A DNA stretch of 64,000 nt. It comes from Acidobacteria bacterium Mor1 (GTDB lineage Bacteria > Acidobacteriota > Polarisedimenticolia > Polarisedimenticolales > Polarisedimenticolaceae). Position numbers and translations under genes: made by a program. The notes beneath the pieces were generated by a model. It saw only the letters and a list, made by a program, of their open reading frames with translations, was not told the DNA's origin and made no database searches. Within the stretch, counting starts at the first letter, position 1. Every line of letters begins with the position of its first letter. This document shows, in pieces, positions 1 to 64,000 of this stretch. The stretch lies in NCBI GenBank assembly GCA_001664505.1, contig CP011806.1, positions 2,783,263-2,847,262 of the forward strand, written 5' to 3'.

Positions 1-340
1 GCTGTTCTTCGGCGTCGAGACTCCCCTGCTTGCGGAAGTAGTCGTGGTACTGCTGCCCCTTCTCGATCCGCGAGTAGTAGAAGTAGCCGTCGATCGGTAC
101 CGGCACCGACTCGTCGGTCTCCTTGGTCCGGGCCTTCATCTCCTCGAACAGGGTCTTCTGCAGGCCCTTGGTGTGGGCCAGCATCGCCTCGGTGTAGGCG
201 TTCTCCGCCTCGAGATAGGCGGTCACCTCCGGAGCGTCGCGTTCGCGCATCCAATGGTAGGGATCTTCATAGGTTTCGCCGTGGCGCTCCTCGCGATGGG
301 GCTTCCGTTCGGCGATCGGGGGACGGGCGGGCTCGGACAT
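1..340 (-). CDS. ptrB: Oligopeptidase B-like prolyl oligopeptidase (S9A), N-terminal part, runs off window
   Basis: Reading the minus strand from the ATG at 338-340 gives an uninterrupted 113-residue start of a protein: MSEPARPPIAERKPHREERH, then a segment ending in YHWMR and a stretch around AENAYTEAMLAHTKGL. This is the characteristic N-terminus of oligopeptidase B/prolyl oligopeptidase-family serine peptidases, whose beta-propeller begins shortly after with a DGYFYYSRIEKG-type segment, also visible. A strong Shine-Dalgarno (GGAGG, about 6 bases upstream on the minus strand) supports this start. No signal peptide is seen, consistent with a cytosolic enzyme that cleaves short peptides after basic residues. 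The catalytic domain lies outside the window, so activity cannot be judged. The frame continues to base 1. Confidence 0.85.
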   Translation of the reverse strand, partial: MSEPARPPIAERKPHREERHGETYEDPYHWMRERDAPEVTAYLEAENAYTEAMLAHTKGLQKTLFEEMKARTKETDESVPVPIDGYFYYSRIEKGQQYHDYFRKQGSLDAEEQ

Positions 341-468
341 GGACACCTCCGTAGGTTGCGGAAGCTAGTACAGGGCCCGCCCGGCCGCCAGCCGCTCCGT
401 TCCGGCCCCTACGGGGCCGTCGCGGTATACTTCTCTAACGTCAACGACTTCGGACCCTGGAGCACTCG

Positions 469-975
469 ATGAGATTCCTTCCCGTTGCCGCATTCCTGTT
501 GATCCTGGCCCCCGGCCTCGCCGCCCAGGGGAACGCCGAGGCCGAGATCGCGCCGAAGCTCGATTCGCTGCAGCAGTCGATGGACCGGGTCTCCGCTGCC
601 CTCGATGAATTGATCCGGCACCGCCGCGCCGATCTGCTGCTGCGCCGGATGGAGTTGGCTCAACGCAAGATCGAACCCCGGGAGACCGAACTGCTGAAGG
701 CCCAGTCGATGCTGCGCACCGAGCGCAGCGAGGTCGACCGATTGACGATGATGCTGGACGAGATCCGCTCCCAGACCCTTTCGGGGTTGGACATCTCGAA
801 CGAAGAACGGGACATGCAGTCGGAGATCGAGCGGGCCCTGGAACGCAAGAAGCTGCGCGTGGTCGACCAGCAGCGCCTGGTCGATGAGCTGGAACAGAGT
901 GTTGAATCCGAACGCAAGTCGATCCGTGAGCTGGAACGGCGACTCGACGATCTGATGGAGACCCTCAACCTCTAG
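469..975 (+). CDS. Secreted coiled-coil protein of unknown function
   Basis: 168 residues. An N-terminal signal peptide is clear (MRFLPVAAFLLILAPGLAAQ, cleavage near AAQ-GN). The rest, about residues 25-165, is almost entirely charged heptad-like helix rich in Glu, Arg, Leu and Gln, with no glycine or proline breaks to speak of, so a long periplasmic coiled coil is expected. A Shine-Dalgarno CTGGAG lies about 7 bases before the ATG. A TATACT hexamer at 426-431 could be its -10 element. It is followed after 44 bases by the membrane glycosyltransferase gene on the same strand. I do not recognise a named family; YbgF/OmpH-like tethers are possible but not supported by motif. Confidence 0.75.
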   Translation: MRFLPVAAFLLILAPGLAAQGNAEAEIAPKLDSLQQSMDRVSAALDELIRHRRADLLLRRMELAQRKIEPRETELLKAQSMLRTERSEVDRLTMMLDEIRSQTLSGLDISNEERDMQSEIERALERKKLRVVDQQRLVDELEQSVESERKSIRELERRLDDLMETLNL

Positions 976-1019
976 CGGCCCGGGCCAGGCCCGCAACCGC
1001 CACCGAATTCCAAGCCACC

Positions 1020-3464
1020 GTGTCTCGACGCGCTGTCATTCCCGCCGGCCTGTTGATCGCCGGCTTTGCCGTGATGGCGCTGCTGCGGCTCAACGGCTTC
1101 TGCCTGCTCGAACCGGACTCTCCCGACTACCTGTTCACCTCGAAGGCGCTGGCGAACTTCCAGGGCTACACCGAGATCGATCATCCGGCGCAGCCGCCCC
1201 ATGCCTTCCGGCCGCCGGGCCTTCCGCTGCTGTTGGTGCCGTTCTCCCGGCTGTTCCCGCTGCAACCACTGGCGGCCAAGCTGTTCGTCATGGCCAGCGC
1301 CCTAGCCGGCCTCGGGTTGCTTTTCGTCGTCGCGCGCCGGGCGCTCGAGAACTCGGCGGGGGCTCTGGCGGCACTGGCACTGATGGTGACCACCCCCTAC
1401 ACCCTGCTTCACGCCACCGAGATCGTGACCGAGATGCCTTATCTCGCGGCGCTGCTTGCGACCCTGTGGCTGACCATGCGCAGCGAACCACCGGGCCGAG
1501 GCGCGAGGATCGCCATGGCGGTGCTGCTTTCGCTGCTGCCGCTTCTGCGCACCGTCGGCCTGGTCTGGATCGTGGCCCTGGCGCTTTGGAGTCTGCTGGC
1601 CCGCTCGCGCCGCTGGCTCCCGGAGATCGTCGTGGCGCTCGGGGTCAACGCACTGTGGGTGCTGCGCAACCAGCGCACCGGCGCACTGACCTACTTTTCG
1701 GGAATGGTCCACGACTTCGAGACCCTCGGTCTCACCGGCTACCTGGCAAAGGCCGCCGATGCCGCCGGCTACTACGTCTACGCCTGGTTCGACGTGTTGC
1801 TTCCGGGAGTGTTCGAGGGCAAGCCGCTCTACGATCGCTTCCTGTTGACCCCTTCACCGGACCTGGGTGGATTATGGGGAATCGGCTGGGCGTTCGCCGC
1901 GGTGATCACCACCCTTGCCGTTGCGGGTTGTCTGCACCGGCGGCAGCGGGACGGCGGTCTGGTGCTGCTCTACGGGCTCGGACTCGTGGCCGCGCTCCTG
2001 GTCTACCCGCCCCGGCACGAACGGCTGATCTGGCCGCTGGTTCCGATGGTCTGGATCTATGCGCCGGTCGGGTTTGCCCTGCTGCAAGGGCGCCTGGCCC
2101 GTGGCAAGGGCGCCGCGAGCGAAAAGGGGGCCGACGGCGAGACCATGACATCCGCCCAGCGCGCGCCCTATCTCGTTGCGGCAGGCTTCGTCGTGTTGCT
2201 GACCGCGTGGCAATGGGCGCCGACCCTGGGGATGGTCCGTACCAACCTCGACTGGATGCTCGACCGGGACGGCTTCCAGGAGCGCACGCTGCCTCCGATG
2301 TACTACGCCGACTGGCGTGCCGCCGGCGAGTGGCTCGCCGAGCATGCGCCCGACGGTGCGACGGTGCTGACCCGTCATTCGGACATCGGTTTCACCTCGG
2401 GGCTGCCCCAGGACTCGGTGCGCTTCGAGGAGATCTCGCCGACCGATCTACATCGGCGCATCGCCGCGCTGAAGGCGACCTATCTGGCCATGCCGTCTAC
2501 CCTTTGCCGCTGGCTGGCGCCGTCTCACCTGCTGCAAGGGAGCCCGGTCTACAACTTCGAGCCGGTCTACGAGCAAGGAGACGTACTGCTGCTGCAGGTA
2601 CGGCCGAACCGCTCGGGTGAGGAGTCTCCTGTAGTCGCCACCCCCGAGTTGGAGATGGCGCTCGGCCGCTGCATCGATGCCATGGAACGCCTGCCCGAGA
2701 GGCAGGACATCCGCCGGCGCAGCGCGCAGCTTGTCTGGGAGATCCGCGAGAATCCCGACGAGGCACTGAAACTGCTGTCCCCCTTGCAAAACGCAGAAGC
2801 CTGGACCACACGGGGTCAGATCCACCTGGACGCAGGAGAGCCTCGGGAAGCCGCCACGGCTTACGAGCAGGCAGCGAATGCCGCGGGGGCCGGGGAGTTG
2901 GAGCGGACCATCACCCGGGGTCAAGCCCGCGCCGACCGCCTGCTGCAGTTGCAGGAACGTGACCAGGGCGATGCTCTGGCCGAAGAGTTCGAACGCATCC
3001 GCGGGTTCCTCCGGGGAATGCAGTTCCTCTCCGCAGGCCTGGCCCTCAAGCGAATGCTGCCCTACGGCGAATGGGAAGAGCTGCACGAGGACAACGTCGC
3101 GGACGACCCGCTACCGGCGGAACTTCGGCCCACCAGGGACCTTCTTCTCGGCGAGTGGTACGAACGGACGGGCCAACTCCGGCTCGCGGAGAGAGCCTAC
3201 GCCCGCAGCGCCGCAGCAGGCGACAGGAATGCTCAGGCACTGGGGCAGCGGCTGGAGCAGGAGTTGCGGCTCCGTACCAACGATTCGGACAGCCCACCCG
3301 CCGTATGGATCGCCCTGGCGACCGACCTCGCGGGCCGCGGGCATATCGGCCGGGCCCTGCTGCTGCTGGAGCAAGCCGCGGAACGACACCCCGCGTCGGC
3401 CGAGATCCACCGACGGCTCGGTGAGATCCGCGGTTTCTACGGGGTGTCGGCCCAGTTGGACTAG
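1020..3464 (+). CDS. GT-C (GT39/ArnT-like) membrane glycosyltransferase with C-terminal TPR-like region
   Basis: 814 residues from a GTG at 1020; no good Shine-Dalgarno is visible but the start sits just ahead of the first membrane segment. About ten hydrophobic helices occupy residues 8-395. The first periplasmic loop holds the PDSPDYL and RPPGLPLLLVPFSRLF motifs typical of dolichyl-phosphate-mannose/ArnT-type GT-C transferases, where the Asp is the catalytic base. A soluble domain follows (about 400-540), then helical TPR-like repeats (about 550-814, e.g. AATAYEQAANAAG and LLLEQAAERHP). The likely role is transfer of a sugar from a polyprenyl-phosphate carrier at the outer face of the inner membrane; the acceptor is unknown. 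The 3' end overlaps the convergent gene by four bases (shared CTAG). Confidence 0.75.
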   Translation: MSRRAVIPAGLLIAGFAVMALLRLNGFCLLEPDSPDYLFTSKALANFQGYTEIDHPAQPPHAFRPPGLPLLLVPFSRLFPLQPLAAKLFVMASALAGLGLLFVVARRALENSAGALAALALMVTTPYTLLHATEIVTEMPYLAALLATLWLTMRSEPPGRGARIAMAVLLSLLPLLRTVGLVWIVALALWSLLARSRRWLPEIVVALGVNALWVLRNQRTGALTYFSGMVHDFETLGLTGYLAKAADAAGYYVYAWFDVLLPGVFEGKPLYDRFLLTPSPDLGGLWGIGWAFAAVITTLAVAGCLHRRQRDGGLVLLYGLGLVAALLVYPPRHERLIWPLVPMVWIYAPVGFALLQGRLARGKGAASEKGADGETMTSAQRAPYLVAAGFVVLLTAWQWAPTLGMVRTNLDWMLDRDGFQERTLPPMYYADWRAAGEWLAEHAPDGATVLTRHSDIGFTSGLPQDSVRFEEISPTDLHRRIAALKATYLAMPSTLCRWLAPSHLLQGSPVYNFEPVYEQGDVLLLQVRPNRSGEESPVVATPELEMALGRCIDAMERLPERQDIRRRSAQLVWEIRENPDEALKLLSPLQNAEAWTTRGQIHLDAGEPREAATAYEQAANAAGAGELERTITRGQARADRLLQLQERDQGDALAEEFERIRGFLRGMQFLSAGLALKRMLPYGEWEELHEDNVADDPLPAELRPTRDLLLGEWYERTGQLRLAERAYARSAAAGDRNAQALGQRLEQELRLRTNDSDSPPAVWIALATDLAGRGHIGRALLLLEQAAERHPASAEIHRRLGEIRGFYGVSAQLD

Positions 3465-5029
3465 GGACAGGTTCCGGTTCCGATCACCGCATCCCACAGC
3501 GCCCGCCGCGCCGGCAGGAACACCGTGCGCAGCGCCGGGGAGAGCACCCCGTACTCGTTGATGTGCTGGAACTGGTTGGGGAGCGGCCGCGCCATGCCCC
3601 CGCCCAGATCGTCCTGGACGATCGGCAGGGTATGGCAACCTGCACAGGTGAGCGCCGTTACCCGGTCGAAGATGTTCTCGGCGTCGAGGCCGAAGGGCTG
3701 CGCCACCTGATCGACGTCGTCAATCAATCCCTGGTTCCGCGGCCCCTGCACACCGCCGCTGACCCACTGCCAGGCGCTGGCCGCACCCTGCAGCTCCGCC
3801 TCGCTGATTGCCCCGTGGTAGGCGGGGTCGCCGAGGGTCTCGAGAGACAGGCCGGTGAAGGCGGGCGCCGCGAGACCGGTCGGGCTGACCGCATCGATCA
3901 CCGCCTGTTCGATGCCGGGAGCGATCATCGGATCGTTGAGGGCGGGAAGGTGCGTCGAGCCGGTCACCGGCACCTGCTCGATACGGGCCTCGCCTGCACG
4001 CCCGAGGTCGGTCTTGAACGAGCGGAAGGCCCAGGTGCCCTGGGTCCCGCCCCAGAACGTCGAGGTGCGGATCTCGCCAATGCCCTTGCGGTAGTGGGCA
4101 AAGTCGACGGCCGGGGGCACCGAGCCGGCACCGCGCAGGAAGATCTCGCCGAGCAGCCGCGGCTGATCCGCCGCAGGGCAATCGAGATCGTTCCAGGCTT
4201 CGTAGAGATCGGCGCAGCCGGCGCGCCCCATCTGGGGCGCCGGGTTCGGCACATCCGCTTCGAAGATGATCAGGTTGCGGAAGGCGACATCGTCCAGCCC
4301 GCTGCGGATGGCGTAGAGCAGGCTGAAGCTACCGCAGGAATCGTAGGGCGCCGTGGCGCGGTCGAAACGGTTGATCGCCGCGACCGGGATGTACGACTCG
4401 TCGTTCCCCGGGCCGGCGCCGGTGAACGGATCCGTTCCACCGAGAGCCATCTCCGGCCGGTTGCAGAGGTTCGGAAACCCGTTGAGGGTCGCCGGGCAGC
4501 CGTTGCCTCCGAGGTCCCCCCACCATTGGCGATAGAGCGCCAGCGGATTCGGGTTGGGGTCGCCGCTGGTGACCGCGATCTGTTTCATCACCGTGGCGAA
4601 GTCGAGGCCCGCGCGCTCCAGCACCGTGCCGTCGTGGATGATCATCCGTGGATTGACCGCCGCCGGATCCGCCGTGGAGTCGTAGTAGGCGCAGTCGAGA
4701 CCATCGGCGGTCGGGTCGACACCCGCTGCGGGGAAGGGCGCCGGGATCACGTACGAACCGAAGAGATAGCCGGTCACCGCGATGGCGTCGGAGACGTTCA
4801 GGTTTCCGTCGTCGTTGACATCGGCGGCGTCGAAGCAGGTCAGCGCCTCTCCACCCGGCGCGCCGTTGGCGTACTGCCAGACCGCGATGGCGATCATGTC
4901 CGACATGGTGATCTGCCCGTCGCCGTCGGCGTCGCCGCGCATGAACGTCTGCTGCGCCTGAACCGAGCCCGCCCAGAGCGCGGCGATCAGGACTACGGCC
5001 AAGATCTCGAGTGCGATGCGTCTCTTCAT
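3461..5029 (-). CDS. Secreted dockerin-like protein with C-terminal CxxCH haem-binding motif
   Basis: 522 residues from ATG 5029, chosen over an upstream ATG because it directly begins a signal peptide (MKRRIALEILAVVLIAALWA, cut near VQA-QQ) and has a purine-rich AAAGGGGGAAC upstream. Residues 31-56 and 68-93 are two dockerin-type EF-hand repeats (DADGDGQITMSD and DVNDDGNLNVSD), which bind calcium. A long unassigned region follows. Near the C-terminus C462-A-G-C465-H466 is a single c-type haem attachment motif, and Met or His residues further on could be the distal ligand. The last residues are GTGTCP. Similar architectures occur in planctomycetes and acidobacteria, usually unannotated. No cohesin-like protein is seen nearby, so the dockerin pair probably serves as a calcium-binding fold rather than cellulosome docking. 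Confidence 0.75.
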   Translation of the reverse strand: MKRRIALEILAVVLIAALWAGSVQAQQTFMRGDADGDGQITMSDMIAIAVWQYANGAPGGEALTCFDAADVNDDGNLNVSDAIAVTGYLFGSYVIPAPFPAAGVDPTADGLDCAYYDSTADPAAVNPRMIIHDGTVLERAGLDFATVMKQIAVTSGDPNPNPLALYRQWWGDLGGNGCPATLNGFPNLCNRPEMALGGTDPFTGAGPGNDESYIPVAAINRFDRATAPYDSCGSFSLLYAIRSGLDDVAFRNLIIFEADVPNPAPQMGRAGCADLYEAWNDLDCPAADQPRLLGEIFLRGAGSVPPAVDFAHYRKGIGEIRTSTFWGGTQGTWAFRSFKTDLGRAGEARIEQVPVTGSTHLPALNDPMIAPGIEQAVIDAVSPTGLAAPAFTGLSLETLGDPAYHGAISEAELQGAASAWQWVSGGVQGPRNQGLIDDVDQVAQPFGLDAENIFDRVTALTCAGCHTLPIVQDDLGGGMARPLPNQFQHINEYGVLSPALRTVFLPARRALWDAVIGTGTCP

Positions 5030-5169
5030 GGTTCCCCCTTTCGGCCAGCCACCGGTCGAGGACCGGCGCGCCGGCATTGCGATTCCCCGGCCCGGGGAGC
5101 GCCACGCTCATCCCGAGCGCCCGCAATATGGGGTCATTCCCTTTTTAGATCAACTATTTTTCTCTATTT

Positions 5170-5178
5170 GGATTATAA
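5170..5178 (-). promoter_or_regulatory. Possible -10 element (TATAAT) in an AT-rich island upstream of 3461-5029
   Basis: The 207-base gap between 5030 and 5236 contains an unusually AT-rich island (about 5140-5182). Read on the minus strand, it has a perfect TATAAT at 5172-5177. A matching -35 at 16-18 bases is not obvious, and the leader to the ATG at 5029 would be about 135 nt. The rest of the gap shows nothing else. Confidence 0.3.
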
Positions 5179-5236
5179 CGTGTGAGCCGCAACGCATCCC
5201 GGCACGGCTGTCGGGCCGTGAGATGAGGCGCCTAAG

Positions 5237-7291
5237 TTACTGATTCAGAAGAGCTTCAAGATCGCCGCGCGCTGCAGACCCGGACGGGGCGAGTTGGACC
5301 GCCCGCTGAAGCATCGCCACCCCATCCTCTCGCCGGCCGCTGTCGATCAACAGGCGACCCAGCTCGGCGTGGAGTTCGAAGCTCTCCGGATTGAGTTCGA
5401 CCGCCCTGCGGTAGCTGGCGACCGCCTGCTCCGGCCGGCCGCTGTAGGCCAGAGCCACCCCGAGTCGCCGGTGGATCTCGGCATGGTCCGGCGCATGCTC
5501 CAGCGCCGCTCCGTAGAGTTCGATGGCTCCGTCGAGATCACCCCCTGCGGCGGACAGATCCGCGAGGTTGGTCAGGGCATCGACGTGCCCGGGCTCGGCC
5601 TCGATCGCCTCCCGGTACCGCGCCATCGCCTCGCCGCGATGCCCCTGGGTCTGCATCCGGACGCCGAGGCGATGCAGGCTGTCGGCGCGGAGGCGCCGGA
5701 GCACCGCATCGCCGGGCTTGCGTTCCAGGGCAGCGGCGAAGTGCTCGGCGGCTGCGGCCGGACGCTTCTCCGCCAGCGCGATCTCCCCCATGTAGCGATG
5801 ACCGCCGTAGTAGTCGTCCCGATCGGAGAGCATCCGCTCGGCCCTGGCCCGCGCCTGGTCGAGCTTGCCGTCGAAGATCAGGTGAGGCACCTGATGGTTC
5901 AGCACGTGAAACTCGAGGGTCTCCCGGGGCGTCGGACGCTCGGAGTCCACGGCGAGACGATCGCTTCCGGCACTCCCGGCACCGACGTAGCCCAGCCCGC
6001 GCAATCGCTCGGCGGCCGCAGCGTCACTTACCCCGGTATCCTCGAACTCCCGTTGCCGCGACTCGATGGTCTCGAACAGCGCGTCCCGCATCTCGAAGGT
6101 TCGCACCGCGTCGTCGGGGGCCAGGTTGTGTTCCTCGCCGGGATCGGCGAGCGGGTCGAACAACTCCGGTGGCCGGGACTCGATGTACTTCAGTCGCGGA
6201 CCGCTCCAGGCCAGGTGCGGGTTGCTGCCGTACTTGGTCGCCTCCACCGCCTCGGCGTAGTAGGCCCGTTCCACGGTCGCGGCTTCGGCCTCGGCCTGCA
6301 TTCGCGGCGTCAGGTCGATTCCATCCAGATCCGCGGCTTCCGGCAGCTGGACGTCGAGCATGCTGCAGACCGTCGGAACCAGATCGACCAGACCGACCGG
6401 AGCACCGTCGACCCGGCGCCCCCGGGGAACGCCGGGACCATGGAACACCATCGGCACCCGAATCGCGCCCTCGTAGACGTAGTAGCTGTGGCTCAGCTCG
6501 CCGTGCTCACCCAGCATCTCCCCGTGATCGGAAGTCACGACGAGCAACGTCGACTCGGAGACACCGAGCGCCTCCAACCGCTCCAGCACCCGCCCGATGT
6601 GGGCATCGGTGTAGGCGATCTCCCCGTCGTAGAGATCGTCGGCAAAGCGGGAGGCGTAGGGCTCCGGCGGATCGAACAGTTGATGCGGGTCGTAGTAATG
6701 CAGGAACAGGAAGAAGGGGGTGGCGGCCTCCCGCTGGTCGAGCCATTCGATGGCGGCGTCGCTGACATGTTCCGCCCGGCGTTCGAGAATGCGATCGGAG
6801 CGGCGCGGCGTGTCGAAGCGTGGGTCGAAGGTGTCGAAACCCTGGGCGATGCCGAAGGCCTCGTCCAGGACCAGGGCGCCGACGAATGCCGCCGTATCCC
6901 ATCCGGCCTCGCCGAGAATCTCGGCCAGCGTGCGGTTGTCCCCGGCGAGGATCTCGCCGTTGTCGTGCACACCGTGGTAGGGCGGGATCGTTCCGGTCAA
7001 CATCGAGGCATGAGCCGGCAGGGTCGTCGGCGCCGGCGACAGCGCTCGCTCGAACAACACCCCCTCGGCGGCCAGTGCATCGATGTGGGGAGTGACGTCG
7101 TCGCGGCTGTCGGCGCGGTAGGGGCCGACCCGGTCGGCGCGGCAGGTATCGATGCTGATCAGGACCAGGTTTCGCGGGCCCGCGACCTCCTCGGCCCCGC
7201 CGGAACAACCGGCCAGAAACCCGGCCGCCAGCAGCAAACATGCCGATAGACACCACGGCCTGGCCGCGGCGTCGCGGTAGAGAAGTCGCAT
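5237..7291 (-). CDS. Lipoprotein sulfatase-fold (alkaline phosphatase superfamily) hydrolase with TPRs
   Basis: 684 residues from ATG 7291, chosen because the lipoprotein signal follows at once: a hydrophobic run ending LAAGFLAGC, lipobox LAGC with Cys29. The N-terminal two thirds is a sulfatase-fold domain: SIDTCRADRVGPY (metal ligand D48), PTTLPAHASMLTG (nucleophile region), FLFLHYYDPH, VVTSDHGEMLGEHGELSHSY (metal ligands DH and H) and a typical DPGEEHNLAPDD end. Residues about 430-684 form TPRs (e.g. AMARYREAIEAEPGHVDALTNL and YRRAVELNPESFELHAELGRL). The position occupied by the formylglycine-forming Cys or Ser in true sulfatases is Thr90 here (T-L-P-A-H), so a Thr-nucleophile phospho-hydrolase or transferase is as likely as a sulfatase. 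A paralogue lies at 28026-30164. Confidence 0.8.
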   Translation of the reverse strand: MRLLYRDAAARPWCLSACLLLAAGFLAGCSGGAEEVAGPRNLVLISIDTCRADRVGPYRADSRDDVTPHIDALAAEGVLFERALSPAPTTLPAHASMLTGTIPPYHGVHDNGEILAGDNRTLAEILGEAGWDTAAFVGALVLDEAFGIAQGFDTFDPRFDTPRRSDRILERRAEHVSDAAIEWLDQREAATPFFLFLHYYDPHQLFDPPEPYASRFADDLYDGEIAYTDAHIGRVLERLEALGVSESTLLVVTSDHGEMLGEHGELSHSYYVYEGAIRVPMVFHGPGVPRGRRVDGAPVGLVDLVPTVCSMLDVQLPEAADLDGIDLTPRMQAEAEAATVERAYYAEAVEATKYGSNPHLAWSGPRLKYIESRPPELFDPLADPGEEHNLAPDDAVRTFEMRDALFETIESRQREFEDTGVSDAAAAERLRGLGYVGAGSAGSDRLAVDSERPTPRETLEFHVLNHQVPHLIFDGKLDQARARAERMLSDRDDYYGGHRYMGEIALAEKRPAAAAEHFAAALERKPGDAVLRRLRADSLHRLGVRMQTQGHRGEAMARYREAIEAEPGHVDALTNLADLSAAGGDLDGAIELYGAALEHAPDHAEIHRRLGVALAYSGRPEQAVASYRRAVELNPESFELHAELGRLLIDSGRREDGVAMLQRAVQLAPSGSAARGDLEALLNQ

Positions 7292-7380
7292 CAATGTGCC
7301 CCTCGAGCCCAAAATGACGTTCCGGGCCCTAGTCCTGCGAGTATAACGGCAGCAGAACTCGGATCTTCAGGGGGAAATCG

Positions 7381-8496
7381 ATGAGGACACGGAACCTGCT
7401 CGCCGGCTTCGCGCTGATCTGCCTTCTGGCTGCTCCCGCCCCGGCCCAGCCCAGGATTTCAGAATTCGACGCCACGATCCCGACCTTCGACGTCTCCGGC
7501 CCCCGCACGATCACCGAGAGCGGGATCTACCGGCTGACCCGGGACATCGAATCGAGCGAGACGCCGGCCGTCGTGATCGAGAGCTTCGAGCCCATCGAGG
7601 TGGTGCTCGACCTGAACGGCTTCGAGATCCGCGGGAACGATCTGGCCGGCCCGCTGGACCTGCGAGCCGCCGAAGGCCGCATCCGTGTGATGAACGGCAC
7701 GTTGCAGACCCCGAGGAGGCAAGGCGTCGTCACCGGAGGCCTCGCCAGGTCGCTGGAGTTGACCGACGTCGAGCTGATCGGCGGGGACTACGGGATCGAG
7801 ATGGTCCTCGGCGAGGCCCTGCGTATTCAGCGCAGCCGGATCGCCTCGCATCGCTGCATCTCCGCCAGCGCCCCGGAAGCCTGGCGCCCGGCCTTCGACC
7901 ACAACCTGTTCGAGTGCGCGTGGGTGGGGTTCGATCTGCAGAACAACGTTGGCGGCAGGATCGCGGACAACAGGATCGAGATCGGCCCCGCAACCCATGC
8001 TCCCTTCAATATCCGGAATGGAGACGGCTTGCTGTTCCTGCGCAACACCTGGACCGGAGAACGGAGCCAATGGGCTCAGATCTCGTGCGACAGGATCCAC
8101 ATGGCCGGCAATCGCTTCTTCGGAATGGCCTTCGCCATCCGCGGCGACGGCATCCAGTTCCGAGACAACGAGATCGACACAGACATCTGGCCGGCCCAGC
8201 CTCGAAGCGCCGTCGAGATCCTGGGCGACGACGTCAAGGTGCGCGGGAATCGAGTAGACGCCGGTCCATGGATACCCGGGGTCACGGTGCGGGGCGACCG
8301 GACTCAGGTGTTCGAGAACGACATCGCGGCCATCGACACGCCCGCGCTCCGGTTGTACGGAGTGGACAGCTGGATGCGAAGCAACCGGTTCGTCCGGACA
8401 TCACTGCAGCCGTACCCGTTCCTGACACCCGTGATCCTCGCCGATCCCGACAGCGACCTGGGCGATAACCTCTGCAACGGAGAGCCCTGCTTCTAA
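7381..8496 (+). CDS. Secreted right-handed beta-helix protein, copy 1 of tandem pair
   Basis: 371 residues. A signal peptide (MRTRNLLAGFALICLLAAPA, cut near PAQ-PR) precedes a body of short repeating beta-strand rungs rich in the patterns (I/L)RGN, (V/I)RNN and F-x-x-N-x-(F/I), such as DNRIEIG, LFLRNTW, AGNRFFG, FRDNEID and MRSNRFV, as in pectate-lyase-like or NosD/CASH parallel beta-helices. The conserved start ITESGIYRLTRDIE resembles the capping strand of such solenoids. No catalytic residues of a polysaccharide lyase can be identified, so function is open (adhesin or carbohydrate binding). It ends in CNGEPCF. A GGGGG Shine-Dalgarno sits 8 bases before the ATG and TATAAC at 7342-7347 could be the -10. 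The next gene is a same-length paralogue. Confidence 0.75.
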   Translation: MRTRNLLAGFALICLLAAPAPAQPRISEFDATIPTFDVSGPRTITESGIYRLTRDIESSETPAVVIESFEPIEVVLDLNGFEIRGNDLAGPLDLRAAEGRIRVMNGTLQTPRRQGVVTGGLARSLELTDVELIGGDYGIEMVLGEALRIQRSRIASHRCISASAPEAWRPAFDHNLFECAWVGFDLQNNVGGRIADNRIEIGPATHAPFNIRNGDGLLFLRNTWTGERSQWAQISCDRIHMAGNRFFGMAFAIRGDGIQFRDNEIDTDIWPAQPRSAVEILGDDVKVRGNRVDAGPWIPGVTVRGDRTQVFENDIAAIDTPALRLYGVDSWMRSNRFVRTSLQPYPFLTPVILADPDSDLGDNLCNGEPCF

Positions 8497-8520
8497 CGCG
8501 ATCAACGCAACCCGTCGCGA

Positions 8521-8557
8521 ACACAATTTGACGTAGCCGCGCCTCTGGAGATTGTGT
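8521..8557 (+). promoter_or_regulatory. TTGACG -35-like box within a 7-bp inverted repeat, upstream of beta-helix copy 2
   Basis: ACACAAT at 8521-8527 and ATTGTGT at 8551-8557 are perfect inverted arms separated by 23 bases, and TTGACG lies at 8528-8533 immediately inside the left arm. This could mark a separate, regulated promoter for the second copy, although no good -10 is seen at 16-18 bases. Confidence 0.3.
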
Positions 8558-8595
8558 ACAGAAAGGGAAGCGAAACCATTCAAAGGGGGATCCTG

Positions 8596-9711
8596 ATGAT
8601 CGTGCGACATCTTCCGTTGACCCTGATGCTTGCGGTACTTCTGGTCGGTCCCGCCCTGGCCCAGCCCAGGATGTCAGAGTTCGACGCCACGATCCCGACA
8701 TTCGACGTCTCCGGCCCTCGGACAATTACCGAGAGCGGGATCTACCGGCTGACCCGGGACATCGAGCAGATCGGTACGCTGGGGATATCGATCTTTGCCC
8801 CGGAACCGATCGAAGTGATCCTCGACCTGAACGGCTTCGAGATTCGAGGCAGCGTGTACATCGCCGGCGGGGAAGGGCGGATCCGTGTGATGAACGGAAC
8901 CATACGCCCAACTCGCGGGTTTGCGATCGGCAACGAGGCCCGATCGCTCGAGCTGCTCGATGTCGAGCTGTTCGCCGGCATCAGCGACATCGGCACCCCT
9001 AGCGCCATCGAGCTACGAATCGGTGAGATCCTCCGCATCCAGCGTAGCCGCATCGTTGCGGATCGATGCATCTTCGCCACCTCGACGGAACCCTGGCGCT
9101 TCGTTGCCGATCACAACGTATTCGAGTGTGGGCAGGAGCCTTTCCGGCTCTTCGGCCAGGCCGGCGGGCGAATCGCAGACAATCGCATCGAAATCGGCCC
9201 CGCCGCTCCTCAACCGCTCATCTGGCCGAGCGGTGGCGACACCCTCTTTCTGCGCAACACCTGGAACGGAGAACCGGGACAGAGGCTGGTCTTCGTCGGC
9301 GACCGGTACCGTTTCGCCGGAAACCGCTTCGCCGGTGCATCCTTCTTCATCAACGGAAACGAGACTCAGTTCGAGGACAACGAGATCGACACCGGCGTCT
9401 GGGGCGTTCAACCTTTGTACGGTCTCGATATTCGAGGAGACGACACGAAGCTGCGGGGTAACCGAATCCGGACCTCCCCGTGGATGACCGGCGTTCTGGT
9501 GACGGGTGACCGGACCCGGATTCTCGAGAACGAGATCGCCGCCATCGACAACCCCGCCCTCAGGATCTTCGGATTGGATTCACTGCTCCGCGGAAACCGC
9601 TTCAATCGGGCTTCACAGCTTCCCTTCCCGTTCCTGATTCCCGTGATCGTCGTCGATCCGAGCAGCGATCTGGGGGACAATCTCTGTAACGGAGAGCCCT
9701 GCTTTCCCTGA
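8596..9711 (+). CDS. Secreted right-handed beta-helix protein, copy 2 of tandem pair
   Basis: 371 residues from ATG 8596, preferred over an upstream in-frame ATG because AAAGGGGGATC provides a Shine-Dalgarno and the signal peptide starts there (MIVRHLPLTLMLAVLLVGPA, cut near ALA-QP). It has the same length as the upstream copy. The mature start (SEFDATIPTFDVSGPRTITE) is nearly identical between the two, while the middle differs strongly. The rungs recur as in copy 1 (DNRIEIG, LFLRNTW, AGNRFAG, FEDNEID, LRGNRFN), so a parallel beta-helix is expected. It ends NLCNGEPCFP. The pair clearly arose by tandem duplication with divergence concentrated in loop-like positions; the ligand or substrate is unknown. 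Confidence 0.75.
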   Translation: MIVRHLPLTLMLAVLLVGPALAQPRMSEFDATIPTFDVSGPRTITESGIYRLTRDIEQIGTLGISIFAPEPIEVILDLNGFEIRGSVYIAGGEGRIRVMNGTIRPTRGFAIGNEARSLELLDVELFAGISDIGTPSAIELRIGEILRIQRSRIVADRCIFATSTEPWRFVADHNVFECGQEPFRLFGQAGGRIADNRIEIGPAAPQPLIWPSGGDTLFLRNTWNGEPGQRLVFVGDRYRFAGNRFAGASFFINGNETQFEDNEIDTGVWGVQPLYGLDIRGDDTKLRGNRIRTSPWMTGVLVTGDRTRILENEIAAIDNPALRIFGLDSLLRGNRFNRASQLPFPFLIPVIVVDPSSDLGDNLCNGEPCFP

Positions 9712-9730
9712 GAGACGGGCTCGCGCGCGG

Positions 9731-12673
9731 CTAGCCCTCGAGTAGCGCCAGCAGGTCGTCGCGGGAGAGCGAGGCGGAGGCGGTGGCTTTGCCCCCTAGG
9801 GCCGCGTCGGCGACAGCGCGCTTGCGCTGCTGCAGCTCCAGGATGCGCTCTTCAACCGTGTCCTCGGCGACCAGGCGGTAAACCATCACCGGCTTGTCCT
9901 GGCCGATACGGTGGGCTCGGTCGGCGGCCTGATCCTCCACCGCCGGGTTCCACCACGGGTCGACGATGAAGACATGATCGGCGGCGGTGAGGGTCAACCC
10001 GGTGCCGCCGGCACGCAGGGAAATCAGCATCACAGGCGGTCCGGCGTCGGCCTGGAACCGCTTGACCACCGCGCCGCGATCCGACGTCGAACCGTCCAGC
10101 CGGCAATAGGGGATGCCTCCTTGAAGCTCCGGCTCGATCCGATCAAGCAGCGACGTCCACTGGGAGAACACCAGCGCCTTGTGCCCCTCGGCGACGATGG
10201 TCTCCAGGTTCTCGCGCAGCAGCGAGACCTTGGAGGACCGCTCCGCCGTCTGGCCCGGGATCAGGCCGCGGTGACAGGCGGCTTGGCGCAGGCGTAACAA
10301 CGCCTCCAGGGCGGCGAGGACGTTGCCGCCCCCCTGCAGCTTGGCTACCACATCCCGGCGGGTCGCGGCACGCACCGCCTCGTAGGTATCCCGCTCTTCA
10401 CCGGACAGCTCGCAATGCAGCACCACCTCGGTGCGGGGCGGCAGATCGGTGGCCACCTCACTCTTCAAGCGGCGCAGCACGAAGGGACCGATCCGTTCGC
10501 GCAGGTGCGCGGTAACCAACGGATCGCCGTCGTCGATCGGCCGGCTGTAGCGTTCGTCGAAGTCGGTGCGCCCACCGAGCAAGCCGCGGTTGATGAAGTG
10601 GAACTGACTCCACAATTCATCGAGGCGGTTCTCTACCGGGGTGCCGGTCAGCGCCAGACGGAACCCGGCGTCCAGCCGGTAGGCCGCACGGGCCACCTGG
10701 CTGTCGGGGTTCTTGATCGCCTGGGCCTCGTCGAGCACCACGGTGTCCCAGCGCTCCGCAGCCAGCTTGTCGGCGTCGAGCCGCAACAGGGCGTAGGTCG
10801 TGACGGTGAGATCCGCATCGGGATCCAGGGCGCGCTTCGGTCCGTGGTAGCGACAGCCCCTGAGCGACGGCCGGAACTTCGCCGCCTCGTCGAGCCAGTT
10901 CTGAAGCACGCTGGTAGGCGCGACGACCAGCGTCCGGCCCCGAAGGGCGCAGAGCGCTTGCAGGGTCTTGCCCAGCCCCATGTCGTCGGCGAGCAACGCG
11001 CCGAGGCCCGCCTCCCGGTGGAAGGAGAGCCAGTCGATCCCCTGGCGCTGATAGGGCCTGAGTTCCGCTTCGAGGTCACCGGGCAACTCGGCCGCGGGAA
11101 TCCCCTCGAAGCCGTCGAGCAGCGCGCGCATCTGCCCCACTTCGGGCGGCGCCGGTTGATCGAGATCCGCGCAGAGCCGGGCCAGATCCGGTAGCGACGC
11201 CTTCGGCACCTCGCCGCGCTCGTCGCGAGCGGCGAGCAGGTCGGCAACCCGGCGGCCGTAGCGCCCCAGCCAGTCCATCGGCAGCGGAGCCCAACCTCCA
11301 CCGGTCAGCGGCACCAGGGAGCTCCCCGCCGACCACGCGCGAATGACCTCGGCTGCATCGGCGCGGCCGCCCCCCTTGCCGCCGGCACCCCGGCTCCGGA
11401 ACATCACGTCCAGCCGCGTCCCGTCGAGATCGAGTTCCGGTTCGATCGGCGGCGCCAGATAGAACCCTTCGTGGGCGTCCCCTTCGATGCTGTCCTTCCA
11501 GCCTCGCAGCTTGGCGACGAAGCCGACGGCGTCCTCGGCGACGAAACGTTCCCGGACTCCCGGCGCCAGATCGAGTTCCTGACGCATGCGGCGCAACAAC
11601 CGCTTCTCCGCCTCGAGATCCCGCACCGGCACCGGGCCTTCGAGATGCACCAGCCGCCCGGCGTCAACCCGGGCACGGGCCGGATGGCCGTAGACCAGGC
11701 GTGGCAACACCGCCAGGGTGAACCCGTCCCGCTCAACCGAAAGCTCGATCCGCGGTTTGTCGTCACTGGTTCCGGGGAGTTTGTCGGTGAGCACGTCGAC
11801 GGGCAGCCGCTTGCGTAGCCGCGGCAGGTCCTCGGTGACCAGCTGCGCCATCTGCTCCGGTCCGTAGGCCCGGCCCCGGGGAAGTTCGTGGCGTTCCCGT
11901 CCGTCGAGCAAGCTGTCTCCCAGCGGCCGCAGGGCATCGCCGATGCGCACGACCCGGGCATCGAAGCGTTCCTCGATGCCCTTTTCTTCGACCAGGCGAA
12001 GCTCGAAACCACTGCCCCGTTCGCGGACTTCCACCCGGGGCAACACCGGCTCCGGGGAGATCTCGATCGGTTCGCCGTCGAGCAGCACCTCGTCGCAACG
12101 GGCCAGCGCCCGGAACAGCTTCGGAATCTGCGGAGCCGCCAGGGGGCCGTGGCGCACGCCCCCCATGGCCAGCTCTACCGCTAGATCCGCCTGGGTCGCG
12201 ACCACCGTCGGCCCCCCGGCCCGGGACAGCGACGCCAGCGATCCGCCGAACGGCCGGGTCTCATCGCCGCGCACCAGTTCTCGGGAGAAGGAGAGCCCGG
12301 CGCCGCGGCGTTCCAGCCGGTGCCGTACCTTGAACGAGCGGGTCTCCGCCACGCTGAGCTGCTTGCCCTGCCGTTGCGCCAGGCGCAGCGCGATGACCGA
12401 AGCGGCTGCGTGCTCGCAGCCCCGCTGCTTCTGCGGACACTCGCACTTCCAGCTCTTGTCTTCGAGGTTGAACCGCACCTGGGGGCTGATCACGTTGCCC
12501 CGCTGCAGCACCCGCAGCACCGGCTCCGCCGCGTCGGCAGATTCGAGAACCACCGAGTCGCCGCGGGCGAGCTCGACCCCTCGAGACCACTGGGTGCTGT
12601 CGCAGGCGCCGCGCACCGCGGCGAACAGGCCGTCGAAACCCGGATGCGCTGTGGGATCCGCAGCCGCGCTCAT
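9731..12673 (-). CDS. SNF2-family DEAD/DEAH helicase with N-terminal SWIM zinc finger
   Basis: 980 residues. The SWIM finger is at C77, C79, C86, H88. The C-terminal half contains all Swi2/Snf2 motifs: [11 protein letters not shown] (Walker A), [12 protein letters not shown] (DEAQ box), [19 protein letters not shown] (motif III), [31 protein letters not shown] (motif V) and [12 protein letters not shown] (motif VI). Bacterial members of this HepA/RapA-like group are ATP-driven DNA translocases thought to remodel protein-DNA or transcription complexes; the exact role of the SWIM-containing branch is not settled. The ATG lies 4 bases after the stop of the upstream secreted-protein gene on the same strand, implying co-transcription, though the two products act in different compartments. 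No strong Shine-Dalgarno is visible. Confidence 0.9.
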
Positions 12674-12677
12674 CCGG

Positions 12678-13520
12678 TCAGCCGATCTCCGCCAACTGGA
12701 TGTGGACCTGGCCCGGAACGTTCTCGACCTTGCCGCTGATCTGGAGCAGCGTGCCGCTCTCGGCCTCGATCCAGAGCTCGGTCTCCCCTTCCATGTTCAT
12801 GAAGCCCTCATCGGCGGCTTCAGGATCGGCAGGCGTGACCCGCAGGCGCAGTTCGCGTAGTTCGAGCTTTTCCTTGCGCCCGGTGCGCAGGTTGATCAAC
12901 TTGCGGCGGTTGTCCCGCTCCTCGCCGACGGTGACCCGGAAAGCCCGGGGCCCTTTGGAAGTGGCGACCTGGAACACCATCTCGTCGCCGACCTTGCGCA
13001 GCTCCGAACGGCCGAGCTGCAGGATCATCGCGTAGTAGTCGTAGAGCGGCGGCGACTCGATCGCCGATTCCCCGACCATGATCGACGACACCGCAGCCCC
13101 GGGGTTGGGGTAGGTATCCGACGAGGTGACCTCCCAGGAGGCGTCCTTGACGTCCGGGTCGCGCCAGAGCTTCTCGACGACGAAACTCTCCGGGCCGAAG
13201 CGGTAGTTGCGGCCCCGCTTCTTGGAACGGCTGGTGTACTCGAGGCTGCGGCCGTTGCCGTGCTCGACGACGCTGCGGGTGCGGGTATCGGCGAGGGAGC
13301 CGCCGAACGCGCGAGCCACCGTTTCGGTCTCCAGCACATCCCGCTCGGCGCCGCGGGCGAGCTTCATCTCGACCCGGCCGGTCAATACCATCAGCTTGCG
13401 CGCCTTGAGCCGCAGCACCTCCCAGTTCTCGAAGGGCACGCCCGGCTCGGCAGACTCGTCCGCGGCGGCCCACGGCAGGGCCAGCAGCACGAGCAGCATG
13501 ATCAGTAGACGGCGACGCAT
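12678..13520 (-). CDS. Secreted protein of unknown function, upstream of SNF2 gene
   Basis: 280 residues beginning with a signal peptide ([20 protein letters not shown], cut near AAA-DE). The mature part is a beta-rich, charged domain that includes [20 protein letters not shown], a [11 protein letters not shown] segment, a short Pro/Gly segment ([13 protein letters not shown]) and a C-terminal [19 protein letters not shown]. The overall impression is of a LolA/DUF3108-like beta-barrel half, but I see no diagnostic motif and do not assign a function. It is the first gene of an apparent two-gene minus-strand unit with the SNF2 helicase (4-base gap) and is divergent from the hotdog-protein gene. 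Confidence 0.65.
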
Positions 13521-13639
13521 CGTATTTCTCCACCCCCACTGTAATGCAAGCGGCGGGCCGCCGCGAAATGCCTCATTACCGTCGCAAATCGGGACTTTCG
13601 GCGAAATGGAGTGCCCGAGTGTCGCCCAGGGAGGTCATC

Positions 13640-14191
13640 TTGACACCGGAACCCGGGCCGGGACACCCTGAGGCGATGATCGAAGCGAATCGCGGCCAGA
13701 AGCCTCGCGTCCTCACTCCGTTTCAGTTGAAGTGGATGCTCTCGCTCTATCCGCCGCTTTTCTGGGCCCGGGTTCGGGTGCGCGAGTTCGCCCCGGACTT
13801 CCGCTACTGTCGCGCCGAGGTCAAACGCAGTTTTCTGACCCGCAATTTTCACGGCACGACCTTCGGCGGCGCCATCTTCTCCGGTGGCGACCCGTTCCAC
13901 GCGATTCTCTACTGGCAGTCCTTTGCTCGCGAGGGACTGCCGGTACAAACCTGGCTCAAGAGCGCCAACATCGACTACAAGAAGCCGGCCGCGTCGACCC
14001 TGACGTTGGAATTCCGCCTGTCGGAACGGGACCTCGACGACGCTCGGCGGGATCTGGACCGGCACGGACGCCACGTCCGCACCCACCAGGTCGACGCGGT
14101 CGATCAAGACGGACGGATCTGCGCCGTCTTGCGCAACGAGGTCTACATGCGATATCCCCGGGACCATCAGCCGACGGCGTCGGCGTTCTGA
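13640..14191 (+). CDS. DUF4442-type hotdog-fold (thioesterase-like) protein
   Basis: 183 residues if started at the TTG at 13640, which has a GGGAGG Shine-Dalgarno just upstream; an in-frame ATG at 13676 would give 171 residues and an unconvincing longer frame reaches 13544. The core (FQLKWMLSLYPPLFWARVRV, then RSFLTRNFHGTTFGGAIFSG, then ANIDYKKPA) matches DUF4442, a hotdog-fold family related to acyl-CoA thioesterases in which the helix after HGTTFGG packs in the substrate pocket. It is probably cytosolic and may act on acyl-CoA or acyl-ACP; the substrate is unknown. The gene is followed after 16 bases by the lipoprotein isoaspartyl peptidase and the two are probably co-transcribed. Confidence 0.75.
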   Translation: MTPEPGPGHPEAMIEANRGQKPRVLTPFQLKWMLSLYPPLFWARVRVREFAPDFRYCRAEVKRSFLTRNFHGTTFGGAIFSGGDPFHAILYWQSFAREGLPVQTWLKSANIDYKKPAASTLTLEFRLSERDLDDARRDLDRHGRHVRTHQVDAVDQDGRICAVLRNEVYMRYPRDHQPTASAF

Positions 14192-14207
14192 CCGCGAAGG
14201 AGAGCCG

Positions 14208-15209
14208 ATGCGAAACCTCCGTTCACTTCTGTGCCTGCTGCTGTTGATCCTCGGGTGCCTGGCCTGCATGCCCGGCGGCGAGCCCGAGCCGGAAACCCCG
14301 GAGGCCCCGGCGACGCCACCTCTCGAGTGGGCGATCGCGATTCACGGCGGCGCCGGCGCCCCCAAGGATCTGAGCGACTCCGAACAGCTGGCCTACAAAC
14401 TGGCGCTCGAGGAGACGCTCGCCCTGGGCCGCGGTCTGCTCGAGACCGGATCCTCCGGGGTCGACGTGGTCGAAGCGGTGATTCGCAAGATGGAAGACCA
14501 GGAGCTGTTCAACGCCGGCCGTGGCTCCGTGTTCACCAACCAGGGCACCAACGAACTGGACGCCTCGATCATGGACGGTGAGACCAAGGCCTGCGGCGCC
14601 GTAACCGGAGTCACCACCGTCAAGAATCCGATCACCCTGGCGCGCAAGGTGATGGAGAACTCCCGCCACGTCTTCTTCGCCGGCGAGGGCGCGGAACAGT
14701 TCGCCACGTTGATGGAGGTCGAGCGGGTAGATCCTCGTTACTTCTTCACCCAGCGCCGCTGGGATGCGTGGCAACGTGTGCTGGAAAAGGAAAAGGCCGC
14801 CGCGGACAGGGGCACCGTCGGATGCGTCGTGCGGGACAAGGCGGGGAACCTGGCCGCCGGCACCTCGACCGGTGGGTTGACCAACAAGCGCTGGGGCCGT
14901 ATCGGCGACTCGCCGGTGGTCGGCGCCGGCACCTACGCCAGCAATGACTCCTGCGCGGTTTCGGGCACGGGAATCGGCGAGCAGTTCATTCGCAACGCCG
15001 TGGCCTACGACATCTGCGCCCGGGTGCAGTACGGCGGCGCCCCTCTGGACACCGCGGCACGTGCGGTGATCGAGACGGTGCTCAACGAGGGGGACGGCGG
15101 CGTGATCGCGCTGACGCCCGACGGCACGATCGCCATGGAGTTCAACACTCCCGCGATGTTCCGCGGCGCCGCGACTTCCCAGGGCCGCTTCGAGGTTGCG
15201 ATCTGGTAG
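14208..15209 (+). CDS. Lipoprotein isoaspartyl peptidase / L-asparaginase (Ntn hydrolase, family T2)
   Basis: 333 residues. The N-terminus (MRNLRSLLCLLLLILGCLAC) is a lipoprotein signal with Cys17 or Cys20 as lipidation site, followed by a Pro/Glu-rich linker. The enzyme domain starts WAIAIHGGAGAP. The hallmark self-cleavage site is GTVGCVVRD, so Thr203 becomes the N-terminal nucleophile of the beta chain. Substrate loops STGGLTNKRWGRIGDSPVVG and GTGIGEQFIRN are intact. Family members remove beta-aspartyl (isoaspartyl) residues from peptides and hydrolyse asparagine. An outer-membrane or periplasmic location suggests scavenging of isoaspartyl dipeptides released by the many secreted proteases encoded nearby. 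Shine-Dalgarno AAGGAG is at the right distance. The last 68 bases overlap the 3' end of the opposing alkyltransferase-like gene. Confidence 0.9.
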   Translation: MRNLRSLLCLLLLILGCLACMPGGEPEPETPEAPATPPLEWAIAIHGGAGAPKDLSDSEQLAYKLALEETLALGRGLLETGSSGVDVVEAVIRKMEDQELFNAGRGSVFTNQGTNELDASIMDGETKACGAVTGVTTVKNPITLARKVMENSRHVFFAGEGAEQFATLMEVERVDPRYFFTQRRWDAWQRVLEKEKAAADRGTVGCVVRDKAGNLAAGTSTGGLTNKRWGRIGDSPVVGAGTYASNDSCAVSGTGIGEQFIRNAVAYDICARVQYGGAPLDTAARAVIETVLNEGDGGVIALTPDGTIAMEFNTPAMFRGAATSQGRFEVAIW

Positions 15210-15591
15210 TCCGCGGCCGGTAGCGGTAGCGTTCGAGATCGAGAGTGCCGTCGGCGCCGAACTCGACCCCCTCGTCCTCGAGCATCGCCTGCTGCAGACC
15301 GCCGGGCAGCTTGCCCGTGGTGTCCGTCGAGCAGCCCCCCTTTGCGTTGACGACCCGCTGCCAGGGCACGTTGTCCGGGCAACCGTTCATGGCCCAGCCG
15401 ACGGCGGCAGGCGAGAGGGTTCGCCCGAGCAGTTCGGAGATCTGCCCGTAGGTCATGACCCGGCCCCGTGGGATCCGGCGAACCCACTGCCAGACCTCCT
15501 GAAAGGCACCCCCTGCCTGCTCGGAGCCTTCGGCCTTCCGCCGGGCTCCCCTGGTGCCGGCCTCTCCGGCCCCGGGTCGACGCCTGGCCAC
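15142..15591 (-). CDS. Alkyltransferase-like (ATL) protein, MGMT fold without the active-site cysteine
   Basis: 149 residues from a GTG at 15591, preceded by GAGGG inside the end of yqeY. The core FQEVWQWVRRIPRGRVMTYG, then SELLGRTLSPAAVGWAMNGC, then VPWQRVVNAKGGCST is the DNA-binding domain of O6-alkylguanine transferases. The alkyl-accepting motif PCHR is replaced: the equivalent region reads PWQRV, with Trp for Cys, exactly as in Atl1/YbaZ-type proteins. These bind O6-alkylguanine and hand the lesion to nucleotide excision repair rather than reversing it. The basic C-terminal tail (YRYRPRTTRSQPRSGPGKSR) is longer than usual and lies in the region overlapping the opposing gene. It forms an operon with yqeY (7-base gap). 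Confidence 0.85.
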   Translation of the reverse strand: MARRRPGAGEAGTRGARRKAEGSEQAGGAFQEVWQWVRRIPRGRVMTYGQISELLGRTLSPAAVGWAMNGCPDNVPWQRVVNAKGGCSTDTTGKLPGGLQQAMLEDEGVEFGADGTLDLERYRYRPRTTRSQPRSGPGKSRRRGTSREC

Positions 15592-15598
15592 CGCGCCC

Positions 15599-16063
15599 TC
15601 AGCCGCCGATCAGCTCGCGGACGATGGCGCTGACCAGCTTGCCGTCGGCCTTGCCCTTGGTCTTGGGCATCACCAGCTTCATCACCGCACCCATCTGCTT
15701 CGGCGAGTCGGCGCCGGATTCCGCCACCGCCGCGGCGACGATCTCGCGCACCGCTTCCTCGGAGAGCTGCTCGGGCAGGTACTCCTTGACGATGGCCAGC
15801 TCCGCCTCTTCCTGAGCCGCCAGATCTTCACGCCCGCCGTCCCGGTAGCTGTCCGCCGACTCCCGGCGCTGCTTGCCGTAGCGGGTCAGCACCTCGAGAG
15901 CCTCCTCGTCACTCAGCTGGTAGTCGGCTCCCTGCTTGCCCCGGGCCGCGATCTCGGCCTCCTGGAACTTGGAACGGACCATACGCAGCACGTTCAGCCG
16001 CTCCTTGTCGCGGCTCTTCATCGCTTGTTTCAGATCGGTTTCGACCTTCTGTTTCAGGCTCAC
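15599..16063 (-). CDS. yqeY: GatB/YqeY domain protein
   Basis: 154 residues from a GTG at 16063 with an ideal GGAAGGAG Shine-Dalgarno 7 bases upstream. Family hallmarks are present: KQKVETDLKQAMKSRDKERL at the start, KQRRESADSYRDGGREDLA in the middle, and GAVMKLVMPKTKGKADGKLV at the end. This is the typical length for YqeY, which shares the tRNA-binding tail domain of GatB (Asp/Glu-tRNA amidotransferase) and stands alone; its exact role is unresolved. It is the first gene of a two-gene unit with the ATL protein and is divergent from the TPR membrane protein. Confidence 0.9.
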   Translation of the reverse strand: MSLKQKVETDLKQAMKSRDKERLNVLRMVRSKFQEAEIAARGKQGADYQLSDEEALEVLTRYGKQRRESADSYRDGGREDLAAQEEAELAIVKEYLPEQLSEEAVREIVAAAVAESGADSPKQMGAVMKLVMPKTKGKADGKLVSAIVRELIGG

Positions 16064-16202
16064 GGTGCGGTCTCCTTCCGGCGCTCGGCCGATTTCAGAA
16101 ATGTATCACCGCTGCCCTCAAACGGCCCTTCTCAGACCCCTGGACGGGTGCACCTCGGGGACCTAGATATTTGATTCGGGGGGAGTACGGACGGGCACTG
16201 GA

Positions 16203-17705
16203 ATGCATACCGACTACTCCACTGAATTCAGCGGCGTCGCGGGACGTGTCCTGCGAGGCACGTTCTCCTTCGGCACCTTCCTCACCGGCTTTCTGGCATT
16301 CGTTCCGATGGTCGCGCTGGGCTTCGTCAGCACCCTGACCGGGGCGACGAACTTCATGAGCCTGGCTGTGCAGGCGGTCTGGTCGTTGGTGCTGGCCCGC
16401 TACGCGCTCAACGGCCTTCATGGGGAGTTCAGCGGCTGGCTGTTCTCGAGCCGGGGGGGCAGCTGGCTCGACGCCGGCGTGGTCGGTTTCCGCTTCGCCG
16501 TTCTGTCGTTGGTCTACGCGGTGCCGCCGATCATCCTGATGGCCGGCAGCTCCGCCGAACCGGCAGCCATGAGCACGGTGGGACCGGCGGGTCTCGCCAA
16601 CCCGTTCTCCACGGCGCTGCTGTTGCCGCTTGCGGTCTATCTCCTCGGCTCGATGTTCCTTCCGCCGGTGTTCCTGATCGTCTCGGTCTCCGCCGAGAGC
16701 ATCGGCGACATCTTCTCGCCGGCCCACTGGCGGAGCGTGTTCTCCGGACGGCTGGGTGATCTGCTACCGCTCTACGCGCTGTACGTCGGCGCATTAGCCA
16801 CGGTTGTGTGCATCGCGGTTCCGCTGCTGATGGGCCTGGCCGCCCTGAGCTGGCAACTCGCCGCGCTGCTGGGTCTCGTGGTGCTGATGTACATCATCGG
16901 CCTCTCCGCCGATCTGCTGGGCCGCCTCTGCGGCTTCTTCGCTTTCGGCGAGGCTCAACTCGGCGACGCTCCCGGGTCGACCAAGGACTCCGGCGGATCG
17001 AAGGCGCCCGACGCCCCGGCACCGCTGCCCGGCAACGCGGCGGCCGCCCCCGACGCTCCTGTGGTCGGCGCGGTGCGCAAGGCCTCGATCCCGCTCTCCA
17101 ACGATCCTCAAACGCCGGGCACCCAGCCGATGGCTCCCGGCAGCGGCAAACCGGAGATCGCCGATCCCCGGGCGCCCGTGGAAGCGGCCCGGCAACGATT
17201 CGGCCACGACCCGGCCGGCGCCATCGGGTCCCTGGCGCGGCTCCGGGAAGAGAACGCCCCCAACACGCTGGTGCTCCACGGCCTGTGTTTGTTGCAGCTG
17301 CAGCACGGCATGCAGGACGAGGCGATCGAAACCGGCCGCGAGGCGCTCAAGGTGGGCGTCGAACAGGGTGAGCTCACCCTTGCCGCCGATGTACTGGACA
17401 AACTCTTCAGCTTCCTGCCCCGCTTCAAGCTGACGCCGGAGCAGATGTACAACCTCGCCACCGGATTGATCGACCGCGAAGAGTTCCGCGTCTCGACCAA
17501 ACTGCTGGCGGTGATCATCAAGGCCGATCCCGGCGACACTCGTGCGGTCAAGGCGCTGATGAAGGTCGGTGAGCTCAAGCTCAACGCCCGGGACAACCAG
17601 GCCGCCGCCAAGATCTACAGCTTCCTGCTCAAGCACTGCAACGGCTCTCCCCTCGACGAGTACATCCGCGAGGGCCTGGCCAAGGCACAGAGCAGCGCTG
17701 CCTAG
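16203..17705 (+). CDS. Polytopic membrane protein with C-terminal TPR domain
   Basis: 500 residues. Residues about 20-245 contain six hydrophobic helices with a Yip1-like feel (long, Gly/Leu-rich helices with few charges, e.g. FLTGFLAFVPMVALGFVSTL, LLLPLAVYLLGSMFLPPVFL). A Pro/Ala/Gly/Ser-rich flexible linker (about 260-325) leads to a cytosolic or periplasmic TPR region (about 325-500: VEAARQRFGHDPAGAIGSLA, LTLAADVLDKLFSF, AAAKIYSFLLKHCNG). The presumed role is membrane-anchored protein-protein interaction; no catalytic motif. No good Shine-Dalgarno precedes the ATG. A strong hairpin lies just after the stop, and a second membrane-anchored protein follows on the same strand. Confidence 0.7.
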   Translation: MHTDYSTEFSGVAGRVLRGTFSFGTFLTGFLAFVPMVALGFVSTLTGATNFMSLAVQAVWSLVLARYALNGLHGEFSGWLFSSRGGSWLDAGVVGFRFAVLSLVYAVPPIILMAGSSAEPAAMSTVGPAGLANPFSTALLLPLAVYLLGSMFLPPVFLIVSVSAESIGDIFSPAHWRSVFSGRLGDLLPLYALYVGALATVVCIAVPLLMGLAALSWQLAALLGLVVLMYIIGLSADLLGRLCGFFAFGEAQLGDAPGSTKDSGGSKAPDAPAPLPGNAAAAPDAPVVGAVRKASIPLSNDPQTPGTQPMAPGSGKPEIADPRAPVEAARQRFGHDPAGAIGSLARLREENAPNTLVLHGLCLLQLQHGMQDEAIETGREALKVGVEQGELTLAADVLDKLFSFLPRFKLTPEQMYNLATGLIDREEFRVSTKLLAVIIKADPGDTRAVKALMKVGELKLNARDNQAAAKIYSFLLKHCNGSPLDEYIREGLAKAQSSAA

Positions 17706-17718
17706 CGCTGTCTAGTCC

Positions 17719-17753
17719 GGCGCCCGGACAACCGGTCACCCGGTCCGGGCGCC
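17719..17753 (+). terminator. Strong hairpin between 16203-17705 and 17775-18554 (no U-tract)
   Basis: GGCGCCCGGAC at 17719-17729 pairs perfectly with GTCCGGGCGCC at 17743-17753, with a short inner CGG/CCG extension around a TCAC loop. There is no run of T on either strand, so it could be a factor-assisted terminator, an mRNA-stabilising 3' end or a processing site rather than a classical intrinsic terminator. Confidence 0.45.
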
Positions 17754-17774
17754 TCTCCTCACGACGAGGGCCTC

Positions 17775-18554
17775 ATGAATCAACTGTTCAAGTTCCTTCC
17801 GATCGCCTTCGGCCTGCTGCTCGGCTGGCTGCTCTGGAACCCGCCGGCGCTGTTCGACGGGCTCGGCGCCGGCCGCTATCTGGTCAATGCCGCCCTGTGC
17901 GGGCTGCTGTTGATCAGCTTCGTCCCGGTGCTGGTCGCCGCGGCGCTGCCCCGGGTCCTCGGGCTCAGGGCCCTGCCGGAAACCCGCCTCGAGCCGGAGA
18001 TGTCGGTCCTGCGCGACCGGATGATCGCCCTCGGCTTCGTCGAGGCCGGCCCGGCCTACGAAGTGCAGATGGCCCCCGCGGCCACGCTGCTCGGACTGGC
18101 CCACCCCAAGTACCCGGTCTACGGCGCGGTCTTCCGCACCGGCACCCTGCCGGCCAAGACCAGCTTCGACTTCGTCTCGATGCTCGACGGGCAACTCGGC
18201 GGACTGACCACCAACGACCTGCCGGACGGCGCGGCGCTACCGGCAGGAGACGGCGGCCTGCGCCAGGTGCTCCCCGACCAGTCGATGGAGCAGCAGTTCG
18301 AGACCCATCTCGCGGCGATCGAGTATCTGCAGAACCGCGGCATCGGCGTGCGCCAGGTCTCGCCTGGAGCGTTCACCGAGGACTTCCTCTGGGCCATGCA
18401 GAAACAGCGGGAGATCTTCTTTTCCTCGCCGGTGCGCAACTCGCTGGTCACCTTCTGGCGGGCCGCGACCAAGCGGGTCCCCCAGATCGGCCCGCTGGTC
18501 CAGCAACAGTTCGCCCAGGGACAGATCGAGCGCCTGCTCTCCCGGACCCGCTAG
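17775..18554 (+). CDS. Membrane-anchored protein of unknown function
   Basis: 259 residues with GAGGG before the ATG. Two N-terminal hydrophobic helices (FKFLPIAFGLLLGWLLWNPP and a second around LVNAALCGLLLISFVPVLVA) anchor a mostly soluble domain with a helical C-terminus. The middle contains LRDRMIALGFVEAGPAYEVQ and a beta-rich stretch ending FDFVSMLDGQLGGLTTND. I recognise no family. The downstream intergenic region (18555-18802) is rich in hairpins and separates it from the convergent trkH. Confidence 0.6.
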   Translation: MNQLFKFLPIAFGLLLGWLLWNPPALFDGLGAGRYLVNAALCGLLLISFVPVLVAAALPRVLGLRALPETRLEPEMSVLRDRMIALGFVEAGPAYEVQMAPAATLLGLAHPKYPVYGAVFRTGTLPAKTSFDFVSMLDGQLGGLTTNDLPDGAALPAGDGGLRQVLPDQSMEQQFETHLAAIEYLQNRGIGVRQVSPGAFTEDFLWAMQKQREIFFSSPVRNSLVTFWRAATKRVPQIGPLVQQQFAQGQIERLLSRTR

Positions 18555-18569
18555 GTTTTTCGAGACTCA

Positions 18570-18720
18570 TGCGGCAAAGGGGGGCAATCCCCCGGGGAGC
18601 GGACTCCCTGATAAGTGCCCCTGGTCGGGGGCGTGCGGCCGGGTTTGCGACGATCCGGACGCCGGCTTGCGGGGCTAATCCCCCGGGACGCCGCTCCGCC
18701 TAGGCAACGGAGCGGCGTTC
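18570..18720. other. Hairpin-rich intergenic region (candidate structured RNA or bidirectional terminator)
   Basis: The 248-base gap between 18554 and 18803 has no plausible gene but a chain of short perfect inverted repeats: GGGGG/CCCCC around GCAAT near 18578-18596, GGGAG/CTCCC around CGGA, GCCCC/GGGGC around TGGTC, GGGG/CCCC around CTAAT, and finally ACGCCGCTCCG at 18688-18698 pairing with CGGAGCGGCGT at 18708-18718. The last 11-bp stem is the best terminator candidate, for either of the two convergent transcripts, although no U-tract follows. It does not match a riboswitch or housekeeping RNA consensus that I know. Confidence 0.35.
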
Positions 18721-18802
18721 CGTCTAGCCTTCATCGAGACCGACCACTCCACGTCCCATGCGACCCCTGTCAACCGGCACGGGGAATCCCAGTAGCCTGG
18801 CG

Positions 18803-20251
18803 CTAGCGGCGCCAGCGGATGAACAGCAGCACGAGAATCGTGTAGAGCTCCAGCCGGCCGGTGATCATCAGCCCCGACAGCACCACCTTCACCGCGGCGG
18901 GGAAATGCCCGTAGTTAGTCGCGGGGCCGACACCCGCCAGCCCCGGGCCGACGTTGGCCACGCAGCTTGCCGAGGCCGAGAACGCGGTCAACAGGTCGAC
19001 CCCGAGGAACCCGAGGGTCAGGCCTCCTGCGGCAAAGAGCCCGAGGAACAGCAGCATGAAGGTCGTCACCGATGTGACGACGTCCTCGGGGATCGAACGG
19101 TTGCCGACCCGCACCGGAAGCACGGCGTGGGGCTGCAGCAGCTTCTTCAGATCGACGCCCAGCTTCTTGATCACGATCAGGCTGCGCACGACCTTGACCG
19201 AACCGGTGGTCGATCCGGCACAGCCGCCGACGAAGACCAGCATGAACAGCAGCGCCCGGGCGAAGTTGGGCCACTGGTCGTAGTCGGCGGTCGCGTAGCC
19301 GGTGGTGGTGACCATGGTCGTCGCCTGGAAGGCCCCGAGCCGCAACGCGTCGAGCAACCCCTCTCCCCGGTGGAGCATCAGGTTCGCGGCCAGGAGCACC
19401 GTGGCGCCGCCGAGAATCCCCAGGTACAGCCGGAACTCGGGATCGGTGAAGAGCGGCCGCGGGCGGCCGCGCAACAGCTGGAAGTGCAGGGCGAAGTTGG
19501 CGCCCGCCATGATCATGAACGTCAGCACGATCAACTCGATCCAGCCGTTCTGGAAGCCCATGATGCTGTGATCGTTGGTCGAGAAACCGGCGGTAGCCGT
19601 GGTGGTCATCGCGTGGTTGATCGCGTCGAAGGGGCTCATGCCGGCGATCCAGAGCAGCACGAATTCGAGGGCGGTCAACGTGGCGTAGATGCCCCAAAGC
19701 GCCTTGGCCGTCTGAGCGATGCGCGGGGTCAGCTTTTCCTGCATCGGTCCCGGCGCCTCGGCGCCGAGCAACTCCATGCCGCCGACGGCCAGCTTGGGCA
19801 GGATCGCGATGCCGAGCACGATGATGCCCATGCCGCCGAGCCACTGGGTCAGGGAGCGCCAGAGCAGGAGTCCCCTGGGCAGCGACTCCACCTCGCTGTA
19901 GATCGAGGCGCCTGTGGTGGTGAAGCCGGAAACCGACTCGAACAGCGCGTCCGCCGCGAAGGACAGGCCGTGGTGCATCAGGTACGGGATCGCCCCGACC
20001 AGCGACGCGGTGATCCACGCCGCCGAGACCAGCAGGAACGCCTCGTGACGGCCGAAGGAGAAGTTCCGCGGCTGGCGGAACAGGATCTGGAGGACGAAGC
20101 CGAGCCCCCCGGCGATGCCCGCCGCCAGGAAGAAGTCGTCGGCATGGGTCAGACCGTCGGCGAAATAGGAGAACACGGCGGGGATCATCAGCGTGCCGGC
20201 GAGTGCCAGCAGCAGACGGCCCAGCAGGAACAGGACGCCGCCTAGATTCAT
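18803..20251 (-). CDS. trkH: Trk-type potassium uptake transmembrane protein TrkH
   Basis: 482 residues, the normal length for TrkH/KtrB-superfamily channels. Four M1-P-M2 repeats are recognisable by their selectivity-filter loops: SVSGFTTTGASIYSEVES, then TTTATAGFSTND, then TTTGYATADYDQWPNFARAL and finally ASASCVANVGPGLAGVGPAT. It transports K+ across the inner membrane under control of the TrkA ring. The ATG overlaps the stop of trkA (ATGA), giving translational coupling in a trkA-trkH operon. The C-terminus ends RWRR as usual. Confidence 0.95.
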   Translation of the reverse strand: MNLGGVLFLLGRLLLALAGTLMIPAVFSYFADGLTHADDFFLAAGIAGGLGFVLQILFRQPRNFSFGRHEAFLLVSAAWITASLVGAIPYLMHHGLSFAADALFESVSGFTTTGASIYSEVESLPRGLLLWRSLTQWLGGMGIIVLGIAILPKLAVGGMELLGAEAPGPMQEKLTPRIAQTAKALWGIYATLTALEFVLLWIAGMSPFDAINHAMTTTATAGFSTNDHSIMGFQNGWIELIVLTFMIMAGANFALHFQLLRGRPRPLFTDPEFRLYLGILGGATVLLAANLMLHRGEGLLDALRLGAFQATTMVTTTGYATADYDQWPNFARALLFMLVFVGGCAGSTTGSVKVVRSLIVIKKLGVDLKKLLQPHAVLPVRVGNRSIPEDVVTSVTTFMLLFLGLFAAGGLTLGFLGVDLLTAFSASASCVANVGPGLAGVGPATNYGHFPAAVKVVLSGLMITGRLELYTILVLLFIRWRR

Positions 20252-21579
20252 CGCCCCTGGAACATCCTCTCCAGGGCGGGCAAGGCACTGTTCATGGTGA
20301 ACACCAGCGCTCGATCGCCGACCTGGAACTGGAATGAGCCGCGGGGGACGAACAGCTCATCGCCGCGCATCACCGCACCGATGATCGACTCCCGCGGTAC
20401 CCGCAACCCTTCGAGGCTCTTCTTCAGGACCTTGGCCCCGGCGGGAACCTCGAACTCGACGACCTCAGCATCTCCTTCCTCGATCAGGTCGAGGTTGACG
20501 ATTTCACTGCCGTGCACCATTCGCAGGATGCTGCCGGCGATCATGACCCGCGGCGAGATCGGCAGATCGATGCGGATCGCCGAGAGCACCTCGCGGAACT
20601 CTCTGCGGTGGAACAGGGTCACCTCGTGCTTGGCGCCGAGCTCCCGGGCCAGCAGCGACGAGAGGATGTTGGCCTCGTCGTCCTGGGTCGCGGCGATGAA
20701 GTAGTCAGCCTCGTCGACCCGGGCTTCGCGCAGCATCTCGGGATCGGTCGCGTTGCCGCGCAGGACCAGCGCCTTGGGCACCTCGGTCGCCAGATCGAAG
20801 GCCCGCTGGGCGCCGCGCTGGATCACCGTGACGTCGATGGTGTCGCTGCACAGGAGCTTGGACAGCCAGAAACCGACCTGGCCTCCGCCGGCGATCACCA
20901 CCCGGCGGGTCGGGTTGGCCTCGATGCCGATGGAGCTCATGAACTCGGGCACGTTGTCGGCGCGGCCCACGGCGTAGACCACGTCGCCGCCGCGGAGCAC
21001 CGTGTCCCCGCGGGGGATCAGCAGGCCGTCGGCGCGGAAGATCCCGGTCAGGATCCAACCCTCGGGTCCGTGGATATCCTTGAGCGGCCGGCCGTAGATG
21101 TCCGCCTTGAGCGAGGGGCGCACCTTGACCAGCACCAGCTTGCCGTCGGCGAAGAAGTGCGCCTTGCTGGCCCCGGGAACCCGGGTCAGGGCGTGGATCT
21201 CCTCGGCGACCAGGCGCTCGGGATAGAGCGGCAGGATCTTGTCGTCGTCGGTGATCAGCGGGTTGAGGCCGTGGAACGCTCTTCCGACCCGAACCACGCA
21301 CTTGCCGGCACCGAGCCGGCGGGCGGTGGCCGCCGCCAGCAGGTTCGAGGCGTCGTCGTTGGAGACGGCGAAGAACAGCGCCGAATCGCCGACACCGTTC
21401 TGCTTGAGCACCCGGGCGTCGCAGCCGTCGCCGGTGACCACCAGGACGTCCAGTTCCTTGTGTAATCGGCGGGCGCGCTCGGCGTCACGCTCGATCACGA
21501 CCAGATCATGGCCCTCACCACATAAAGAAGAGGCGATGTGGTACCCGACCTCGCCGGCCCCGACGATGAAGATACGCAT
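20248..21579 (-). CDS. trkA: Trk system potassium transport regulatory protein TrkA
   Basis: 443 residues comprising two tandem RCK units. The nucleotide-binding Rossmann motifs are MRIFIVGAGEVGYHIA at the start and RVVIAGGGQVGFWLSK near the middle; each is followed by a TrkA-C domain (KVRPSLKADIYGRPLKDIHG and FEVPAGAKVLKKSLEGLRVP). The protein binds NAD(H)/ATP and gates TrkH from the cytosolic face. It is the first gene of the operon, with trkH overlapping by four bases. No clear Shine-Dalgarno precedes its ATG. Confidence 0.95.
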   Translation of the reverse strand: MRIFIVGAGEVGYHIASSLCGEGHDLVVIERDAERARRLHKELDVLVVTGDGCDARVLKQNGVGDSALFFAVSNDDASNLLAAATARRLGAGKCVVRVGRAFHGLNPLITDDDKILPLYPERLVAEEIHALTRVPGASKAHFFADGKLVLVKVRPSLKADIYGRPLKDIHGPEGWILTGIFRADGLLIPRGDTVLRGGDVVYAVGRADNVPEFMSSIGIEANPTRRVVIAGGGQVGFWLSKLLCSDTIDVTVIQRGAQRAFDLATEVPKALVLRGNATDPEMLREARVDEADYFIAATQDDEANILSSLLARELGAKHEVTLFHRREFREVLSAIRIDLPISPRVMIAGSILRMVHGSEIVNLDLIEEGDAEVVEFEVPAGAKVLKKSLEGLRVPRESIIGAVMRGDELFVPRGSFQFQVGDRALVFTMNSALPALERMFQGR

Positions 21580-21699
21580 AACCCGAGGATGCTAGCACTT
21601 CGGCGCAAGACAGCCGCTCATCGCCTCAAATAACTGAAAACAAGAAACTTGAACGCGAAAGACCGCCGCACGCGCGACGAGAAACGGACAAAAAACCGA

Positions 21700-21731
21700 T
21701 TGACGGACCCTGGACTTCGATCGATAGTCCA
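21700..21731 (+). promoter_or_regulatory. Sigma-70-like promoter with overlapping palindrome, upstream of M36-like protease
   Basis: TTGACG at 21700-21705 and GATAGT at 21723-21728 are separated by exactly 17 bases. The sequence TGGACT at 21711-21716 and AGTCCA at 21726-21731 form a perfect inverted repeat around TCGATCGAT, overlapping the -10 box. Transcription would start near 21735, giving a leader of about 50 nt, which is AT-rich. The overlap suggests an operator, or a hairpin formed only on supercoiled DNA. Confidence 0.5.
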
Positions 21732-21786
21732 GGAGCATAAATTTATCCATGACTCTCAAAACGCGTTCATATGCTGGGGGGCTGAC

Positions 21787-24700
21787 ATGAAACTGCGTTC
21801 CCGCGGGCGCCTTGCGTTCGCCACGGCGATTTTCGCCCTGTTCACTGGCCTGACCTTGGCTGCGGTGGTTCACGAACCGGTCCATCGCTTCAGCGGCCTC
21901 GAAATCGACGACCCGGCCTGGAAACTGGGTCAGATCGCCGAGAACCCGGACAAGTCCGCCGACTTCGCCGACCTGCGCGAAGGCTGGCGGGAATTCCGCG
22001 CCAAGTACGGACAGGGCTGGAACGTCAGCCTCGACCGCCGCTCCGGCGCACCGCTGCTGGTGCGCGGTGCCGGCGTCTCGATCTACGACCCCGCCCAGGA
22101 GCCCGGGTCCGTCGAGGAGATCGAGGCCAATATCCGCAGCTTCATCCGCGACAACGGGCTGATCACCCGCATGTCCGAAGGCGAGATGGTGCTGAACGAA
22201 GCTTCGGGCAAGATGTCCGAGGGGCGCTGGATCCTGCTGTTCGACCGCATGCTCAACGGAGTTCGGGTCGAGGGGCAGCGAGTCCGCTTCTACCTCGTGA
22301 AGGGCAACCTGGTCTCCTTCGGTGCCGAACGGTGGGCTCCGACTCCGCCGGTCCCCGCCGCAGCGCTGGACGCTGACGCCGCCCGCGACAGACTTCGCGA
22401 CTACCTCGGCCTCGGCAACTCCGACGCCATGATCGACGACGTCGACCCCGAGCTGGTGCTCACCACCCGGCCCCCGGCGGGGCAAACCGGCCGCGCCTAT
22501 GACGGCGTCGTCGGCCGCGGCTTCACCCACGACCTGGTCTGGAACTTCTCGTTCAAGATCGAAGGTGAGATGGAAACCTGGATGGCCAAGGTCGATGCGG
22601 TCAGCGGCAAGGTCACGACCTTCTACGACAACACCAAGTACCACCAGGTCAAGGGTGGCGTGCATCCCGAGAGCAATGACGGCAACGGCTACGTGGGGAA
22701 CGAGCAGCTCGACTACCCCATGCCCTACGCCGACATCAGCATCGACGGCAACAACCTCACGACCAACGACATGGGCATGTACGACTGCTCCCCGTCAGGC
22801 GGTACGTCAACGACGACCCTGAGCGGCCTGTACGTCAACATCAGCGACAACTGCGGCGGCACCAGCGAGAGCACCACCTGCGAGGACGACCTCGATCTGG
22901 GCTCGAGCGGCGGCACCGATTGCGCGACCCCCGACGGCGCGAGCAGCGGCAACACCCACGCCGGCCGCGACAACTACTACCACCTGAACCGCATCAAGGA
23001 GAAGGGGCGCTACTACCTGCCTTCCCGCTCCTGGATCAACAACCAGCTCAACGCCAACGTCAACATCAACAGCAACTGCAACGCCACCTGGAACGGCAAC
23101 GTCAACTTCTACACCTCCGGCGGCGGCTGTGGGAACACCGGCGAGCTGGGCGGCGTGATTCACCACGAGTACGGCCACGGCCTCGACTCCAACGACGGCG
23201 GCGGCTTCGATAACTCGTCGGAATCCTACGCCGATGTGGCGGCGATCCTGATGGAGCGCCAGTCCTGCGTCGGGCCCGGGTTCCGCCCAGGCGTCAACTG
23301 CTCGGGCTACGGCGACGCGTGCCTCGACTGCACCGGCATCCGCGATCATGACTGGGGCGCGCGCCAGGACAACACCCCGGCAACCCCCGCCGTGTTCGTC
23401 CAGAACAACTGCGGCGGTGGTAGCGCCCCTTGCGGCCGCGCCGTGCACTGTGAGTCCTATCCCTCGTCGGAGTCGATGTACGACCTGGCGACCCGGGACC
23501 TGCCGGCCATGGGTATCGACAGCGTGTCCTCCTGGCAGCTGGCCGAGCACCTCTGGTACACCTCCCGCCTCGGCTCCGGCGGCAACATCTACAACTGCAC
23601 CCTGCCCGATTCCGACGGCTGCGGCGCAGGCAACTGGTTCATGCAGATGATGGTCGCCGACGATGACGACGGCGATCTGAGCAACGGAACGCCCCACGGC
23701 GCCGCGATCTTCGCCGCCTTCGATCGCCATAACATCGCTTGCGGCGATGCCAGCGATCCCGAGAACCAGAGCACCTCTTCCTGCCCGACTATCGACGCTC
23801 CGGTGCTCAACGGCACCGCCGGCTCCAACTCGGCGACCCTCAGCTGGGATCCCGTCGACGACGCCGCCCAGTACCTGGTGCTGCGCACCGAGGTCGGCTG
23901 CACCGGCTACTCCCAGAACGTCGTGCAGGAAGTGCCGGCGCCGACCGCCAACTGGGTCGACGACGAGCTGCCCAACGACTTCGAGTTCTTCTACCGGGTC
24001 CAGGCCATCGGCTCCAACCCGGCCTGCCAGAGCCCGGTCTCCAACTGCGCCGCGATCACGCCGCAGCCCTTCGCCGGCTCGATCCGCCTCGACCGCGCCG
24101 AGTACAACTGCGGCTTCGAGGTCACCATCACCGTCAACGACGCCAACACCGGCTCGTCCACGGTGGATGTCACCATCTTCTCCGACAGCGAGAGCACGCC
24201 GGAGATGATCACCCTGGCCGAGACCGAGCCCGGCTCGGCCCGCTTCACCGGCACGATCCAGCTCACCTCGAACCCGTCGACCAACGGCGACGGCATGCTG
24301 CAGGTGGTGGATTCCGATTCGATCACCGCCCGCTACACCGACAACGACGACGGCATGGGCGGTTCGGGGCTGCTGCGGGAGACCTCGGCGGTCGCCGACT
24401 GCGTCGGACCGATCATCTTCGACAACGACGAGCAGAACGTCACCGACGTTCAGGCCACCATCGTCTGGTTCACCGACGAGGATGCGACCTCCGAGTTGAC
24501 CTGGGGCGACACGACCCCCCCGGGCAACATCGACAGCACCGCCGGCCTGACCACCTCGCATTCGGTGACCATCAGCGGTCTCCAGCAGTGCACCACCTAC
24601 TTCTACTCGCTGCGCAGCGGCGACGAGCCGGGTAACGTCACCGTCAACGACAACTTCGGCACCTACTTCAAGTTCGAAACCCTGGGCGACTTCGGCGACG

Positions 24701-26484
24701 GACTGCAGGCCTGCAGCAACGGCCAGATCTCCGTCGAGAACCCCACGGTCTCCTGCGACAGCGACAGCCTGCCCTTCGAGGTGGTCGACATCGACCTCAA
24801 CCTCGATAGCGGTGTGGTCAACACGGTGACCATCGAGGTGACCTCGAGCACCGAGTCCGGCGGCGAGACGCTGCTGCTGACCGAAACCGGACCGAACACC
24901 TCGAAGTTCGCCGGCACGATCCTGACCGGCAACGGCCCTGCGATCCCCGGCGACGGCATCCTGCAGGTGGTGGACGGAGACACCGTGACCGGCAAGTACG
25001 TCGACTTCGACGAGGGCTTCGGCGAGCCGGGCATCGAGTTCGTCAACGCCCTGGCCGACTGTGCCGGAAGCAACTTCATCGAGATCACCCAGGTCGACGC
25101 CGGCGACGAGGCGGCGGGAGTCCGGGTGAACACCAGCGAGTTGACCACCGTGACCTTCGAGTGGGGCACCACCCCCGCGCTGGGCAACGTGATCGACTCG
25201 ACGACCCTGTCGACGGTCCACAACGCCACCTTCGGTCCGCTGCTCGAATGCGGCGAGGTCTACTTCCGGGTCACCGCCGTGGACCGCTACGGCAACGTCA
25301 GCGTGGCCGATGCCGATGGGGCGCCTTACGTGCTCAACGGCTTCCAGATCGGCGGCGCGATCTACAAGGACGGGTTCGAGTCCAACGGCGGCTGGACCCT
25401 CCAGGGTGAATGGGAGATCGGCGAGCCCCAGGGTCTCGGCACCTCCCCCGGCGATCCGGCCTCGGCCTTCGCCGGTCAACAGGTGCTGGGCCACGACCTT
25501 TCGGGTCAGGGTGCGGTACCCGGCGACTACGAGTCGGGCAGCAACGAGTCGGCGATCAGCCCGATCATCGGTACCGGCGGCGTGACCAACATGGAACTGA
25601 AGGTCCGGCGCTGGCTCAACGCCTCACCGACCACTCCCGCCTACCTCGAGGTCTCGACCAACGGCGGCGGTAGCTGGAGCGTGATCTACGTGAGCAACCT
25701 CGGTAACGAGGACAGCAGCTGGTCCTTCGAGACCTACGACCTGACCCCGTTCGTCGGCGGCGGCATCCAGATCCGCTTCCGCCAGGCGCCGGGCCTTCTG
25801 GGCGGCAACGATGCCGGCTGGAACATCGACCGATTCGTGGTGCGCGACGCCGACCAGCCTCAGTTCGAGGCCTGCGGCGGCTGCATCGGCATCCCGACCT
25901 TCGACGGCGTCGCCTCGGCGGTGGACGTCGACGGTTGTGCCGGCGGCGGCGTAAGCCTCAGCTGGAACCCGGCTCCGGGCTTCGGTAGCGGCACCGGCGG
26001 TAGCTACAACGTCTACCGCTCTACCACTCCCGGCTTCACTCCGGGCCCCGGCAACCAGATCGCCTCCGGGGTTACCGACACCACCTACACCGACTCCACG
26101 GCCCCGGTCGACGTCGACCTGTTCTACGTCGTGCGGGCGGAAAGCAACGAGACCTGCGACATCGGACCGAACAACAACGGCGTCGAGGACCAGAACCTGG
26201 TCTACGCGATGGCCCGCGACGAGTCGGTCCAGCCGGTGCCCGGCGGCATCGGAGAAACCGTGATCGTCGACAACATCAACGACGCCCACGCGCGCATCTC
26301 GTGGTCGGCGGCAGCCAACGCCGGCCAGTACCACATCTACCGTTCCGATGACGCCAGCGGCGGCTTCACCCAGATCGGCACGGCGACCGGTACTTTCTAC
26401 GACGACGAAAACGAGTTGGGACTGCCGGTCAGCCGGTTCTACACGGTTGTCCCGGCAGACGTCTGCGGCAACGAAGCGCCGTAG
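21787..26484 (+). CDS. Giant secreted M36-like (fungalysin/gluzincin) metalloprotease with repeated beta domains
   Basis: 1565 residues from ATG 21787; GGGGGG lies just upstream and the signal peptide follows (MKLRSRGRLAFATAIFALFT). A propeptide/FTP-like region (about 60-280) precedes the catalytic domain with H460-E-Y-G-H464 and the third zinc ligand E479 in SSESYADVAA, then a Cys-rich stretch. The C-terminal half is modular: a fibronectin-III-like unit at about 670-760, two copies of a ~200-residue module starting at about 760 and 980 (each with a GDG-L-Q-V-V-D signature followed by a domain ending in a Tyr-rich strand), a jelly-roll region (about 1190-1365, WTLQGEWEIGEPQGLG) and two more FN3-like units. 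It would be exported, autoprocessed and degrade extracellular protein. It ends VCGNEAP and is followed by an ideal terminator. Confidence 0.85.
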   Translation: MKLRSRGRLAFATAIFALFTGLTLAAVVHEPVHRFSGLEIDDPAWKLGQIAENPDKSADFADLREGWREFRAKYGQGWNVSLDRRSGAPLLVRGAGVSIYDPAQEPGSVEEIEANIRSFIRDNGLITRMSEGEMVLNEASGKMSEGRWILLFDRMLNGVRVEGQRVRFYLVKGNLVSFGAERWAPTPPVPAAALDADAARDRLRDYLGLGNSDAMIDDVDPELVLTTRPPAGQTGRAYDGVVGRGFTHDLVWNFSFKIEGEMETWMAKVDAVSGKVTTFYDNTKYHQVKGGVHPESNDGNGYVGNEQLDYPMPYADISIDGNNLTTNDMGMYDCSPSGGTSTTTLSGLYVNISDNCGGTSESTTCEDDLDLGSSGGTDCATPDGASSGNTHAGRDNYYHLNRIKEKGRYYLPSRSWINNQLNANVNINSNCNATWNGNVNFYTSGGGCGNTGELGGVIHHEYGHGLDSNDGGGFDNSSESYADVAAILMERQSCVGPGFRPGVNCSGYGDACLDCTGIRDHDWGARQDNTPATPAVFVQNNCGGGSAPCGRAVHCESYPSSESMYDLATRDLPAMGIDSVSSWQLAEHLWYTSRLGSGGNIYNCTLPDSDGCGAGNWFMQMMVADDDDGDLSNGTPHGAAIFAAFDRHNIACGDASDPENQSTSSCPTIDAPVLNGTAGSNSATLSWDPVDDAAQYLVLRTEVGCTGYSQNVVQEVPAPTANWVDDELPNDFEFFYRVQAIGSNPACQSPVSNCAAITPQPFAGSIRLDRAEYNCGFEVTITVNDANTGSSTVDVTIFSDSESTPEMITLAETEPGSARFTGTIQLTSNPSTNGDGMLQVVDSDSITARYTDNDDGMGGSGLLRETSAVADCVGPIIFDNDEQNVTDVQATIVWFTDEDATSELTWGDTTPPGNIDSTAGLTTSHSVTISGLQQCTTYFYSLRSGDEPGNVTVNDNFGTYFKFETLGDFGDGLQACSNGQISVENPTVSCDSDSLPFEVVDIDLNLDSGVVNTVTIEVTSSTESGGETLLLTETGPNTSKFAGTILTGNGPAIPGDGILQVVDGDTVTGKYVDFDEGFGEPGIEFVNALADCAGSNFIEITQVDAGDEAAGVRVNTSELTTVTFEWGTTPALGNVIDSTTLSTVHNATFGPLLECGEVYFRVTAVDRYGNVSVADADGAPYVLNGFQIGGAIYKDGFESNGGWTLQGEWEIGEPQGLGTSPGDPASAFAGQQVLGHDLSGQGAVPGDYESGSNESAISPIIGTGGVTNMELKVRRWLNASPTTPAYLEVSTNGGGSWSVIYVSNLGNEDSSWSFETYDLTPFVGGGIQIRFRQAPGLLGGNDAGWNIDRFVVRDADQPQFEACGGCIGIPTFDGVASAVDVDGCAGGGVSLSWNPAPGFGSGTGGSYNVYRSTTPGFTPGPGNQIASGVTDTTYTDSTAPVDVDLFYVVRAESNETCDIGPNNNGVEDQNLVYAMARDESVQPVPGGIGETVIVDNINDAHARISWSAAANAGQYHIYRSDDASGGFTQIGTATGTFYDDENELGLPVSRFYTVVPADVCGNEAP

Positions 26485-26511
26485 GCCCCGAGGCCACTCA
26501 AACCTCTGCGA

Positions 26512-26540
26512 AGGGCCCCGGGCAACCGGGGCCCTTTTTT
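26512..26540 (+). terminator. Intrinsic terminator of the M36-like protease gene
   Basis: AGGGCCCCGG at 26512-26521 pairs perfectly with CCGGGGCCCT at 26526-26535 around a GCAA tetraloop and is followed by a run of six T (26535-26540). This is the clearest rho-independent terminator in the window. It lies 28 bases after the stop codon and separates the protease from the next gene, whose ATG is only 43 bases further on. Confidence 0.9.
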
Positions 26541-26582
26541 GTGCGCGGTTGCGGGTATCATGGCGGCAAGAGGATACCTGCC

Positions 26583-27788
26583 ATGACACGAACTTTTCCG
26601 ATCCGCGGGCGAGCCCTATGCCTGGCGTCGTTGATCGCCGTGGGCCTCGTCTCGGAAGCCCGCGCCTATACTCCCGACGCCTTCGAGGCGGTGGCGGCGG
26701 TGTTCACCGAAGCCGATGGGCGCAACCAACCCTGCTACGCCTTCTTTCACGTCAGCAAGTTGCGGTCGCAGGTCGCCAGCTACTGCAGCTACACCAGCCT
26801 GCGCAACCGCGACCTGCCCCAGGGCTGGGATGACGCCATCTCCCGGGCCGGCGTTCCGTTGGAGCCGGTGGGCCCGTGGAAACGATGGGACTCCAGCTTC
26901 CTGCTCGAAGATGAGGGGCGGCCCTTCGTGCGGTCGTACCGTATCGGAGAGGAGCGGGTGCTGTTCGTGCTGGAAGATGCCCGACGAGAGGTTCGCGCGG
27001 TGGCGCTGGTCGGCGACATCCCCGAAGAGGGCGAAGAGGGTGAGACATCGGCGGAAGTCCGCGAAGGGCCCGACGCGGGCGGCGAGGAAGAGGCCGCTGA
27101 ACCGGCGCCCTCCCTCGACGAGGCGCTTGACGCCTTCTTCGCCCGGCTCGCCGGCGGCAGCCGCAGTTGCGACGACTTCTTCGAAACCCGCCGTGTTCCC
27201 CAAGGGATGCAGGCGCGCTGCGCCTCGACCGGACTACGCGCCCGAGAGCTTCCCGAGGCCCTGGACGCGGTGATCTCGGATCTGGGCGAGGCCTGGAAAG
27301 CGACCACGCCCTGGGAGAATCCCCGGGTCGAACTGTTCGACGGCAAGAAGGGTCCTGTGTTCTACCGCCGCTACAGCGCCGGCGACGGCCACGCCCTGCT
27401 GGTGGCCGAGGGGAAAGGCAAGGACGCCCGGCTCGCGGCGTTCGGCTCACCCGGCTTCGACGAACCGCCGCCGCAGGGTCGCAGCGACGAGAACGACGCG
27501 GAGGCCGAGGAGGCTTCGATCACGCCGCCGGGCCGGCGGGTCCGGGTTCCCCTCGAGTACCCATGGCTCGGGCGATTGTTCGAGCTCACCGGACGGGTCC
27601 GGGTCTTGATGCACCTGGACGAAACCGGCGCAGTCACCTCGGTGACGGTGCTCAACAGCAGCAATCCCGGCTTCGGGTTCGAGCAGGAGGCCGCCCTCTG
27701 TGTCGGCAAGTGGCGCTACAACCCCGCGACCCGGGATGACGAGCCTGTCCCGTTCGATCTGGAGATGCTGCTGACCTTCCGCCGCTAG
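26583..27788 (+). CDS. Secreted protein with duplicated two-cysteine domain and TonB-C-like C-terminus
   Basis: 401 residues from ATG 26583 (an upstream ATG is rejected because the signal peptide MTRTFPIRGRALCLASLIAV starts here). Two ~110-residue copies of a domain follow (about 30-145 and 170-290), each opening with a C-x2-FF motif and a second Cys about 15-20 residues later (QPCYAFFHVSK and SCDDFFETRRV), ending in strands such as FVRSYRIGEERVLFVLED and VFYRRYSAGDGHALLVAEGK. An acidic linker separates them. Residues about 305-401 resemble the TonB C-terminal fold (RVRVLMHLDETGAVTSVTVL, GKWRYNPATRDDEPV). A shorter relative with one copy of the Cys domain is encoded at 58956-59762. There is no N-terminal membrane anchor as in TonB, so it is not an energy transducer of the classical kind. 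Confidence 0.7.
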   Translation: MTRTFPIRGRALCLASLIAVGLVSEARAYTPDAFEAVAAVFTEADGRNQPCYAFFHVSKLRSQVASYCSYTSLRNRDLPQGWDDAISRAGVPLEPVGPWKRWDSSFLLEDEGRPFVRSYRIGEERVLFVLEDARREVRAVALVGDIPEEGEEGETSAEVREGPDAGGEEEAAEPAPSLDEALDAFFARLAGGSRSCDDFFETRRVPQGMQARCASTGLRARELPEALDAVISDLGEAWKATTPWENPRVELFDGKKGPVFYRRYSAGDGHALLVAEGKGKDARLAAFGSPGFDEPPPQGRSDENDAEAEEASITPPGRRVRVPLEYPWLGRLFELTGRVRVLMHLDETGAVTSVTVLNSSNPGFGFEQEAALCVGKWRYNPATRDDEPVPFDLEMLLTFRR

Positions 27789-28025
27789 CTGCCGTCGGGG
27801 AGCGCAGCCTCGCGGCGGCGGCCGGTGCTGTCGCACATTGAGGCGATCGATGCGTATTGCACCGTCTCATCGAGCTGCGGACCTTGCGACTGCAACCTGA
27901 TGTGCTCATGGAGCGGATCCGCGGAAACCCCTGCCGGCACTGGATTTCCGCGACTTCACATCGCTTCTCTGCTCCGACGAGACCCTCATCGCCGGGGCCA
28001 GGTGGCGGCGGCACGGGCTTTGAAT
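27789..28025. other. Intergenic region with no recognisable feature
   Basis: About 237 bases between the TonB-C-like gene and the second sulfatase-fold gene. The frame of the downstream gene stays open through it from 27825, but the implied peptide is Cys/Ser/Arg-rich with no signal peptide and precedes a good internal start, so I treat it as leader DNA. No promoter or terminator stands out. Confidence 0.4.
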
Positions 28026-30164
28026 ATGCTGTCGTGCATGAAGTGTGTCTCGATCCCCCTACGAGCGCTGATGTTGACGGTCCTGCTGGGCCTGGCCGGC
28101 GGAGGTGCGTCTCAGGCGCAGTCCTCCGATTCGTCGAAAGACGAAACGGTCAAGCCTCCGGCAGCGGCACCCCGGCCCAGCCTGTTGCTGGTGACCATCG
28201 ATACGATCCGCGCAGACCGGGTCGGCGCCTACGGCTACGCCGAGGCCAAGACGCCGAACCTAGATGCCCTGGCCCGGGCGGGGGTCCGCTTCGACAACGC
28301 CCTCAGCCCGGTGCCGCTGACCGTGCCGAGCCACGCCACGATGCTGACCGGGCTGGTTCCCCGCCACCACGGGGTGCGGGACAACTCCTTCAAGCTGGTC
28401 GACGATGTCACCACTCTGGCGGAATCGTTTCAACGGGCGGGCTACGACACCGCGGCCTTCGTTTCGGCGGCGGTCCTGGATCGGCGTACCGGACTCGATC
28501 GTGGCTTTCGCATCTACGACGACACCGTTCGCGTCGGCGACCGCCGGGCCTTCAACTACGAGGAACGCGCCGCGAGCCAGACCAACGACGCGGTCTTCGC
28601 CCGGCTGGGTGAACTGAAGCCTCCGTTCTTCCTCTGGGTGCACTACTTCGATCCGCACCTGCCCTACGTTCCGCCGGAGCCCTACCGAAGCCAGGCCGAA
28701 GGCCGGCCCTACGACGGGGAGATCGCCTTCGTCGACGCCCAGTTCGGGCTGCTGCGGGACAAGGTGCTGGCCACCTCGGGTCCGCTGATCATCGCCGTGG
28801 CCGGCGATCACGGCGAGAGCCTGGGCGAACACCAGGAGGACAGCCACGGGGTGTTCGTCTACCAGGCGACCCAGAGGGTGCCTCTGATCCTGGCAGGCAA
28901 CAAGATCCCGTCGGGCAAGGTCGTCTCCGAGAACGTCGGGCTGGTCGATCTGGCGCCGACCCTGCTCGAGACCCTGCTCGTCGACAGCCCCAAGGGGCTG
29001 GACGGCGCGTCGCTGGTGCCGACCCTTCACGGGAAGGGGGAAAAGCGCGCCTACGAACTGGAATCCTTCTTCCCCAACTTCGCCTTCGGCTGGTCGCCGC
29101 TGCGGGCGCTGGTTCACGGGCGCTTCAAGTACATCGACGCTCCCGAGGCCGAGCTGTACGACCTGCGCACCGACCCCGGCGAAGAGACCAACCTGATCGC
29201 CATGCGCGACCAGGACGCGAGCATCCTCTCCCGGCGCCTGGCTGAGCTGGTCGGCGACGACCGCCCCGAGCGGCCGCCGATGGAGGCCGGGCACGACGAT
29301 CACATGGCCCGGCTCGAGGCCCTGGGCTACGTCGACGGTTCCGATGTCGACCGGGGGGACGGACGGGACGATCCCAAGGTCGCCATCGGCCGCCTCAAGC
29401 GGCTCAACGAAGCGCGGCGGCTGCTGCAAACGGGCAAACCCGAGAGCGCCCTGGAGATCCTGACCCCGCTCACCGCCGAGGATCCGGACAACGGCCAGGC
29501 GCTGCTCTCCAAGGTGCAGGCGCATCTCGGACTGGGGCAGATCCAGGCGGCCATCGGCGCCGCGACCCAGGCGACCGAGTTGCGTCCGGAGGATCCGCTG
29601 GCGCACTTCAATCTGGCCAACTCCCTGGCCAGCCGCCCCCTCGACGACACCGACGCGCAACAGCAGGCGCGACTGGCCTATCAGGAAACCCTGCGCCTCA
29701 ACCCCCGCTATGCCGAGGCCTACCTGAACTTCACCAGCTTCCTGCGCCGGACCAACGATCTGGACGGCGCCCGGCAACTGGTGGCCCAGGCGGCCCGGTA
29801 CGGGGTCGAAGATCCGGACCTGGAAACCCAGCGAGGCTTGCTGGCGCTGCAACAGGGGAAGCTGGAGGAGACCCGCGAAGCCTTCGCCCGGGCGCTCCGC
29901 CTGAACCCCTGCGCACCGGGTGTCGAAGAAGCTCTAGGGCGTCTGGCCTACAAGGAGAGTGACTTCCGCGAGGCCGCGGTGCACTACCGGTCCGCATTCC
30001 GCTGCGAGCCGCGGCCCGATCTGGCGATGACCCTCGGCTCGATCTACATGCTGAAGCTGTCGGAACCGGATGCCGCCCGGGACTACTACACCCAGGCGTT
30101 GGCCATGCTCCCGCCGGGGCACCCCGAAGCGGCGTCGCTACGGGAGATCCTCTCCGGGCTCTAG
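28026..30164 (+). CDS. Secreted sulfatase-fold (alkaline phosphatase superfamily) hydrolase with TPRs, second paralogue
   Basis: 712 residues from ATG 28026 (ATG 28038 is equally possible). A signal peptide with a hydrophobic run (LRALMLTVLLGLAGGGASQA) precedes the catalytic domain: VTIDTIRADRVGAYG (metal-binding Asp), PLTVPSHATMLTG (nucleophile region), FFLWVHYFDPHLPY, VAGDHGESLGEHQEDSHG and TDPGEETNLIA. As in the paralogue at 5237-7291 the formylglycine position is Thr (T99 in T-V-P-S-H). TPRs fill about 480-712 (e.g. IGAATQATELRPEDPLAHFN and REAFARALRLNPCAPGVEEAL). The two paralogues differ in anchoring: this one has no lipobox. Substrate is unknown. The last 27 bases overlap the convergent CPBP gene. 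Confidence 0.8.
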   Translation: MLSCMKCVSIPLRALMLTVLLGLAGGGASQAQSSDSSKDETVKPPAAAPRPSLLLVTIDTIRADRVGAYGYAEAKTPNLDALARAGVRFDNALSPVPLTVPSHATMLTGLVPRHHGVRDNSFKLVDDVTTLAESFQRAGYDTAAFVSAAVLDRRTGLDRGFRIYDDTVRVGDRRAFNYEERAASQTNDAVFARLGELKPPFFLWVHYFDPHLPYVPPEPYRSQAEGRPYDGEIAFVDAQFGLLRDKVLATSGPLIIAVAGDHGESLGEHQEDSHGVFVYQATQRVPLILAGNKIPSGKVVSENVGLVDLAPTLLETLLVDSPKGLDGASLVPTLHGKGEKRAYELESFFPNFAFGWSPLRALVHGRFKYIDAPEAELYDLRTDPGEETNLIAMRDQDASILSRRLAELVGDDRPERPPMEAGHDDHMARLEALGYVDGSDVDRGDGRDDPKVAIGRLKRLNEARRLLQTGKPESALEILTPLTAEDPDNGQALLSKVQAHLGLGQIQAAIGAATQATELRPEDPLAHFNLANSLASRPLDDTDAQQQARLAYQETLRLNPRYAEAYLNFTSFLRRTNDLDGARQLVAQAARYGVEDPDLETQRGLLALQQGKLEETREAFARALRLNPCAPGVEEALGRLAYKESDFREAAVHYRSAFRCEPRPDLAMTLGSIYMLKLSEPDAARDYYTQALAMLPPGHPEAASLREILSGL

Positions 30165-30983
30165 CCGCTCGGACATCCCATCCGGTTCAGCGCGCCGCAT
30201 CCGCGGATCGAGCCAGACCACCAGCAGGCTGACCAGCCAGATCAAGCCGACGAACAGGAAGGCCGAGACCGGACGGCCGTCGTAGAGGTCCCACACCGAC
30301 GTATAGATCGCGACGAAGTTGGCTCCGAAGTGGGCGAGAATCGCGATGCCGACGTTGCCGCCGGATCGCGTGAACAACCACCCGATCAACATGGACCCTC
30401 CGGTGACATACGCGGTGAACCCTGCCCAGTAGCCGGGACCGTTGGGCCAGCTATCCACCAGGAAGTCCATGGCATGCCAGCCGCTCCAGGTCAAGCCGAC
30501 CAGGAAGCAGGCCACGCCCCCCGGCACCTGACGCTGAAGACGGGTCTGCATGAAACCCCGCCAGCCGAACTCCTCGGAGATGCCCGGGAGCAGCAGCACC
30601 ACGGGAAGAAGAAGCAGGAATTCGAGCCTACCGTAGATCGTCCAGTAGGCCGCGAGCGGGGAGATCCCGCTGTAGAGGTAGCGTCCCGTCATCGCTAGAA
30701 CAGCGAGCATCAGAAATAGCGTGAGTGAGAGGGCGATCCATAGGAACGCCGGGCGCGGTCGCCAAACTCGGAGGAACAGCTGCCGAACCCCGGCCGGCCC
30801 CTCAACGATCAGCGTAACGATCACGGCGCTAGCGGTGGGCAGGAACCCCATGGGCACCGTGAGCAGCTCGAGCGTTTCCACGGAAACACCGCCCAGGCGC
30901 AACGGCCAGAGCACCAGGTGCACCGGCAGCAGCACCATCAGGCAATAGCTCAACACCGGATGGCGGCGAATCCACTCGAGCAT
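30138..30983 (-). CDS. CPBP-family (Abi/Rce1-like) intramembrane metalloprotease
   Basis: 281 residues, polytopic (about seven or eight helices). The diagnostic motif E137-E-x3-R142 is present (SEEFGWRGFMQTRL), with the second motif around H170 (SGWHAMDF) and a third His in ILAHFGANF; together these form the active site of Rce1-type glutamate-dependent membrane proteases. Bacterial members act in bacteriocin self-immunity, prenyl-protein-like maturation or membrane stress. Shine-Dalgarno GGGGAG is 9 bases upstream. It follows the trypsin-like protease gene by 45 bases on the same strand and is probably the last gene of a three-gene unit of hydrolases. Confidence 0.85.
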   Translation of the reverse strand: MLEWIRRHPVLSYCLMVLLPVHLVLWPLRLGGVSVETLELLTVPMGFLPTASAVIVTLIVEGPAGVRQLFLRVWRPRPAFLWIALSLTLFLMLAVLAMTGRYLYSGISPLAAYWTIYGRLEFLLLLPVVLLLPGISEEFGWRGFMQTRLQRQVPGGVACFLVGLTWSGWHAMDFLVDSWPNGPGYWAGFTAYVTGGSMLIGWLFTRSGGNVGIAILAHFGANFVAIYTSVWDLYDGRPVSAFLFVGLIWLVSLLVVWLDPRMRRAEPDGMSERLEPGEDLP

Positions 30984-31028
30984 CGGCGGCCCACTCCCCT
31001 TGCAAACTCGGGAGCATGATACCGGCCG

Positions 31029-31802
31029 CTAGCGCGCACCCCCCTCGGATACGCCGATCACTCCTTCGACCCAGGCCCGATGTGGCGCCATGGGGGAGAA
31101 CAGGTCGCGGCTTCCGTACTGGCCGTACTTGCCCGGCTTCGGGCTCATGCCGGCACTGCCGATGGCGACGACGATCAATTTGCCGCCCCGCTCGACCAGT
31201 GCCGGCGTCCCGCTGTCCCCGGGACCACTGACCCCCTCGAGCTTGGTGGCATCCTCTCCCGGAGCATCCATGCGCAACTCGATTCCGCGCTCGCCCAGGG
31301 CCGAGACCCGGTTGGTCGCCATACGGAACTTGCCGTCGTTGCCCACGACCCCTTTCTCGCCGTCGCCGTAGTCACCGCGGCCGGCGAGCCAGACGTCGGT
31401 ACCGACGGCCAGCGGGTCGTAGGAGATCGCCAGCGGTTCGACGCCGGCCACCGGCTTCTCGAGCCGCATCAGGGCCAGGTCCCGGTCCCCCGGCCGGTGA
31501 TCGTCGACGGCCTTCACCTCGACGACCTTGTACCGGGTACCGGCGAAGTCCACCGCCAGCCGTTTCTGCGAGGCACCGGTAGCCACGTGAGCCGCGGTCA
31601 GCACCCACTGGGGTGCCACCAGCACCCCCTCACCGTCGGGGAAGACCTTGCCGATGGCGGCGAAGCGCTCGGGGTCGGCCAGGGTCGCCTCCCCTTCCAC
31701 GTCGTGGCGCATGATCATCCCGTGCGCGGGAAGGGACAGCGCCCCGGCGGCCAGACCGCCGAGCAACAGGGCACCGATCAGCCCGCGCACGGCCCCGCTC
31801 AT
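31029..31802 (-). CDS. Secreted trypsin-like serine protease (S1)
   Basis: 257 residues from ATG 31802, which overlaps the stop of the preceding beta-lactamase-fold gene (ATGA) and directly starts a signal peptide (MSGAVRGLIGALLLGGLAAG). The catalytic triad is complete: H72 in VLTAAHVATG, D108 in DRDLALMRL and S197 in GVSGPGDSGTPAL. At about 225 mature residues it is a minimal trypsin domain with no PDZ, so not a DegP-type chaperone protease. A periplasmic or extracellular location is expected. Translational coupling to the upstream serine hydrolase suggests a shared physiological role. Confidence 0.85.
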   Translation of the reverse strand: MSGAVRGLIGALLLGGLAAGALSLPAHGMIMRHDVEGEATLADPERFAAIGKVFPDGEGVLVAPQWVLTAAHVATGASQKRLAVDFAGTRYKVVEVKAVDDHRPGDRDLALMRLEKPVAGVEPLAISYDPLAVGTDVWLAGRGDYGDGEKGVVGNDGKFRMATNRVSALGERGIELRMDAPGEDATKLEGVSGPGDSGTPALVERGGKLIVVAIGSAGMSPKPGKYGQYGSRDLFSPMAPHRAWVEGVIGVSEGGAR

Positions 31803-33211
31803 CGTTCGACCCCTTCGGCGAGAATGTCGGACAGCAGCTCCGAACTCGGGGGATCCATATTCGCCAGCACGATCACCATGTGCCCTCCTTCGAGACGCAT
31901 CGTGGCGCTCAGTCCGGGGCCGCCGCCGGCCAGCGCGATTCCGCCCCTGTCCCAACCGCCGGCCAGGAAGTTCGACTCTCCGCTCAGCAGCTTACCGTCG
32001 ATGATCCCGGTGTAGAAGCGGTGCATGTCGTCGACGGTGGCGTAGCTCTTGCCCCAGGGCCCGCCCTTGGCCGGCTCCAGGTAGATGTTCTTGGCCACCC
32101 GCTCCCGCGGACTGCCGTCGAAGTTGATCCGGGTGTAGCCGACCGCCACGTCGGGAACCACCGCATCGGTCTCGAAGAAACCGGTACGGGTCATCCCCAG
32201 CGGCTTGAAGATGGTGCGGACCACGTGCTCGTCGAAGCGCTCGCCGCTGATCTTCTCGATGATCGCGCCGAGCACGGTGTAGCCGTAGTTGGTGTAGTAC
32301 TCCCGGCTCCCGGGCTCATGCAGCAGCGGCTTGGGCCCCCAGATCGGGATGTAGTCCTCGATCTCCCGCAGCGAACCCATCGGCGTGTCGAACCACTCGT
32401 CGGTGAAGTAATCGCCGAGCCCGGAACGGTGCTCGAGCAGCTGGCCGATGGTGACCTCGTTGCGCACCCGCTCGTTGGGATAGTCCGGGAGATGACGGCC
32501 GACCTTGTCGTCGAGGGACAGCTTGCCCTGGTCCCGCAGCGCCAGGATCGCGATGCGGGTGTAGTCCTTGTTGCAGGAACCAATGTCGAAGCGGGTCTCG
32601 AGGGTGTTCGGCACCGAGAACTCCCGGGAGGCCAACCCCACCGCCTTGCGGTACTTGACGCCGCTCTTGTCGGCGATCAGCACCGTCCCCGAGAAGTAGC
32701 CGTCGGCGGCGAGCTGGGCCAGGTAGCGGTCGAGCTTGGGGGAGCGCTCACTCCAGTCGCCGCCGGAGATGTCGGCGGTTGGAATCCCCTCTTCGCCGTC
32801 GCCCCCACCCCCCATGTCCGCGCCGATCATCCGGATCTGGTCGGGGCGGTCGGCGTCGAAGTTGAAGCCGAGTCGCAGCGACTCGTCCAGGCCCGAGGCG
32901 TGCACCTTGACCTTGATCTGGCCGGAAGCGTCGATCATCACGCCGCGGACCTTCAGGGTTCCGAGTTCTTCGACCATGCTCTCGAAGGACGACTGCCAGT
33001 CCTTGACCTCCGACAACTGGAAATGCTTGGCCCGGAATGCGGCCATGGTCTCGACGTCGGCGCTGTTGTGCGCCTCGATCCAGGCGATGGCGATCGCCTC
33101 CTGGCGGGCTTCCTGACCGGCGTCGGCAACCGCAACGGTGGCCGAGGCGAAGGTCAGGATCGCGATGAGGGCGAACGGCGCCAGGGTCCGGGACATCGAA
33201 AGCGGGTTCAT
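31799..33211 (-). CDS. Secreted beta-lactamase-fold serine hydrolase (class C / S12-like) with NTF2-like N-domain
   Basis: 470 residues from ATG 33211, supported by GGAGG 8 bases upstream and a signal peptide (SMSRTLAPFALIAILTFASA). Residues about 35-145 form a small alpha/beta domain (IAWIEAHNSADVETMAAFRA) of the NTF2/DUF-type often found before this catalytic domain. The S12-like domain has S212-C-N-K215 as the nucleophile/general base pair (FDIGSCNKDYTRI), the Y-T-N loop (EYYTNYGYTVLG) and a late GGG/His-Thr-Gly-like region. Such proteins include D-aminopeptidases, esterases and cell-wall carboxypeptidases; the substrate cannot be read from sequence. First gene of an operon with the S1 protease and CPBP protease, divergent from a two-component system. 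Confidence 0.85.
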   Translation of the reverse strand: MNPLSMSRTLAPFALIAILTFASATVAVADAGQEARQEAIAIAWIEAHNSADVETMAAFRAKHFQLSEVKDWQSSFESMVEELGTLKVRGVMIDASGQIKVKVHASGLDESLRLGFNFDADRPDQIRMIGADMGGGGDGEEGIPTADISGGDWSERSPKLDRYLAQLAADGYFSGTVLIADKSGVKYRKAVGLASREFSVPNTLETRFDIGSCNKDYTRIAILALRDQGKLSLDDKVGRHLPDYPNERVRNEVTIGQLLEHRSGLGDYFTDEWFDTPMGSLREIEDYIPIWGPKPLLHEPGSREYYTNYGYTVLGAIIEKISGERFDEHVVRTIFKPLGMTRTGFFETDAVVPDVAVGYTRINFDGSPRERVAKNIYLEPAKGGPWGKSYATVDDMHRFYTGIIDGKLLSGESNFLAGGWDRGGIALAGGGPGLSATMRLEGGHMVIVLANMDPPSSELLSDILAEGVER

Positions 33212-33252
33212 GGGCGTACCTCCTATTGGATGCTCCCATGCTGGAACGCCCG

Positions 33253-33281
33253 GATGAAGATCTTCTGAAGAGCTCTTCATC
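33253..33281. promoter_or_regulatory. Composite palindrome / 11-bp-spaced direct repeat between hydrolase operon and two-component system
   Basis: GATGAAGA at 33253-33260 is inverted as TCTTCATC at 33274-33281. Within this, GAAGATCTTC (33256-33265) and GAAGAGCTCTTC (33267-33278) are each perfect palindromes, and the hexamer TGAAGA recurs at 33255 and 33266, exactly 11 bases apart. OmpR/PhoB-family regulators bind direct repeats spaced by one helical turn, so this is a good candidate operator for the response regulator encoded 47 bases downstream, controlling itself and the divergent hydrolase operon. Confidence 0.5.
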
Positions 33282-33327
33282 GGATCTTTACCGGGGCTGA
33301 TAGGCTTTTTCGGAGCAAGGAGTTGCG

Positions 33328-34020
33328 TTGAACGACCGGATCCTGATCGTCGAGGATGACCGCCCCACGGCGGACACCCTGCGGATGTACCTGGAAAACG
33401 AGGGTTTCCAGGTCGACGTCGAGCATGACGGGGTTTCGGGGCTGGCCGCCGCCAGGGACGGCGACTACGTGCTGGTCGTGCTGGACCTGATGCTGCCGCG
33501 CCTGCCGGGGACCGACGTCTGCCGTGCGCTGCGCAAGGAACGCAACGTGCCGATCCTGATGCTGACCGCCCGCACCACCGAGGACGACCGGATCCAGGGG
33601 CTGGAATCCGGCGCCGACGACTACGTGGCCAAACCCTTCAGCCCCCGGGAGGTGGTTGCCCGGGTCCGTGCCGTGCTGCGCCGCACCGAACACCCGGAGC
33701 TCGGCGGCCGGGAACAGCTACTGTTCGACGGACTGACCCTGGACCTGGTCCGCCGGCGAGTCGAAGTGCATGGCGAGGAAGTGCTGCTGACTCCGGCGGA
33801 ACTGGCGCTGTTGGCCACCCTGGCCCGGGCGCCGGGGCGGGTCTTCTCCCGCGAGACACTGGCCGAGCGCTCCTTCGGCGAGGACTTTCGCGGAACTAGC
33901 CGCAACGTCGACGTTCACGTGATGAACCTGCGGCGCAAGATCGAACGGGACCGCTCCCGGCCGGAGTTCATCGAAACGGTATTCGGTGAAGGCTACCGCT
34001 TTGCCGGACGGCGGCGCTGA
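33328..34020 (+). CDS. OmpR/PhoB-family response regulator
   Basis: 230 residues from a TTG at 33328 with AAGGAG 6 bases upstream. The receiver domain has the acidic pair (ILIVEDDRPT), phosphoacceptor D53 (VVLDLMLPRLPG), conserved Thr (MLTART) and Lys (DDYVAKPF). The C-terminal winged helix is canonical (LTPAELALLATLARAPGRVF, then NVDVHVMNLRRKIE). The stop overlaps the start of the histidine kinase gene by one base (TGATG). It probably regulates the divergent operon of secreted hydrolases. Confidence 0.95.
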   Translation: MNDRILIVEDDRPTADTLRMYLENEGFQVDVEHDGVSGLAAARDGDYVLVVLDLMLPRLPGTDVCRALRKERNVPILMLTARTTEDDRIQGLESGADDYVAKPFSPREVVARVRAVLRRTEHPELGGREQLLFDGLTLDLVRRRVEVHGEEVLLTPAELALLATLARAPGRVFSRETLAERSFGEDFRGTSRNVDVHVMNLRRKIERDRSRPEFIETVFGEGYRFAGRRR

Positions 34021-35399
34021 TGAAGAGCCTGCGCGTCCGGCTGACCATCGCCATCGTGCTGATCACCCTGGCGGCGTCGACCATCGTCGGCATCGGCCTT
34101 CGCAGCTACACCCAGCGGGAGTTCTCCCAGTTCCTGGAGGTCGAGGCCGAGTTCGAAGCGGTGGAGTTTCCCGACCTCGGCGAGGTCGAGCGGCGGCTCG
34201 GTTCCGGCGACCCGGACGAAGCGGTGGAACTGCTGGAGGGGCTGGCCGGTAGCGACCGCATGATCCTGCTCGGCCCTTCGGGAGAAGTCTTGGCCGACAC
34301 CGCGCCGGGCGGCGAACGGATCAGCTTCCGCGACGGCGAACTGGAACTGGTCGCGGTCGTGCCCGGCGAAACGGGCAAACGGCAACGTAACGAGACCATG
34401 CGCCTAAGGGGCGGGCTGCCGCTGACCGACGGATCGGACCGGGTGGGCACGCTTTTCATGCTGCCCGGCCGCAGCGGCGCCGGCCCGGCGGAGCCGGCGA
34501 CCGGTTTCCGCCGCAAGATCTCCGGAGCCCACGCCGTCGGTGTCGCCGTCGCCACCCTGCTGGCCCTGGTCATCGCGCTGCTGCTGTCTCGACGGATCGT
34601 CGGCCCGGTGGAGTCCTTGACCGGCGCGGCGGCCAGGCTCGCCGAGGGGGATCTCTCCCAACGGGTCGAGGTAGAGTCCGCCGACGAGATCGGAAACCTG
34701 GGCCGCACGTTCAACCAGATGGCCGAGTCCCTGGAGCGCCAGGAGCAGGCTCGCCGGGCGATGACCGGTGACGTGGCCCACGAACTTCGCACCCCGTTGA
34801 CCCACCTGCGCTGCAAACTCGAGTCGGTGCAGGACGGGCTGCTCGAACCCGATGGCAACCTGGTCGATGAGCTCCACGGCGAGATCGTGCACCTGGGCCG
34901 GCTGGTCGACGATCTCCAGGAACTGGCCCAGGCCGAGGCGGGAAGCCTGCCGCTGTACCCCGCGCGGGTCGATGTCGCCGGGGTTCTAGACGAGGTTGTC
35001 CGCTCGTTGCCGTCGAACCATGTGCGCGTCGAGGCCGGCGACTCACTCCCGGCGGTGCATGTCGATCCGGACCGGCTGCGCCAGGTGCTGCGCAATCTGC
35101 TGGAAAACGCGATGCGCCACGGGGGTGAGGGAACCATCCTGCTGGAAGCAGCGCAGGACGGAGACAGGGTCGCGATCCAGGTCGTCGACGAGGGGCCGGG
35201 GATCCCCGCGGATCAACTCGACAAGGTGTTCGACCGCTTCTACCGCACCGACCCATCCAGGGCCCGGGAGACCGGAGGCGCGGGACTGGGGCTCGCCATC
35301 GCCCGCAAGCTGGTCGAGGCCTGGGGCGGAAGGCTGGATGCCGAACCCGGGCGGGACCGCGGAGCGGCATTCCGCTTCACGGTCCCGATCTCGGCCTGA
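34020..35399 (+). CDS. Two-component sensor histidine kinase (HAMP-HisKA-HATPase)
   Basis: 459 residues. One TM at about 8-28, a periplasmic sensor of about 140 residues without a recognisable fold (rich in Glu/Gly), a second TM at about 172-190, HAMP (about 190-242), HisKA with phospho-His254 in DVAHELRTPLTHLR, and an ATPase domain with N box (LLENAMRHGG), G1 (DEGPGIPADQ), F box and G2 (TGGAGLGLAIARKL). Translationally coupled to the response regulator upstream. The signal is unknown; the small periplasmic domain suggests detection of an envelope or extracellular cue. Confidence 0.95.
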   Translation: MKSLRVRLTIAIVLITLAASTIVGIGLRSYTQREFSQFLEVEAEFEAVEFPDLGEVERRLGSGDPDEAVELLEGLAGSDRMILLGPSGEVLADTAPGGERISFRDGELELVAVVPGETGKRQRNETMRLRGGLPLTDGSDRVGTLFMLPGRSGAGPAEPATGFRRKISGAHAVGVAVATLLALVIALLLSRRIVGPVESLTGAAARLAEGDLSQRVEVESADEIGNLGRTFNQMAESLERQEQARRAMTGDVAHELRTPLTHLRCKLESVQDGLLEPDGNLVDELHGEIVHLGRLVDDLQELAQAEAGSLPLYPARVDVAGVLDEVVRSLPSNHVRVEAGDSLPAVHVDPDRLRQVLRNLLENAMRHGGEGTILLEAAQDGDRVAIQVVDEGPGIPADQLDKVFDRFYRTDPSRARETGGAGLGLAIARKLVEAWGGRLDAEPGRDRGAAFRFTVPISA

Positions 35400-35418
35400 A
35401 GGCTCAGCCGGCCATCGG

Positions 35419-36366
35419 CTACTCCATCTTCAGTTTGAAGCCGGCGGGAACCCGGGCATCGGCAGGATCGAGACTGTCCCCCGCGGCGAGGATCTCGGTA
35501 ATCGAGCGGAACGCCTCGGTCCGCTCACCCGGCTTGGCGCCGCCACCGCCGCCGCCGAACATCCCCTTGAGCGCCGAGCCGAGCCCCTGCCCGCCGGCGC
35601 TCTCGCCGTTCTTGCCCGCCACGTTCTCCAGGATCATCAACGTGTGGATCGGCGAACCCGGCATTTCCTTCTGATTGGCCTCGAGCTTCTTGAACGCGGC
35701 GCCGAGGCCGGCGGAACCGCGAATCGCTTGAGCCATCTGCTCACCGCCGGGCAGCCCGATGGCCTCGGCGTAGCGGGAATCGAACTCCCGGATCTCATCG
35801 AGCACCGCCAGCTTGGGGCCGATCTTCATCTCGACCGTGATGATCGCCCCGCCCCCTTCTTCGAGGCTCATCCCCTTGCGCTTGGCGGTGAAGACCCAGG
35901 TGCTCTTCTTGCACTTGAAGCCGTTGACCATCTCCTCATCGTCGGAGTTCTTGATGTCGACGCTGACCTCGTAGTCGGCAGCGGGATCGCCTCCCTCCTG
36001 GGCGCCTTCCGCGGCACGGCCGGAGTCTCCGCCTCCGAGCAGGCCGCCGAACCCCTGGCTGACGTACTGCATCTTTTCCCGGGTCTGGCCGGTGGTGGCG
36101 CAGGTGGCCCGCTTGCGCTTCATCTTCAACTGGCAGATCAGGTCCTTCTCGAAGTCGACCACCGTGCCGGTGTTCCCGGTGACCGTGCGCTTGGCGTCAC
36201 CGTGGATGTAGATCTTGGTCACATCGTCGGCAGCGCCCTTGGCCAGGCGGTTCATCATCTTGGACTGGAACTTGACCTCGGTCTTCTGCTCGACCCAGCC
36301 GGCGGCCATGGCCGGCCAGGCCAGGGCGAAGGCTGCGATCAGCGCGGTCAAACGAATCATCTTCAT
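35419..36366 (-). CDS. Secreted DUF4412-like protein of unknown function
   Basis: 315 residues from ATG 36366, chosen for GGAG at 6 bases and a signal peptide (MKMIRLTALIAAFALAWPAM). The mature region begins with a beta-rich segment (WVEQKTEVKFQSKMMNRL, IYIHGDAKRTVTGNTGTVVD) that resembles DUF4412, a LolA/VioE-like half-barrel, followed by a Gly-rich low-complexity stretch and helical C-terminal half. The segment GMFGGGGGGAKPGERTEAF near the end is a flexible linker before a short C-terminal strand. Function is unknown. Divergent from the next gene. Confidence 0.6.
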   Translation of the reverse strand: MKMIRLTALIAAFALAWPAMAAGWVEQKTEVKFQSKMMNRLAKGAADDVTKIYIHGDAKRTVTGNTGTVVDFEKDLICQLKMKRKRATCATTGQTREKMQYVSQGFGGLLGGGDSGRAAEGAQEGGDPAADYEVSVDIKNSDDEEMVNGFKCKKSTWVFTAKRKGMSLEEGGGAIITVEMKIGPKLAVLDEIREFDSRYAEAIGLPGGEQMAQAIRGSAGLGAAFKKLEANQKEMPGSPIHTLMILENVAGKNGESAGGQGLGSALKGMFGGGGGGAKPGERTEAFRSITEILAAGDSLDPADARVPAGFKLKME

Positions 36367-36606
36367 GGCGTCTCCTGTCTTGCCGCCCCCGCGACCTCGT
36401 GGAGGGCCCGGCGGCCATCGACGGCCCGAATCAGGCCGGAAATGCGAGCTTGGGGTTGCCCCCCTATTGGATGCATTTGCAGGCCCTAGTGTTACACCCC
36501 GGGCTGCAGGGTTTCCGGCCCCTTCGACGATTGCTCTTTCTGGGGCACAATCCACTGAGCGGCAGGCCCGGCTTCAGCACCCGGCGGCGCCTACCCGGAG
36601 GAATCG

Positions 36607-37491
36607 ATGCTGAGATCCCGTGATACAGGCTGGAAGCGAACGCTGGCGGCTCTCCTGATCGTGAGTATCGGGCTCGTGACCCCACTCCAGGCAGGCAGCG
36701 GCGATGCCGGCACTGCTTCGATCGACGTGCGGGCCGGCACCAACATCTACGTGGTGACCCAGGAGACCCTGGTCGGCAAGAAGAAGCAGGTCTCCGAGGG
36801 CCAGGTGGTCGCCTGTCAGGTCTGGCGTGATGTCGTGGTCGACGGCCACGTGGTGATCGCCGAGGGCACGCCGGTCTACGTCAAGGTGGACGAGTTCAAG
36901 AAGAGCCGGATCGCCGGACGCCGGGGCAAGATCGCTCTCGGAGCCTACGAGGTCCAGGCGGTGGACGGCAGCACGCTGAGGCTGGGGGGCGGCTACCTCA
37001 AGCAGGGCAAGAACCGCATCGCCCGGACCGCCGTCCTGGCCGGGCTGGTGCTGCTGCCGCTGATCTTCCTCAAGGGCAAGGCGGCCGAGCTGCCGCGCCA
37101 TACGGTCTTCGACGCCCACATCGATGCCGGCGCCGTCGTGGAGGTCGGGGCCGAGAACCGGGTCCCCGAAACCGGCGAGACCGACGGCCCGCTGGGAGTC
37201 GCGGTGGACTACGAACGACTCGAGACGGTGAAGAAGCCCAAGGTCTTCGATCTCTTGATTCGAGGCGCCGAGACCGGGGACCGGCTCGAGGTATCGGCGG
37301 TCAACGGTGCGGCGATCCCTCCGATCCCGCTGGAGAACGTCGGCCTCGATGCCGATGGTCGCCTGCGCGCCACCGTCGAGATCAAACCGCTGAGCAAACA
37401 GTTCCGTCCGGGCCTCAACCGGTTCACCGTCTCCACCCGGCTCGATGGGCAGACGATCCAGGCGGACGTCCTGCTCGAGATCGAGATCTAG
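36607..37491 (+). CDS. Secreted protein of unknown function with internal hydrophobic segment
   Basis: 294 residues with GGAGG before the ATG and an N-terminal signal peptide (WKRTLAALLIVSIGLVTPLQ). A beta-rich domain follows that carries a G-T-x-V-Y-V-K-V-type strand pattern (VIAEGTPVYVKVDEF), as in TrbI/VirB10-like or SH3-like small barrels. A single hydrophobic helix lies at about 137-155 (TAVLAGLVLLPLIFLKGKAA), then a second beta domain (about 165-294). I cannot name the family. It converges on the DUF819 transporter gene with a 19-base gap. Confidence 0.6.
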   Translation: MLRSRDTGWKRTLAALLIVSIGLVTPLQAGSGDAGTASIDVRAGTNIYVVTQETLVGKKKQVSEGQVVACQVWRDVVVDGHVVIAEGTPVYVKVDEFKKSRIAGRRGKIALGAYEVQAVDGSTLRLGGGYLKQGKNRIARTAVLAGLVLLPLIFLKGKAAELPRHTVFDAHIDAGAVVEVGAENRVPETGETDGPLGVAVDYERLETVKKPKVFDLLIRGAETGDRLEVSAVNGAAIPPIPLENVGLDADGRLRATVEIKPLSKQFRPGLNRFTVSTRLDGQTIQADVLLEIEI

Positions 37492-37510
37492 CCGTGCCCC
37501 GCGCGGAACG

Positions 37511-38647
37511 CTAGCGCAGCCAGGCGGCTACGAGGAAACCGAGATAGGTCCCGACGCCGTTGCCGAGGGCGCCGAGCAGGATCGCGGGGAGCACCAGATC
37601 GCCCCGGCCCAGGGAGCGGGCCAACGCCAGGGCCGAGGTGCTGCCGCCGATATTGGCCTGGGAAGCGACCGCCGAGAGCTCCGGGTCCAGCCGCAACAAC
37701 CGCCCGCCACCGAACACCACCAGGCCGTGAATCGTCAGGATCACCGTGACGAACAGGATCAGGCGCAGGGCCAGCGGGCCGATCTCCGCCAGGGCGTGAA
37801 GGTCGCAGAGCGCCCCGATCACCGCAAGGAACAACATCACCGTCAGCCAGCCGGTCAAGCGGGTGCCCCGTAGCGCTTGGACGGGAGGTAGCTGGGCCAG
37901 CCCCAGAGCCAGGGTCGTCAGGATCAACACGCTGGGTGCTCCGGTCCAGGCTGCAATCAGGTCGGAGAGCCAGACCCCTGCGGAACCGAGCGCCATCAAT
38001 AGCGCGACGTCGAAGGGGCCGACGGTTTCGGTATCCATCTCCGGCGAGACCTCGGCGCCCGCCACGGCGGGAGTCGCGCTGGTCTCCTTCCGTTCCGAGC
38101 TTGCGGTGCGCCGGCCCAGCAGCCGGGGCAACGCCACCGTCACCGCCATCCACACCGCCGTGGCCGCGCTATCGACGGCGGCGGCCCCCGCGTAGAGCCC
38201 TGCCTCCTTGACCACCTCGTACTCCAACGCCACCGCGTTGTAGTTGATGCTGCCGCCGATGTAGGTCCCGGTGAACATGCCGCCCAGCGCCCAGTGCAGA
38301 TCGCCGAAGGCCTCGGCACCGCCGACCGCCGCCATGCCGGCCATCACGCCGCACACCGTGCCCAACGCACCGAGGAAGAACATCCCGAGCATCGGAACGC
38401 CGGCCCGCAGGATGCCCCGGAGATTCACCTGCAAGAGCAGCAGGAAGATCGCCAGGGGCGCCACGTGGGAGAACACCACCCCGTAGATCGCGACCTCGCT
38501 GGAGTAGGTCGGGATCAGGCCGATGTTCGCCGTGACCGCCGTGAGCAGGATCACCAGCAGAGCCGACCCCAGGTGCCGTAGCCAGGTGTGCCGGGCCAGC
38601 CATTCACTGATCGCGATGTTCAATCCCAGAACTGCGAGGATGAGCAT
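37511..38647 (-). CDS. DUF819 (YjcL-like) membrane transporter
   Basis: 378 residues if started at ATG 38647; the frame extends 60 residues further upstream but that part is Arg-rich and has no signal, so the internal ATG at the first membrane helix is preferred even without a good Shine-Dalgarno. Ten or so helices with the DUF819 signature GGMFTGTYIGGSINYNAVAL and SQANIGGSTSALALARSLGR, the paired re-entrant Gly/Ser-rich loops typical of bile-acid/anion transporter-like folds. Substrate is unknown; some relatives are linked to keto-acid or peptide export. Divergent from the subtilase gene. Confidence 0.8.
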   Translation of the reverse strand: MLILAVLGLNIAISEWLARHTWLRHLGSALLVILLTAVTANIGLIPTYSSEVAIYGVVFSHVAPLAIFLLLLQVNLRGILRAGVPMLGMFFLGALGTVCGVMAGMAAVGGAEAFGDLHWALGGMFTGTYIGGSINYNAVALEYEVVKEAGLYAGAAAVDSAATAVWMAVTVALPRLLGRRTASSERKETSATPAVAGAEVSPEMDTETVGPFDVALLMALGSAGVWLSDLIAAWTGAPSVLILTTLALGLAQLPPVQALRGTRLTGWLTVMLFLAVIGALCDLHALAEIGPLALRLILFVTVILTIHGLVVFGGGRLLRLDPELSAVASQANIGGSTSALALARSLGRGDLVLPAILLGALGNGVGTYLGFLVAAWLR

Positions 38648-38947
38648 GGCGGGGATTAGACCATGGACCGCTCGACTTCGGCGCCTTGAAGAACGGACGC
38701 TATTCCAGTGTCGGATCCGGCGAATCGTGTCGGCCGTCGCGACACCCCGCGGCTTTTTTAAGGTTTCTTCTTCAGAACCGGGCGAGATTCGCGATGCTTC
38801 CGGACATCTCGGGGCCGGGTGTCGCAATCGACGACACCTGCGCGCTGCGGTTCTTCAGAAACACCGGCGTAGAAGGCGAATCGGGAGTTGGCCTAGGTGT
38901 TGCACTTATCGCCGGCGGGCGGATAGACATCATCCGGAGTCAGCTGA
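38648..38947. other. 300-base divergent intergenic region with inverted repeats
   Basis: This gap lies between the DUF819 and subtilase start codons. It holds GGTGTCG at 38818-38824 pairing with CGACACC at 38832-38838, and AACACC/GGTGTT arms further on. A T-run at 38755-38760 follows a weak GCCG/CGGC stem. I see no gene in it; it presumably contains the promoters of both flanking genes. Confidence 0.35.
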
Positions 38948-40588
38948 ATGCGGAACCTGCTCGAGAGACATCGTTGGACCTGCCTGGGACTCGCGACCCT
39001 GCTGGTCCTGGCGGCCATGGCGGCCGTCGGAAGCAACCGATCCTCGTCGGACGCTTATCTGTTGGTGCTTGAACGAGACGCCTCTGCCGAGGCTCTCTCC
39101 TCGGCCGGCATCGAGGTCGTCGCGACCTTCCCTGCAAGCGGCGTCGTGCGCGTCCGGCTCAGCGCCCGGCAGGCAAGCTCGGCTCTCGAGTTGCCCGGAG
39201 TGCTGAGCGTCACCCCCGACGGCATCGTCCGTAGCGCCAGGAAGAAGGACGAAAAGAAGAAGCCGAAGGACGACCCGAAGAAGGACGACAAAAAGAAACC
39301 CAAGGATGAGAAGGGCAAGAAAGACAGGAAGAGCAAGGAGTCCGAACAGGACCGGGACGATCGACCCACCGGCCGCGGAGTGACCGTCGCCGTCCTCGAC
39401 TCGGGAGTTACCGAAGAACACCCCGACCTGAAAGGCCGGGTCCGCGAACGGGTCAACTTCGCCAAGGGCAAGGGCGAGGACGAATGGGGCCACGGCAGTC
39501 ACGTGGCCGGCATCGTCGCCGGCTGCGGCGACGCGAACCCCGACTATCTGGGCGTCGCCCCCGACGCGGACGTGATCGACGTTCGCGTGCTGGAGAAGGA
39601 CGGCGAGGGCAAGGTGTCCGAGGTGATCGAGGGCATCGAGTGGGTCATCGCCAACCGGGACGTCTACGGCATTCGCGTGCTCAACATCTCTCTCGGCCAC
39701 CGCATGCTGGAATCCGCCGAGGCCGATCCGCTGGTACGGGCCGCGGAAGCCGCGTGGGACGCCGGCATCGTCGTGGTTGCTTCGGCGGGCAACCACGGGA
39801 CCGACGGCTACTTCACGATCACGAGCCCCGGCAGCAGCCCCCGGATCATCACCGTCGGCTCGCTGACCACCTGGGGCAATGACGATCCTTCCGACGACGT
39901 GGTCTCGAGCTACTCCTCCCGCGGGCCGACCTGGTCGGATCACGTGGTCAAGCCGGACCTGCTGGCGCCGGGCAACCGCATCATGTCCCTCAACGCCAAG
40001 AACGCGAAGCTGAACAAGGAACATGTGAACAAGGATTCGCGTGACGGCGACTACAAGAAGAAGGACAGCTACTTCGAACTCTCGGGCACCAGCATGGCGG
40101 CAGCCCACGTCTCGGGTGTCGTCGCCAGGTTGCTCGAAGCGGAACCCTGGTTGACCCCCGACGACATCAAGGCCCGCCTGATGGGCACTGCCCGCAAGCT
40201 GGGCTCCAATCCCTTCGCTCACGGTGCCGGGGTGGTCGACCTTGACGCGGCTCTGGCCGACGGCAGCCGCATCAACGCCGCCGCCCTTTCCCCGCGGGTC
40301 GTGCGGGCAACCGAAGAGCTGATCGCCGTGGAAGATACCGCTGAACTCTGGGACGACGACCGCTGGTCGCTCGGCGTCCTCTGGGGCGACGGGGTACTCT
40401 GGAGCGATGCCGCGACCTCCTCGGACGCGGCGCTTTGGTCCGACGGGGTGCTCTGGAGCGATGCCGCGCTGTGGTCCGACGCCGCGCTATGGAGCGACTC
40501 CACACTCTGGAGCGATACGGCGCTCTGGTCCGATGCTCTACTCTGGAGCGACTCGGTCATCCCCGACGGCAAGGGGAAGAACGACTGA
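38948..40588 (+). CDS. Secreted subtilase (S8) with Lys/Asp-rich linker and C-terminal LWSD hexapeptide repeats
   Basis: 546 residues. Signal peptide (LGLATLLVLAAMAAVGS), an I9-like propeptide (about 35-97), then a highly charged Lys/Asp linker (about 98-138) rarely seen in this position. The protease domain has D151 (VAVLDSGVTEEHPD), H182 (WGHGSHVAG) and S382 (LSGTSMAAAHVSG). Residues 477-536 consist of ten six-residue units of consensus x-L-W-S-D-x (e.g. ALWSDG, VLWSDA, TLWSDT), encoded by ten 18-base DNA repeats. The enzyme is probably exported and self-activated; the repeat tail may be a solenoid or an attachment/secretion element. Followed after 30 bases by the GNAT gene. Confidence 0.9.
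   Translation: MRNLLERHRWTCLGLATLLVLAAMAAVGSNRSSSDAYLLVLERDASAEALSSAGIEVVATFPASGVVRVRLSARQASSALELPGVLSVTPDGIVRSARKKDEKKKPKDDPKKDDKKKPKDEKGKKDRKSKESEQDRDDRPTGRGVTVAVLDSGVTEEHPDLKGRVRERVNFAKGKGEDEWGHGSHVAGIVAGCGDANPDYLGVAPDADVIDVRVLEKDGEGKVSEVIEGIEWVIANRDVYGIRVLNISLGHRMLESAEADPLVRAAEAAWDAGIVVVASAGNHGTDGYFTITSPGSSPRIITVGSLTTWGNDDPSDDVVSSYSSRGPTWSDHVVKPDLLAPGNRIMSLNAKNAKLNKEHVNKDSRDGDYKKKDSYFELSGTSMAAAHVSGVVARLLEAEPWLTPDDIKARLMGTARKLGSNPFAHGAGVVDLDAALADGSRINAAALSPRVVRATEELIAVEDTAELWDDDRWSLGVLWGDGVLWSDAATSSDAALWSDGVLWSDAALWSDAALWSDSTLWSDTALWSDALLWSDSVIPDGKGKND
40376..40555 (+). repeat. Ten tandem 18-bp coding repeats (LWSD array) in subtilase gene
   Basis: Ten in-frame 18-base units encoding x-L-W-S/G-D-x. 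The core codons CTCTGG and GAC/GAT are kept, while the Ser codon alternates between TCC and AGC (GGC for Gly in the first unit) and the third unit has lost LW (ATSSDA). The drift of synonymous bases shows selection on the peptide rather than recent slippage. Confidence 0.85.
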
Positions 40589-40618
40589 GCCGGCTTCGCA
40601 CCGGTCGCAGGAGGTTCC

Positions 40619-41095
40619 GTGAACCCAGGCCAACCCGTTGAACTCCTGTACCGGGCGGCGCGCCGAGAGGAAACGCCTCATCTCGTCGGCATGCTGATCG
40701 CCGACGCCCTGGGGCAGGGCCGGGAGCGGCTCGCCGATCCCCTGCCCCCGAGCTACTACGCCGCCTACGACGCCATCAACGCCGACCCGAACCAGGAGTT
40801 GATGGTCGCCGAGCACCGGGACAGCATCGTCGCCTTGATGCAGATCAGCTACATCCCGGGTCTGACCTACGAGGGTGGCTGGCGCGCCCAGATCGAAGGG
40901 GTGCGGGTAGCCGAGAGCATGCGCGGACAGGGAGTCGGGCACCGTTTCCTGGAGTGGGCGGTCGAGCGGGCCCGCAGCCGAGGCTGCCGGCTGGTGCAGC
41001 TCACCTCGGACAAGCAACGCTCCGACGCCTTGCGCTTCTACGAGTCTCTGGGTTTCGTCGCATCCCACGAAGGTTTCAAGCTGCATCTCGGCTGA
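40619..41095 (+). CDS. GNAT-family N-acetyltransferase
   Basis: 158 residues from a GTG at 40619 preceded by AGGAGG. The acetyl-CoA-binding signature of GNATs is clear: EGVRVAESMRGQGVGHRFLEW (R/Q-x2-G-x-G/A), followed by GCRLVQLTSDKQRSDALRFY and ESLGFVASHEGFKL at the C-terminus. It is cytosolic and would acetylate an amine; the substrate is unknown. The following small gene starts 15 bases after the stop and is probably co-transcribed. Confidence 0.85.
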   Translation: MNPGQPVELLYRAARREETPHLVGMLIADALGQGRERLADPLPPSYYAAYDAINADPNQELMVAEHRDSIVALMQISYIPGLTYEGGWRAQIEGVRVAESMRGQGVGHRFLEWAVERARSRGCRLVQLTSDKQRSDALRFYESLGFVASHEGFKLHLG

Positions 41096-41110
41096 TTCGC
41101 CGGAGGCCCC

Positions 41111-41578
41111 ATGCTGCCGAGCTTTGCGCCCGTGTCCAGTTGGGAGGAAGGTGCCGACCTGATCGGCTTCATCCCGCGGACGCCCCGGGAGACTCTCGGC
41201 TTCCCCGTCGATTCGATGCACGTGTTCGTGCGGGATCACAAACAGCGGGAGGTACCGGTCAGCGAGCGCTCGCTGGAGGTGTACTACCGCCTGAAGAACG
41301 ATGGGCCCGGATTCGTGCTCTCCCAATCCTGTCCGGGAACGCCCGAAGCGGAACGGCGGGCGTTCCAGCGTTCCTACGGGCAGGACGGCCGCCCCACCCG
41401 GGTTGCGGGCAAGCCGGCGCGGCTCTACCCCCTGGGACCTCCGGTGGCCGAGGACGATGTCGACGGGCGGCCTCCGGCGGTCATCGTCTGGCAGGACGAC
41501 GACCGGCTGATGCTGATCGCCAGCTCGACGCTGGAGGTTGATCAGCTGCAACGTGTCGCCGATTCGCTTTACGGTTAG
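41111..41578 (+). CDS. Small conserved-looking protein of unknown function (DUF4367-like?)
   Basis: 155 residues with GGAGG before the ATG and no signal peptide or membrane segment. It starts PSFAPVSSWEEGADLIGFIP and ends VWQDDDRLMLIASSTLEVDQ then LQRVADSLYG, a layout like the small domain of DUF4367/RsgI-type proteins that ends in a helix after a hydrophobic strand pair. I cannot name it with confidence. It forms a two-gene unit with the GNAT. Confidence 0.55.
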   Translation: MLPSFAPVSSWEEGADLIGFIPRTPRETLGFPVDSMHVFVRDHKQREVPVSERSLEVYYRLKNDGPGFVLSQSCPGTPEAERRAFQRSYGQDGRPTRVAGKPARLYPLGPPVAEDDVDGRPPAVIVWQDDDRLMLIASSTLEVDQLQRVADSLYG

Positions 41579-41579
41579 C

Positions 41580-41613
41580 CTCGATACCCCCTCGATACAT
41601 TTCGACGTATAAC
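41580..41613 (+). promoter_or_regulatory. Candidate promoter region with CTCGATAC direct repeat and TATAAC
   Basis: CTCGATAC occurs at 41580-41587 and 41591-41598 (11 bases apart), followed by TATAAC at 41608-41613 as a possible -10. It lies 60-90 bases upstream of the P-domain subtilase. No good -35 is seen; the repeats could be an activator site. Confidence 0.35.
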
Positions 41614-41634
41614 ATGCGAGAATCGCAAAAATGT

Positions 41635-41656
41635 CGCCCGCCATCCGGGCGCTTTT
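41635..41656 (+). terminator. Small hairpin with T-run just upstream of the P-domain subtilase
   Basis: CGCCCG at 41635-41640 and CGGGCG at 41646-41651 form a 6-bp stem around CCATC, followed by C and four T. It lies only 15 bases before the ATG at 41672, so besides ending the upstream transcript it may act as a leader attenuator or a translation-affecting structure. Confidence 0.4.
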
Positions 41657-41671
41657 GGGGGGTTCTCGCTG

Positions 41672-44600
41672 ATGTTCCAGGGGCTTCGTCGGATCGCGTT
41701 CGTCTCCCTTTGTCTGGCCGCGGCCACGGCCGCTCAGGCCGGCGCCGAGCTGCAGTTGAAAGCCGGATCCTTCGATCCGACGCGCCAGCTTCCTGCAGTC
41801 CCCGCCGAACTACGCCTGAGCGATAGCGAGCGGTCGGCCAGCGGCGTACGCATCCTGCAGTTCGACCGGATTCCTGACGAGACGATCCGCGCCGCCATCG
41901 AACGCAGAGGTGGACGGGTACTCGACTACCTGCCCGACAACGCCCTGCTGGTGCGCCTCCCGGCCGGCGCCCTGAGTCGAATCTCCGAACTCGAAGCGCT
42001 GCGCTGGAACGGCGTGCTCGAACCTGCCTGGAAACTCTCCGACCGCCTGAGCCTCGACCCGGCCACCGACGAAGGAAACGCCGAGACTCCGACTCGCGTG
42101 ATCGTCGATCTGTGGCGCGACGTCGACTCCGCCGCGATCCGTCCTGCGATGGAATCGGTCGGCCTCACGGTGATCAACGTCTGGACCAACCACGGACTGC
42201 GCCGCGCGGTGGTCGAAGGGAACCCGGCCCAGCTGCGCGCCGCCGCCCGGCTGACCGACGTCGGCTGGATCGAACCGGTGCCGCAATTGACCATGCGCAA
42301 CGCCACGACCAGCTGGGTGATGCAGAGCTTCCAGACCAACTTCCGGCCGATCTGGGATCAGGGGCTCCATGGTGAGGGGCAGATCCTCGGCAACATCGAC
42401 GGCCGCCTCGATATGGATTCCTGCTACTTCGACGACAACGGCGAGCTTCCGGGGCCGCTGCACCGAAAGGTGGTGGCCTACCGTTCTAGCAGCGGCTTCG
42501 GCGCCGACAACCACGGGACCCACACCGTCGGCACCATGGTCGGCGACACCGGCGTGCCCGGCGAGTTCGACGCCGAGGACGGCAACGCCTACGCGGCGAA
42601 GGTCAGCTTCGGCAACGTCAACGACGTGACCGGCTTCGGCGGCGCTCCCTCCAACCTGCTGCAGTACCTCAACGACGCTCACGCCGACGGCGCCCGGGTC
42701 CACGGCAACTCCTGGGGAGATGACGGCACCACCAACTACACCGGCTGGAGTCACGACATCGACGAGTTCTCCTGGAATAACGAGGACAGCCTGGTGGTCT
42801 TCGCCGTGACCAACGGCGGCTCGTTGCGCACCCCGGAGAACGCCAAGAACGTGCTGGCCGTCGGCGCCACCCAGCGGGGCAACGGCGCCAACAGCCACTG
42901 TAGCGGCGGCGACGGTCCGACCAGCGATGGCCGGCGCAAGCCGGAGATCTACACGCCCGGGTGCAGCACCCTGTCCGCGGCAGCGGGCCAGGCCTGCGAC
43001 GTGCGCGCCTCGACCGGCACCAGCATGGCCTGCCCGGCGATCAGCGCCGCCGGCGCCCTGGTGCGCCAGTACTTCACCGAAGGCTGGTACCCGACGGGAC
43101 AGAAGTTCGCGACCGACTCCCGCAACCCGACCGGCGCCATGGTCAAGGCGGTGCTGATCAACGGCGCCGTGGACATGACCGGCGTGTCCGGCTACCCCAG
43201 CAATCGGGAAGGCTGGGGGCGACTGGTGCTCGATCGCCCGCTCTACTTCGACGGCGACAGCCGCGACCTGGTCTGGATCGACGACGTACGCCGCGCCGAT
43301 GGGCTGAGCACCGGCCAGAGCGTGTCCTACAGCCTCGACGTGACCGGCACCGCCGAAGATCTGCGCATCACCCTGAACTTTACCGAGCCGCCGGCTGCCC
43401 TGCAGGCCGCCACCGCCACGATCAACAACCTCGATCTGGTGGCCGAGGCGCCTGACGGCACGATCTACCTGGGCAACGTCATGTCCGGCGGCCAATCGGT
43501 TCCCGGCGGCACGACCGACGGCATCAACAACCTGGAGCAGATCATCCTCGACGCGCCCCAGACCGGCGTCTGGACCATCACCGTCGAGGCGGATTCGGTG
43601 CCTGTGGGCCCGCAGGGTTTCGCCCTGGTGGCCAGCGGTGAGCTCGGCACCCTCAGCGGCGGGCCCCGTCTGCGCAAGGTGGCCGACCGCCCCATCGATC
43701 CGCTGGGCAACGCCGACGACGGCCTCGATCCCGGCGAGACCCTGGAGCTGGCCATCTCCCAGAAGAACTTCGGCCTGATCGACGGCACCGGGGTGCAAGG
43801 CACGCTGAAGGCGGTCGATCCGGATCTCGTGCGCATCACCCGGACCCAGGCGAACTGGCCCGATGTCGTCTCCGGCGGCACCGCCGAGAGCGCCGCCCCG
43901 CACTTCGAGATGATCGTTTCTCCCGACGTGGAGTGCGGATCGAGTCTGGCCTTCGAACTCGAAACCTCCACCGCCGAAGCGGAATCCGACACCCAGAGCT
44001 TCACCATCGAGATCCCCCCGGTGGATCAGGCCTTCATCCAGGAAGCAGGCGCCGAAATCCCGGCGTTGACGCCGGACCCGATTCTCTCGGTACTGTCGGT
44101 CAGTGCCGAGGCGACCATCGCCGAACTGGATGTGTCGGTCGCGATCACCCACTGGCGGGGCAGCGAGCTGATCGTCGAGCTGACCTCGCCCGAAGGCACC
44201 ACCGTGCGGCTTCACAACCAGACGCCCGGCACCGCCAACGGTCTGGAAGTGCGCTACGACCTGGACCGGCAACCCGACGGACCGGGCACCATGGCGGACT
44301 TCATCGGCGAGGAACTCAACGGAGAGTGGACCCTCGCCATCACCGACGCCAATCTCGGACAGGGGCAATCGGGCAGCCTCAACCGCTGGGAGCTCCACGT
44401 CGAGACCGTAGACGGCTTCGGTTGCGATCCGTTCAGCTGCACCGATCCGGTCCCCGGCCCGGTCGACGACGAGTCCTTCCGGGTCAGCGCCACCGGCGGT
44501 GATCTGGAGTTCTCCTGGAACGCGGTATCGGGCGCCGGCGGCTACCACGTGCTGGAGCAGGCTGCGCCCCAGTTCGACGATCCGCTGTTCACCGGCGGCA

Positions 44601-44704
44601 CCGACGGCGCGACGACGTTGACGATCCCCGGCGGCCGCAGCGGCGCGGGCATCACGTACTACATCGTGCGCGCGACCAACAGCTGCGGCTGGGAAGGGCC
44701 CTAG
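41672..44704 (+). CDS. Large secreted subtilase (S8) with C-terminal proprotein-convertase P domain
   Basis: 1010 residues. Signal peptide (RIAFVSLCLAAATAAQAGAE), a long propeptide (to about 225), then an S8 domain of the KP-43/fervidolysin-like type: D243 in GNIDGRLDMDSC (the usual D-T/S-G has G), H281 in NHGTHTVG and S451 in GTSMACPAIS, with NGG oxyanion Asn region FAVTNGG. A jelly-roll/CARDB-like stretch spans about 540-790. Residues about 790-915 carry the P-domain signature (LIVELTSPEGTTVRLHN, FIGEELNGEWTLAITD). A final FN3-like segment ends SCGWEGP. It would be a secreted protease. The GGGGGG near the ATG may serve as Shine-Dalgarno. Confidence 0.9.
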   Translation: MFQGLRRIAFVSLCLAAATAAQAGAELQLKAGSFDPTRQLPAVPAELRLSDSERSASGVRILQFDRIPDETIRAAIERRGGRVLDYLPDNALLVRLPAGALSRISELEALRWNGVLEPAWKLSDRLSLDPATDEGNAETPTRVIVDLWRDVDSAAIRPAMESVGLTVINVWTNHGLRRAVVEGNPAQLRAAARLTDVGWIEPVPQLTMRNATTSWVMQSFQTNFRPIWDQGLHGEGQILGNIDGRLDMDSCYFDDNGELPGPLHRKVVAYRSSSGFGADNHGTHTVGTMVGDTGVPGEFDAEDGNAYAAKVSFGNVNDVTGFGGAPSNLLQYLNDAHADGARVHGNSWGDDGTTNYTGWSHDIDEFSWNNEDSLVVFAVTNGGSLRTPENAKNVLAVGATQRGNGANSHCSGGDGPTSDGRRKPEIYTPGCSTLSAAAGQACDVRASTGTSMACPAISAAGALVRQYFTEGWYPTGQKFATDSRNPTGAMVKAVLINGAVDMTGVSGYPSNREGWGRLVLDRPLYFDGDSRDLVWIDDVRRADGLSTGQSVSYSLDVTGTAEDLRITLNFTEPPAALQAATATINNLDLVAEAPDGTIYLGNVMSGGQSVPGGTTDGINNLEQIILDAPQTGVWTITVEADSVPVGPQGFALVASGELGTLSGGPRLRKVADRPIDPLGNADDGLDPGETLELAISQKNFGLIDGTGVQGTLKAVDPDLVRITRTQANWPDVVSGGTAESAAPHFEMIVSPDVECGSSLAFELETSTAEAESDTQSFTIEIPPVDQAFIQEAGAEIPALTPDPILSVLSVSAEATIAELDVSVAITHWRGSELIVELTSPEGTTVRLHNQTPGTANGLEVRYDLDRQPDGPGTMADFIGEELNGEWTLAITDANLGQGQSGSLNRWELHVETVDGFGCDPFSCTDPVPGPVDDESFRVSATGGDLEFSWNAVSGAGGYHVLEQAAPQFDDPLFTGGTDGATTLTIPGGRSGAGITYYIVRATNSCGWEGP

Positions 44705-44722
44705 GCCTCCCCTGACGGAGGC
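44705..44722. terminator. Short palindrome between convergent subtilase and MopE-like genes
   Basis: GCCTCC at 44705-44710 pairs with GGAGGC at 44717-44722 around CCTGAC. It lies immediately after the subtilase stop and 30 bases from the other stop. No T-run follows, so this is a weak bidirectional terminator candidate. Confidence 0.3.
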
Positions 44723-44752
44723 GGCCGGCTCGGAACAGTCGACTCGGAACTG

Positions 44753-47653
44753 CTAGGGACAGGCTCCGGCGGAGCCGGCGACACCGGCGTCGCGGGACAT
44801 CTGCTGTGCCGGGCCGCCGCTGTCGTAGGTCCCCGGGCAGGCGTCGGTCGCCGCCGCGACGAAGTAGATGAACCCGCCGCCGACGGCAGGAGCCGCGCCG
44901 TCCGAGGCCTCCGGTTGGAGACCGTCGTCCAGCAGGCAGTCGGTGGTCGCCAGCGCAAAGTCGCCGCCGCTGCTGCGCAAAGTGGAAAGATCGCCGCGCT
45001 GAAGGTCGAATCGTTCTCCGGCGACGGCGTTCCAGACCAGCATGGTCTTGTCCGCGAAGGTGAGCCCTTCCACCGGCAGCTCGTCGGCGACGAGGCCGTC
45101 ACAGTTCCCGTCCTCACCGTCGTTGCAGACCTCGGGAGCGCCGGGGTAGCGGGAGATATCGTCAGGAGCGCAGTCGTTGAGGCAGGATCCGTCGAAGTCC
45201 GAGTCGATCTCCCCGCAGCAGCCGATCTCCTGGACATGCATACCCACCCCGGCGTGGTGCCAGCCGACGAGCCAACGGCTCCCGGTCCAGCGGACATCGA
45301 TCCGCGCGAAGCGCGTCGATCCTCCGGAATCACCGGCGAGAAAACGTCCTCCGATCCCGGGCAGGTAGTTGCCGTCAGAGTTCAACAGGAAGGCCTCGAC
45401 GCCGTCGGTGGTGGTCCACACCAGGAGGTAGCGGTCTCCGTTGTAGCCGAACGCAGCACCGCTGCGCGCCTCGATACCCATCTCGGTTCTCCAGATCCGA
45501 TTGAGTTGAGGATCGAGGTGTTCGATGCGCACGTCGTAGGTGATCACGTATCCGCGGCCGTCCCAGTCGATACGGACAGGGGTGCTGCCGAACTGGCCGA
45601 TGACATACGCCGCTCCGACCGGTTCCCCCTGGGCCGAGAAGCGCTGCACCACCACCTCGTTGGCGATGGAGCCCCGGTAGATCATCGCGTACTCGCTGCC
45701 GGACCAGGCGACGTCGGCTGCGCTGGCATCCACGTCGAACGCGGTCGCCGGAAACGGAGTCCCCTCGGCGGAAAGAAGCCGGAAGAAGGCCTGAACCCCC
45801 GCCGGCCCGCCGGGGTTGGCCAGATAGCTCAGCCCGTAGCCGTTCCCGCTCCAGGCGAACTCGAAGGCGGATACCGAGAGGTTGGTGCCGTTGTCGCTGA
45901 GGTCCACCACGACCGACGGGCGGGTTTCGGCGCCCTGTAGATCGAGAAAACGCAACCGCAGGTCCGTTCCGTTCTCGCGGATCGCCACGGTGAATCCATC
46001 GGGATGCGCTTCGATACGAGGAATGGGAATCGAGCCGGCTGCGGGCCAGACCACCGGCTGCCCGACTGCGCTCCCCTCCACGTCCAGGAGCTGGAAGACC
46101 GTTTGCCGCCCGGCAGGGGTGATGTCCTCGCGCACCGATCCGAAGGTCGAGCCGTTCCAGGCCAGATCTACGTCGGAGGCGTCGGTCAGGCCCGGTGAGA
46201 TGTGCAGCTTCGCCGGCAGCACGCTGTCGATGTCGACGCAGTCGGCCACGCAGCCGTCATCGATCTGCTGATCGCAGTTCTCGTCGAACCCATCGCAGGT
46301 TTCCAGGGCACCTGGAAAGACCGATGCTCTGCCGTCGTCGCAATCGGTCTCGCAGCGGTCGAAGCCGTCTCCGTCCAGATCTCCGCAACAAAGGCCGTCG
46401 ACGAAACGGACCTCGCTTGCGGCCGGGTCGACGAACGCCAGCGCCGGAGAACTTCCGGACCAGGCAACTCCTGCGTCCGACAGGGCGGATCCCGCGGAAC
46501 TCTGCACCCGGCCGGCCTCCACCACCGTTGCATCGGGAGAGATCCGGGCGAGCAGCAGTTCTTCCACACCTCCGGCGGCAGGCTCGGAGATCCAGGAGAC
46601 CAGCGCCTCGCCACCGGTGGCCGCCACCGCGGGACCGCGATCATCGGTCGTCGCCGTGCCGACCGCAAAGGCTCCGCTGCCCAGGTCACTCCCGGCGGCA
46701 TCCACCACCAGGGCGTAGACCCCCGGTGTTCCGTCCCGATCATCTTCCCAGACCACCACGTAGCGGTCGTCGAGCCAGACGATCTGCGGCCGCGTCGACT
46801 CACCCGGCGCGTCGGTCAACGGCACCTCGTCACCGAGAGGCGCCAGGGCGCTGTCGAAGGCGCGGAAGTAGATCTCGTTGCGGCCACTACGGTCGTCCTG
46901 CCAGACGACACCGTAGCTCGCCCCGTTGAAGACGATGGCCGGGTGACGGGCGGAACCGCTGCCGAGGGAAACCTGGGTGCGCCCGGGATCGGCGACGCCC
47001 GTGTCGGCAACCCGCTGCAGGTAAACCTCATGATCCCCGGCCACGCCCTGGGCGTAGACCACCGCCCAGTCGTTGCCGCCGAAGGCGGCCGCCGGGTCGA
47101 GGCCGTCCTGGGTCGCGTCGCTGGTCAGCTGCACTTCGAGGGCGAGGAAGGCCACGCAGCAACGGGTAAAGTGAACCTGCGGGCGTCCGCTGCGTTCATC
47201 GACCCACAGGATCAGGCGGGACTCCCCTGTCGAGGAGACGGCAGGATCGCCGGAGCTCGACGGGTGGATCGAAACACGGCTGAGGTCGGCGAGAGGATTG
47301 CCCGCGAAGTCGACCTCCTGCAGGTAGATCTCCGGGTTGCCGTCCCGGGAGTCGACCCAGACCAGATCGTAGCCGGTGGTGGTGTGCACGATCTGCACGT
47401 TCGACGGGACGACGGAACCGGCGCGGATCACCCGCTCGGCCTCGGGACGTGTCGCGGGGCAGGTCCGGGAGCAGCCCTCGTCGACGATGTCGTCACAGTC
47501 GTTGTCGAAGCCGTCGCAGACCTCGGCGGCACCGTCGAAGATCAGTTCGTTGCCGTCGTTACAGTCCAGCGGCCAGGCCACGACGTCCAGGTCGATGGCC
47601 CAGGCGCCGGCGGACACACACACCGACAACGAAAACAGGAGCAGCCGCTTCAT
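44753..47653 (-). CDS. Secreted MopE-like metal-motif protein 1 with beta-propeller-like repeats
   Basis: 966 residues from ATG 47653, where a signal peptide begins (MKRLLLFSLSVCVSAGAWA). Three Cys/Asp-rich units of the MopE type occur: residues 30-62 (DCNDG, then AEVCDGFDNDCDDIVDEGC), one in the middle (DGFDRCETDCDDG, then LETCDGFDENCDQQIDDGC) and one near the end (DGSCLNDCAPDD, then CNDGEDGNCDG). They resemble the copper/calcium-binding motif of Methylococcus MopE. Between them two stretches of about 40-60-residue repeats with W-x-G/D-x-x-Y/F-x-x-x-W (e.g. WNGSTFGSV, WSGSEYAMIY) suggest two beta-propellers. The C-terminal ~100 residues (GERFDLQRGDLSTLRSSGGD, ending GSAGACP) are shared with MopE-like protein 2. 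Surface location is inferred. Confidence 0.8.
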   Translation of the reverse strand: MKRLLLFSLSVCVSAGAWAIDLDVVAWPLDCNDGNELIFDGAAEVCDGFDNDCDDIVDEGCSRTCPATRPEAERVIRAGSVVPSNVQIVHTTTGYDLVWVDSRDGNPEIYLQEVDFAGNPLADLSRVSIHPSSSGDPAVSSTGESRLILWVDERSGRPQVHFTRCCVAFLALEVQLTSDATQDGLDPAAAFGGNDWAVVYAQGVAGDHEVYLQRVADTGVADPGRTQVSLGSGSARHPAIVFNGASYGVVWQDDRSGRNEIYFRAFDSALAPLGDEVPLTDAPGESTRPQIVWLDDRYVVVWEDDRDGTPGVYALVVDAAGSDLGSGAFAVGTATTDDRGPAVAATGGEALVSWISEPAAGGVEELLLARISPDATVVEAGRVQSSAGSALSDAGVAWSGSSPALAFVDPAASEVRFVDGLCCGDLDGDGFDRCETDCDDGRASVFPGALETCDGFDENCDQQIDDGCVADCVDIDSVLPAKLHISPGLTDASDVDLAWNGSTFGSVREDITPAGRQTVFQLLDVEGSAVGQPVVWPAAGSIPIPRIEAHPDGFTVAIRENGTDLRLRFLDLQGAETRPSVVVDLSDNGTNLSVSAFEFAWSGNGYGLSYLANPGGPAGVQAFFRLLSAEGTPFPATAFDVDASAADVAWSGSEYAMIYRGSIANEVVVQRFSAQGEPVGAAYVIGQFGSTPVRIDWDGRGYVITYDVRIEHLDPQLNRIWRTEMGIEARSGAAFGYNGDRYLLVWTTTDGVEAFLLNSDGNYLPGIGGRFLAGDSGGSTRFARIDVRWTGSRWLVGWHHAGVGMHVQEIGCCGEIDSDFDGSCLNDCAPDDISRYPGAPEVCNDGEDGNCDGLVADELPVEGLTFADKTMLVWNAVAGERFDLQRGDLSTLRSSGGDFALATTDCLLDDGLQPEASDGAAPAVGGGFIYFVAAATDACPGTYDSGGPAQQMSRDAGVAGSAGACP

Positions 47654-47798
47654 ATCCCCCCCGGATGAGCGAACAGGCTGCCCTGAGAATACGACCGGGA
47701 TCGGCCCGGGAAAAGGGGTTTCGGAGCGACAGTTTGGATATCTCACCGCCGCCCGGGCTAGCGGGCGGCGGTGAAATCCGTTGTCGTTGCGCGCCGGA

Positions 47799-48773
47799 TC
47801 ACAGCGCGAGGTACCAGAATTCCGGTCCCTCTCGACGCCAGCTCCGGCGCCGGCGTACGCCCCGCTTCGTGCGCTCGAGGAAGCGAGGAAGCCCTCGGCG
47901 ACGGGTGAAGCCGAGCTTCTTCGGCAACCCCTCGTAGAGGGAGAACGGCGGGCCCCAGTCTTCGTCGAGGCCCTTGAGCCGCGAGCCCCACAGCGACGTG
48001 TGGTAGTAGATCTCGCGGATGCCCAGTCGCTCCCGCAAGAACCACACCGCCGCACTGAGCATCGCCTCGGCCCAGAAGCTCCGGTGGTTCTTCAGTACCT
48101 CGTCGACGTAGCGGTAGAGTTCCCGGGGACGGCAGCGGGTGTCCCAGAACAGGCTCTCGACCCGTCGACGCAGCCTCTGCGAACGCCGGCCGTGGTACGA
48201 ACGCACCGTCTTCACTCCGTGGTCTGCCTTGCGCAACCAATCGTTCTGCACCTCCTCGATCAGGGCCTCCCCCTGTTCCAGGTCCAGATCGATACGAGAC
48301 CAGGCCAGGGTCTGGCGCCCCTTCTTGTGCACCGGGTGGCTGTAGCTGCCGAACGGAGAACAGCGGCCCGGCTTGACCAGCGAGCGGAACTGCCGGTCGT
48401 GCTCGGCGCTGAAGTTCATCTGCAGCACGAGGTTCCAGCCGGGCCGGCTGGTCTGCCACCAGGTGTCCCGATCGGCCTCACCCCAGGAGTCCAGCGTCAG
48501 GCGATACCACTCGCAGGGATCGTCCCAGACCAGGTCCAGGTCTCCGACCCGCAGGGGCGCACCGTGGGCGTCCCTTACCGCCTGCTGCAGGATCGGCTTG
48601 CGCATCAACCGCTCGGCCAGCCCCCCGGCACTCGGCCGCAGGACCTGATCGGCTGCGGCGTCGCCGTAGGCCATACCCAGTAACAGCGGCGCATAGCGGC
48701 CGGCGTAGTAGGGGAAGACCATCTTTTCTCCCCCGAGTTCCTTCAGGATGTCGGTCAATAGTTCTTTGTTCAT
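47799..48773 (-). CDS. Cytosolic protein of unknown function with EVQxDW motif
   Basis: 324 residues from ATG 48773 (ATG 48785 would add four). No signal peptide. It begins MNKELLTDILKELGGEKMVF and is rich in Trp, Arg and Tyr. Two features stand out: ALIEEVQNDWLRKADHGVKT in the middle, and IREIYYHTSLWGSRLKG then PFSLYEGLPKKLGF near the end. The pair E-(V/I)-Q-(S/N)-D-W plus a Y-x-x-x-(L/P)-x-K-x-(L/G)-F end resembles a domain seen in phage and polymorphic-toxin 'large polyvalent' proteins. That comparison is from memory and tentative. Strongly basic C-terminus (ERTKRGVRRRRSWRREG). It lies alone between MopE-like 1 and an intergenic region of about 330 bases. Confidence 0.55.
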   Translation of the reverse strand: MNKELLTDILKELGGEKMVFPYYAGRYAPLLLGMAYGDAAADQVLRPSAGGLAERLMRKPILQQAVRDAHGAPLRVGDLDLVWDDPCEWYRLTLDSWGEADRDTWWQTSRPGWNLVLQMNFSAEHDRQFRSLVKPGRCSPFGSYSHPVHKKGRQTLAWSRIDLDLEQGEALIEEVQNDWLRKADHGVKTVRSYHGRRSQRLRRRVESLFWDTRCRPRELYRYVDEVLKNHRSFWAEAMLSAAVWFLRERLGIREIYYHTSLWGSRLKGLDEDWGPPFSLYEGLPKKLGFTRRRGLPRFLERTKRGVRRRRSWRREGPEFWYLAL

Positions 48774-48785
48774 GATCCGTTTCAT

Positions 48786-49111
48786 TTCGGGACAGAGAGA
48801 TGCACAGGCGATCGCTGGATCGCAGGGCGACCCTGGATCACCGAATGCGCGCACGGCGGCGCGATCGATGCAGGTCATCGATCAGGTGTTGCTGTGGAAT
48901 CGGAAGTCGGCGCAGGACGCCGGCGGATCAACCGTGCTCGGATAGAGCTCCGGATTTACGAATGGCGGAGAGCGATGCGCACCCGCACGAATCCGCCGGC
49001 ACAACGTGCGCCGCGCTAAATCGCTTTGGGTTGAAATGCATCATCGCTTCTACCTCGGAAAGAGTTGGCGATGTTGTAGCAGATCGGTGCGGCGCCGGCC
49101 AGATCGCTCGC
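48786..49111. other. Intergenic region with no recognisable gene
   Basis: About 326 bases between the EVQxDW protein start and the stop of the upstream minus-strand gene. Slightly richer in A+T around 49015-49075. The downstream frame remains open for about 30 residues but reads as Cys/Ala/Pro-rich filler. No promoter pair, tRNA or hairpin of note was found. Confidence 0.4.
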
Positions 49112-49876
49112 TCACTCAGCGAGTTCGATCGCCGACGGCGCGATATTCTCGAACATACGAAACACGTAGGGCGAGGCCAGGATCGCTGCGAACAACTCTC
49201 GTTCCTCGAAGGAATTCAGCTCACCCAGCTGCAACGCAACCGATCGGTGACCGTCGATCACCGGACCCAGGGAATAGGACCGTACGTAGCTGGGCGTCTT
49301 TCCGTCGGAACCGCGCCCGAGAGCATCATGCTGAAAGGCCTCGATCTCGGCGGGGTCTGTATCCGGGTGAAACAACACGACCACGTCGGCGACCACGTCC
49401 GGCCCCAACTTCACGACTCTTCGTTTGCTCTTCTCATACCACTCACGGGAGCCCGAACTACGGGCCGTGAGACACTTCCAGGCGTCTCCTCGCAGCACCC
49501 AAACATCCAGTGCAGAGTAGACCTTCGTAAAGCTACGACCCTGCCAGTTCCCGCGCATCGTCACCGACGCGTAGACGAGAGCGGTATCTCCGGAGCGATG
49601 AATCGAGACGTTGTCGCGAGCAATCTCACGGACATCGCTCGGCAGTTGCTTGAGCAGTGCGATGAGCTGGGGTCCGGTCGCGCCGTCGAGGATGAATTCG
49701 TCCGCCATCATCGGCGCGAGGTCATCGAATTTCCCCTCGGTGAAGGCAAGATCCCAGGCGCGAACCTGACGACGCAGGTCATCCTCAGACCCGGCACCGA
49801 CTTCAGGCTGGTCGGCCCATCCCGTGGTTGCGCAGGTAATCCCGAACACGACGAGGACCCACAGAGAACGGCGCAT
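49112..49876 (-). CDS. Secreted NTF2/DUF4440-like protein
   Basis: 254 residues from ATG 49876, with GGGAG upstream and a signal peptide (MRRSLWVLVVFGITCATTGW). Residues about 35-140 look like an NTF2/SnoaL-type fold: LRRQVRAWDLAFTEGKFDDL, MMADEFILDG, VYASVTMRGNWQGRSFTKV and DVWVLRGDAWKCLTARSS. Such domains in secreted DUF4440 proteins bind small ligands or stabilise multimers. The C-terminal 100 residues are unassigned (WYEKSKRRVVKLGPDVVADV...). It lies 61 bases downstream of ileS on the same strand and may be transcribed with it. Confidence 0.7.
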   Translation of the reverse strand: MRRSLWVLVVFGITCATTGWADQPEVGAGSEDDLRRQVRAWDLAFTEGKFDDLAPMMADEFILDGATGPQLIALLKQLPSDVREIARDNVSIHRSGDTALVYASVTMRGNWQGRSFTKVYSALDVWVLRGDAWKCLTARSSGSREWYEKSKRRVVKLGPDVVADVVVLFHPDTDPAEIEAFQHDALGRGSDGKTPSYVRSYSLGPVIDGHRSVALQLGELNSFEERELFAAILASPYVFRMFENIAPSAIELAE

Positions 49877-49937
49877 GGAGTGCTCCCTCGCGATAGAAAG
49901 TCCTCGCAAACCTACCACTGAACCAGCCTCCGCTGTC

Positions 49938-52900
49938 CTACGCCTGCTCCACGCCGAACTTGAAGGTCGACTCCTCGATCGCCGTCTCGTGAACCTCACC
50001 CGCCGGGGTTCCCGCCAGGAGCTCCACGCTCAGCGTTTCGCCGGCGATCCACTCACGGTGGGCGGCGATGGCGTCGGCCAGTTCGCCCTCGGCTTCGTAG
50101 GCGACCTTGATCCGCGCCTCGTAGGCCAGGTCCATGGTCTTGCGGGCTGTCTGGATACGGTTGACCGTTTCCCGGGCCAGACCCTCGAGGCGTAGCTCCG
50201 GCGTGATGTGGGTGTCGAGCACGATCACCCGGCCGTGTTCGCCCGAAGCGGCGTAGCCCTCTTTTTCCTTCAGCCGCACCTGGATCTCGTCCTTGGTCAG
50301 GGTGAAGGGCTCGCCGTCGATCTCGAGCTGGAACTCACCCTTTTCGTCCAGCGCCTCGTAGAGCGCGGCGCCGTCCGCCTGCTGCAGCGCCTTCTTGCAG
50401 AGCGGCATCTTCTTGCCCAGCTTGGGGCCCAGGGCGCGGAAGTTGGGGACGATCTCGAACTCGACGTACCTGCCCGGCTCGTCGGTGGTGACGATTTCCT
50501 TGACGTTGAGTTCCTCGCGGATGGCGTCGGTGTAGGCGTCGAGCTTCTCGTCGTGGGCCAGCACCACGATCGCCTGGGACAGCGGCTGGCGCACCTTGAG
50601 GTTATGGCTCGAACGGACCTGCAGGCCGAGCGCCACGAGGTCGCGCACCAGCGCCATCGAGCGGCGCAGCTCCGCATCCTCGGCTGACTCCTCGCGAACC
50701 TCCGGGTATTCACAGAGATGCACCGAGACCGGTGCCGAATCGTCGAAGGGCAGCACCAGCTTGCGGTGCAGGGTGTCGGCGATGAACGGGGTCAGCGGCG
50801 CCAGCAAGCGGGACAGCTCACAGAGCACCTCGTACAGCGTCGAGAAGGCGGCGCGCTTGTCGTCGCCGTCCCCTTCGGCCCAGAAGCGCGGCCGGCTGCG
50901 GCGCACGTACCAGTTGGAAACACCGTCGACCAGCGCCTGCACCCTGCGCGCCGCGGTGTGAGTCTCCAACCGCTCGAAGGCGGCGTGGACATCCCGCACC
51001 GCTTGCTCGGTCTCGGCCAGCACCCAGCGATCCAGCGTGTGCCGTGACTCAACCGCGGGGCGTTCCGCCCGGGGATCCCAGCCGTCGATCCGCGCATAGG
51101 TGGTGAAGAACGAGAGCACGTTCCAGACCTTGAGCAACAGCTCCCGGGCAGCATCCTTGGCCACGCCGGCGCCAAAGCGGGTGCCGATGCCCGGTACGTT
51201 CTGCACGAACAGCGCCCAGCGCACCGCGTCGGCACTGTGCTGTTCCAGCGCCTCCATCGGCGGCTCGTAGTTCTTGTAGCGCTTGGAGAGCTTCTTGCCC
51301 TTCTCGTCGGTGATATGTCCGAGGACCACGCAGCTCTTGAACGGGTGCGGCGTCTCGGCGTCGGGAAAGAGCAACGTCGAGATCTGCAGCATCGCGTTCC
51401 ACCAGCCGCGGGTCTGGTCGATCGCCTCGGTGATGAAGTTCGCCGGGAACGCCGCCTCGAACTTGTCCTTGTTCTTGTGCGGGTAACCCCACTGGGCGAA
51501 GGGCATCGAACCGGCGTCGAACCAGCAGTCGACCACCTCGGGCACCCGGCGGTAGACTCCGGGCTCCCCGTCCTTCTGCCAGGTGACCTCGTCGATCCAG
51601 GGCTTGTGCACCATCAGCGCATCGTCGAGGCTCGGATCTTCCTTCTTCCGCTTCTCGAAGTAGGCGAAGGCGTTTGGGTTGCGCTCGAGAATCTCGTCCA
51701 CCGAGCCGACGCTGTCCATCGCGCCGGTCTCGTCGTTGATCCAGATCGGTAGCGGCGTGCCCCACCAGCGCTCGCGGCTGATCGCCCAGTCGACGTTGTT
51801 GCGCAGGAAGTCGCCCATGCGGCCGTCACGGATGTGAGCCGGCTGCCAGGTGATCTCGGCGTTGTTGGCGACGACCTTGTCCTTCTCGGTGCTGGTGCGG
51901 ATGAACCAGCTCTTGCGGGCGTACTGGATCAGCGGATCGCTCTCGGCCCGGGGACTGAACGGATAGTCGTGGCGATAGGTGCTGTGGTGGTAGAGCAGGC
52001 CCCGATCCTTGAGATCCCGGATCAGCGGCTTGTCCGCCTCCTTGAAATTCATCCCGGCGACGAAGTCGCAATCGGCGGCGAAGCGTCCGTCGGGTTCGAC
52101 CAGCTGCAGGAAGGCGAAGCCGTTCTCCTGGCCGAAGCGGTAGTCGTCCTCACCGAAGGCGGGCGCGCAGTGCACGACACCGGTGCCGCTGTCCAGGGTG
52201 ACGAAGTCGCCGGCGCCGACCTCGTAGCGCTTGCCCTCACCGGGATCGCGGAAACTGTAGAGCGGCTCGTAGGAGCGGCCGACCAGTTCGCTGCCCGGGA
52301 ACTCCCGCAGCACCTCGAAGTCCTCGCCGAGCACCTTGCCGGCCAGCGCCTTGGCCAGGATCAGCTTCTCGCCGTTCTGTTCCGCCTCGACGTAGGTCTC
52401 CCTGGCCGCAACGGCCAGCGCGATGTTCGACGGCAGGGTCCAGGGGGTCGTGGTCCAGGCCAGGACCGAGGCGCCGTCTTCCAGACGGAAGCGCACCACC
52501 ACCGCCGGGTCGTCGACCTCGCGGTAGCCCTCGCCGACCTCACCCTGGGAGAGCGCGGTGCCTCCCTGAGGCCACCACCAGACGCTCTTGTATCCCTGGT
52601 ACAGCTTGCCCTGCTTGAATAGAGTCGACAGCGCCCACCAGACACTCTCCACGTAGTAGCGGTGATAGGTGGCGTAGCCGTCGGGGTCGTACCAGAAGCC
52701 GACCCGGGCGCTCATTCGTTCCCACTCGTCGATGTAGCGCCAGACCGATTCGATGCAGAGGCGGGTGAACTTCTCGATCCCGAAGCGCTCGACATCCTCC
52801 TTGGTCGGGATGTCGAACTCCTTCTGCACCTCGACCTCGACCGGAAGGCCGTGGGTATCCCAGCCCGCCCGGCGCGGCACGTGGTAGCCGCTCATGGTTC

Positions 52901-53114
52901 GGTAGCGCAGCACCACGTCCTTGGCCACGCGGGTCAGCACGTGCCCCCAGTGGGGAATGCCGTTGGCGGTCGGCGGTCCCTCGTAGAAGGTGAACTGCGG
53001 CTTGCCGCGGCTCTCCTCCACCGACCGCTCGAAGACGCGTTCGCGCTTCCAGAATTCGAGGAGCTCGCGCTCCAGTTCGGGGAATGAAACCTGTGGTGCA
53101 ACGGGATCGAACAT
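49938..53114 (-). CDS. ileS: Isoleucyl-tRNA synthetase, type 2 (eukaryote-like) form
   Basis: 1058 residues, class Ia synthetase charging tRNA-Ile. The first signature is H55-W-G-H58 (GPPTANGIPHWGHVLTR) and the second is KGKKLSKRYKNY. The opening YEGPPTANG and the K-L-S-K-R form match the IleS2/eukaryote-like clade rather than the KMSKS type of E. coli IleS. The CP1 editing domain is present (LAWTTTPWTLPSNIALAV). The C-terminal anticodon region is long, as in type 2. The zinc-knuckle segment that usually reads CPxCGTPLS is WPQGGTALS here, so that zinc site is lost. No T-box leader is visible upstream. Starts at ATG 53114, divergent from the aminotransferase gene. Confidence 0.95.
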   Translation of the reverse strand: MFDPVAPQVSFPELERELLEFWKRERVFERSVEESRGKPQFTFYEGPPTANGIPHWGHVLTRVAKDVVLRYRTMSGYHVPRRAGWDTHGLPVEVEVQKEFDIPTKEDVERFGIEKFTRLCIESVWRYIDEWERMSARVGFWYDPDGYATYHRYYVESVWWALSTLFKQGKLYQGYKSVWWWPQGGTALSQGEVGEGYREVDDPAVVVRFRLEDGASVLAWTTTPWTLPSNIALAVAARETYVEAEQNGEKLILAKALAGKVLGEDFEVLREFPGSELVGRSYEPLYSFRDPGEGKRYEVGAGDFVTLDSGTGVVHCAPAFGEDDYRFGQENGFAFLQLVEPDGRFAADCDFVAGMNFKEADKPLIRDLKDRGLLYHHSTYRHDYPFSPRAESDPLIQYARKSWFIRTSTEKDKVVANNAEITWQPAHIRDGRMGDFLRNNVDWAISRERWWGTPLPIWINDETGAMDSVGSVDEILERNPNAFAYFEKRKKEDPSLDDALMVHKPWIDEVTWQKDGEPGVYRRVPEVVDCWFDAGSMPFAQWGYPHKNKDKFEAAFPANFITEAIDQTRGWWNAMLQISTLLFPDAETPHPFKSCVVLGHITDEKGKKLSKRYKNYEPPMEALEQHSADAVRWALFVQNVPGIGTRFGAGVAKDAARELLLKVWNVLSFFTTYARIDGWDPRAERPAVESRHTLDRWVLAETEQAVRDVHAAFERLETHTAARRVQALVDGVSNWYVRRSRPRFWAEGDGDDKRAAFSTLYEVLCELSRLLAPLTPFIADTLHRKLVLPFDDSAPVSVHLCEYPEVREESAEDAELRRSMALVRDLVALGLQVRSSHNLKVRQPLSQAIVVLAHDEKLDAYTDAIREELNVKEIVTTDEPGRYVEFEIVPNFRALGPKLGKKMPLCKKALQQADGAALYEALDEKGEFQLEIDGEPFTLTKDEIQVRLKEKEGYAASGEHGRVIVLDTHITPELRLEGLARETVNRIQTARKTMDLAYEARIKVAYEAEGELADAIAAHREWIAGETLSVELLAGTPAGEVHETAIEESTFKFGVEQA

Positions 53115-53171
53115 AGGCGGGAAAATATCACCGCCTCCGGGGAACGTCTAACGGGGAAATCCCAAGCCTGG

Positions 53172-53189
53172 ACAGGGCTTTGGCCCTGT
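53172..53189 (+). promoter_or_regulatory. Hairpin immediately upstream of class V aminotransferase start
   Basis: ACAGGGC at 53172-53178 and GCCCTGT at 53183-53189 form a perfect 7-bp stem around TTTG. It ends 4 bases before the ATG at 53194 and 13 before the one at 53203, where a Shine-Dalgarno would be expected. It might limit ribosome access or, read on the other strand, lie in the ileS leader. Confidence 0.3.
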
Positions 53190-53193
53190 TAGC

Positions 53194-54318
53194 ATGCCGG
53201 GCATGATCTATCTCAACCATGTGGGCACCAGCTGGCCCAAACCGCCTGGAGTGGCCGAGGCGATCGAGGCCGCGGCGAGGTCGGAGCCCCCCGCCTGGGC
53301 CGGTCTGGCCGAGGAGGCGGGAAAGGCCATCGCCGGCTTCTTCGGCTGCGGGCCCGAGCGCTTTCTCTGGGCCCAGTCCTGTACCCAGGCGCTGGCCTTC
53401 GCCCTGGACGATTTCCCCTGGGAATCGGGCGATGTGCTGCTGACCGGTTCGCTGGAGCACCATGCACTCTCCCGCTGGCCCCAGAAACTGGCGGCCCGGG
53501 GGGTGGTCCACGAGGCGATCCCCTTCGCCGACCCCTGGGGGGTCGACCCGGCCTGGGTCGAGGAGCGGCTGGCTCGCGGCGGGGTGCGCATGCTCGCCTT
53601 CGCCCACGGATGCAACGTCTCGGGTCATCTGCTGCCGATGGGGGAACTCTGTTCCCTGGCTCGCAAGCATGGCGTGACCAGCCTGGTCGACGGCGCCCAG
53701 AGCGCCGGCTTCGAACCGATCGCACTGGGCGGCGAGTCGGCGGAAGAGCCGGACATGTTCACCTTCGCCGGACACAAGGGGCCGATGGGGCCCCTCGGCG
53801 TCGGCGGCCTCTACGTGCGCCCGGGAGTCTCCCTGGCCTCCCCCGAGGCGAGCTGCGACCTGCCGGGCGGAGCCTGCCGGATCGACGCCGGCCGCATGCC
53901 CGACTACTGCGACAGCGGATCGATGAACCTGCCGGCGCTGGCCGGCCTGGCGGCGGGGGTTCGCTGGATCGAGCAGCAAGGGATCGAGTCATTGCGCAGC
54001 AGGGTCCTGGACCACACGCGGCGAATGATCGAGGGCTTCGCGAGTGTTCCCGGGTTGCGTGTGATCGGTCCCGGTGGGGACGTCCCCCGCACGCCTGCGG
54101 TTTCTGTCGTGTCCTCGCGGCACTCGTCGGACGAACTCGCCGCACTCCTCGCCGAGGGTCACGGAATCATGGCTCGGCCGGGACACCAATGCGCCCCTTG
54201 GGCCCACAGCGCCCTGGGCACCGAGACCCACGGCACCCTGCGCTTCAGCGCCGGACCGTTCATCCCGGAGCACCAGGTCGACTCGGCAATCGATGCGCTG
54301 ATGGAAGTGATGAAGTAG
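53194..54318 (+). CDS. Class V aminotransferase, cysteine-desulfurase-like
   Basis: 374 residues from ATG 53194 (371 from ATG 53203, which better matches the family start MIYLNHVGTSWPKPPGV). A PLP enzyme of fold type I: LEHHALSRWP and DGAQSAGFEP hold cofactor-binding residues and the Schiff-base lysine is in TFAGHKGPMG. Near the C-terminus GIMARPGHQCAPWAHSALGT contains a Cys in the loop where SufS/CsdA cysteine desulfurases carry the catalytic persulfide cysteine. Release of sulfur from cysteine is therefore plausible. No Isc/Suf scaffold gene is adjacent, so a role in Fe-S assembly is not shown. Immediately downstream is a simple-sequence tract. Confidence 0.85.
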   Translation: MPGMIYLNHVGTSWPKPPGVAEAIEAAARSEPPAWAGLAEEAGKAIAGFFGCGPERFLWAQSCTQALAFALDDFPWESGDVLLTGSLEHHALSRWPQKLAARGVVHEAIPFADPWGVDPAWVEERLARGGVRMLAFAHGCNVSGHLLPMGELCSLARKHGVTSLVDGAQSAGFEPIALGGESAEEPDMFTFAGHKGPMGPLGVGGLYVRPGVSLASPEASCDLPGGACRIDAGRMPDYCDSGSMNLPALAGLAAGVRWIEQQGIESLRSRVLDHTRRMIEGFASVPGLRVIGPGGDVPRTPAVSVVSSRHSSDELAALLAEGHGIMARPGHQCAPWAHSALGTETHGTLRFSAGPFIPEHQVDSAIDALMEVMK

Positions 54319-54360
54319 CGGCGCGCCTTGGCTGGGGGTGTTGGCTGGGCGGCGCGGCGG

Positions 54361-54556
54361 TTCGGCTCCTCGGTGGCTCGGCTCCTCGGCTCCTCGGCGA
54401 TTCGGCTCCTCGGCTCCTCGGCTCCTCGGTGGCTCGGCGGTTCGGCGATTCGGCGATTCGGCGATTCGGCGGCTCCAGCGACTCCAGCGACTCCAACGGC
54501 TCCAGCAGCTCCAGCAGCTCCAGCAGCTCCAGCGGCTCAGCGGCTCAGCGGCGGCG
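54361..54556 (+). repeat. Simple-sequence tract of 8-9-bp units (TCGGCTCC, TTCGGCGA, CTCCAGCGA)
   Basis: Starting 42 bases after the aminotransferase stop, the sequence is made only of short tandem units: about ten octamers TCGGCTCC/TCGGTGGC, four TTCGGCGA/TTCGGCGG, seven nonamers CTCCAGCGA/CTCCAGCAG, then two CTCAGCGG. The 310-base gap (54319-54628) holds nothing else clear apart from a GGAGG at 54601-54605. Frames through it encode low-complexity peptide without other coding signs. Confidence 0.85.
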
Positions 54557-54628
54557 GGTTATGGATCCGAAACGTCGTTGTGGCCGCGAATTGGTTTTTC
54601 GGAGGCTTCTTTCGCGTAACATTCGCCC

Positions 54629-56698
54629 ATGAAGCCTCACCTCCAGCAACGCCCGCTCGGAAAGCCCCCTCGGGGCCCGAGACCGGCGCCCGACGGCAAA
54701 GGGCCGGCGCACGATCTCCTTCGCACGATCTCCGAAGGAATCGAACTGCTGCAACGAAACGTGCCTGCGGGCTATGGAGACTTGCCCAGCCGGCGAGATC
54801 GACGCGACCTGCACCCCTTCGAAGCGGCGCTTTGCCTCGACCGCCCATTGCGGCAACTCTCTCGGGCATCGGGTGCGATCGACCGGGCGTTGGCGTTGCG
54901 ATTGTCGAGGCTCCGACAAAGTCGTGGCAGTTTGCGCTTGGGGTATTCGAGCTTCGGTGACTACGCCCGGGAAAGACTGGGCATGAGCGAGAGAGCCGCT
55001 CATGACCTGGCGCGGCTGGGCAAGGCGCTCCACTCGCTGCCTCGGCTCGACCAGGCTCTGCGACGCGGAATCCTGACGTGGAGCGCCGCGTTTCAAGTGG
55101 CCCGGGTCGCCCGAGCATCCGACGAGCGGGAGTGGGTTGAGCGGGCGCGCGTGCATAGCGTTCATGAACTCAAGGCCCTCGTCAGGGCGGCCCTTGCAAC
55201 CCGTACCGGGACCGGAACGGCACGAGCCGAGGCTGTCCCGCAGGCGGATGACGCTTCGCCCGAATCGTCTGCCGAGCCGTCGATCCAGGACTTGGACGAA
55301 CGGACCGTTCGAAAGCGAGTCCAGGCGACTCGGCTGCAGGCGCGCTGTTGGTACGCCGCAGTTGAACTCTGCGAGCAACTGGTTGCCGCGCCGATGTCTC
55401 CCCTCGAACCCCCGGAGTACCTGCTTGCCGAGTTCCTCTCTGGATCGAGGATTCAGGCAAACGATGCCGTTGGCTCGGTCTCCGCCGGTCGCGAGCCTTC
55501 GCAAGAGAAGGTTCTGGAACTCGATGCAGAACGTGTTGTGACCGGTCCGACCCCCTGTGTCGAACTAGACCAGCTGGACGTAGAGCTGTCGCCTGACGTT
55601 TCCGCCGCCTTTGCCGGGCTCGACGCAGAGATCCCGGTGGTGCCCCACGAACTGGACCGGTCCATGCGGATCCTGGTCGCCGGCCGGCGAAGTCTCGATC
55701 TCGATCTCGGCCGCCTGCTGCGCAACTTCGGGCATCTGGGGCTCTGCCGCCAACTCGGTTTTCCCAGTCTCAGCACCTACGTTGAGGAGCGATTGGGCAT
55801 CTCCACCCGCAAGGCCGGGTTGTTATCGAGACTGGCTCGCGGCCTGGATCGCGCGCCTCAGGTCGGTCGTGCCGTACGCTGCGGCCATATCGGCGTCGTT
55901 GCAGCCCTCGAAGTATGCCGGTTGGTACTCGACTCTACCGAGGAGTTCCACTGGGTGGAAAGGGCGCGCAGTGTCTCGGTGGCCCGGCTACGCCGTGAAA
56001 TCGGCTGGGGCCTGCGTAGGCGTGTACTCACCGGCGGCATCCGCAGAGTTCTACCTCCTCCCCGCGGCACGCTCCCCACCGAACTTGACGGAGTCGTCGA
56101 AGAACTGATCGAAGCTCGGCAAACGTTCGCAGAAGGTACGACGACCATTGACGAGAATGCGACCTCCTCCTCTAGGAATCGCAGCGCCGAAGCCGATGAC
56201 CCAAGCAATTCGACTACAGTCGTGATGCCGCTGCTGCTCTCGATGACAGCCTACGAACAATGGGAAGACGCACGATCGGCTCTGAGCGAAACACTTGACG
56301 TTGCCCGACCTCGCGACTGCGACGTACTGCACCATGTTGCTCTGGGCTTTCTTGCGAGCTACCTACCCGAATGGCTGGTCGCGCTCGAAACGTCGGACCC
56401 GATCGCCATTCGTGAGCAATTCCGCTGCGCGGCGCCCGGATGCACCCAGCGCTGCGGTGCGGGGCACCATATCCGGTTCAAGTCCCAAGGCGGGTCCGAT
56501 GAAGCCTGGAATCTGGTGTTCCTATGCTTCGAACATCACATCCTCGGGGTCCACGCAGGTGTGGTTCGGGTTCATGGTCGCGCGCCGGACCGGCTGGTGT
56601 TTGAGTTGGGTATCGACAAGTGCGGGACTCCCCTGGAGACCTGGATCAACGGCTGGAGGGCGGAGCCTTACCCCTCCACCCGCCGCGACGCAGCCTGA
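54629..56698 (+). CDS. HNH endonuclease-like protein with duplicated helical domain (13E12/DUF222-like)
   Basis: 689 residues. The body contains two copies of a helical module, about residues 88-192 and 345-455, each with an F/LP-S-x-Y/D-YxxERLG motif (SFGDYARERLGMSERAAHDL and SLSTYVEERLGISTRKAGLL) and ending WVERAR(V/S)(H)SV. The C-terminus (about 580-665) is an HNH nuclease: a C-x4-C pair in RCAAPGCTQRCGAGHH, the HHIRFKSQGGSDEAWNLV core and CFEHHILGVHAG. The resemblance is to 13E12 repeat proteins of Actinobacteria, a selfish-like expanded family. Codon choice is visibly less GC-extreme than in neighbours (more TTG, CGA, GAA, ACG), suggesting transfer. A poorly placed Shine-Dalgarno lies 23 bases upstream. 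Confidence 0.8.
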   Translation: MKPHLQQRPLGKPPRGPRPAPDGKGPAHDLLRTISEGIELLQRNVPAGYGDLPSRRDRRDLHPFEAALCLDRPLRQLSRASGAIDRALALRLSRLRQSRGSLRLGYSSFGDYARERLGMSERAAHDLARLGKALHSLPRLDQALRRGILTWSAAFQVARVARASDEREWVERARVHSVHELKALVRAALATRTGTGTARAEAVPQADDASPESSAEPSIQDLDERTVRKRVQATRLQARCWYAAVELCEQLVAAPMSPLEPPEYLLAEFLSGSRIQANDAVGSVSAGREPSQEKVLELDAERVVTGPTPCVELDQLDVELSPDVSAAFAGLDAEIPVVPHELDRSMRILVAGRRSLDLDLGRLLRNFGHLGLCRQLGFPSLSTYVEERLGISTRKAGLLSRLARGLDRAPQVGRAVRCGHIGVVAALEVCRLVLDSTEEFHWVERARSVSVARLRREIGWGLRRRVLTGGIRRVLPPPRGTLPTELDGVVEELIEARQTFAEGTTTIDENATSSSRNRSAEADDPSNSTTVVMPLLLSMTAYEQWEDARSALSETLDVARPRDCDVLHHVALGFLASYLPEWLVALETSDPIAIREQFRCAAPGCTQRCGAGHHIRFKSQGGSDEAWNLVFLCFEHHILGVHAGVVRVHGRAPDRLVFELGIDKCGTPLETWINGWRAEPYPSTRRDAA

Positions 56699-56709
56699 GG
56701 CTCCGAGCG

Positions 56710-56716
56710 CTATACT
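56710..56716 (+). promoter_or_regulatory. Possible -10 (TATACT) upstream of DAHP synthase
   Basis: TATACT at 56711-56716 lies in the 83-base gap after the HNH gene, in GCGCTATACTTGGCGC context. No -35 is seen at the right distance. The same hexamer precedes the first coiled-coil gene at 426-431. Confidence 0.3.
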
Positions 56717-56781
56717 TGGCGCTTTGGAATCACTTGCCCTGAGCACAGCCGTCGCCGGGCGGCAGCCGGAGAGAACCCACC

Positions 56782-58128
56782 ATGACCTGGAGCCCCGACT
56801 CCTGGCGGCAAAAGACCGTGGGCCAGGATGTGGCCTACCCCGACGCCGAGGCGCTGGCCCGGGCGCTGGCCCGCATCTCTGCGTTGCCGCCGCTGGTGAC
56901 CTCCTGGGAGGTCGAGGCGCTCAAGGACAAGCTGGCCGATGCCGCCCGGGGTGAGGCGTTCCTGCTCCAGGGAGGCGACTGCGCCGAATCCTTCGACGAC
57001 TGCACCTCGGACTCCATCGCGGTCAAGCTCAAGATCCTGCTGCAGATGAGCCTGGTGCTGGTCCACGGCACCCGCAAGCCGGTGATCCGCCTGGGCCGCA
57101 TCGCCGGCCAGTACGCCAAGCCCCGCTCCGCCGACACCGAGACCCGGGGAGAGGTCACGCTGCCGTCCTACCGGGGGGATCTGGTCAACCGCTCCCCCTT
57201 CACCGAGGAAGACCGCACTCCCGATCCGGAGCTGTTGCTCAAGGGCTACCAGCACGCGGGGATGACCCTGAACTTCATCCGTGCCCTGGCCGACAGCGGC
57301 TTCGCCGATCTGCACCACCCTGAATACTGGAACATCGACTTCGCCCGGCCCTCGAAGTACTGGGAGCAGTACCGGCAGCTGGTCGAGAACATCCGCGACT
57401 CGATCTCGTTCATGGAGGCGATCAGCGGCTCCGACAGCCGGGGCGCCCAGCGGGTCGACGTCTACACCAGTCACGAGGCGCTGTCGCTGAACTACGAACT
57501 GGCTCAGACCCGCGAGGTGCCGCACCGCCGGGGTTGGTACAACCTGACCACCCACTTCCCCTGGATCGGCATGCGCACCTGTCAGGTCGACGGCGCTCAC
57601 GTCGAGTACTGCCGCGGCATCCGCAACCCGCTTGGCATCAAGATCGGACCGGGCATGAGCGCCGAGTGGCTCGGCGAATTGCTCGAGGTGCTGCATCCCG
57701 ACAACGAACCGGGACGGCTGGTGTTGATCCACCGCTTCGGCGCCGGCAAGATCGCGGACCAGCTACCGAAGGCGATCGAGGCGGTCCGCGCCGCGGGCAA
57801 GCAGGTGGTGTGGTGCGCCGACCCGATGCACGGCAACACCGAGACCACCGCTGAGGGGATCAAGACCCGGCGCTTCGACCGGATCCTCGACGAACTGGAG
57901 CAGGCCTTCGACATCCACGCCGAGATGGGCTCGGTTCTCGGGGGCGTGCACATCGAGCTGACCGGCGAGAACGTGACCGAGTGCACCGGCGGCTCCAGCG
58001 GCGTCGAGGACGCCGATCTGCACCGGGCCTACAAGTCCAAGGTCGACCCGCGGCTGAACTACGAACAGGCCCTGGAGATCTCGATGCGGATCGCTGCTCG
58101 GATCCGGGGGCAGTCCGCCCAGGGCTAG
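56782..58128 (+). CDS. aroG: 3-deoxy-7-phosphoheptulonate (DAHP) synthase, class II
   Basis: 448 residues, the normal length for the plant-like class II enzyme. GGAGAG lies 7 bases before the ATG. Signature segments are FLLQGGDCAESFDDCTSD, KPVIRLGRIAGQYAKPRSAD, KGYQHAGMTLNFIRALADSG, YTSHEALSLNYE and PHRRGWYNLTTHFPWIG, and the C-terminal ITGENVTEC-like part reads LTGENVTECTGGSSGVED. It condenses phosphoenolpyruvate and erythrose 4-phosphate in the first step of the shikimate pathway, in the cytosol, using a divalent metal held by Cys, His, Glu and Asp. It follows the HNH gene and is followed by a terminator-like hairpin and the SLOG-like gene. Confidence 0.95.
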   Translation: MTWSPDSWRQKTVGQDVAYPDAEALARALARISALPPLVTSWEVEALKDKLADAARGEAFLLQGGDCAESFDDCTSDSIAVKLKILLQMSLVLVHGTRKPVIRLGRIAGQYAKPRSADTETRGEVTLPSYRGDLVNRSPFTEEDRTPDPELLLKGYQHAGMTLNFIRALADSGFADLHHPEYWNIDFARPSKYWEQYRQLVENIRDSISFMEAISGSDSRGAQRVDVYTSHEALSLNYELAQTREVPHRRGWYNLTTHFPWIGMRTCQVDGAHVEYCRGIRNPLGIKIGPGMSAEWLGELLEVLHPDNEPGRLVLIHRFGAGKIADQLPKAIEAVRAAGKQVVWCADPMHGNTETTAEGIKTRRFDRILDELEQAFDIHAEMGSVLGGVHIELTGENVTECTGGSSGVEDADLHRAYKSKVDPRLNYEQALEISMRIAARIRGQSAQG

Positions 58129-58144
58129 TTTCCCGGCAATCCGG

Positions 58145-58161
58145 GGCCCTGTGGCCTTTTT
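58145..58161 (+). terminator. Weak terminator-like hairpin after DAHP synthase
   Basis: GGCC at 58145-58148 pairs with GGCC at 58153-58156 around CTGT and is followed by five T (58157-58161). The stem is short. A CCCGG/CCGGG pair just upstream may extend it. Confidence 0.4.
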
Positions 58162-58195
58162 CCGGGCAAACTGGCACAATCCCCCGGCCCGGCCA

Positions 58196-58250
58196 CCGCG
58201 GGAAGATACCCGCGGCCATCCCATTCAAGACGCCCGCCCCGAGCGGCGGG
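58196..58250 (+). promoter_or_regulatory. Two consecutive hairpins in the leader of the SLOG-like gene
   Basis: CCGCGGG at 58196-58202 pairs with CCCGCGG at 58209-58215 around AAGATA, and CCCGCC at 58233-58238 pairs with GGCGGG at 58245-58250 around CCGAGC. They lie 75-130 bases before the next ATG and could structure its leader. No ligand-binding class is recognised. Confidence 0.3.
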
Positions 58251-58325
58251 AGCGGCCAGGCGCTTTCGGATGCCGGGCTGCCAGGCCGGTGCCTTAGGAC
58301 CGACGCTTTAGGAGACGCAACGACC

Positions 58326-58889
58326 ATGACCATCGATCGTTCGAAGCTGCAGGTGATCCACGGCGGCCACAAGGGCGCTGAAGCCGAGTTCGGCCGGGCG
58401 GCCGAGAAATGGGGGGTCGTCGATACCACCATCTCCTTCGAAGGCCACAAGATGGAGCGGGCCCACAACGTGGACCAGCTCTCCGACGAGCTCCTCGAGA
58501 AGGGGCACGTCAGCATGGAGTTCGTCTTCCAGCGGATGAACCGCCGCTTCGCCCGGGGCAAGGGCCTGCGCCGGGTGATCTACTCGATGTTCCACGTCGT
58601 GACCCGCAGCAAGACCCTGTTCGCCGTCGGACGCATCCAGGACGACAACACGGTCAAGGGAGGCACCGGCTGGGGTGTCGAGCTGGCCAAGGTGTTCAAC
58701 CGCGAAGTGCACGTCTTCTGTCAGGACCAGCACGGCTGGTTCCACTGGGAAGGTGCATCGACCGGCTGGCGGCCCAGCGAGCCGACCCTGCCCGAAGGCA
58801 AGTTCTCGGCTACGGGCACCCGCAACCTGACCGACGAAGGCCAGCAGGCGATCCACGCGCTCTTCGAGCGTTCCCTGGGCGCTGCGTAG
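58326..58889 (+). CDS. SLOG (Rossmann-like) domain protein of unknown function
   Basis: 187 residues from ATG 58326 with AGGAG 11 bases upstream. The start KLQVIHGGHKGAEAEFGRAA and later GGTGWGVELAKVFNREVHVF then CQDQHGWFHWE have the glycine-rich nucleotide-binding pattern of the SLOG/LOG-DprA superfamily, ending in a short helix. LOG members release cytokinin bases and others sense nucleotides, but the PGGxGTxxE signature of LOG is not present. A conserved-looking central region (YSMFHVVTRSKTLFAVGRIQ) is unassigned. It sits downstream of DAHP synthase and upstream of a secreted protein, with no clear functional link. Confidence 0.6.
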   Translation: MTIDRSKLQVIHGGHKGAEAEFGRAAEKWGVVDTTISFEGHKMERAHNVDQLSDELLEKGHVSMEFVFQRMNRRFARGKGLRRVIYSMFHVVTRSKTLFAVGRIQDDNTVKGGTGWGVELAKVFNREVHVFCQDQHGWFHWEGASTGWRPSEPTLPEGKFSATGTRNLTDEGQQAIHALFERSLGAA

Positions 58890-58955
58890 GGCGCTTCTCC
58901 GCCGGGCCCCGTCCTGTTATCCTCCCCGCACTCGAACGGAGGGGAGGCCGCTCAC

Positions 58956-59762
58956 ATGCTTGAACGCTTTCTTCGCCTGACCGGCGTGGCGCTATCGTTG
59001 TGCTTGGCGGGGACGGCCCTGGCCGACGAAGCCGAGACACGGCTCGACCCGACCCAGCTGACCCTGCGCCTCTTCCAGGAGTCCGGGGCCGAGCGCCAGA
59101 GCTGTGATCGGATGGTCAACATCGCCGAGATGGGCCTGACCGGACTGCTGGTCTGTGCGCGCACCTCGTACAAGGATGTGGAACAGGTCGAAGCCGCCGT
59201 CGAGGGCAGCCTCGGCCAGTGGGTCGACGCAGGCACCGTACGCCTCGCCGACCCGTGGAAAGAAGAGACCATCCCCCTGTTCAAGGCGACCCGGACCCGG
59301 GTGCGCACTGCCCTGCTGGAGAACGACCACGGTCACCTTCGGGTGTTCTACGAACACCGCAAGAAGGGGCGCGTCCTCGTCGTGATCCCCGACCCCCTGC
59401 AGTGTGACCGAACCTGCGGCCGGGTCGACGGGCAGTCGATCGATTGGAAATCTATCGACTGGGATTCTGCCGAATGGACCCGGCCGGAGAAGATCCCGCA
59501 CACCGCGATCGAGCTCCGCTACCCCCGCGCCGCCGGAATCTTCCGGCTCGCCGCCAAGGTGAAGGTCTTCAGTGTGATCCGGAGCGACGGGTCGGTCACC
59601 GATGTTTGCCCGGCAGAATCGACGAATCCGGGAGTCGGGTTCGAAGACCTGGCCCGGATCACCATCGAACAGTGGCGCTTCCGCCCGGCGCAGAAGAACG
59701 GAGAGCCCGTTTCGGTCTGCTACCGGCTGGGGATCAACTTCGACCCCGACGGCGAGGATTAA
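58956..59762 (+). CDS. Secreted two-cysteine-domain protein with TonB-C-like C-terminus, short paralogue
   Basis: 268 residues with GGAGG upstream and a signal peptide (RLTGVALSLCLAGTALADEA). One copy of the Cys-containing domain found twice in 26583-27788 occupies about 30-150 (QSCDRMVNIAEMGLTGLLVC, ending VFYEHRKKGRVLVVIPD). A short repeat-like stretch with QSIDWKSIDWDSAEW follows. Residues about 170-268 resemble the TonB C-terminal fold (KVKVFSVIRSDGSVTDVCPA, RITIEQWRFRPAQKNGEPVS). Two further Cys (in LQCDRTC) may pair. Function unknown. It converges on MopE-like protein 2 with a 43-base gap. Confidence 0.65.
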   Translation: MLERFLRLTGVALSLCLAGTALADEAETRLDPTQLTLRLFQESGAERQSCDRMVNIAEMGLTGLLVCARTSYKDVEQVEAAVEGSLGQWVDAGTVRLADPWKEETIPLFKATRTRVRTALLENDHGHLRVFYEHRKKGRVLVVIPDPLQCDRTCGRVDGQSIDWKSIDWDSAEWTRPEKIPHTAIELRYPRAAGIFRLAAKVKVFSVIRSDGSVTDVCPAESTNPGVGFEDLARITIEQWRFRPAQKNGEPVSVCYRLGINFDPDGED

Positions 59763-59805
59763 GGGCCGGGAGCTCGGCCGCATCGCGGAACCCCGCGCCG
59801 GGCAG

Positions 59806-62205
59806 CTAGGGGCATCGATTGGAATTCGAGCGCCCGACACCGTCGCTTGTGGTTCCGATCGGCCCTTCGATTGACGGCGGACGTTCTCCACTGACCAGAT
59901 AGAACGCGAGCTTCCCCGGCGGTGGAGCAAATGCGTCCACGGCCGTTCGCACCAACAGGTCGCACTGCCGAGCGGCAATCGGATTGGAACCCGGACTCTG
60001 GGTGTAGAAACCTGTATCCACGAACACATCCCAATCGCTGCGATAGAAGTTCCACCGCACGTATGGGGACTCTTCCTGCCAGGTGTATTCGTCGGCCGCA
60101 GTGAAACGACCGAAGACCATCTCATCGTTCAGATCGCAGGCGTTTCCCTCGCCGTCACCGTCGATGTCCGCCTGGCCTGGATTTGCAAGAACCACACAGT
60201 TATCGCACGCGTCTCCGGCCCCATCGAGATCGCCGTCCAGCTGATTCGGATTGAAGACTGCTCGGCAGTTATCGCAAACGTTCGACAGGCCGTCGAGATC
60301 CGAGTCCACCCCGAGCTCGTCGTCGTCGATCTGTCCGTTGCAATCGTCGTCGAAACCGTTGCATTCCTCGCCGCGGGCAGGGTTGGCCAGCGGGTTGGCG
60401 TCGTCGCAGTCACCCTCGCAAGCGGCAAAGCCGTCGCTGTCACCGTCGAGGTTGTCCACGGGCACTTCGGGCCAACTCAGCGAATCGCAGTCGTTGTTGA
60501 CCCGGTCGCAGATCTCCGGAGCCCCGGGATAGACCTGGAACCGGGAATCGTCGCAATCGCCGTCACACTCGCTGAATCCGTCTCCGTCGTCGTCGAACTC
60601 ATTGGTCATGGCCAGGGCGGGCCAGAACATGGCGTTGCAGTCATTGCTGAGCCCGTCTCCACAGATCTGCGGAGCCCCTGGGAACACGGCAGCCTCGGCG
60701 TCGTCACAATCCAGATCGCATTCGCTGAACCCGTCCTGGTCGTCATCGCCATCGTTGATGCCTTCCAGCCCGGGCCACGAAGGGTGATCGCAGTTGTTGT
60801 TCTTGCCATCGCAGATCTGGGGCGCCCTGCGGAACACCGTCGGGTCGGTGTCGAGACAGTCCTTGCATCGGGTCTCGATGTCGCCATCGACGTTGAGGCA
60901 GTCACAAGCGACTCGCGCCATGCGTAGCAGGAACTGATAGGCATAGGCCATGCCGTAGTATTCGCCGTTCCAGACCAGACGCGGCGAGGTGGCCAAGACC
61001 TCCGCCGCGGTGATCCGGGCGTTGCCGCCGAGCCTCGAACCCGCCGCATCGACACGGGCGAGATAGACGTGAAACGTGAGGGTTCGGTCATCCGCCCAGA
61101 CCACCGCATACTCCTCACCGGTCCAGGCCAACGTCACATCACCCACAGAACCTGCGTCGTTGATCGCGATGGGAGCATCGATCGGCGTTCCATTCGCTGC
61201 GATTCGCTGAAACACGGCGCTGAACACGAAGTTGTCCCGGCTTCTCCAGACGACGGCGAACTCCGTACCGTTCCAGACCAGATCCGCATCTCTCATCCAG
61301 TCCGGGCCCGACGTAAGTTGCAGGGGCACGCCGATCGGGTTGCCCAGATCGTCGACCCGCAGGAAGAAGACCTCGAGACCGTCGCCGACAGTGCGGTGCC
61401 AGGTCAGTCCGTATTCCGAGCCGGTCCAGACCGCCGAAACGCCACTGTAGCTGGGAGCCGCATCCACCATGACCGGGCCCTGGAGCAGGGTTCCGTCCGC
61501 GGCGATGCGGGCAAACCTCAGCTCGTTGGTCGAGTCCGGTAATCGGGTCGTCCAGAAGAGTCCGAATTCGGAGCCGGTCCAGATGGTGCTGGGGAAGAAA
61601 CCATCGCCGAGATCGACCTCGTCGCCGATCCTCGCTCCCGTTGAGTCGAGCCGTGCGAAGCGAACACTGCGCCCGCCTGACGGATTGTTGAACACGGAAA
61701 ATCCGTACTGGGTGCCGGTCCAGGTCAGGGAGGGCGCCGTGGCCCGGGCTTCCGCAGTGGTGAGCTGGATCGGCGGCTCCACGACCGGTCCGTCGGAGCT
61801 GACCCTCGCGAAATAGATCACCCGGGACCCCGTCCCCTCTTCGGGGCCGTCCCACACGAGCGCGAACTCGGTGCCGGTCCAGACTATGTCGGCATCTCTG
61901 CCTCCCTCCTGGAGCGGTGCACCGTCAAAGAGGCCGTCCGGGAACTCGCACGCACGCTGGCACTGCGGCGCCTCATCGAGCTCTCCGTCGCAGTCGTTGT
62001 CCAGGCCATCGCAGAGTTCGAGGGCACCGGGGAAGATGCCGGCGGATGCGTCATTGCAATCAAGGGGAGCCGGGCAACCGTCGCCGGCGAAAAAGCCGTC
62101 CAGGTCGTCGTCGACACACTGGCTCATGGCCGGTGAGAAGGCCGCCAGGAGGATCAGGCCGGCGACGCAGGACAATCCCAGGGAATCGAAAATCAGACGG
62201 ACCAT
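59806..62205 (-). CDS. Secreted MopE-like metal-motif protein 2 with thrombospondin type 3 repeats
   Basis: 799 residues from ATG 62205, with GGGGAGG about 8 bases upstream and a signal peptide (VAGLILLAAFSPAMSQC). One MopE-type unit follows directly (PLDCNDASAG, LELCDGLDNDCDGELDEA), then a propeller-like region (about 85-430) of W-T-G-x-E/Q-Y/F-x-x-x-W repeats, then an array of at least four MopE-type units (e.g. DGFSECDGDCDDSRFQVYPG, PEICDRVNNDCDSLSW) and thrombospondin-type-3-like calcium repeats (DSDLDGLSNVCDNC, DGDLDGAGDACDNC, DGDGEGNACD). The C-terminal ~100 residues (FYRSDWDVFVDTGFYTQSPG, GKLAFYLVSG, ending SNSNRCP) match the tail domain of MopE-like 1. A CadC-like regulator gene lies 58 bases upstream on the same strand. 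Confidence 0.8.
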   Translation of the reverse strand: MVRLIFDSLGLSCVAGLILLAAFSPAMSQCVDDDLDGFFAGDGCPAPLDCNDASAGIFPGALELCDGLDNDCDGELDEAPQCQRACEFPDGLFDGAPLQEGGRDADIVWTGTEFALVWDGPEEGTGSRVIYFARVSSDGPVVEPPIQLTTAEARATAPSLTWTGTQYGFSVFNNPSGGRSVRFARLDSTGARIGDEVDLGDGFFPSTIWTGSEFGLFWTTRLPDSTNELRFARIAADGTLLQGPVMVDAAPSYSGVSAVWTGSEYGLTWHRTVGDGLEVFFLRVDDLGNPIGVPLQLTSGPDWMRDADLVWNGTEFAVVWRSRDNFVFSAVFQRIAANGTPIDAPIAINDAGSVGDVTLAWTGEEYAVVWADDRTLTFHVYLARVDAAGSRLGGNARITAAEVLATSPRLVWNGEYYGMAYAYQFLLRMARVACDCLNVDGDIETRCKDCLDTDPTVFRRAPQICDGKNNNCDHPSWPGLEGINDGDDDQDGFSECDLDCDDAEAAVFPGAPQICGDGLSNDCNAMFWPALAMTNEFDDDGDGFSECDGDCDDSRFQVYPGAPEICDRVNNDCDSLSWPEVPVDNLDGDSDGFAACEGDCDDANPLANPARGEECNGFDDDCNGQIDDDELGVDSDLDGLSNVCDNCRAVFNPNQLDGDLDGAGDACDNCVVLANPGQADIDGDGEGNACDLNDEMVFGRFTAADEYTWQEESPYVRWNFYRSDWDVFVDTGFYTQSPGSNPIAARQCDLLVRTAVDAFAPPPGKLAFYLVSGERPPSIEGPIGTTSDGVGRSNSNRCP

Positions 62206-62263
62206 GGTGGTACCTCCCCTTTGAGGAAAGGCTACCACGAGTGGAACCGGCCCCTGCCGCTGC

Positions 62264-63673
62264 CTAATCCGTGAGGGAACCGGCCGACGAGGGCGCGCCG
62301 ATGCGTGCGAGCAAAGCGGCAAACTCCGGACGCCCTCGCAAGGGGTCGACCTGGGGGTCCACGCCGAGGGGCAGCGCGCAGGAGGAGCGGCCGGCGACCG
62401 CCTCTTCGAACAAGTCCAGCGCGCCCTCGAGGTCCCCCATCCCGAGACGGGCGAGACCGGTGTGGGTCGGCGAAGCAGCCGGCACTCCGAGATCCCGCCG
62501 CGATGCGTACCAGCGCCAGAAATCGGAACCGGTCTCGAACCGCTCCCGAGACGCCGGGTCGATCGCTCGAGCCAGCGCGTGAGCGGCTTCCAACAGGTCG
62601 CGATCGCGCCCCTGCTGCTGGTAGACCTGAAGCAAGCACCACCACGCGTTCTGGTTCGCCGGATCGAGCCCGACGGTGGTGCGGCAGAGAGCCTCGGCGG
62701 CATCGAACCGGCGCGCGAGGTAGTAGTACCAGCCACCGTCCGCTTTCAGTGCCGTCGAGACAGGCTCCAGGCTCATCGCCTTATCGATCTGGAAGATCGC
62801 TTCTTCGTGACGCCCTGCGAGAGACAGGTAGCGTGCGAAAGCATGACGGAACCCCGCGCTCTCGGGGCTCAGCTCGACGGCGCGAGAAAGAGCCTCCTCG
62901 GCGCCGGCCCAGTCCCAATCGAGGTCCAGCCGCATCACGCCGCGCATGGCCCAGGCCTCGGCGAGGTACGGGTCCGCGTCGAGGGCGCGGTCCAGGGCGG
63001 AACGTGCCTCGGATACGGTGTCCTCGGAAGCCTCTCCCATGTAGCTGCGTGCCAGGGCCAGGTGCGCCTGGGCCAGCTCCGGGGCGATCTCCGTCGCTCG
63101 CCGCAGCAGTTCGCGGCCCTGCTCCAACCCCTCGGAGGTGCCCTGCTGAAGCGCGTGCTGCCCGCGTAGGAACATGTCCGTCGCCGCCGGGTCGACCGGG
63201 GCATCCCGTGAGGCCGCCGAACCGAACCACCAGGTGACTCCCAGGGTCAGCAGCACGACCCCGACGGCGGCGGCGGCAACCGTCGACGCCCGGCGCATCG
63301 AGCCGGCGGCGGGCGCGGCCTTCAGACTGTCCGCCGATTCCACCTCTGCGACGAAGCGATACCCCCGCCGGGGCAAGGTGCGGATGAAGCGGGGCTCGGC
63401 GGCATCGTCCCCCAGAGCCCTGCGGACCTGCTTGATGCAGAAGTTGAGACCACGGTCGAAATCCACATGGGTCTCCCGGCCCCAGATCTCGTCCCGCAGT
63501 TGATCCCGGGTCACCAACTCGCCGGCTCGCCGCACCAGCAGGGTCAACACCTTGAAGGGTTGCGGCTGCAGCTCGACCGTTTCGCTCCCCCGGCGGAGTT
63601 CACCCTGATCGACTCGCAGCTCGAAACCCGCGAAGCGGTAGCGCTCGGAGCTGGGTGGGTGCAGCGAGTTCAT
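62264..63673 (-). CDS. CadC-like transcriptional regulator with winged helix, one TM and TPRs
   Basis: 469 residues from ATG 63673 (an upstream ATG lacks support). Residues about 10-105 form an OmpR-type winged helix without a receiver: FAGFELRVDQGELRRG, LTLLVRRAGELVTRDQLRDE, WGRETHVDFDRGLNFCIKQV, RFIRTLPRRGYRF. One hydrophobic helix at about 135-155 (TVAAAAVGVVLLTLGVTWWF) spans the membrane, and periplasmic TPRs fill the rest (ALSRAVELSPESAGFRHAFA, ALDLFEEAVAGRSSC). Such one-component regulators sense the envelope and bind DNA from the membrane. It sits 58 bases upstream of MopE-like protein 2 and may control it or the divergent secreted gene at 63829. Confidence 0.85.
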   Translation of the reverse strand: MNSLHPPSSERYRFAGFELRVDQGELRRGSETVELQPQPFKVLTLLVRRAGELVTRDQLRDEIWGRETHVDFDRGLNFCIKQVRRALGDDAAEPRFIRTLPRRGYRFVAEVESADSLKAAPAAGSMRRASTVAAAAVGVVLLTLGVTWWFGSAASRDAPVDPAATDMFLRGQHALQQGTSEGLEQGRELLRRATEIAPELAQAHLALARSYMGEASEDTVSEARSALDRALDADPYLAEAWAMRGVMRLDLDWDWAGAEEALSRAVELSPESAGFRHAFARYLSLAGRHEEAIFQIDKAMSLEPVSTALKADGGWYYYLARRFDAAEALCRTTVGLDPANQNAWWCLLQVYQQQGRDRDLLEAAHALARAIDPASRERFETGSDFWRWYASRRDLGVPAASPTHTGLARLGMGDLEGALDLFEEAVAGRSSCALPLGVDPQVDPLRGRPEFAALLARIGAPSSAGSLTD

Positions 63674-63828
63674 GCCATCGAGAATACCGGCGGAATCGAG
63701 CGGGAACGACGGTGAAACCACCAACTCACCGAAAACTCACCTGGGATTCGCGGGATGAGGGTGCGTTCGCTCCGTAGGGTGCGCAGGTGGCCCGGGCGGT
63801 CCGGCAGCCACCCTGAGCGGAGTCAACC
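63674..63828. promoter_or_regulatory. Divergent intergenic region between CadC-like regulator and secreted-protein gene
   Basis: 155 bases that must contain both promoters. I see no clear -35/-10 pair. A GCGGAG at about 8 bases before the ATG at 63829 is a reasonable Shine-Dalgarno. Confidence 0.35.
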
Positions 63829-64000
63829 ATGATGCGTGTGATCCTGATCCTTACCGGGTTTCTGATTCCAGTGCTGTTCGGCTTCAGCGACGTTGCCGTC
63901 GCGGGCACCCCCGCCGAGACCAGGCCCGCAGCCGGCATCCAGGCCTCGGCGGCAACCGCCGCGGCATCGACCGCGATCCGCGCCTTCCTCGCCGACGGCT
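63829..64000 (+). CDS. Secreted protein, N-terminal fragment, runs off window
   Basis: 57 codons from ATG 63829: a signal peptide (MMRVILILTGFLIPVLFGFS, with a likely cleavage after VAVA) and an Ala/Thr-rich start of the mature protein (SAATAAASTAIRAFLADG). The reading frame is open to the last base. Nothing more can be said of its function. It is divergent from the CadC-like regulator. Confidence 0.6.
   Translation, partial: MMRVILILTGFLIPVLFGFSDVAVAGTPAETRPAAGIQASAATAAASTAIRAFLADG

Follow-up and report, generated by a model that had tools for sequence, protein, structure and literature searches.

The genes at positions 31029 to 35399 of the window, by which the whole stretch of 64,000 nucleotides under analysis is meant, probably form a two-component circuit dedicated to exported serine hydrolases; it would be induced by an envelope signal and would regulate itself. 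Judged from sequence comparison, the regulatory unit is real, but it consists of four genes rather than the five of the initial annotation. The window is taken from Acidobacteria bacterium Mor1 (G000), whose genome is one contig of 5.985 Mb. The features of the locus are as follows.

30138-30983, minus strand: CPBP/Rce1-like membrane protease (PF02517)
31029-31802, minus strand: S1 trypsin-like protease (PF13365/PF00089) with a signal-peptide-like start and conserved H72, D108 and S197 (GDSG)
31799-33211, minus strand: S12-type serine hydrolase of the beta-lactamase fold (PF00144, E 1.4e-48), beginning with a signal-peptide-like stretch and carrying an additional N-terminal domain
33212-33327, no strand: divergent regulatory region of 116 bp with two head-to-head 11-bp-spaced repeats, at 33255-33271 and 33274-33290
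33328-34020, plus strand: OmpR-family response regulator (PF00072 and PF00486), TTG start
34020-35399, plus strand: sensor histidine kinase with HAMP, HisKA and HATPase domains and no Pfam match for its N-terminal part

All five genes that had been annotated between 30138 and 35399 were found at these coordinates, and Pfam returned the families originally assigned. The proposed ATGA overlap between the stop of the S12 gene and the start of the S1 gene is present in the sequence; the regulator and kinase genes overlap by one base (TGATG), and 116 bp separate the regulator start from the S12 start, in agreement with a coupled pair transcribed away from the hydrolases. The minus strand had further been described as a coupled unit of three hydrolases. 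This stands for the S12 and S1 genes and fails for the CPBP gene, which starts 45 bases beyond the S1 stop, with no overlap, and is not conserved with the others. Proteases are abundant further along the window, where an S8 subtilase whose C-terminus is a series of LWSD-type repeats (38948-40588, plus strand) and a second subtilase with a P-domain (41672-44704, plus strand) are encoded. On the other side of the locus, a 1611-amino-acid protein (21649-26484, plus strand) contains a zinc-protease-like HHEYGH stretch and has no Pfam peptidase match.

The S1 protease as query found matches in 9 of 60 relatives searched, and a profile search with the S12 protein in 396 genomes of the phylum led to G337 as a carrier of the four-gene block. 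In G337, which lies outside the window's class, and in G004, a member of the window's family, the regulator-kinase pair is divergent from S12-S1 as in the window, while the flanking genes are not common to the three genomes; the block is thus spread over two genera of a single family plus one genome from another class. The top three matches of an S1 search in the 396 genomes (E<=1e-133) are exactly these three, the next one following at 5e-58. Elsewhere, S1 relatives do not adjoin an S12 match (G003, G005, G041, G054, G056, G178 and G295), and in G101 (L117:7804-10669, minus strand) S12 is followed by S1, with no regulator or kinase match in 16 kb. Protein identities between G000 and G004 are 59% for S12, 55% for the kinase, 72% for the regulator and 53% for S1; between G000 and G337 they are 60%, 53%, 69% and 48%, respectively. 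Since the block proteins are thus nearly equally similar, whereas rpoB, the one marker used, is clearly not (77.5% to G004 versus 63.7% to G337), the block may have spread horizontally.

A counterpart of the CPBP gene was found neither in G004 or G337 nor adjoining their blocks, and a search with the CPBP protein in 14 genomes gave, besides itself, two weak matches with E about 5e-6. The co-occurrence survey envisaged for the five genes hence returned four of them in G004 and G337 and left out the CPBP protease, which was rejected as part of the module; it is probably a local passenger, possibly co-transcribed. The three successive hydrolase genes on one strand had also prompted the suggestion of a peptide-maturation or immunity module that includes CPBP. 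This can hardly be upheld, because it rests on a gene without match in G004 and G337, and no precursor-peptide or transporter gene was seen on inspection of the block, short gaps included.

With a profile of the kinase, a wider family came into view, comprising 12 of the 396 genomes (E<=1e-67). An S12 gene directly adjoins the regulator-kinase pair in 11 of the 12, a linkage that is partly inheritance, the family loci being interrelated. Three gene orders are found: divergent in G000, G004, G337 and G054; regulator-kinase-S12 in G087, G016, G064 and G267; and S12-regulator-kinase in G329, G178 and G367, PF00144 being confirmed in all seven co-directional partners. The remaining genome, G295, has the pair and no S12 gene within its 17-kb stretch. 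Searching contigs with a single S12 protein gave no match, while a 7-row S12 alignment gave 11 loci, mostly from genomes already met in the S12 search of the 396 genomes, and contributed L075 as a further divergent case. G000 contains 26 S12-type matches over its roughly 6 Mb, from which the chance of accidental adjacency is estimated at around a percent for any one pair. For 20 other OmpR-type regulators, taken from G000 and G267, no S12 match is present within about 1.5 kb, a limit that would miss a partner located behind the kinase, as is the S12 gene of G267 itself. Near S12 relatives without the pair were found in G041, G069 and G056 (whose contig starts inside the S12 gene), so that linkage to it is not universal in the S12 subfamily; in G015, whose S12 gene is cut off by the contig end, no pair was seen in the 8.4 kb of that contig.

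This distribution bears on the idea of a Cpx/Bae-like stress system for envelope protein quality control, with the S1 protease as main effector and the S12 enzyme as cell-wall editor. The model closest to the kinase is indeed BaeS, reached with 250 bits and below the cut-off of 500; S1 is conserved in the block, and in G004 it runs in frame into a Tricorn_C1-PDZ-S41 protease (L019:8949-10895, plus strand; 648 amino acids). The constant partner in the family is S12, however, and S1 occurs at 3 of the 12 kinase loci and is absent from the other 9, which makes this scenario improbable. At the same G004 locus, a SprT-like gene (L019:4854-5369, minus strand) overlaps the end of the kinase gene. The structure model of the window's kinase is of low confidence (mean pLDDT 67) and contains helices and a small beta sheet at residues 54-148.

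The divergent gap contains a predicted operator. OmpR-family regulators use direct-repeat operators with an 11-bp period, and such repeats are present in the promoter region presumed to be controlled here: TTCAG-N6-TTCAT and TTCAT-N6-TTTAC, arranged head to head, each with 11-bp spacing. The sole exact copy of TGAAGA-N5-TGAAGA in the 5.985 Mb of G000 is in this gap, with a one-mismatch inverted copy beside it, and the motif recurs in the same gap of G004; read from the opposite strand, it takes the form TTCAY-N6-TTCAY. Of 14 family promoters, 6 have that form exactly (G004, G087, G064, G267, the G295 pair and the G295 S12 gene) and 8 have it to within one mismatch, the further two being those of G337 and the window. 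In the window, each of the two sites is one letter off the TTCAY pair and two off strict TTCAC. TTCAC is exact in both halves, again with N6, in G087, G267 and the G295 pair. At spacings of N1-5 or N7-15, none of the 14 promoters has an exact TTCAY pair. In the eight box-bearing regions, at most 2% of 300 dinucleotide shuffles per region reach the observed score, a figure not to be taken as a clean P value, because the box was picked after the window and G004 had been seen and was extended to TTCAY after several more. Upstream of the 20 control regulators (30 loci minus 7 non-regulator-like frames, one unusual long protein and two family members), the box was exact in none and within one mismatch in one. 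The operator proposed between the divergent units has thereby gained backing from cross-genome comparison as a predicted site.

In the other six promoters (G054, L075, G016, G329, G178 and G367), the box is poor or absent, with two or three deviating letters. The S12 gene of G367 is preceded instead by a perfect 11-bp tandem, GATCTTCGAAG. Throughout G000, TTCAY-N6-TTCAY has 12 exact sites versus 4 for the reversed control; none of these falls in the window gap, and all are more than 2 kb from any S12 match, which does not suggest a wider S12 regulon. The box at the separate S12 gene of G295 would fit control at a distance. In G087 (L096), an exact tag is separated from the regulator start by a run of CCCTGAA repeats. 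That gene order is due to chance or mere inheritance, the hydrolases not being controlled by the pair, would be in keeping with the weak box in 6 of 14 promoters. It is nonetheless highly improbable, given that the flanks differ, that the linkage persists through three gene orders, and that the box is common to family promoters.

Both hydrolases have signal-peptide-like N-terminal stretches, as read by eye from the translations, and are probably exported. The S1 protein matches its family and shows H72, D108 and S197 invariant in all three rows (window, G004 and G337), which we take, by motif, to be the His-Asp-Ser triad of a trypsin-like protease. In the S12 protein, which belongs to PF00144, SxxK is found at S212-K215 and YxN at Y306-N308, all four named residues being invariant in 10 of 10 aligned rows, while the third motif, K/H-T-G, is missing and LAGGGPG stands in its place; these three are presumably the motifs of the S12/class C enzymes. 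Its score against the class C beta-lactamase model is 59 bits, with a cut-off of 415. By sequence, the relatives of solved structure are 3tg9, alkaline D-peptidase and R61; by fold, 3tg9, FmtA and DltE are found at Z about 24, in a structure model of middling quality (72; core parts below 50) of which the fold alone was used. With SxxK and YxN kept, K/H-T-G missing and these enzymes as nearest relatives, the protein is an S12-type hydrolase and unlikely to be a classical beta-lactamase. It shares the fold and the SxxK/YxN motifs with the B. halodurans penicillin-binding protein 3tg9, FmtA, DltE, the R61 DD-peptidase and Pab87 (2qmi), at about 20-29% identity, and, unlike them, has an additional domain of about 100 residues at its N-terminus. 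This region has no family match of its own in the window, not even to ORF_12_N at E<=10. In relatives it gives weak matches to ORF_12_N (PF18042) or SnoaL-like models, those to ORF_12_N being in G064 (27.4 bits, cut-off 26.7) and G054 (17.9 bits, below it), so that it may at best be NTF2/ORF_12_N-like. ORF_12_N is the N-terminal domain of a beta-lactamase-fold protein of the clavulanate cluster.

When 41 regulators were placed in a tree, the family's 13 members came out as one clade (support 97/90), and E. coli CreB grouped outside it with L140, another regulator of G000 (100/98); by descent, the pair is therefore not a CreBC system. The upstream region of L140 (G000:C1:4085203) is without the tag. 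Against the CreB model, the window's regulator scores 198 bits (cut-off 273), and against the CreC model its kinase scores 121 bits (cut-off 356), neither cut-off being reached. By the tests made on these sequences, the pair is not a member of CreBC/BlrAB, though its box looks alike. The same data argue on the question of true beta-lactam resistance, in which a CreBC/BlrAB-type system would induce a real beta-lactamase upon inhibition of cell-wall synthesis. The modelled S12/class C fold would suit this, and so would the box, which has the form of the cre/blr-tag TTCACnnnnnnTTCAC (TTCACn6TTCAC), given in the accessible part of the source for Cre- and BlrA-controlled promoters (PMC3660660), exactly so in both halves in three family promoters. 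The regulator outside the CreB branch, the CreB and CreC scores, the 59 bits of the S12 enzyme and its missing third motif speak against it, and such resistance is considered unlikely.

Returning to the dedicated circuit, the kinase would sense an envelope or periplasmic signal and phosphorylate the regulator, which would then bind to TTCAY-type half-sites, repeated in tandem with 11-bp spacing within the divergent gap, where the box itself is conserved, and would activate its own operon as well as that of S12 and S1. Judging from its fold, the exported S12 enzyme may cleave an amide or ester of the D-amino-acid type, with peptidoglycan peptides, D-alanyl esters and toxic peptides or esters as candidates, and the co-induced S1 protease may degrade peptides or proteins arising from the same stress. 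A regulated envelope response, as had been proposed from the window itself, is favoured by the retention of the block in two genera and another class, by the signal-peptide-like starts of its enzymes and by the common operator box. To our knowledge, envelope signalling has been little studied in Acidobacteriota. The locus looks like a modestly new variation on a known type of circuit, a cell-envelope response of a broadly familiar sort; its value lies in a recurrent, testable pairing of sensor and enzyme target with a named DNA box, which could reveal the natural signals, other than clinical beta-lactams, to which regulated penicillin-binding-like enzymes answer.

A bolder version, which is doubtful, would see in the family a regulator lineage separate from CreB and tied to S12 across Acidobacteriota, using the same tag as CreBC/BlrAB, with the loop closed by the window's S1 protease, which would cleave either the sensor, the S12 enzyme or the inducer. 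If this were true, two-component induction of penicillin-binding-like enzymes would be older and wider than the proteobacterial cases, and loop closure by S1 would be a two-component analogue of BlaR-type proteolytic control.

Summarizing the relation to known systems, the five-gene set was found only in the window, in line with the original statement that no described system of this exact composition is known; the regulator-kinase-S12 core is recurrent, and its logic has a precedent in the published linkage of BlrAB and beta-lactamase in Aeromonas, as far as the accessible portion of that report goes (PMC3660660). By analogy with that portion, the circuit logic would most likely be that of the BlrAB-controlled beta-lactamases, albeit in a different regulator lineage. 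With BlrAB/CreBC of Aeromonas and E. coli, as described there (PMC3660660), the locus shares an OmpR-type two-component pair, a tandem 11-bp-spaced box that resembles the TTCAC type, and a serine beta-lactamase-fold enzyme that is linked or controlled. It differs in that the family regulators form a clade apart from CreB, neither the model cut-off nor the third motif marks the S12 enzyme as a class C beta-lactamase, and the block of the window adds an S1 protease.
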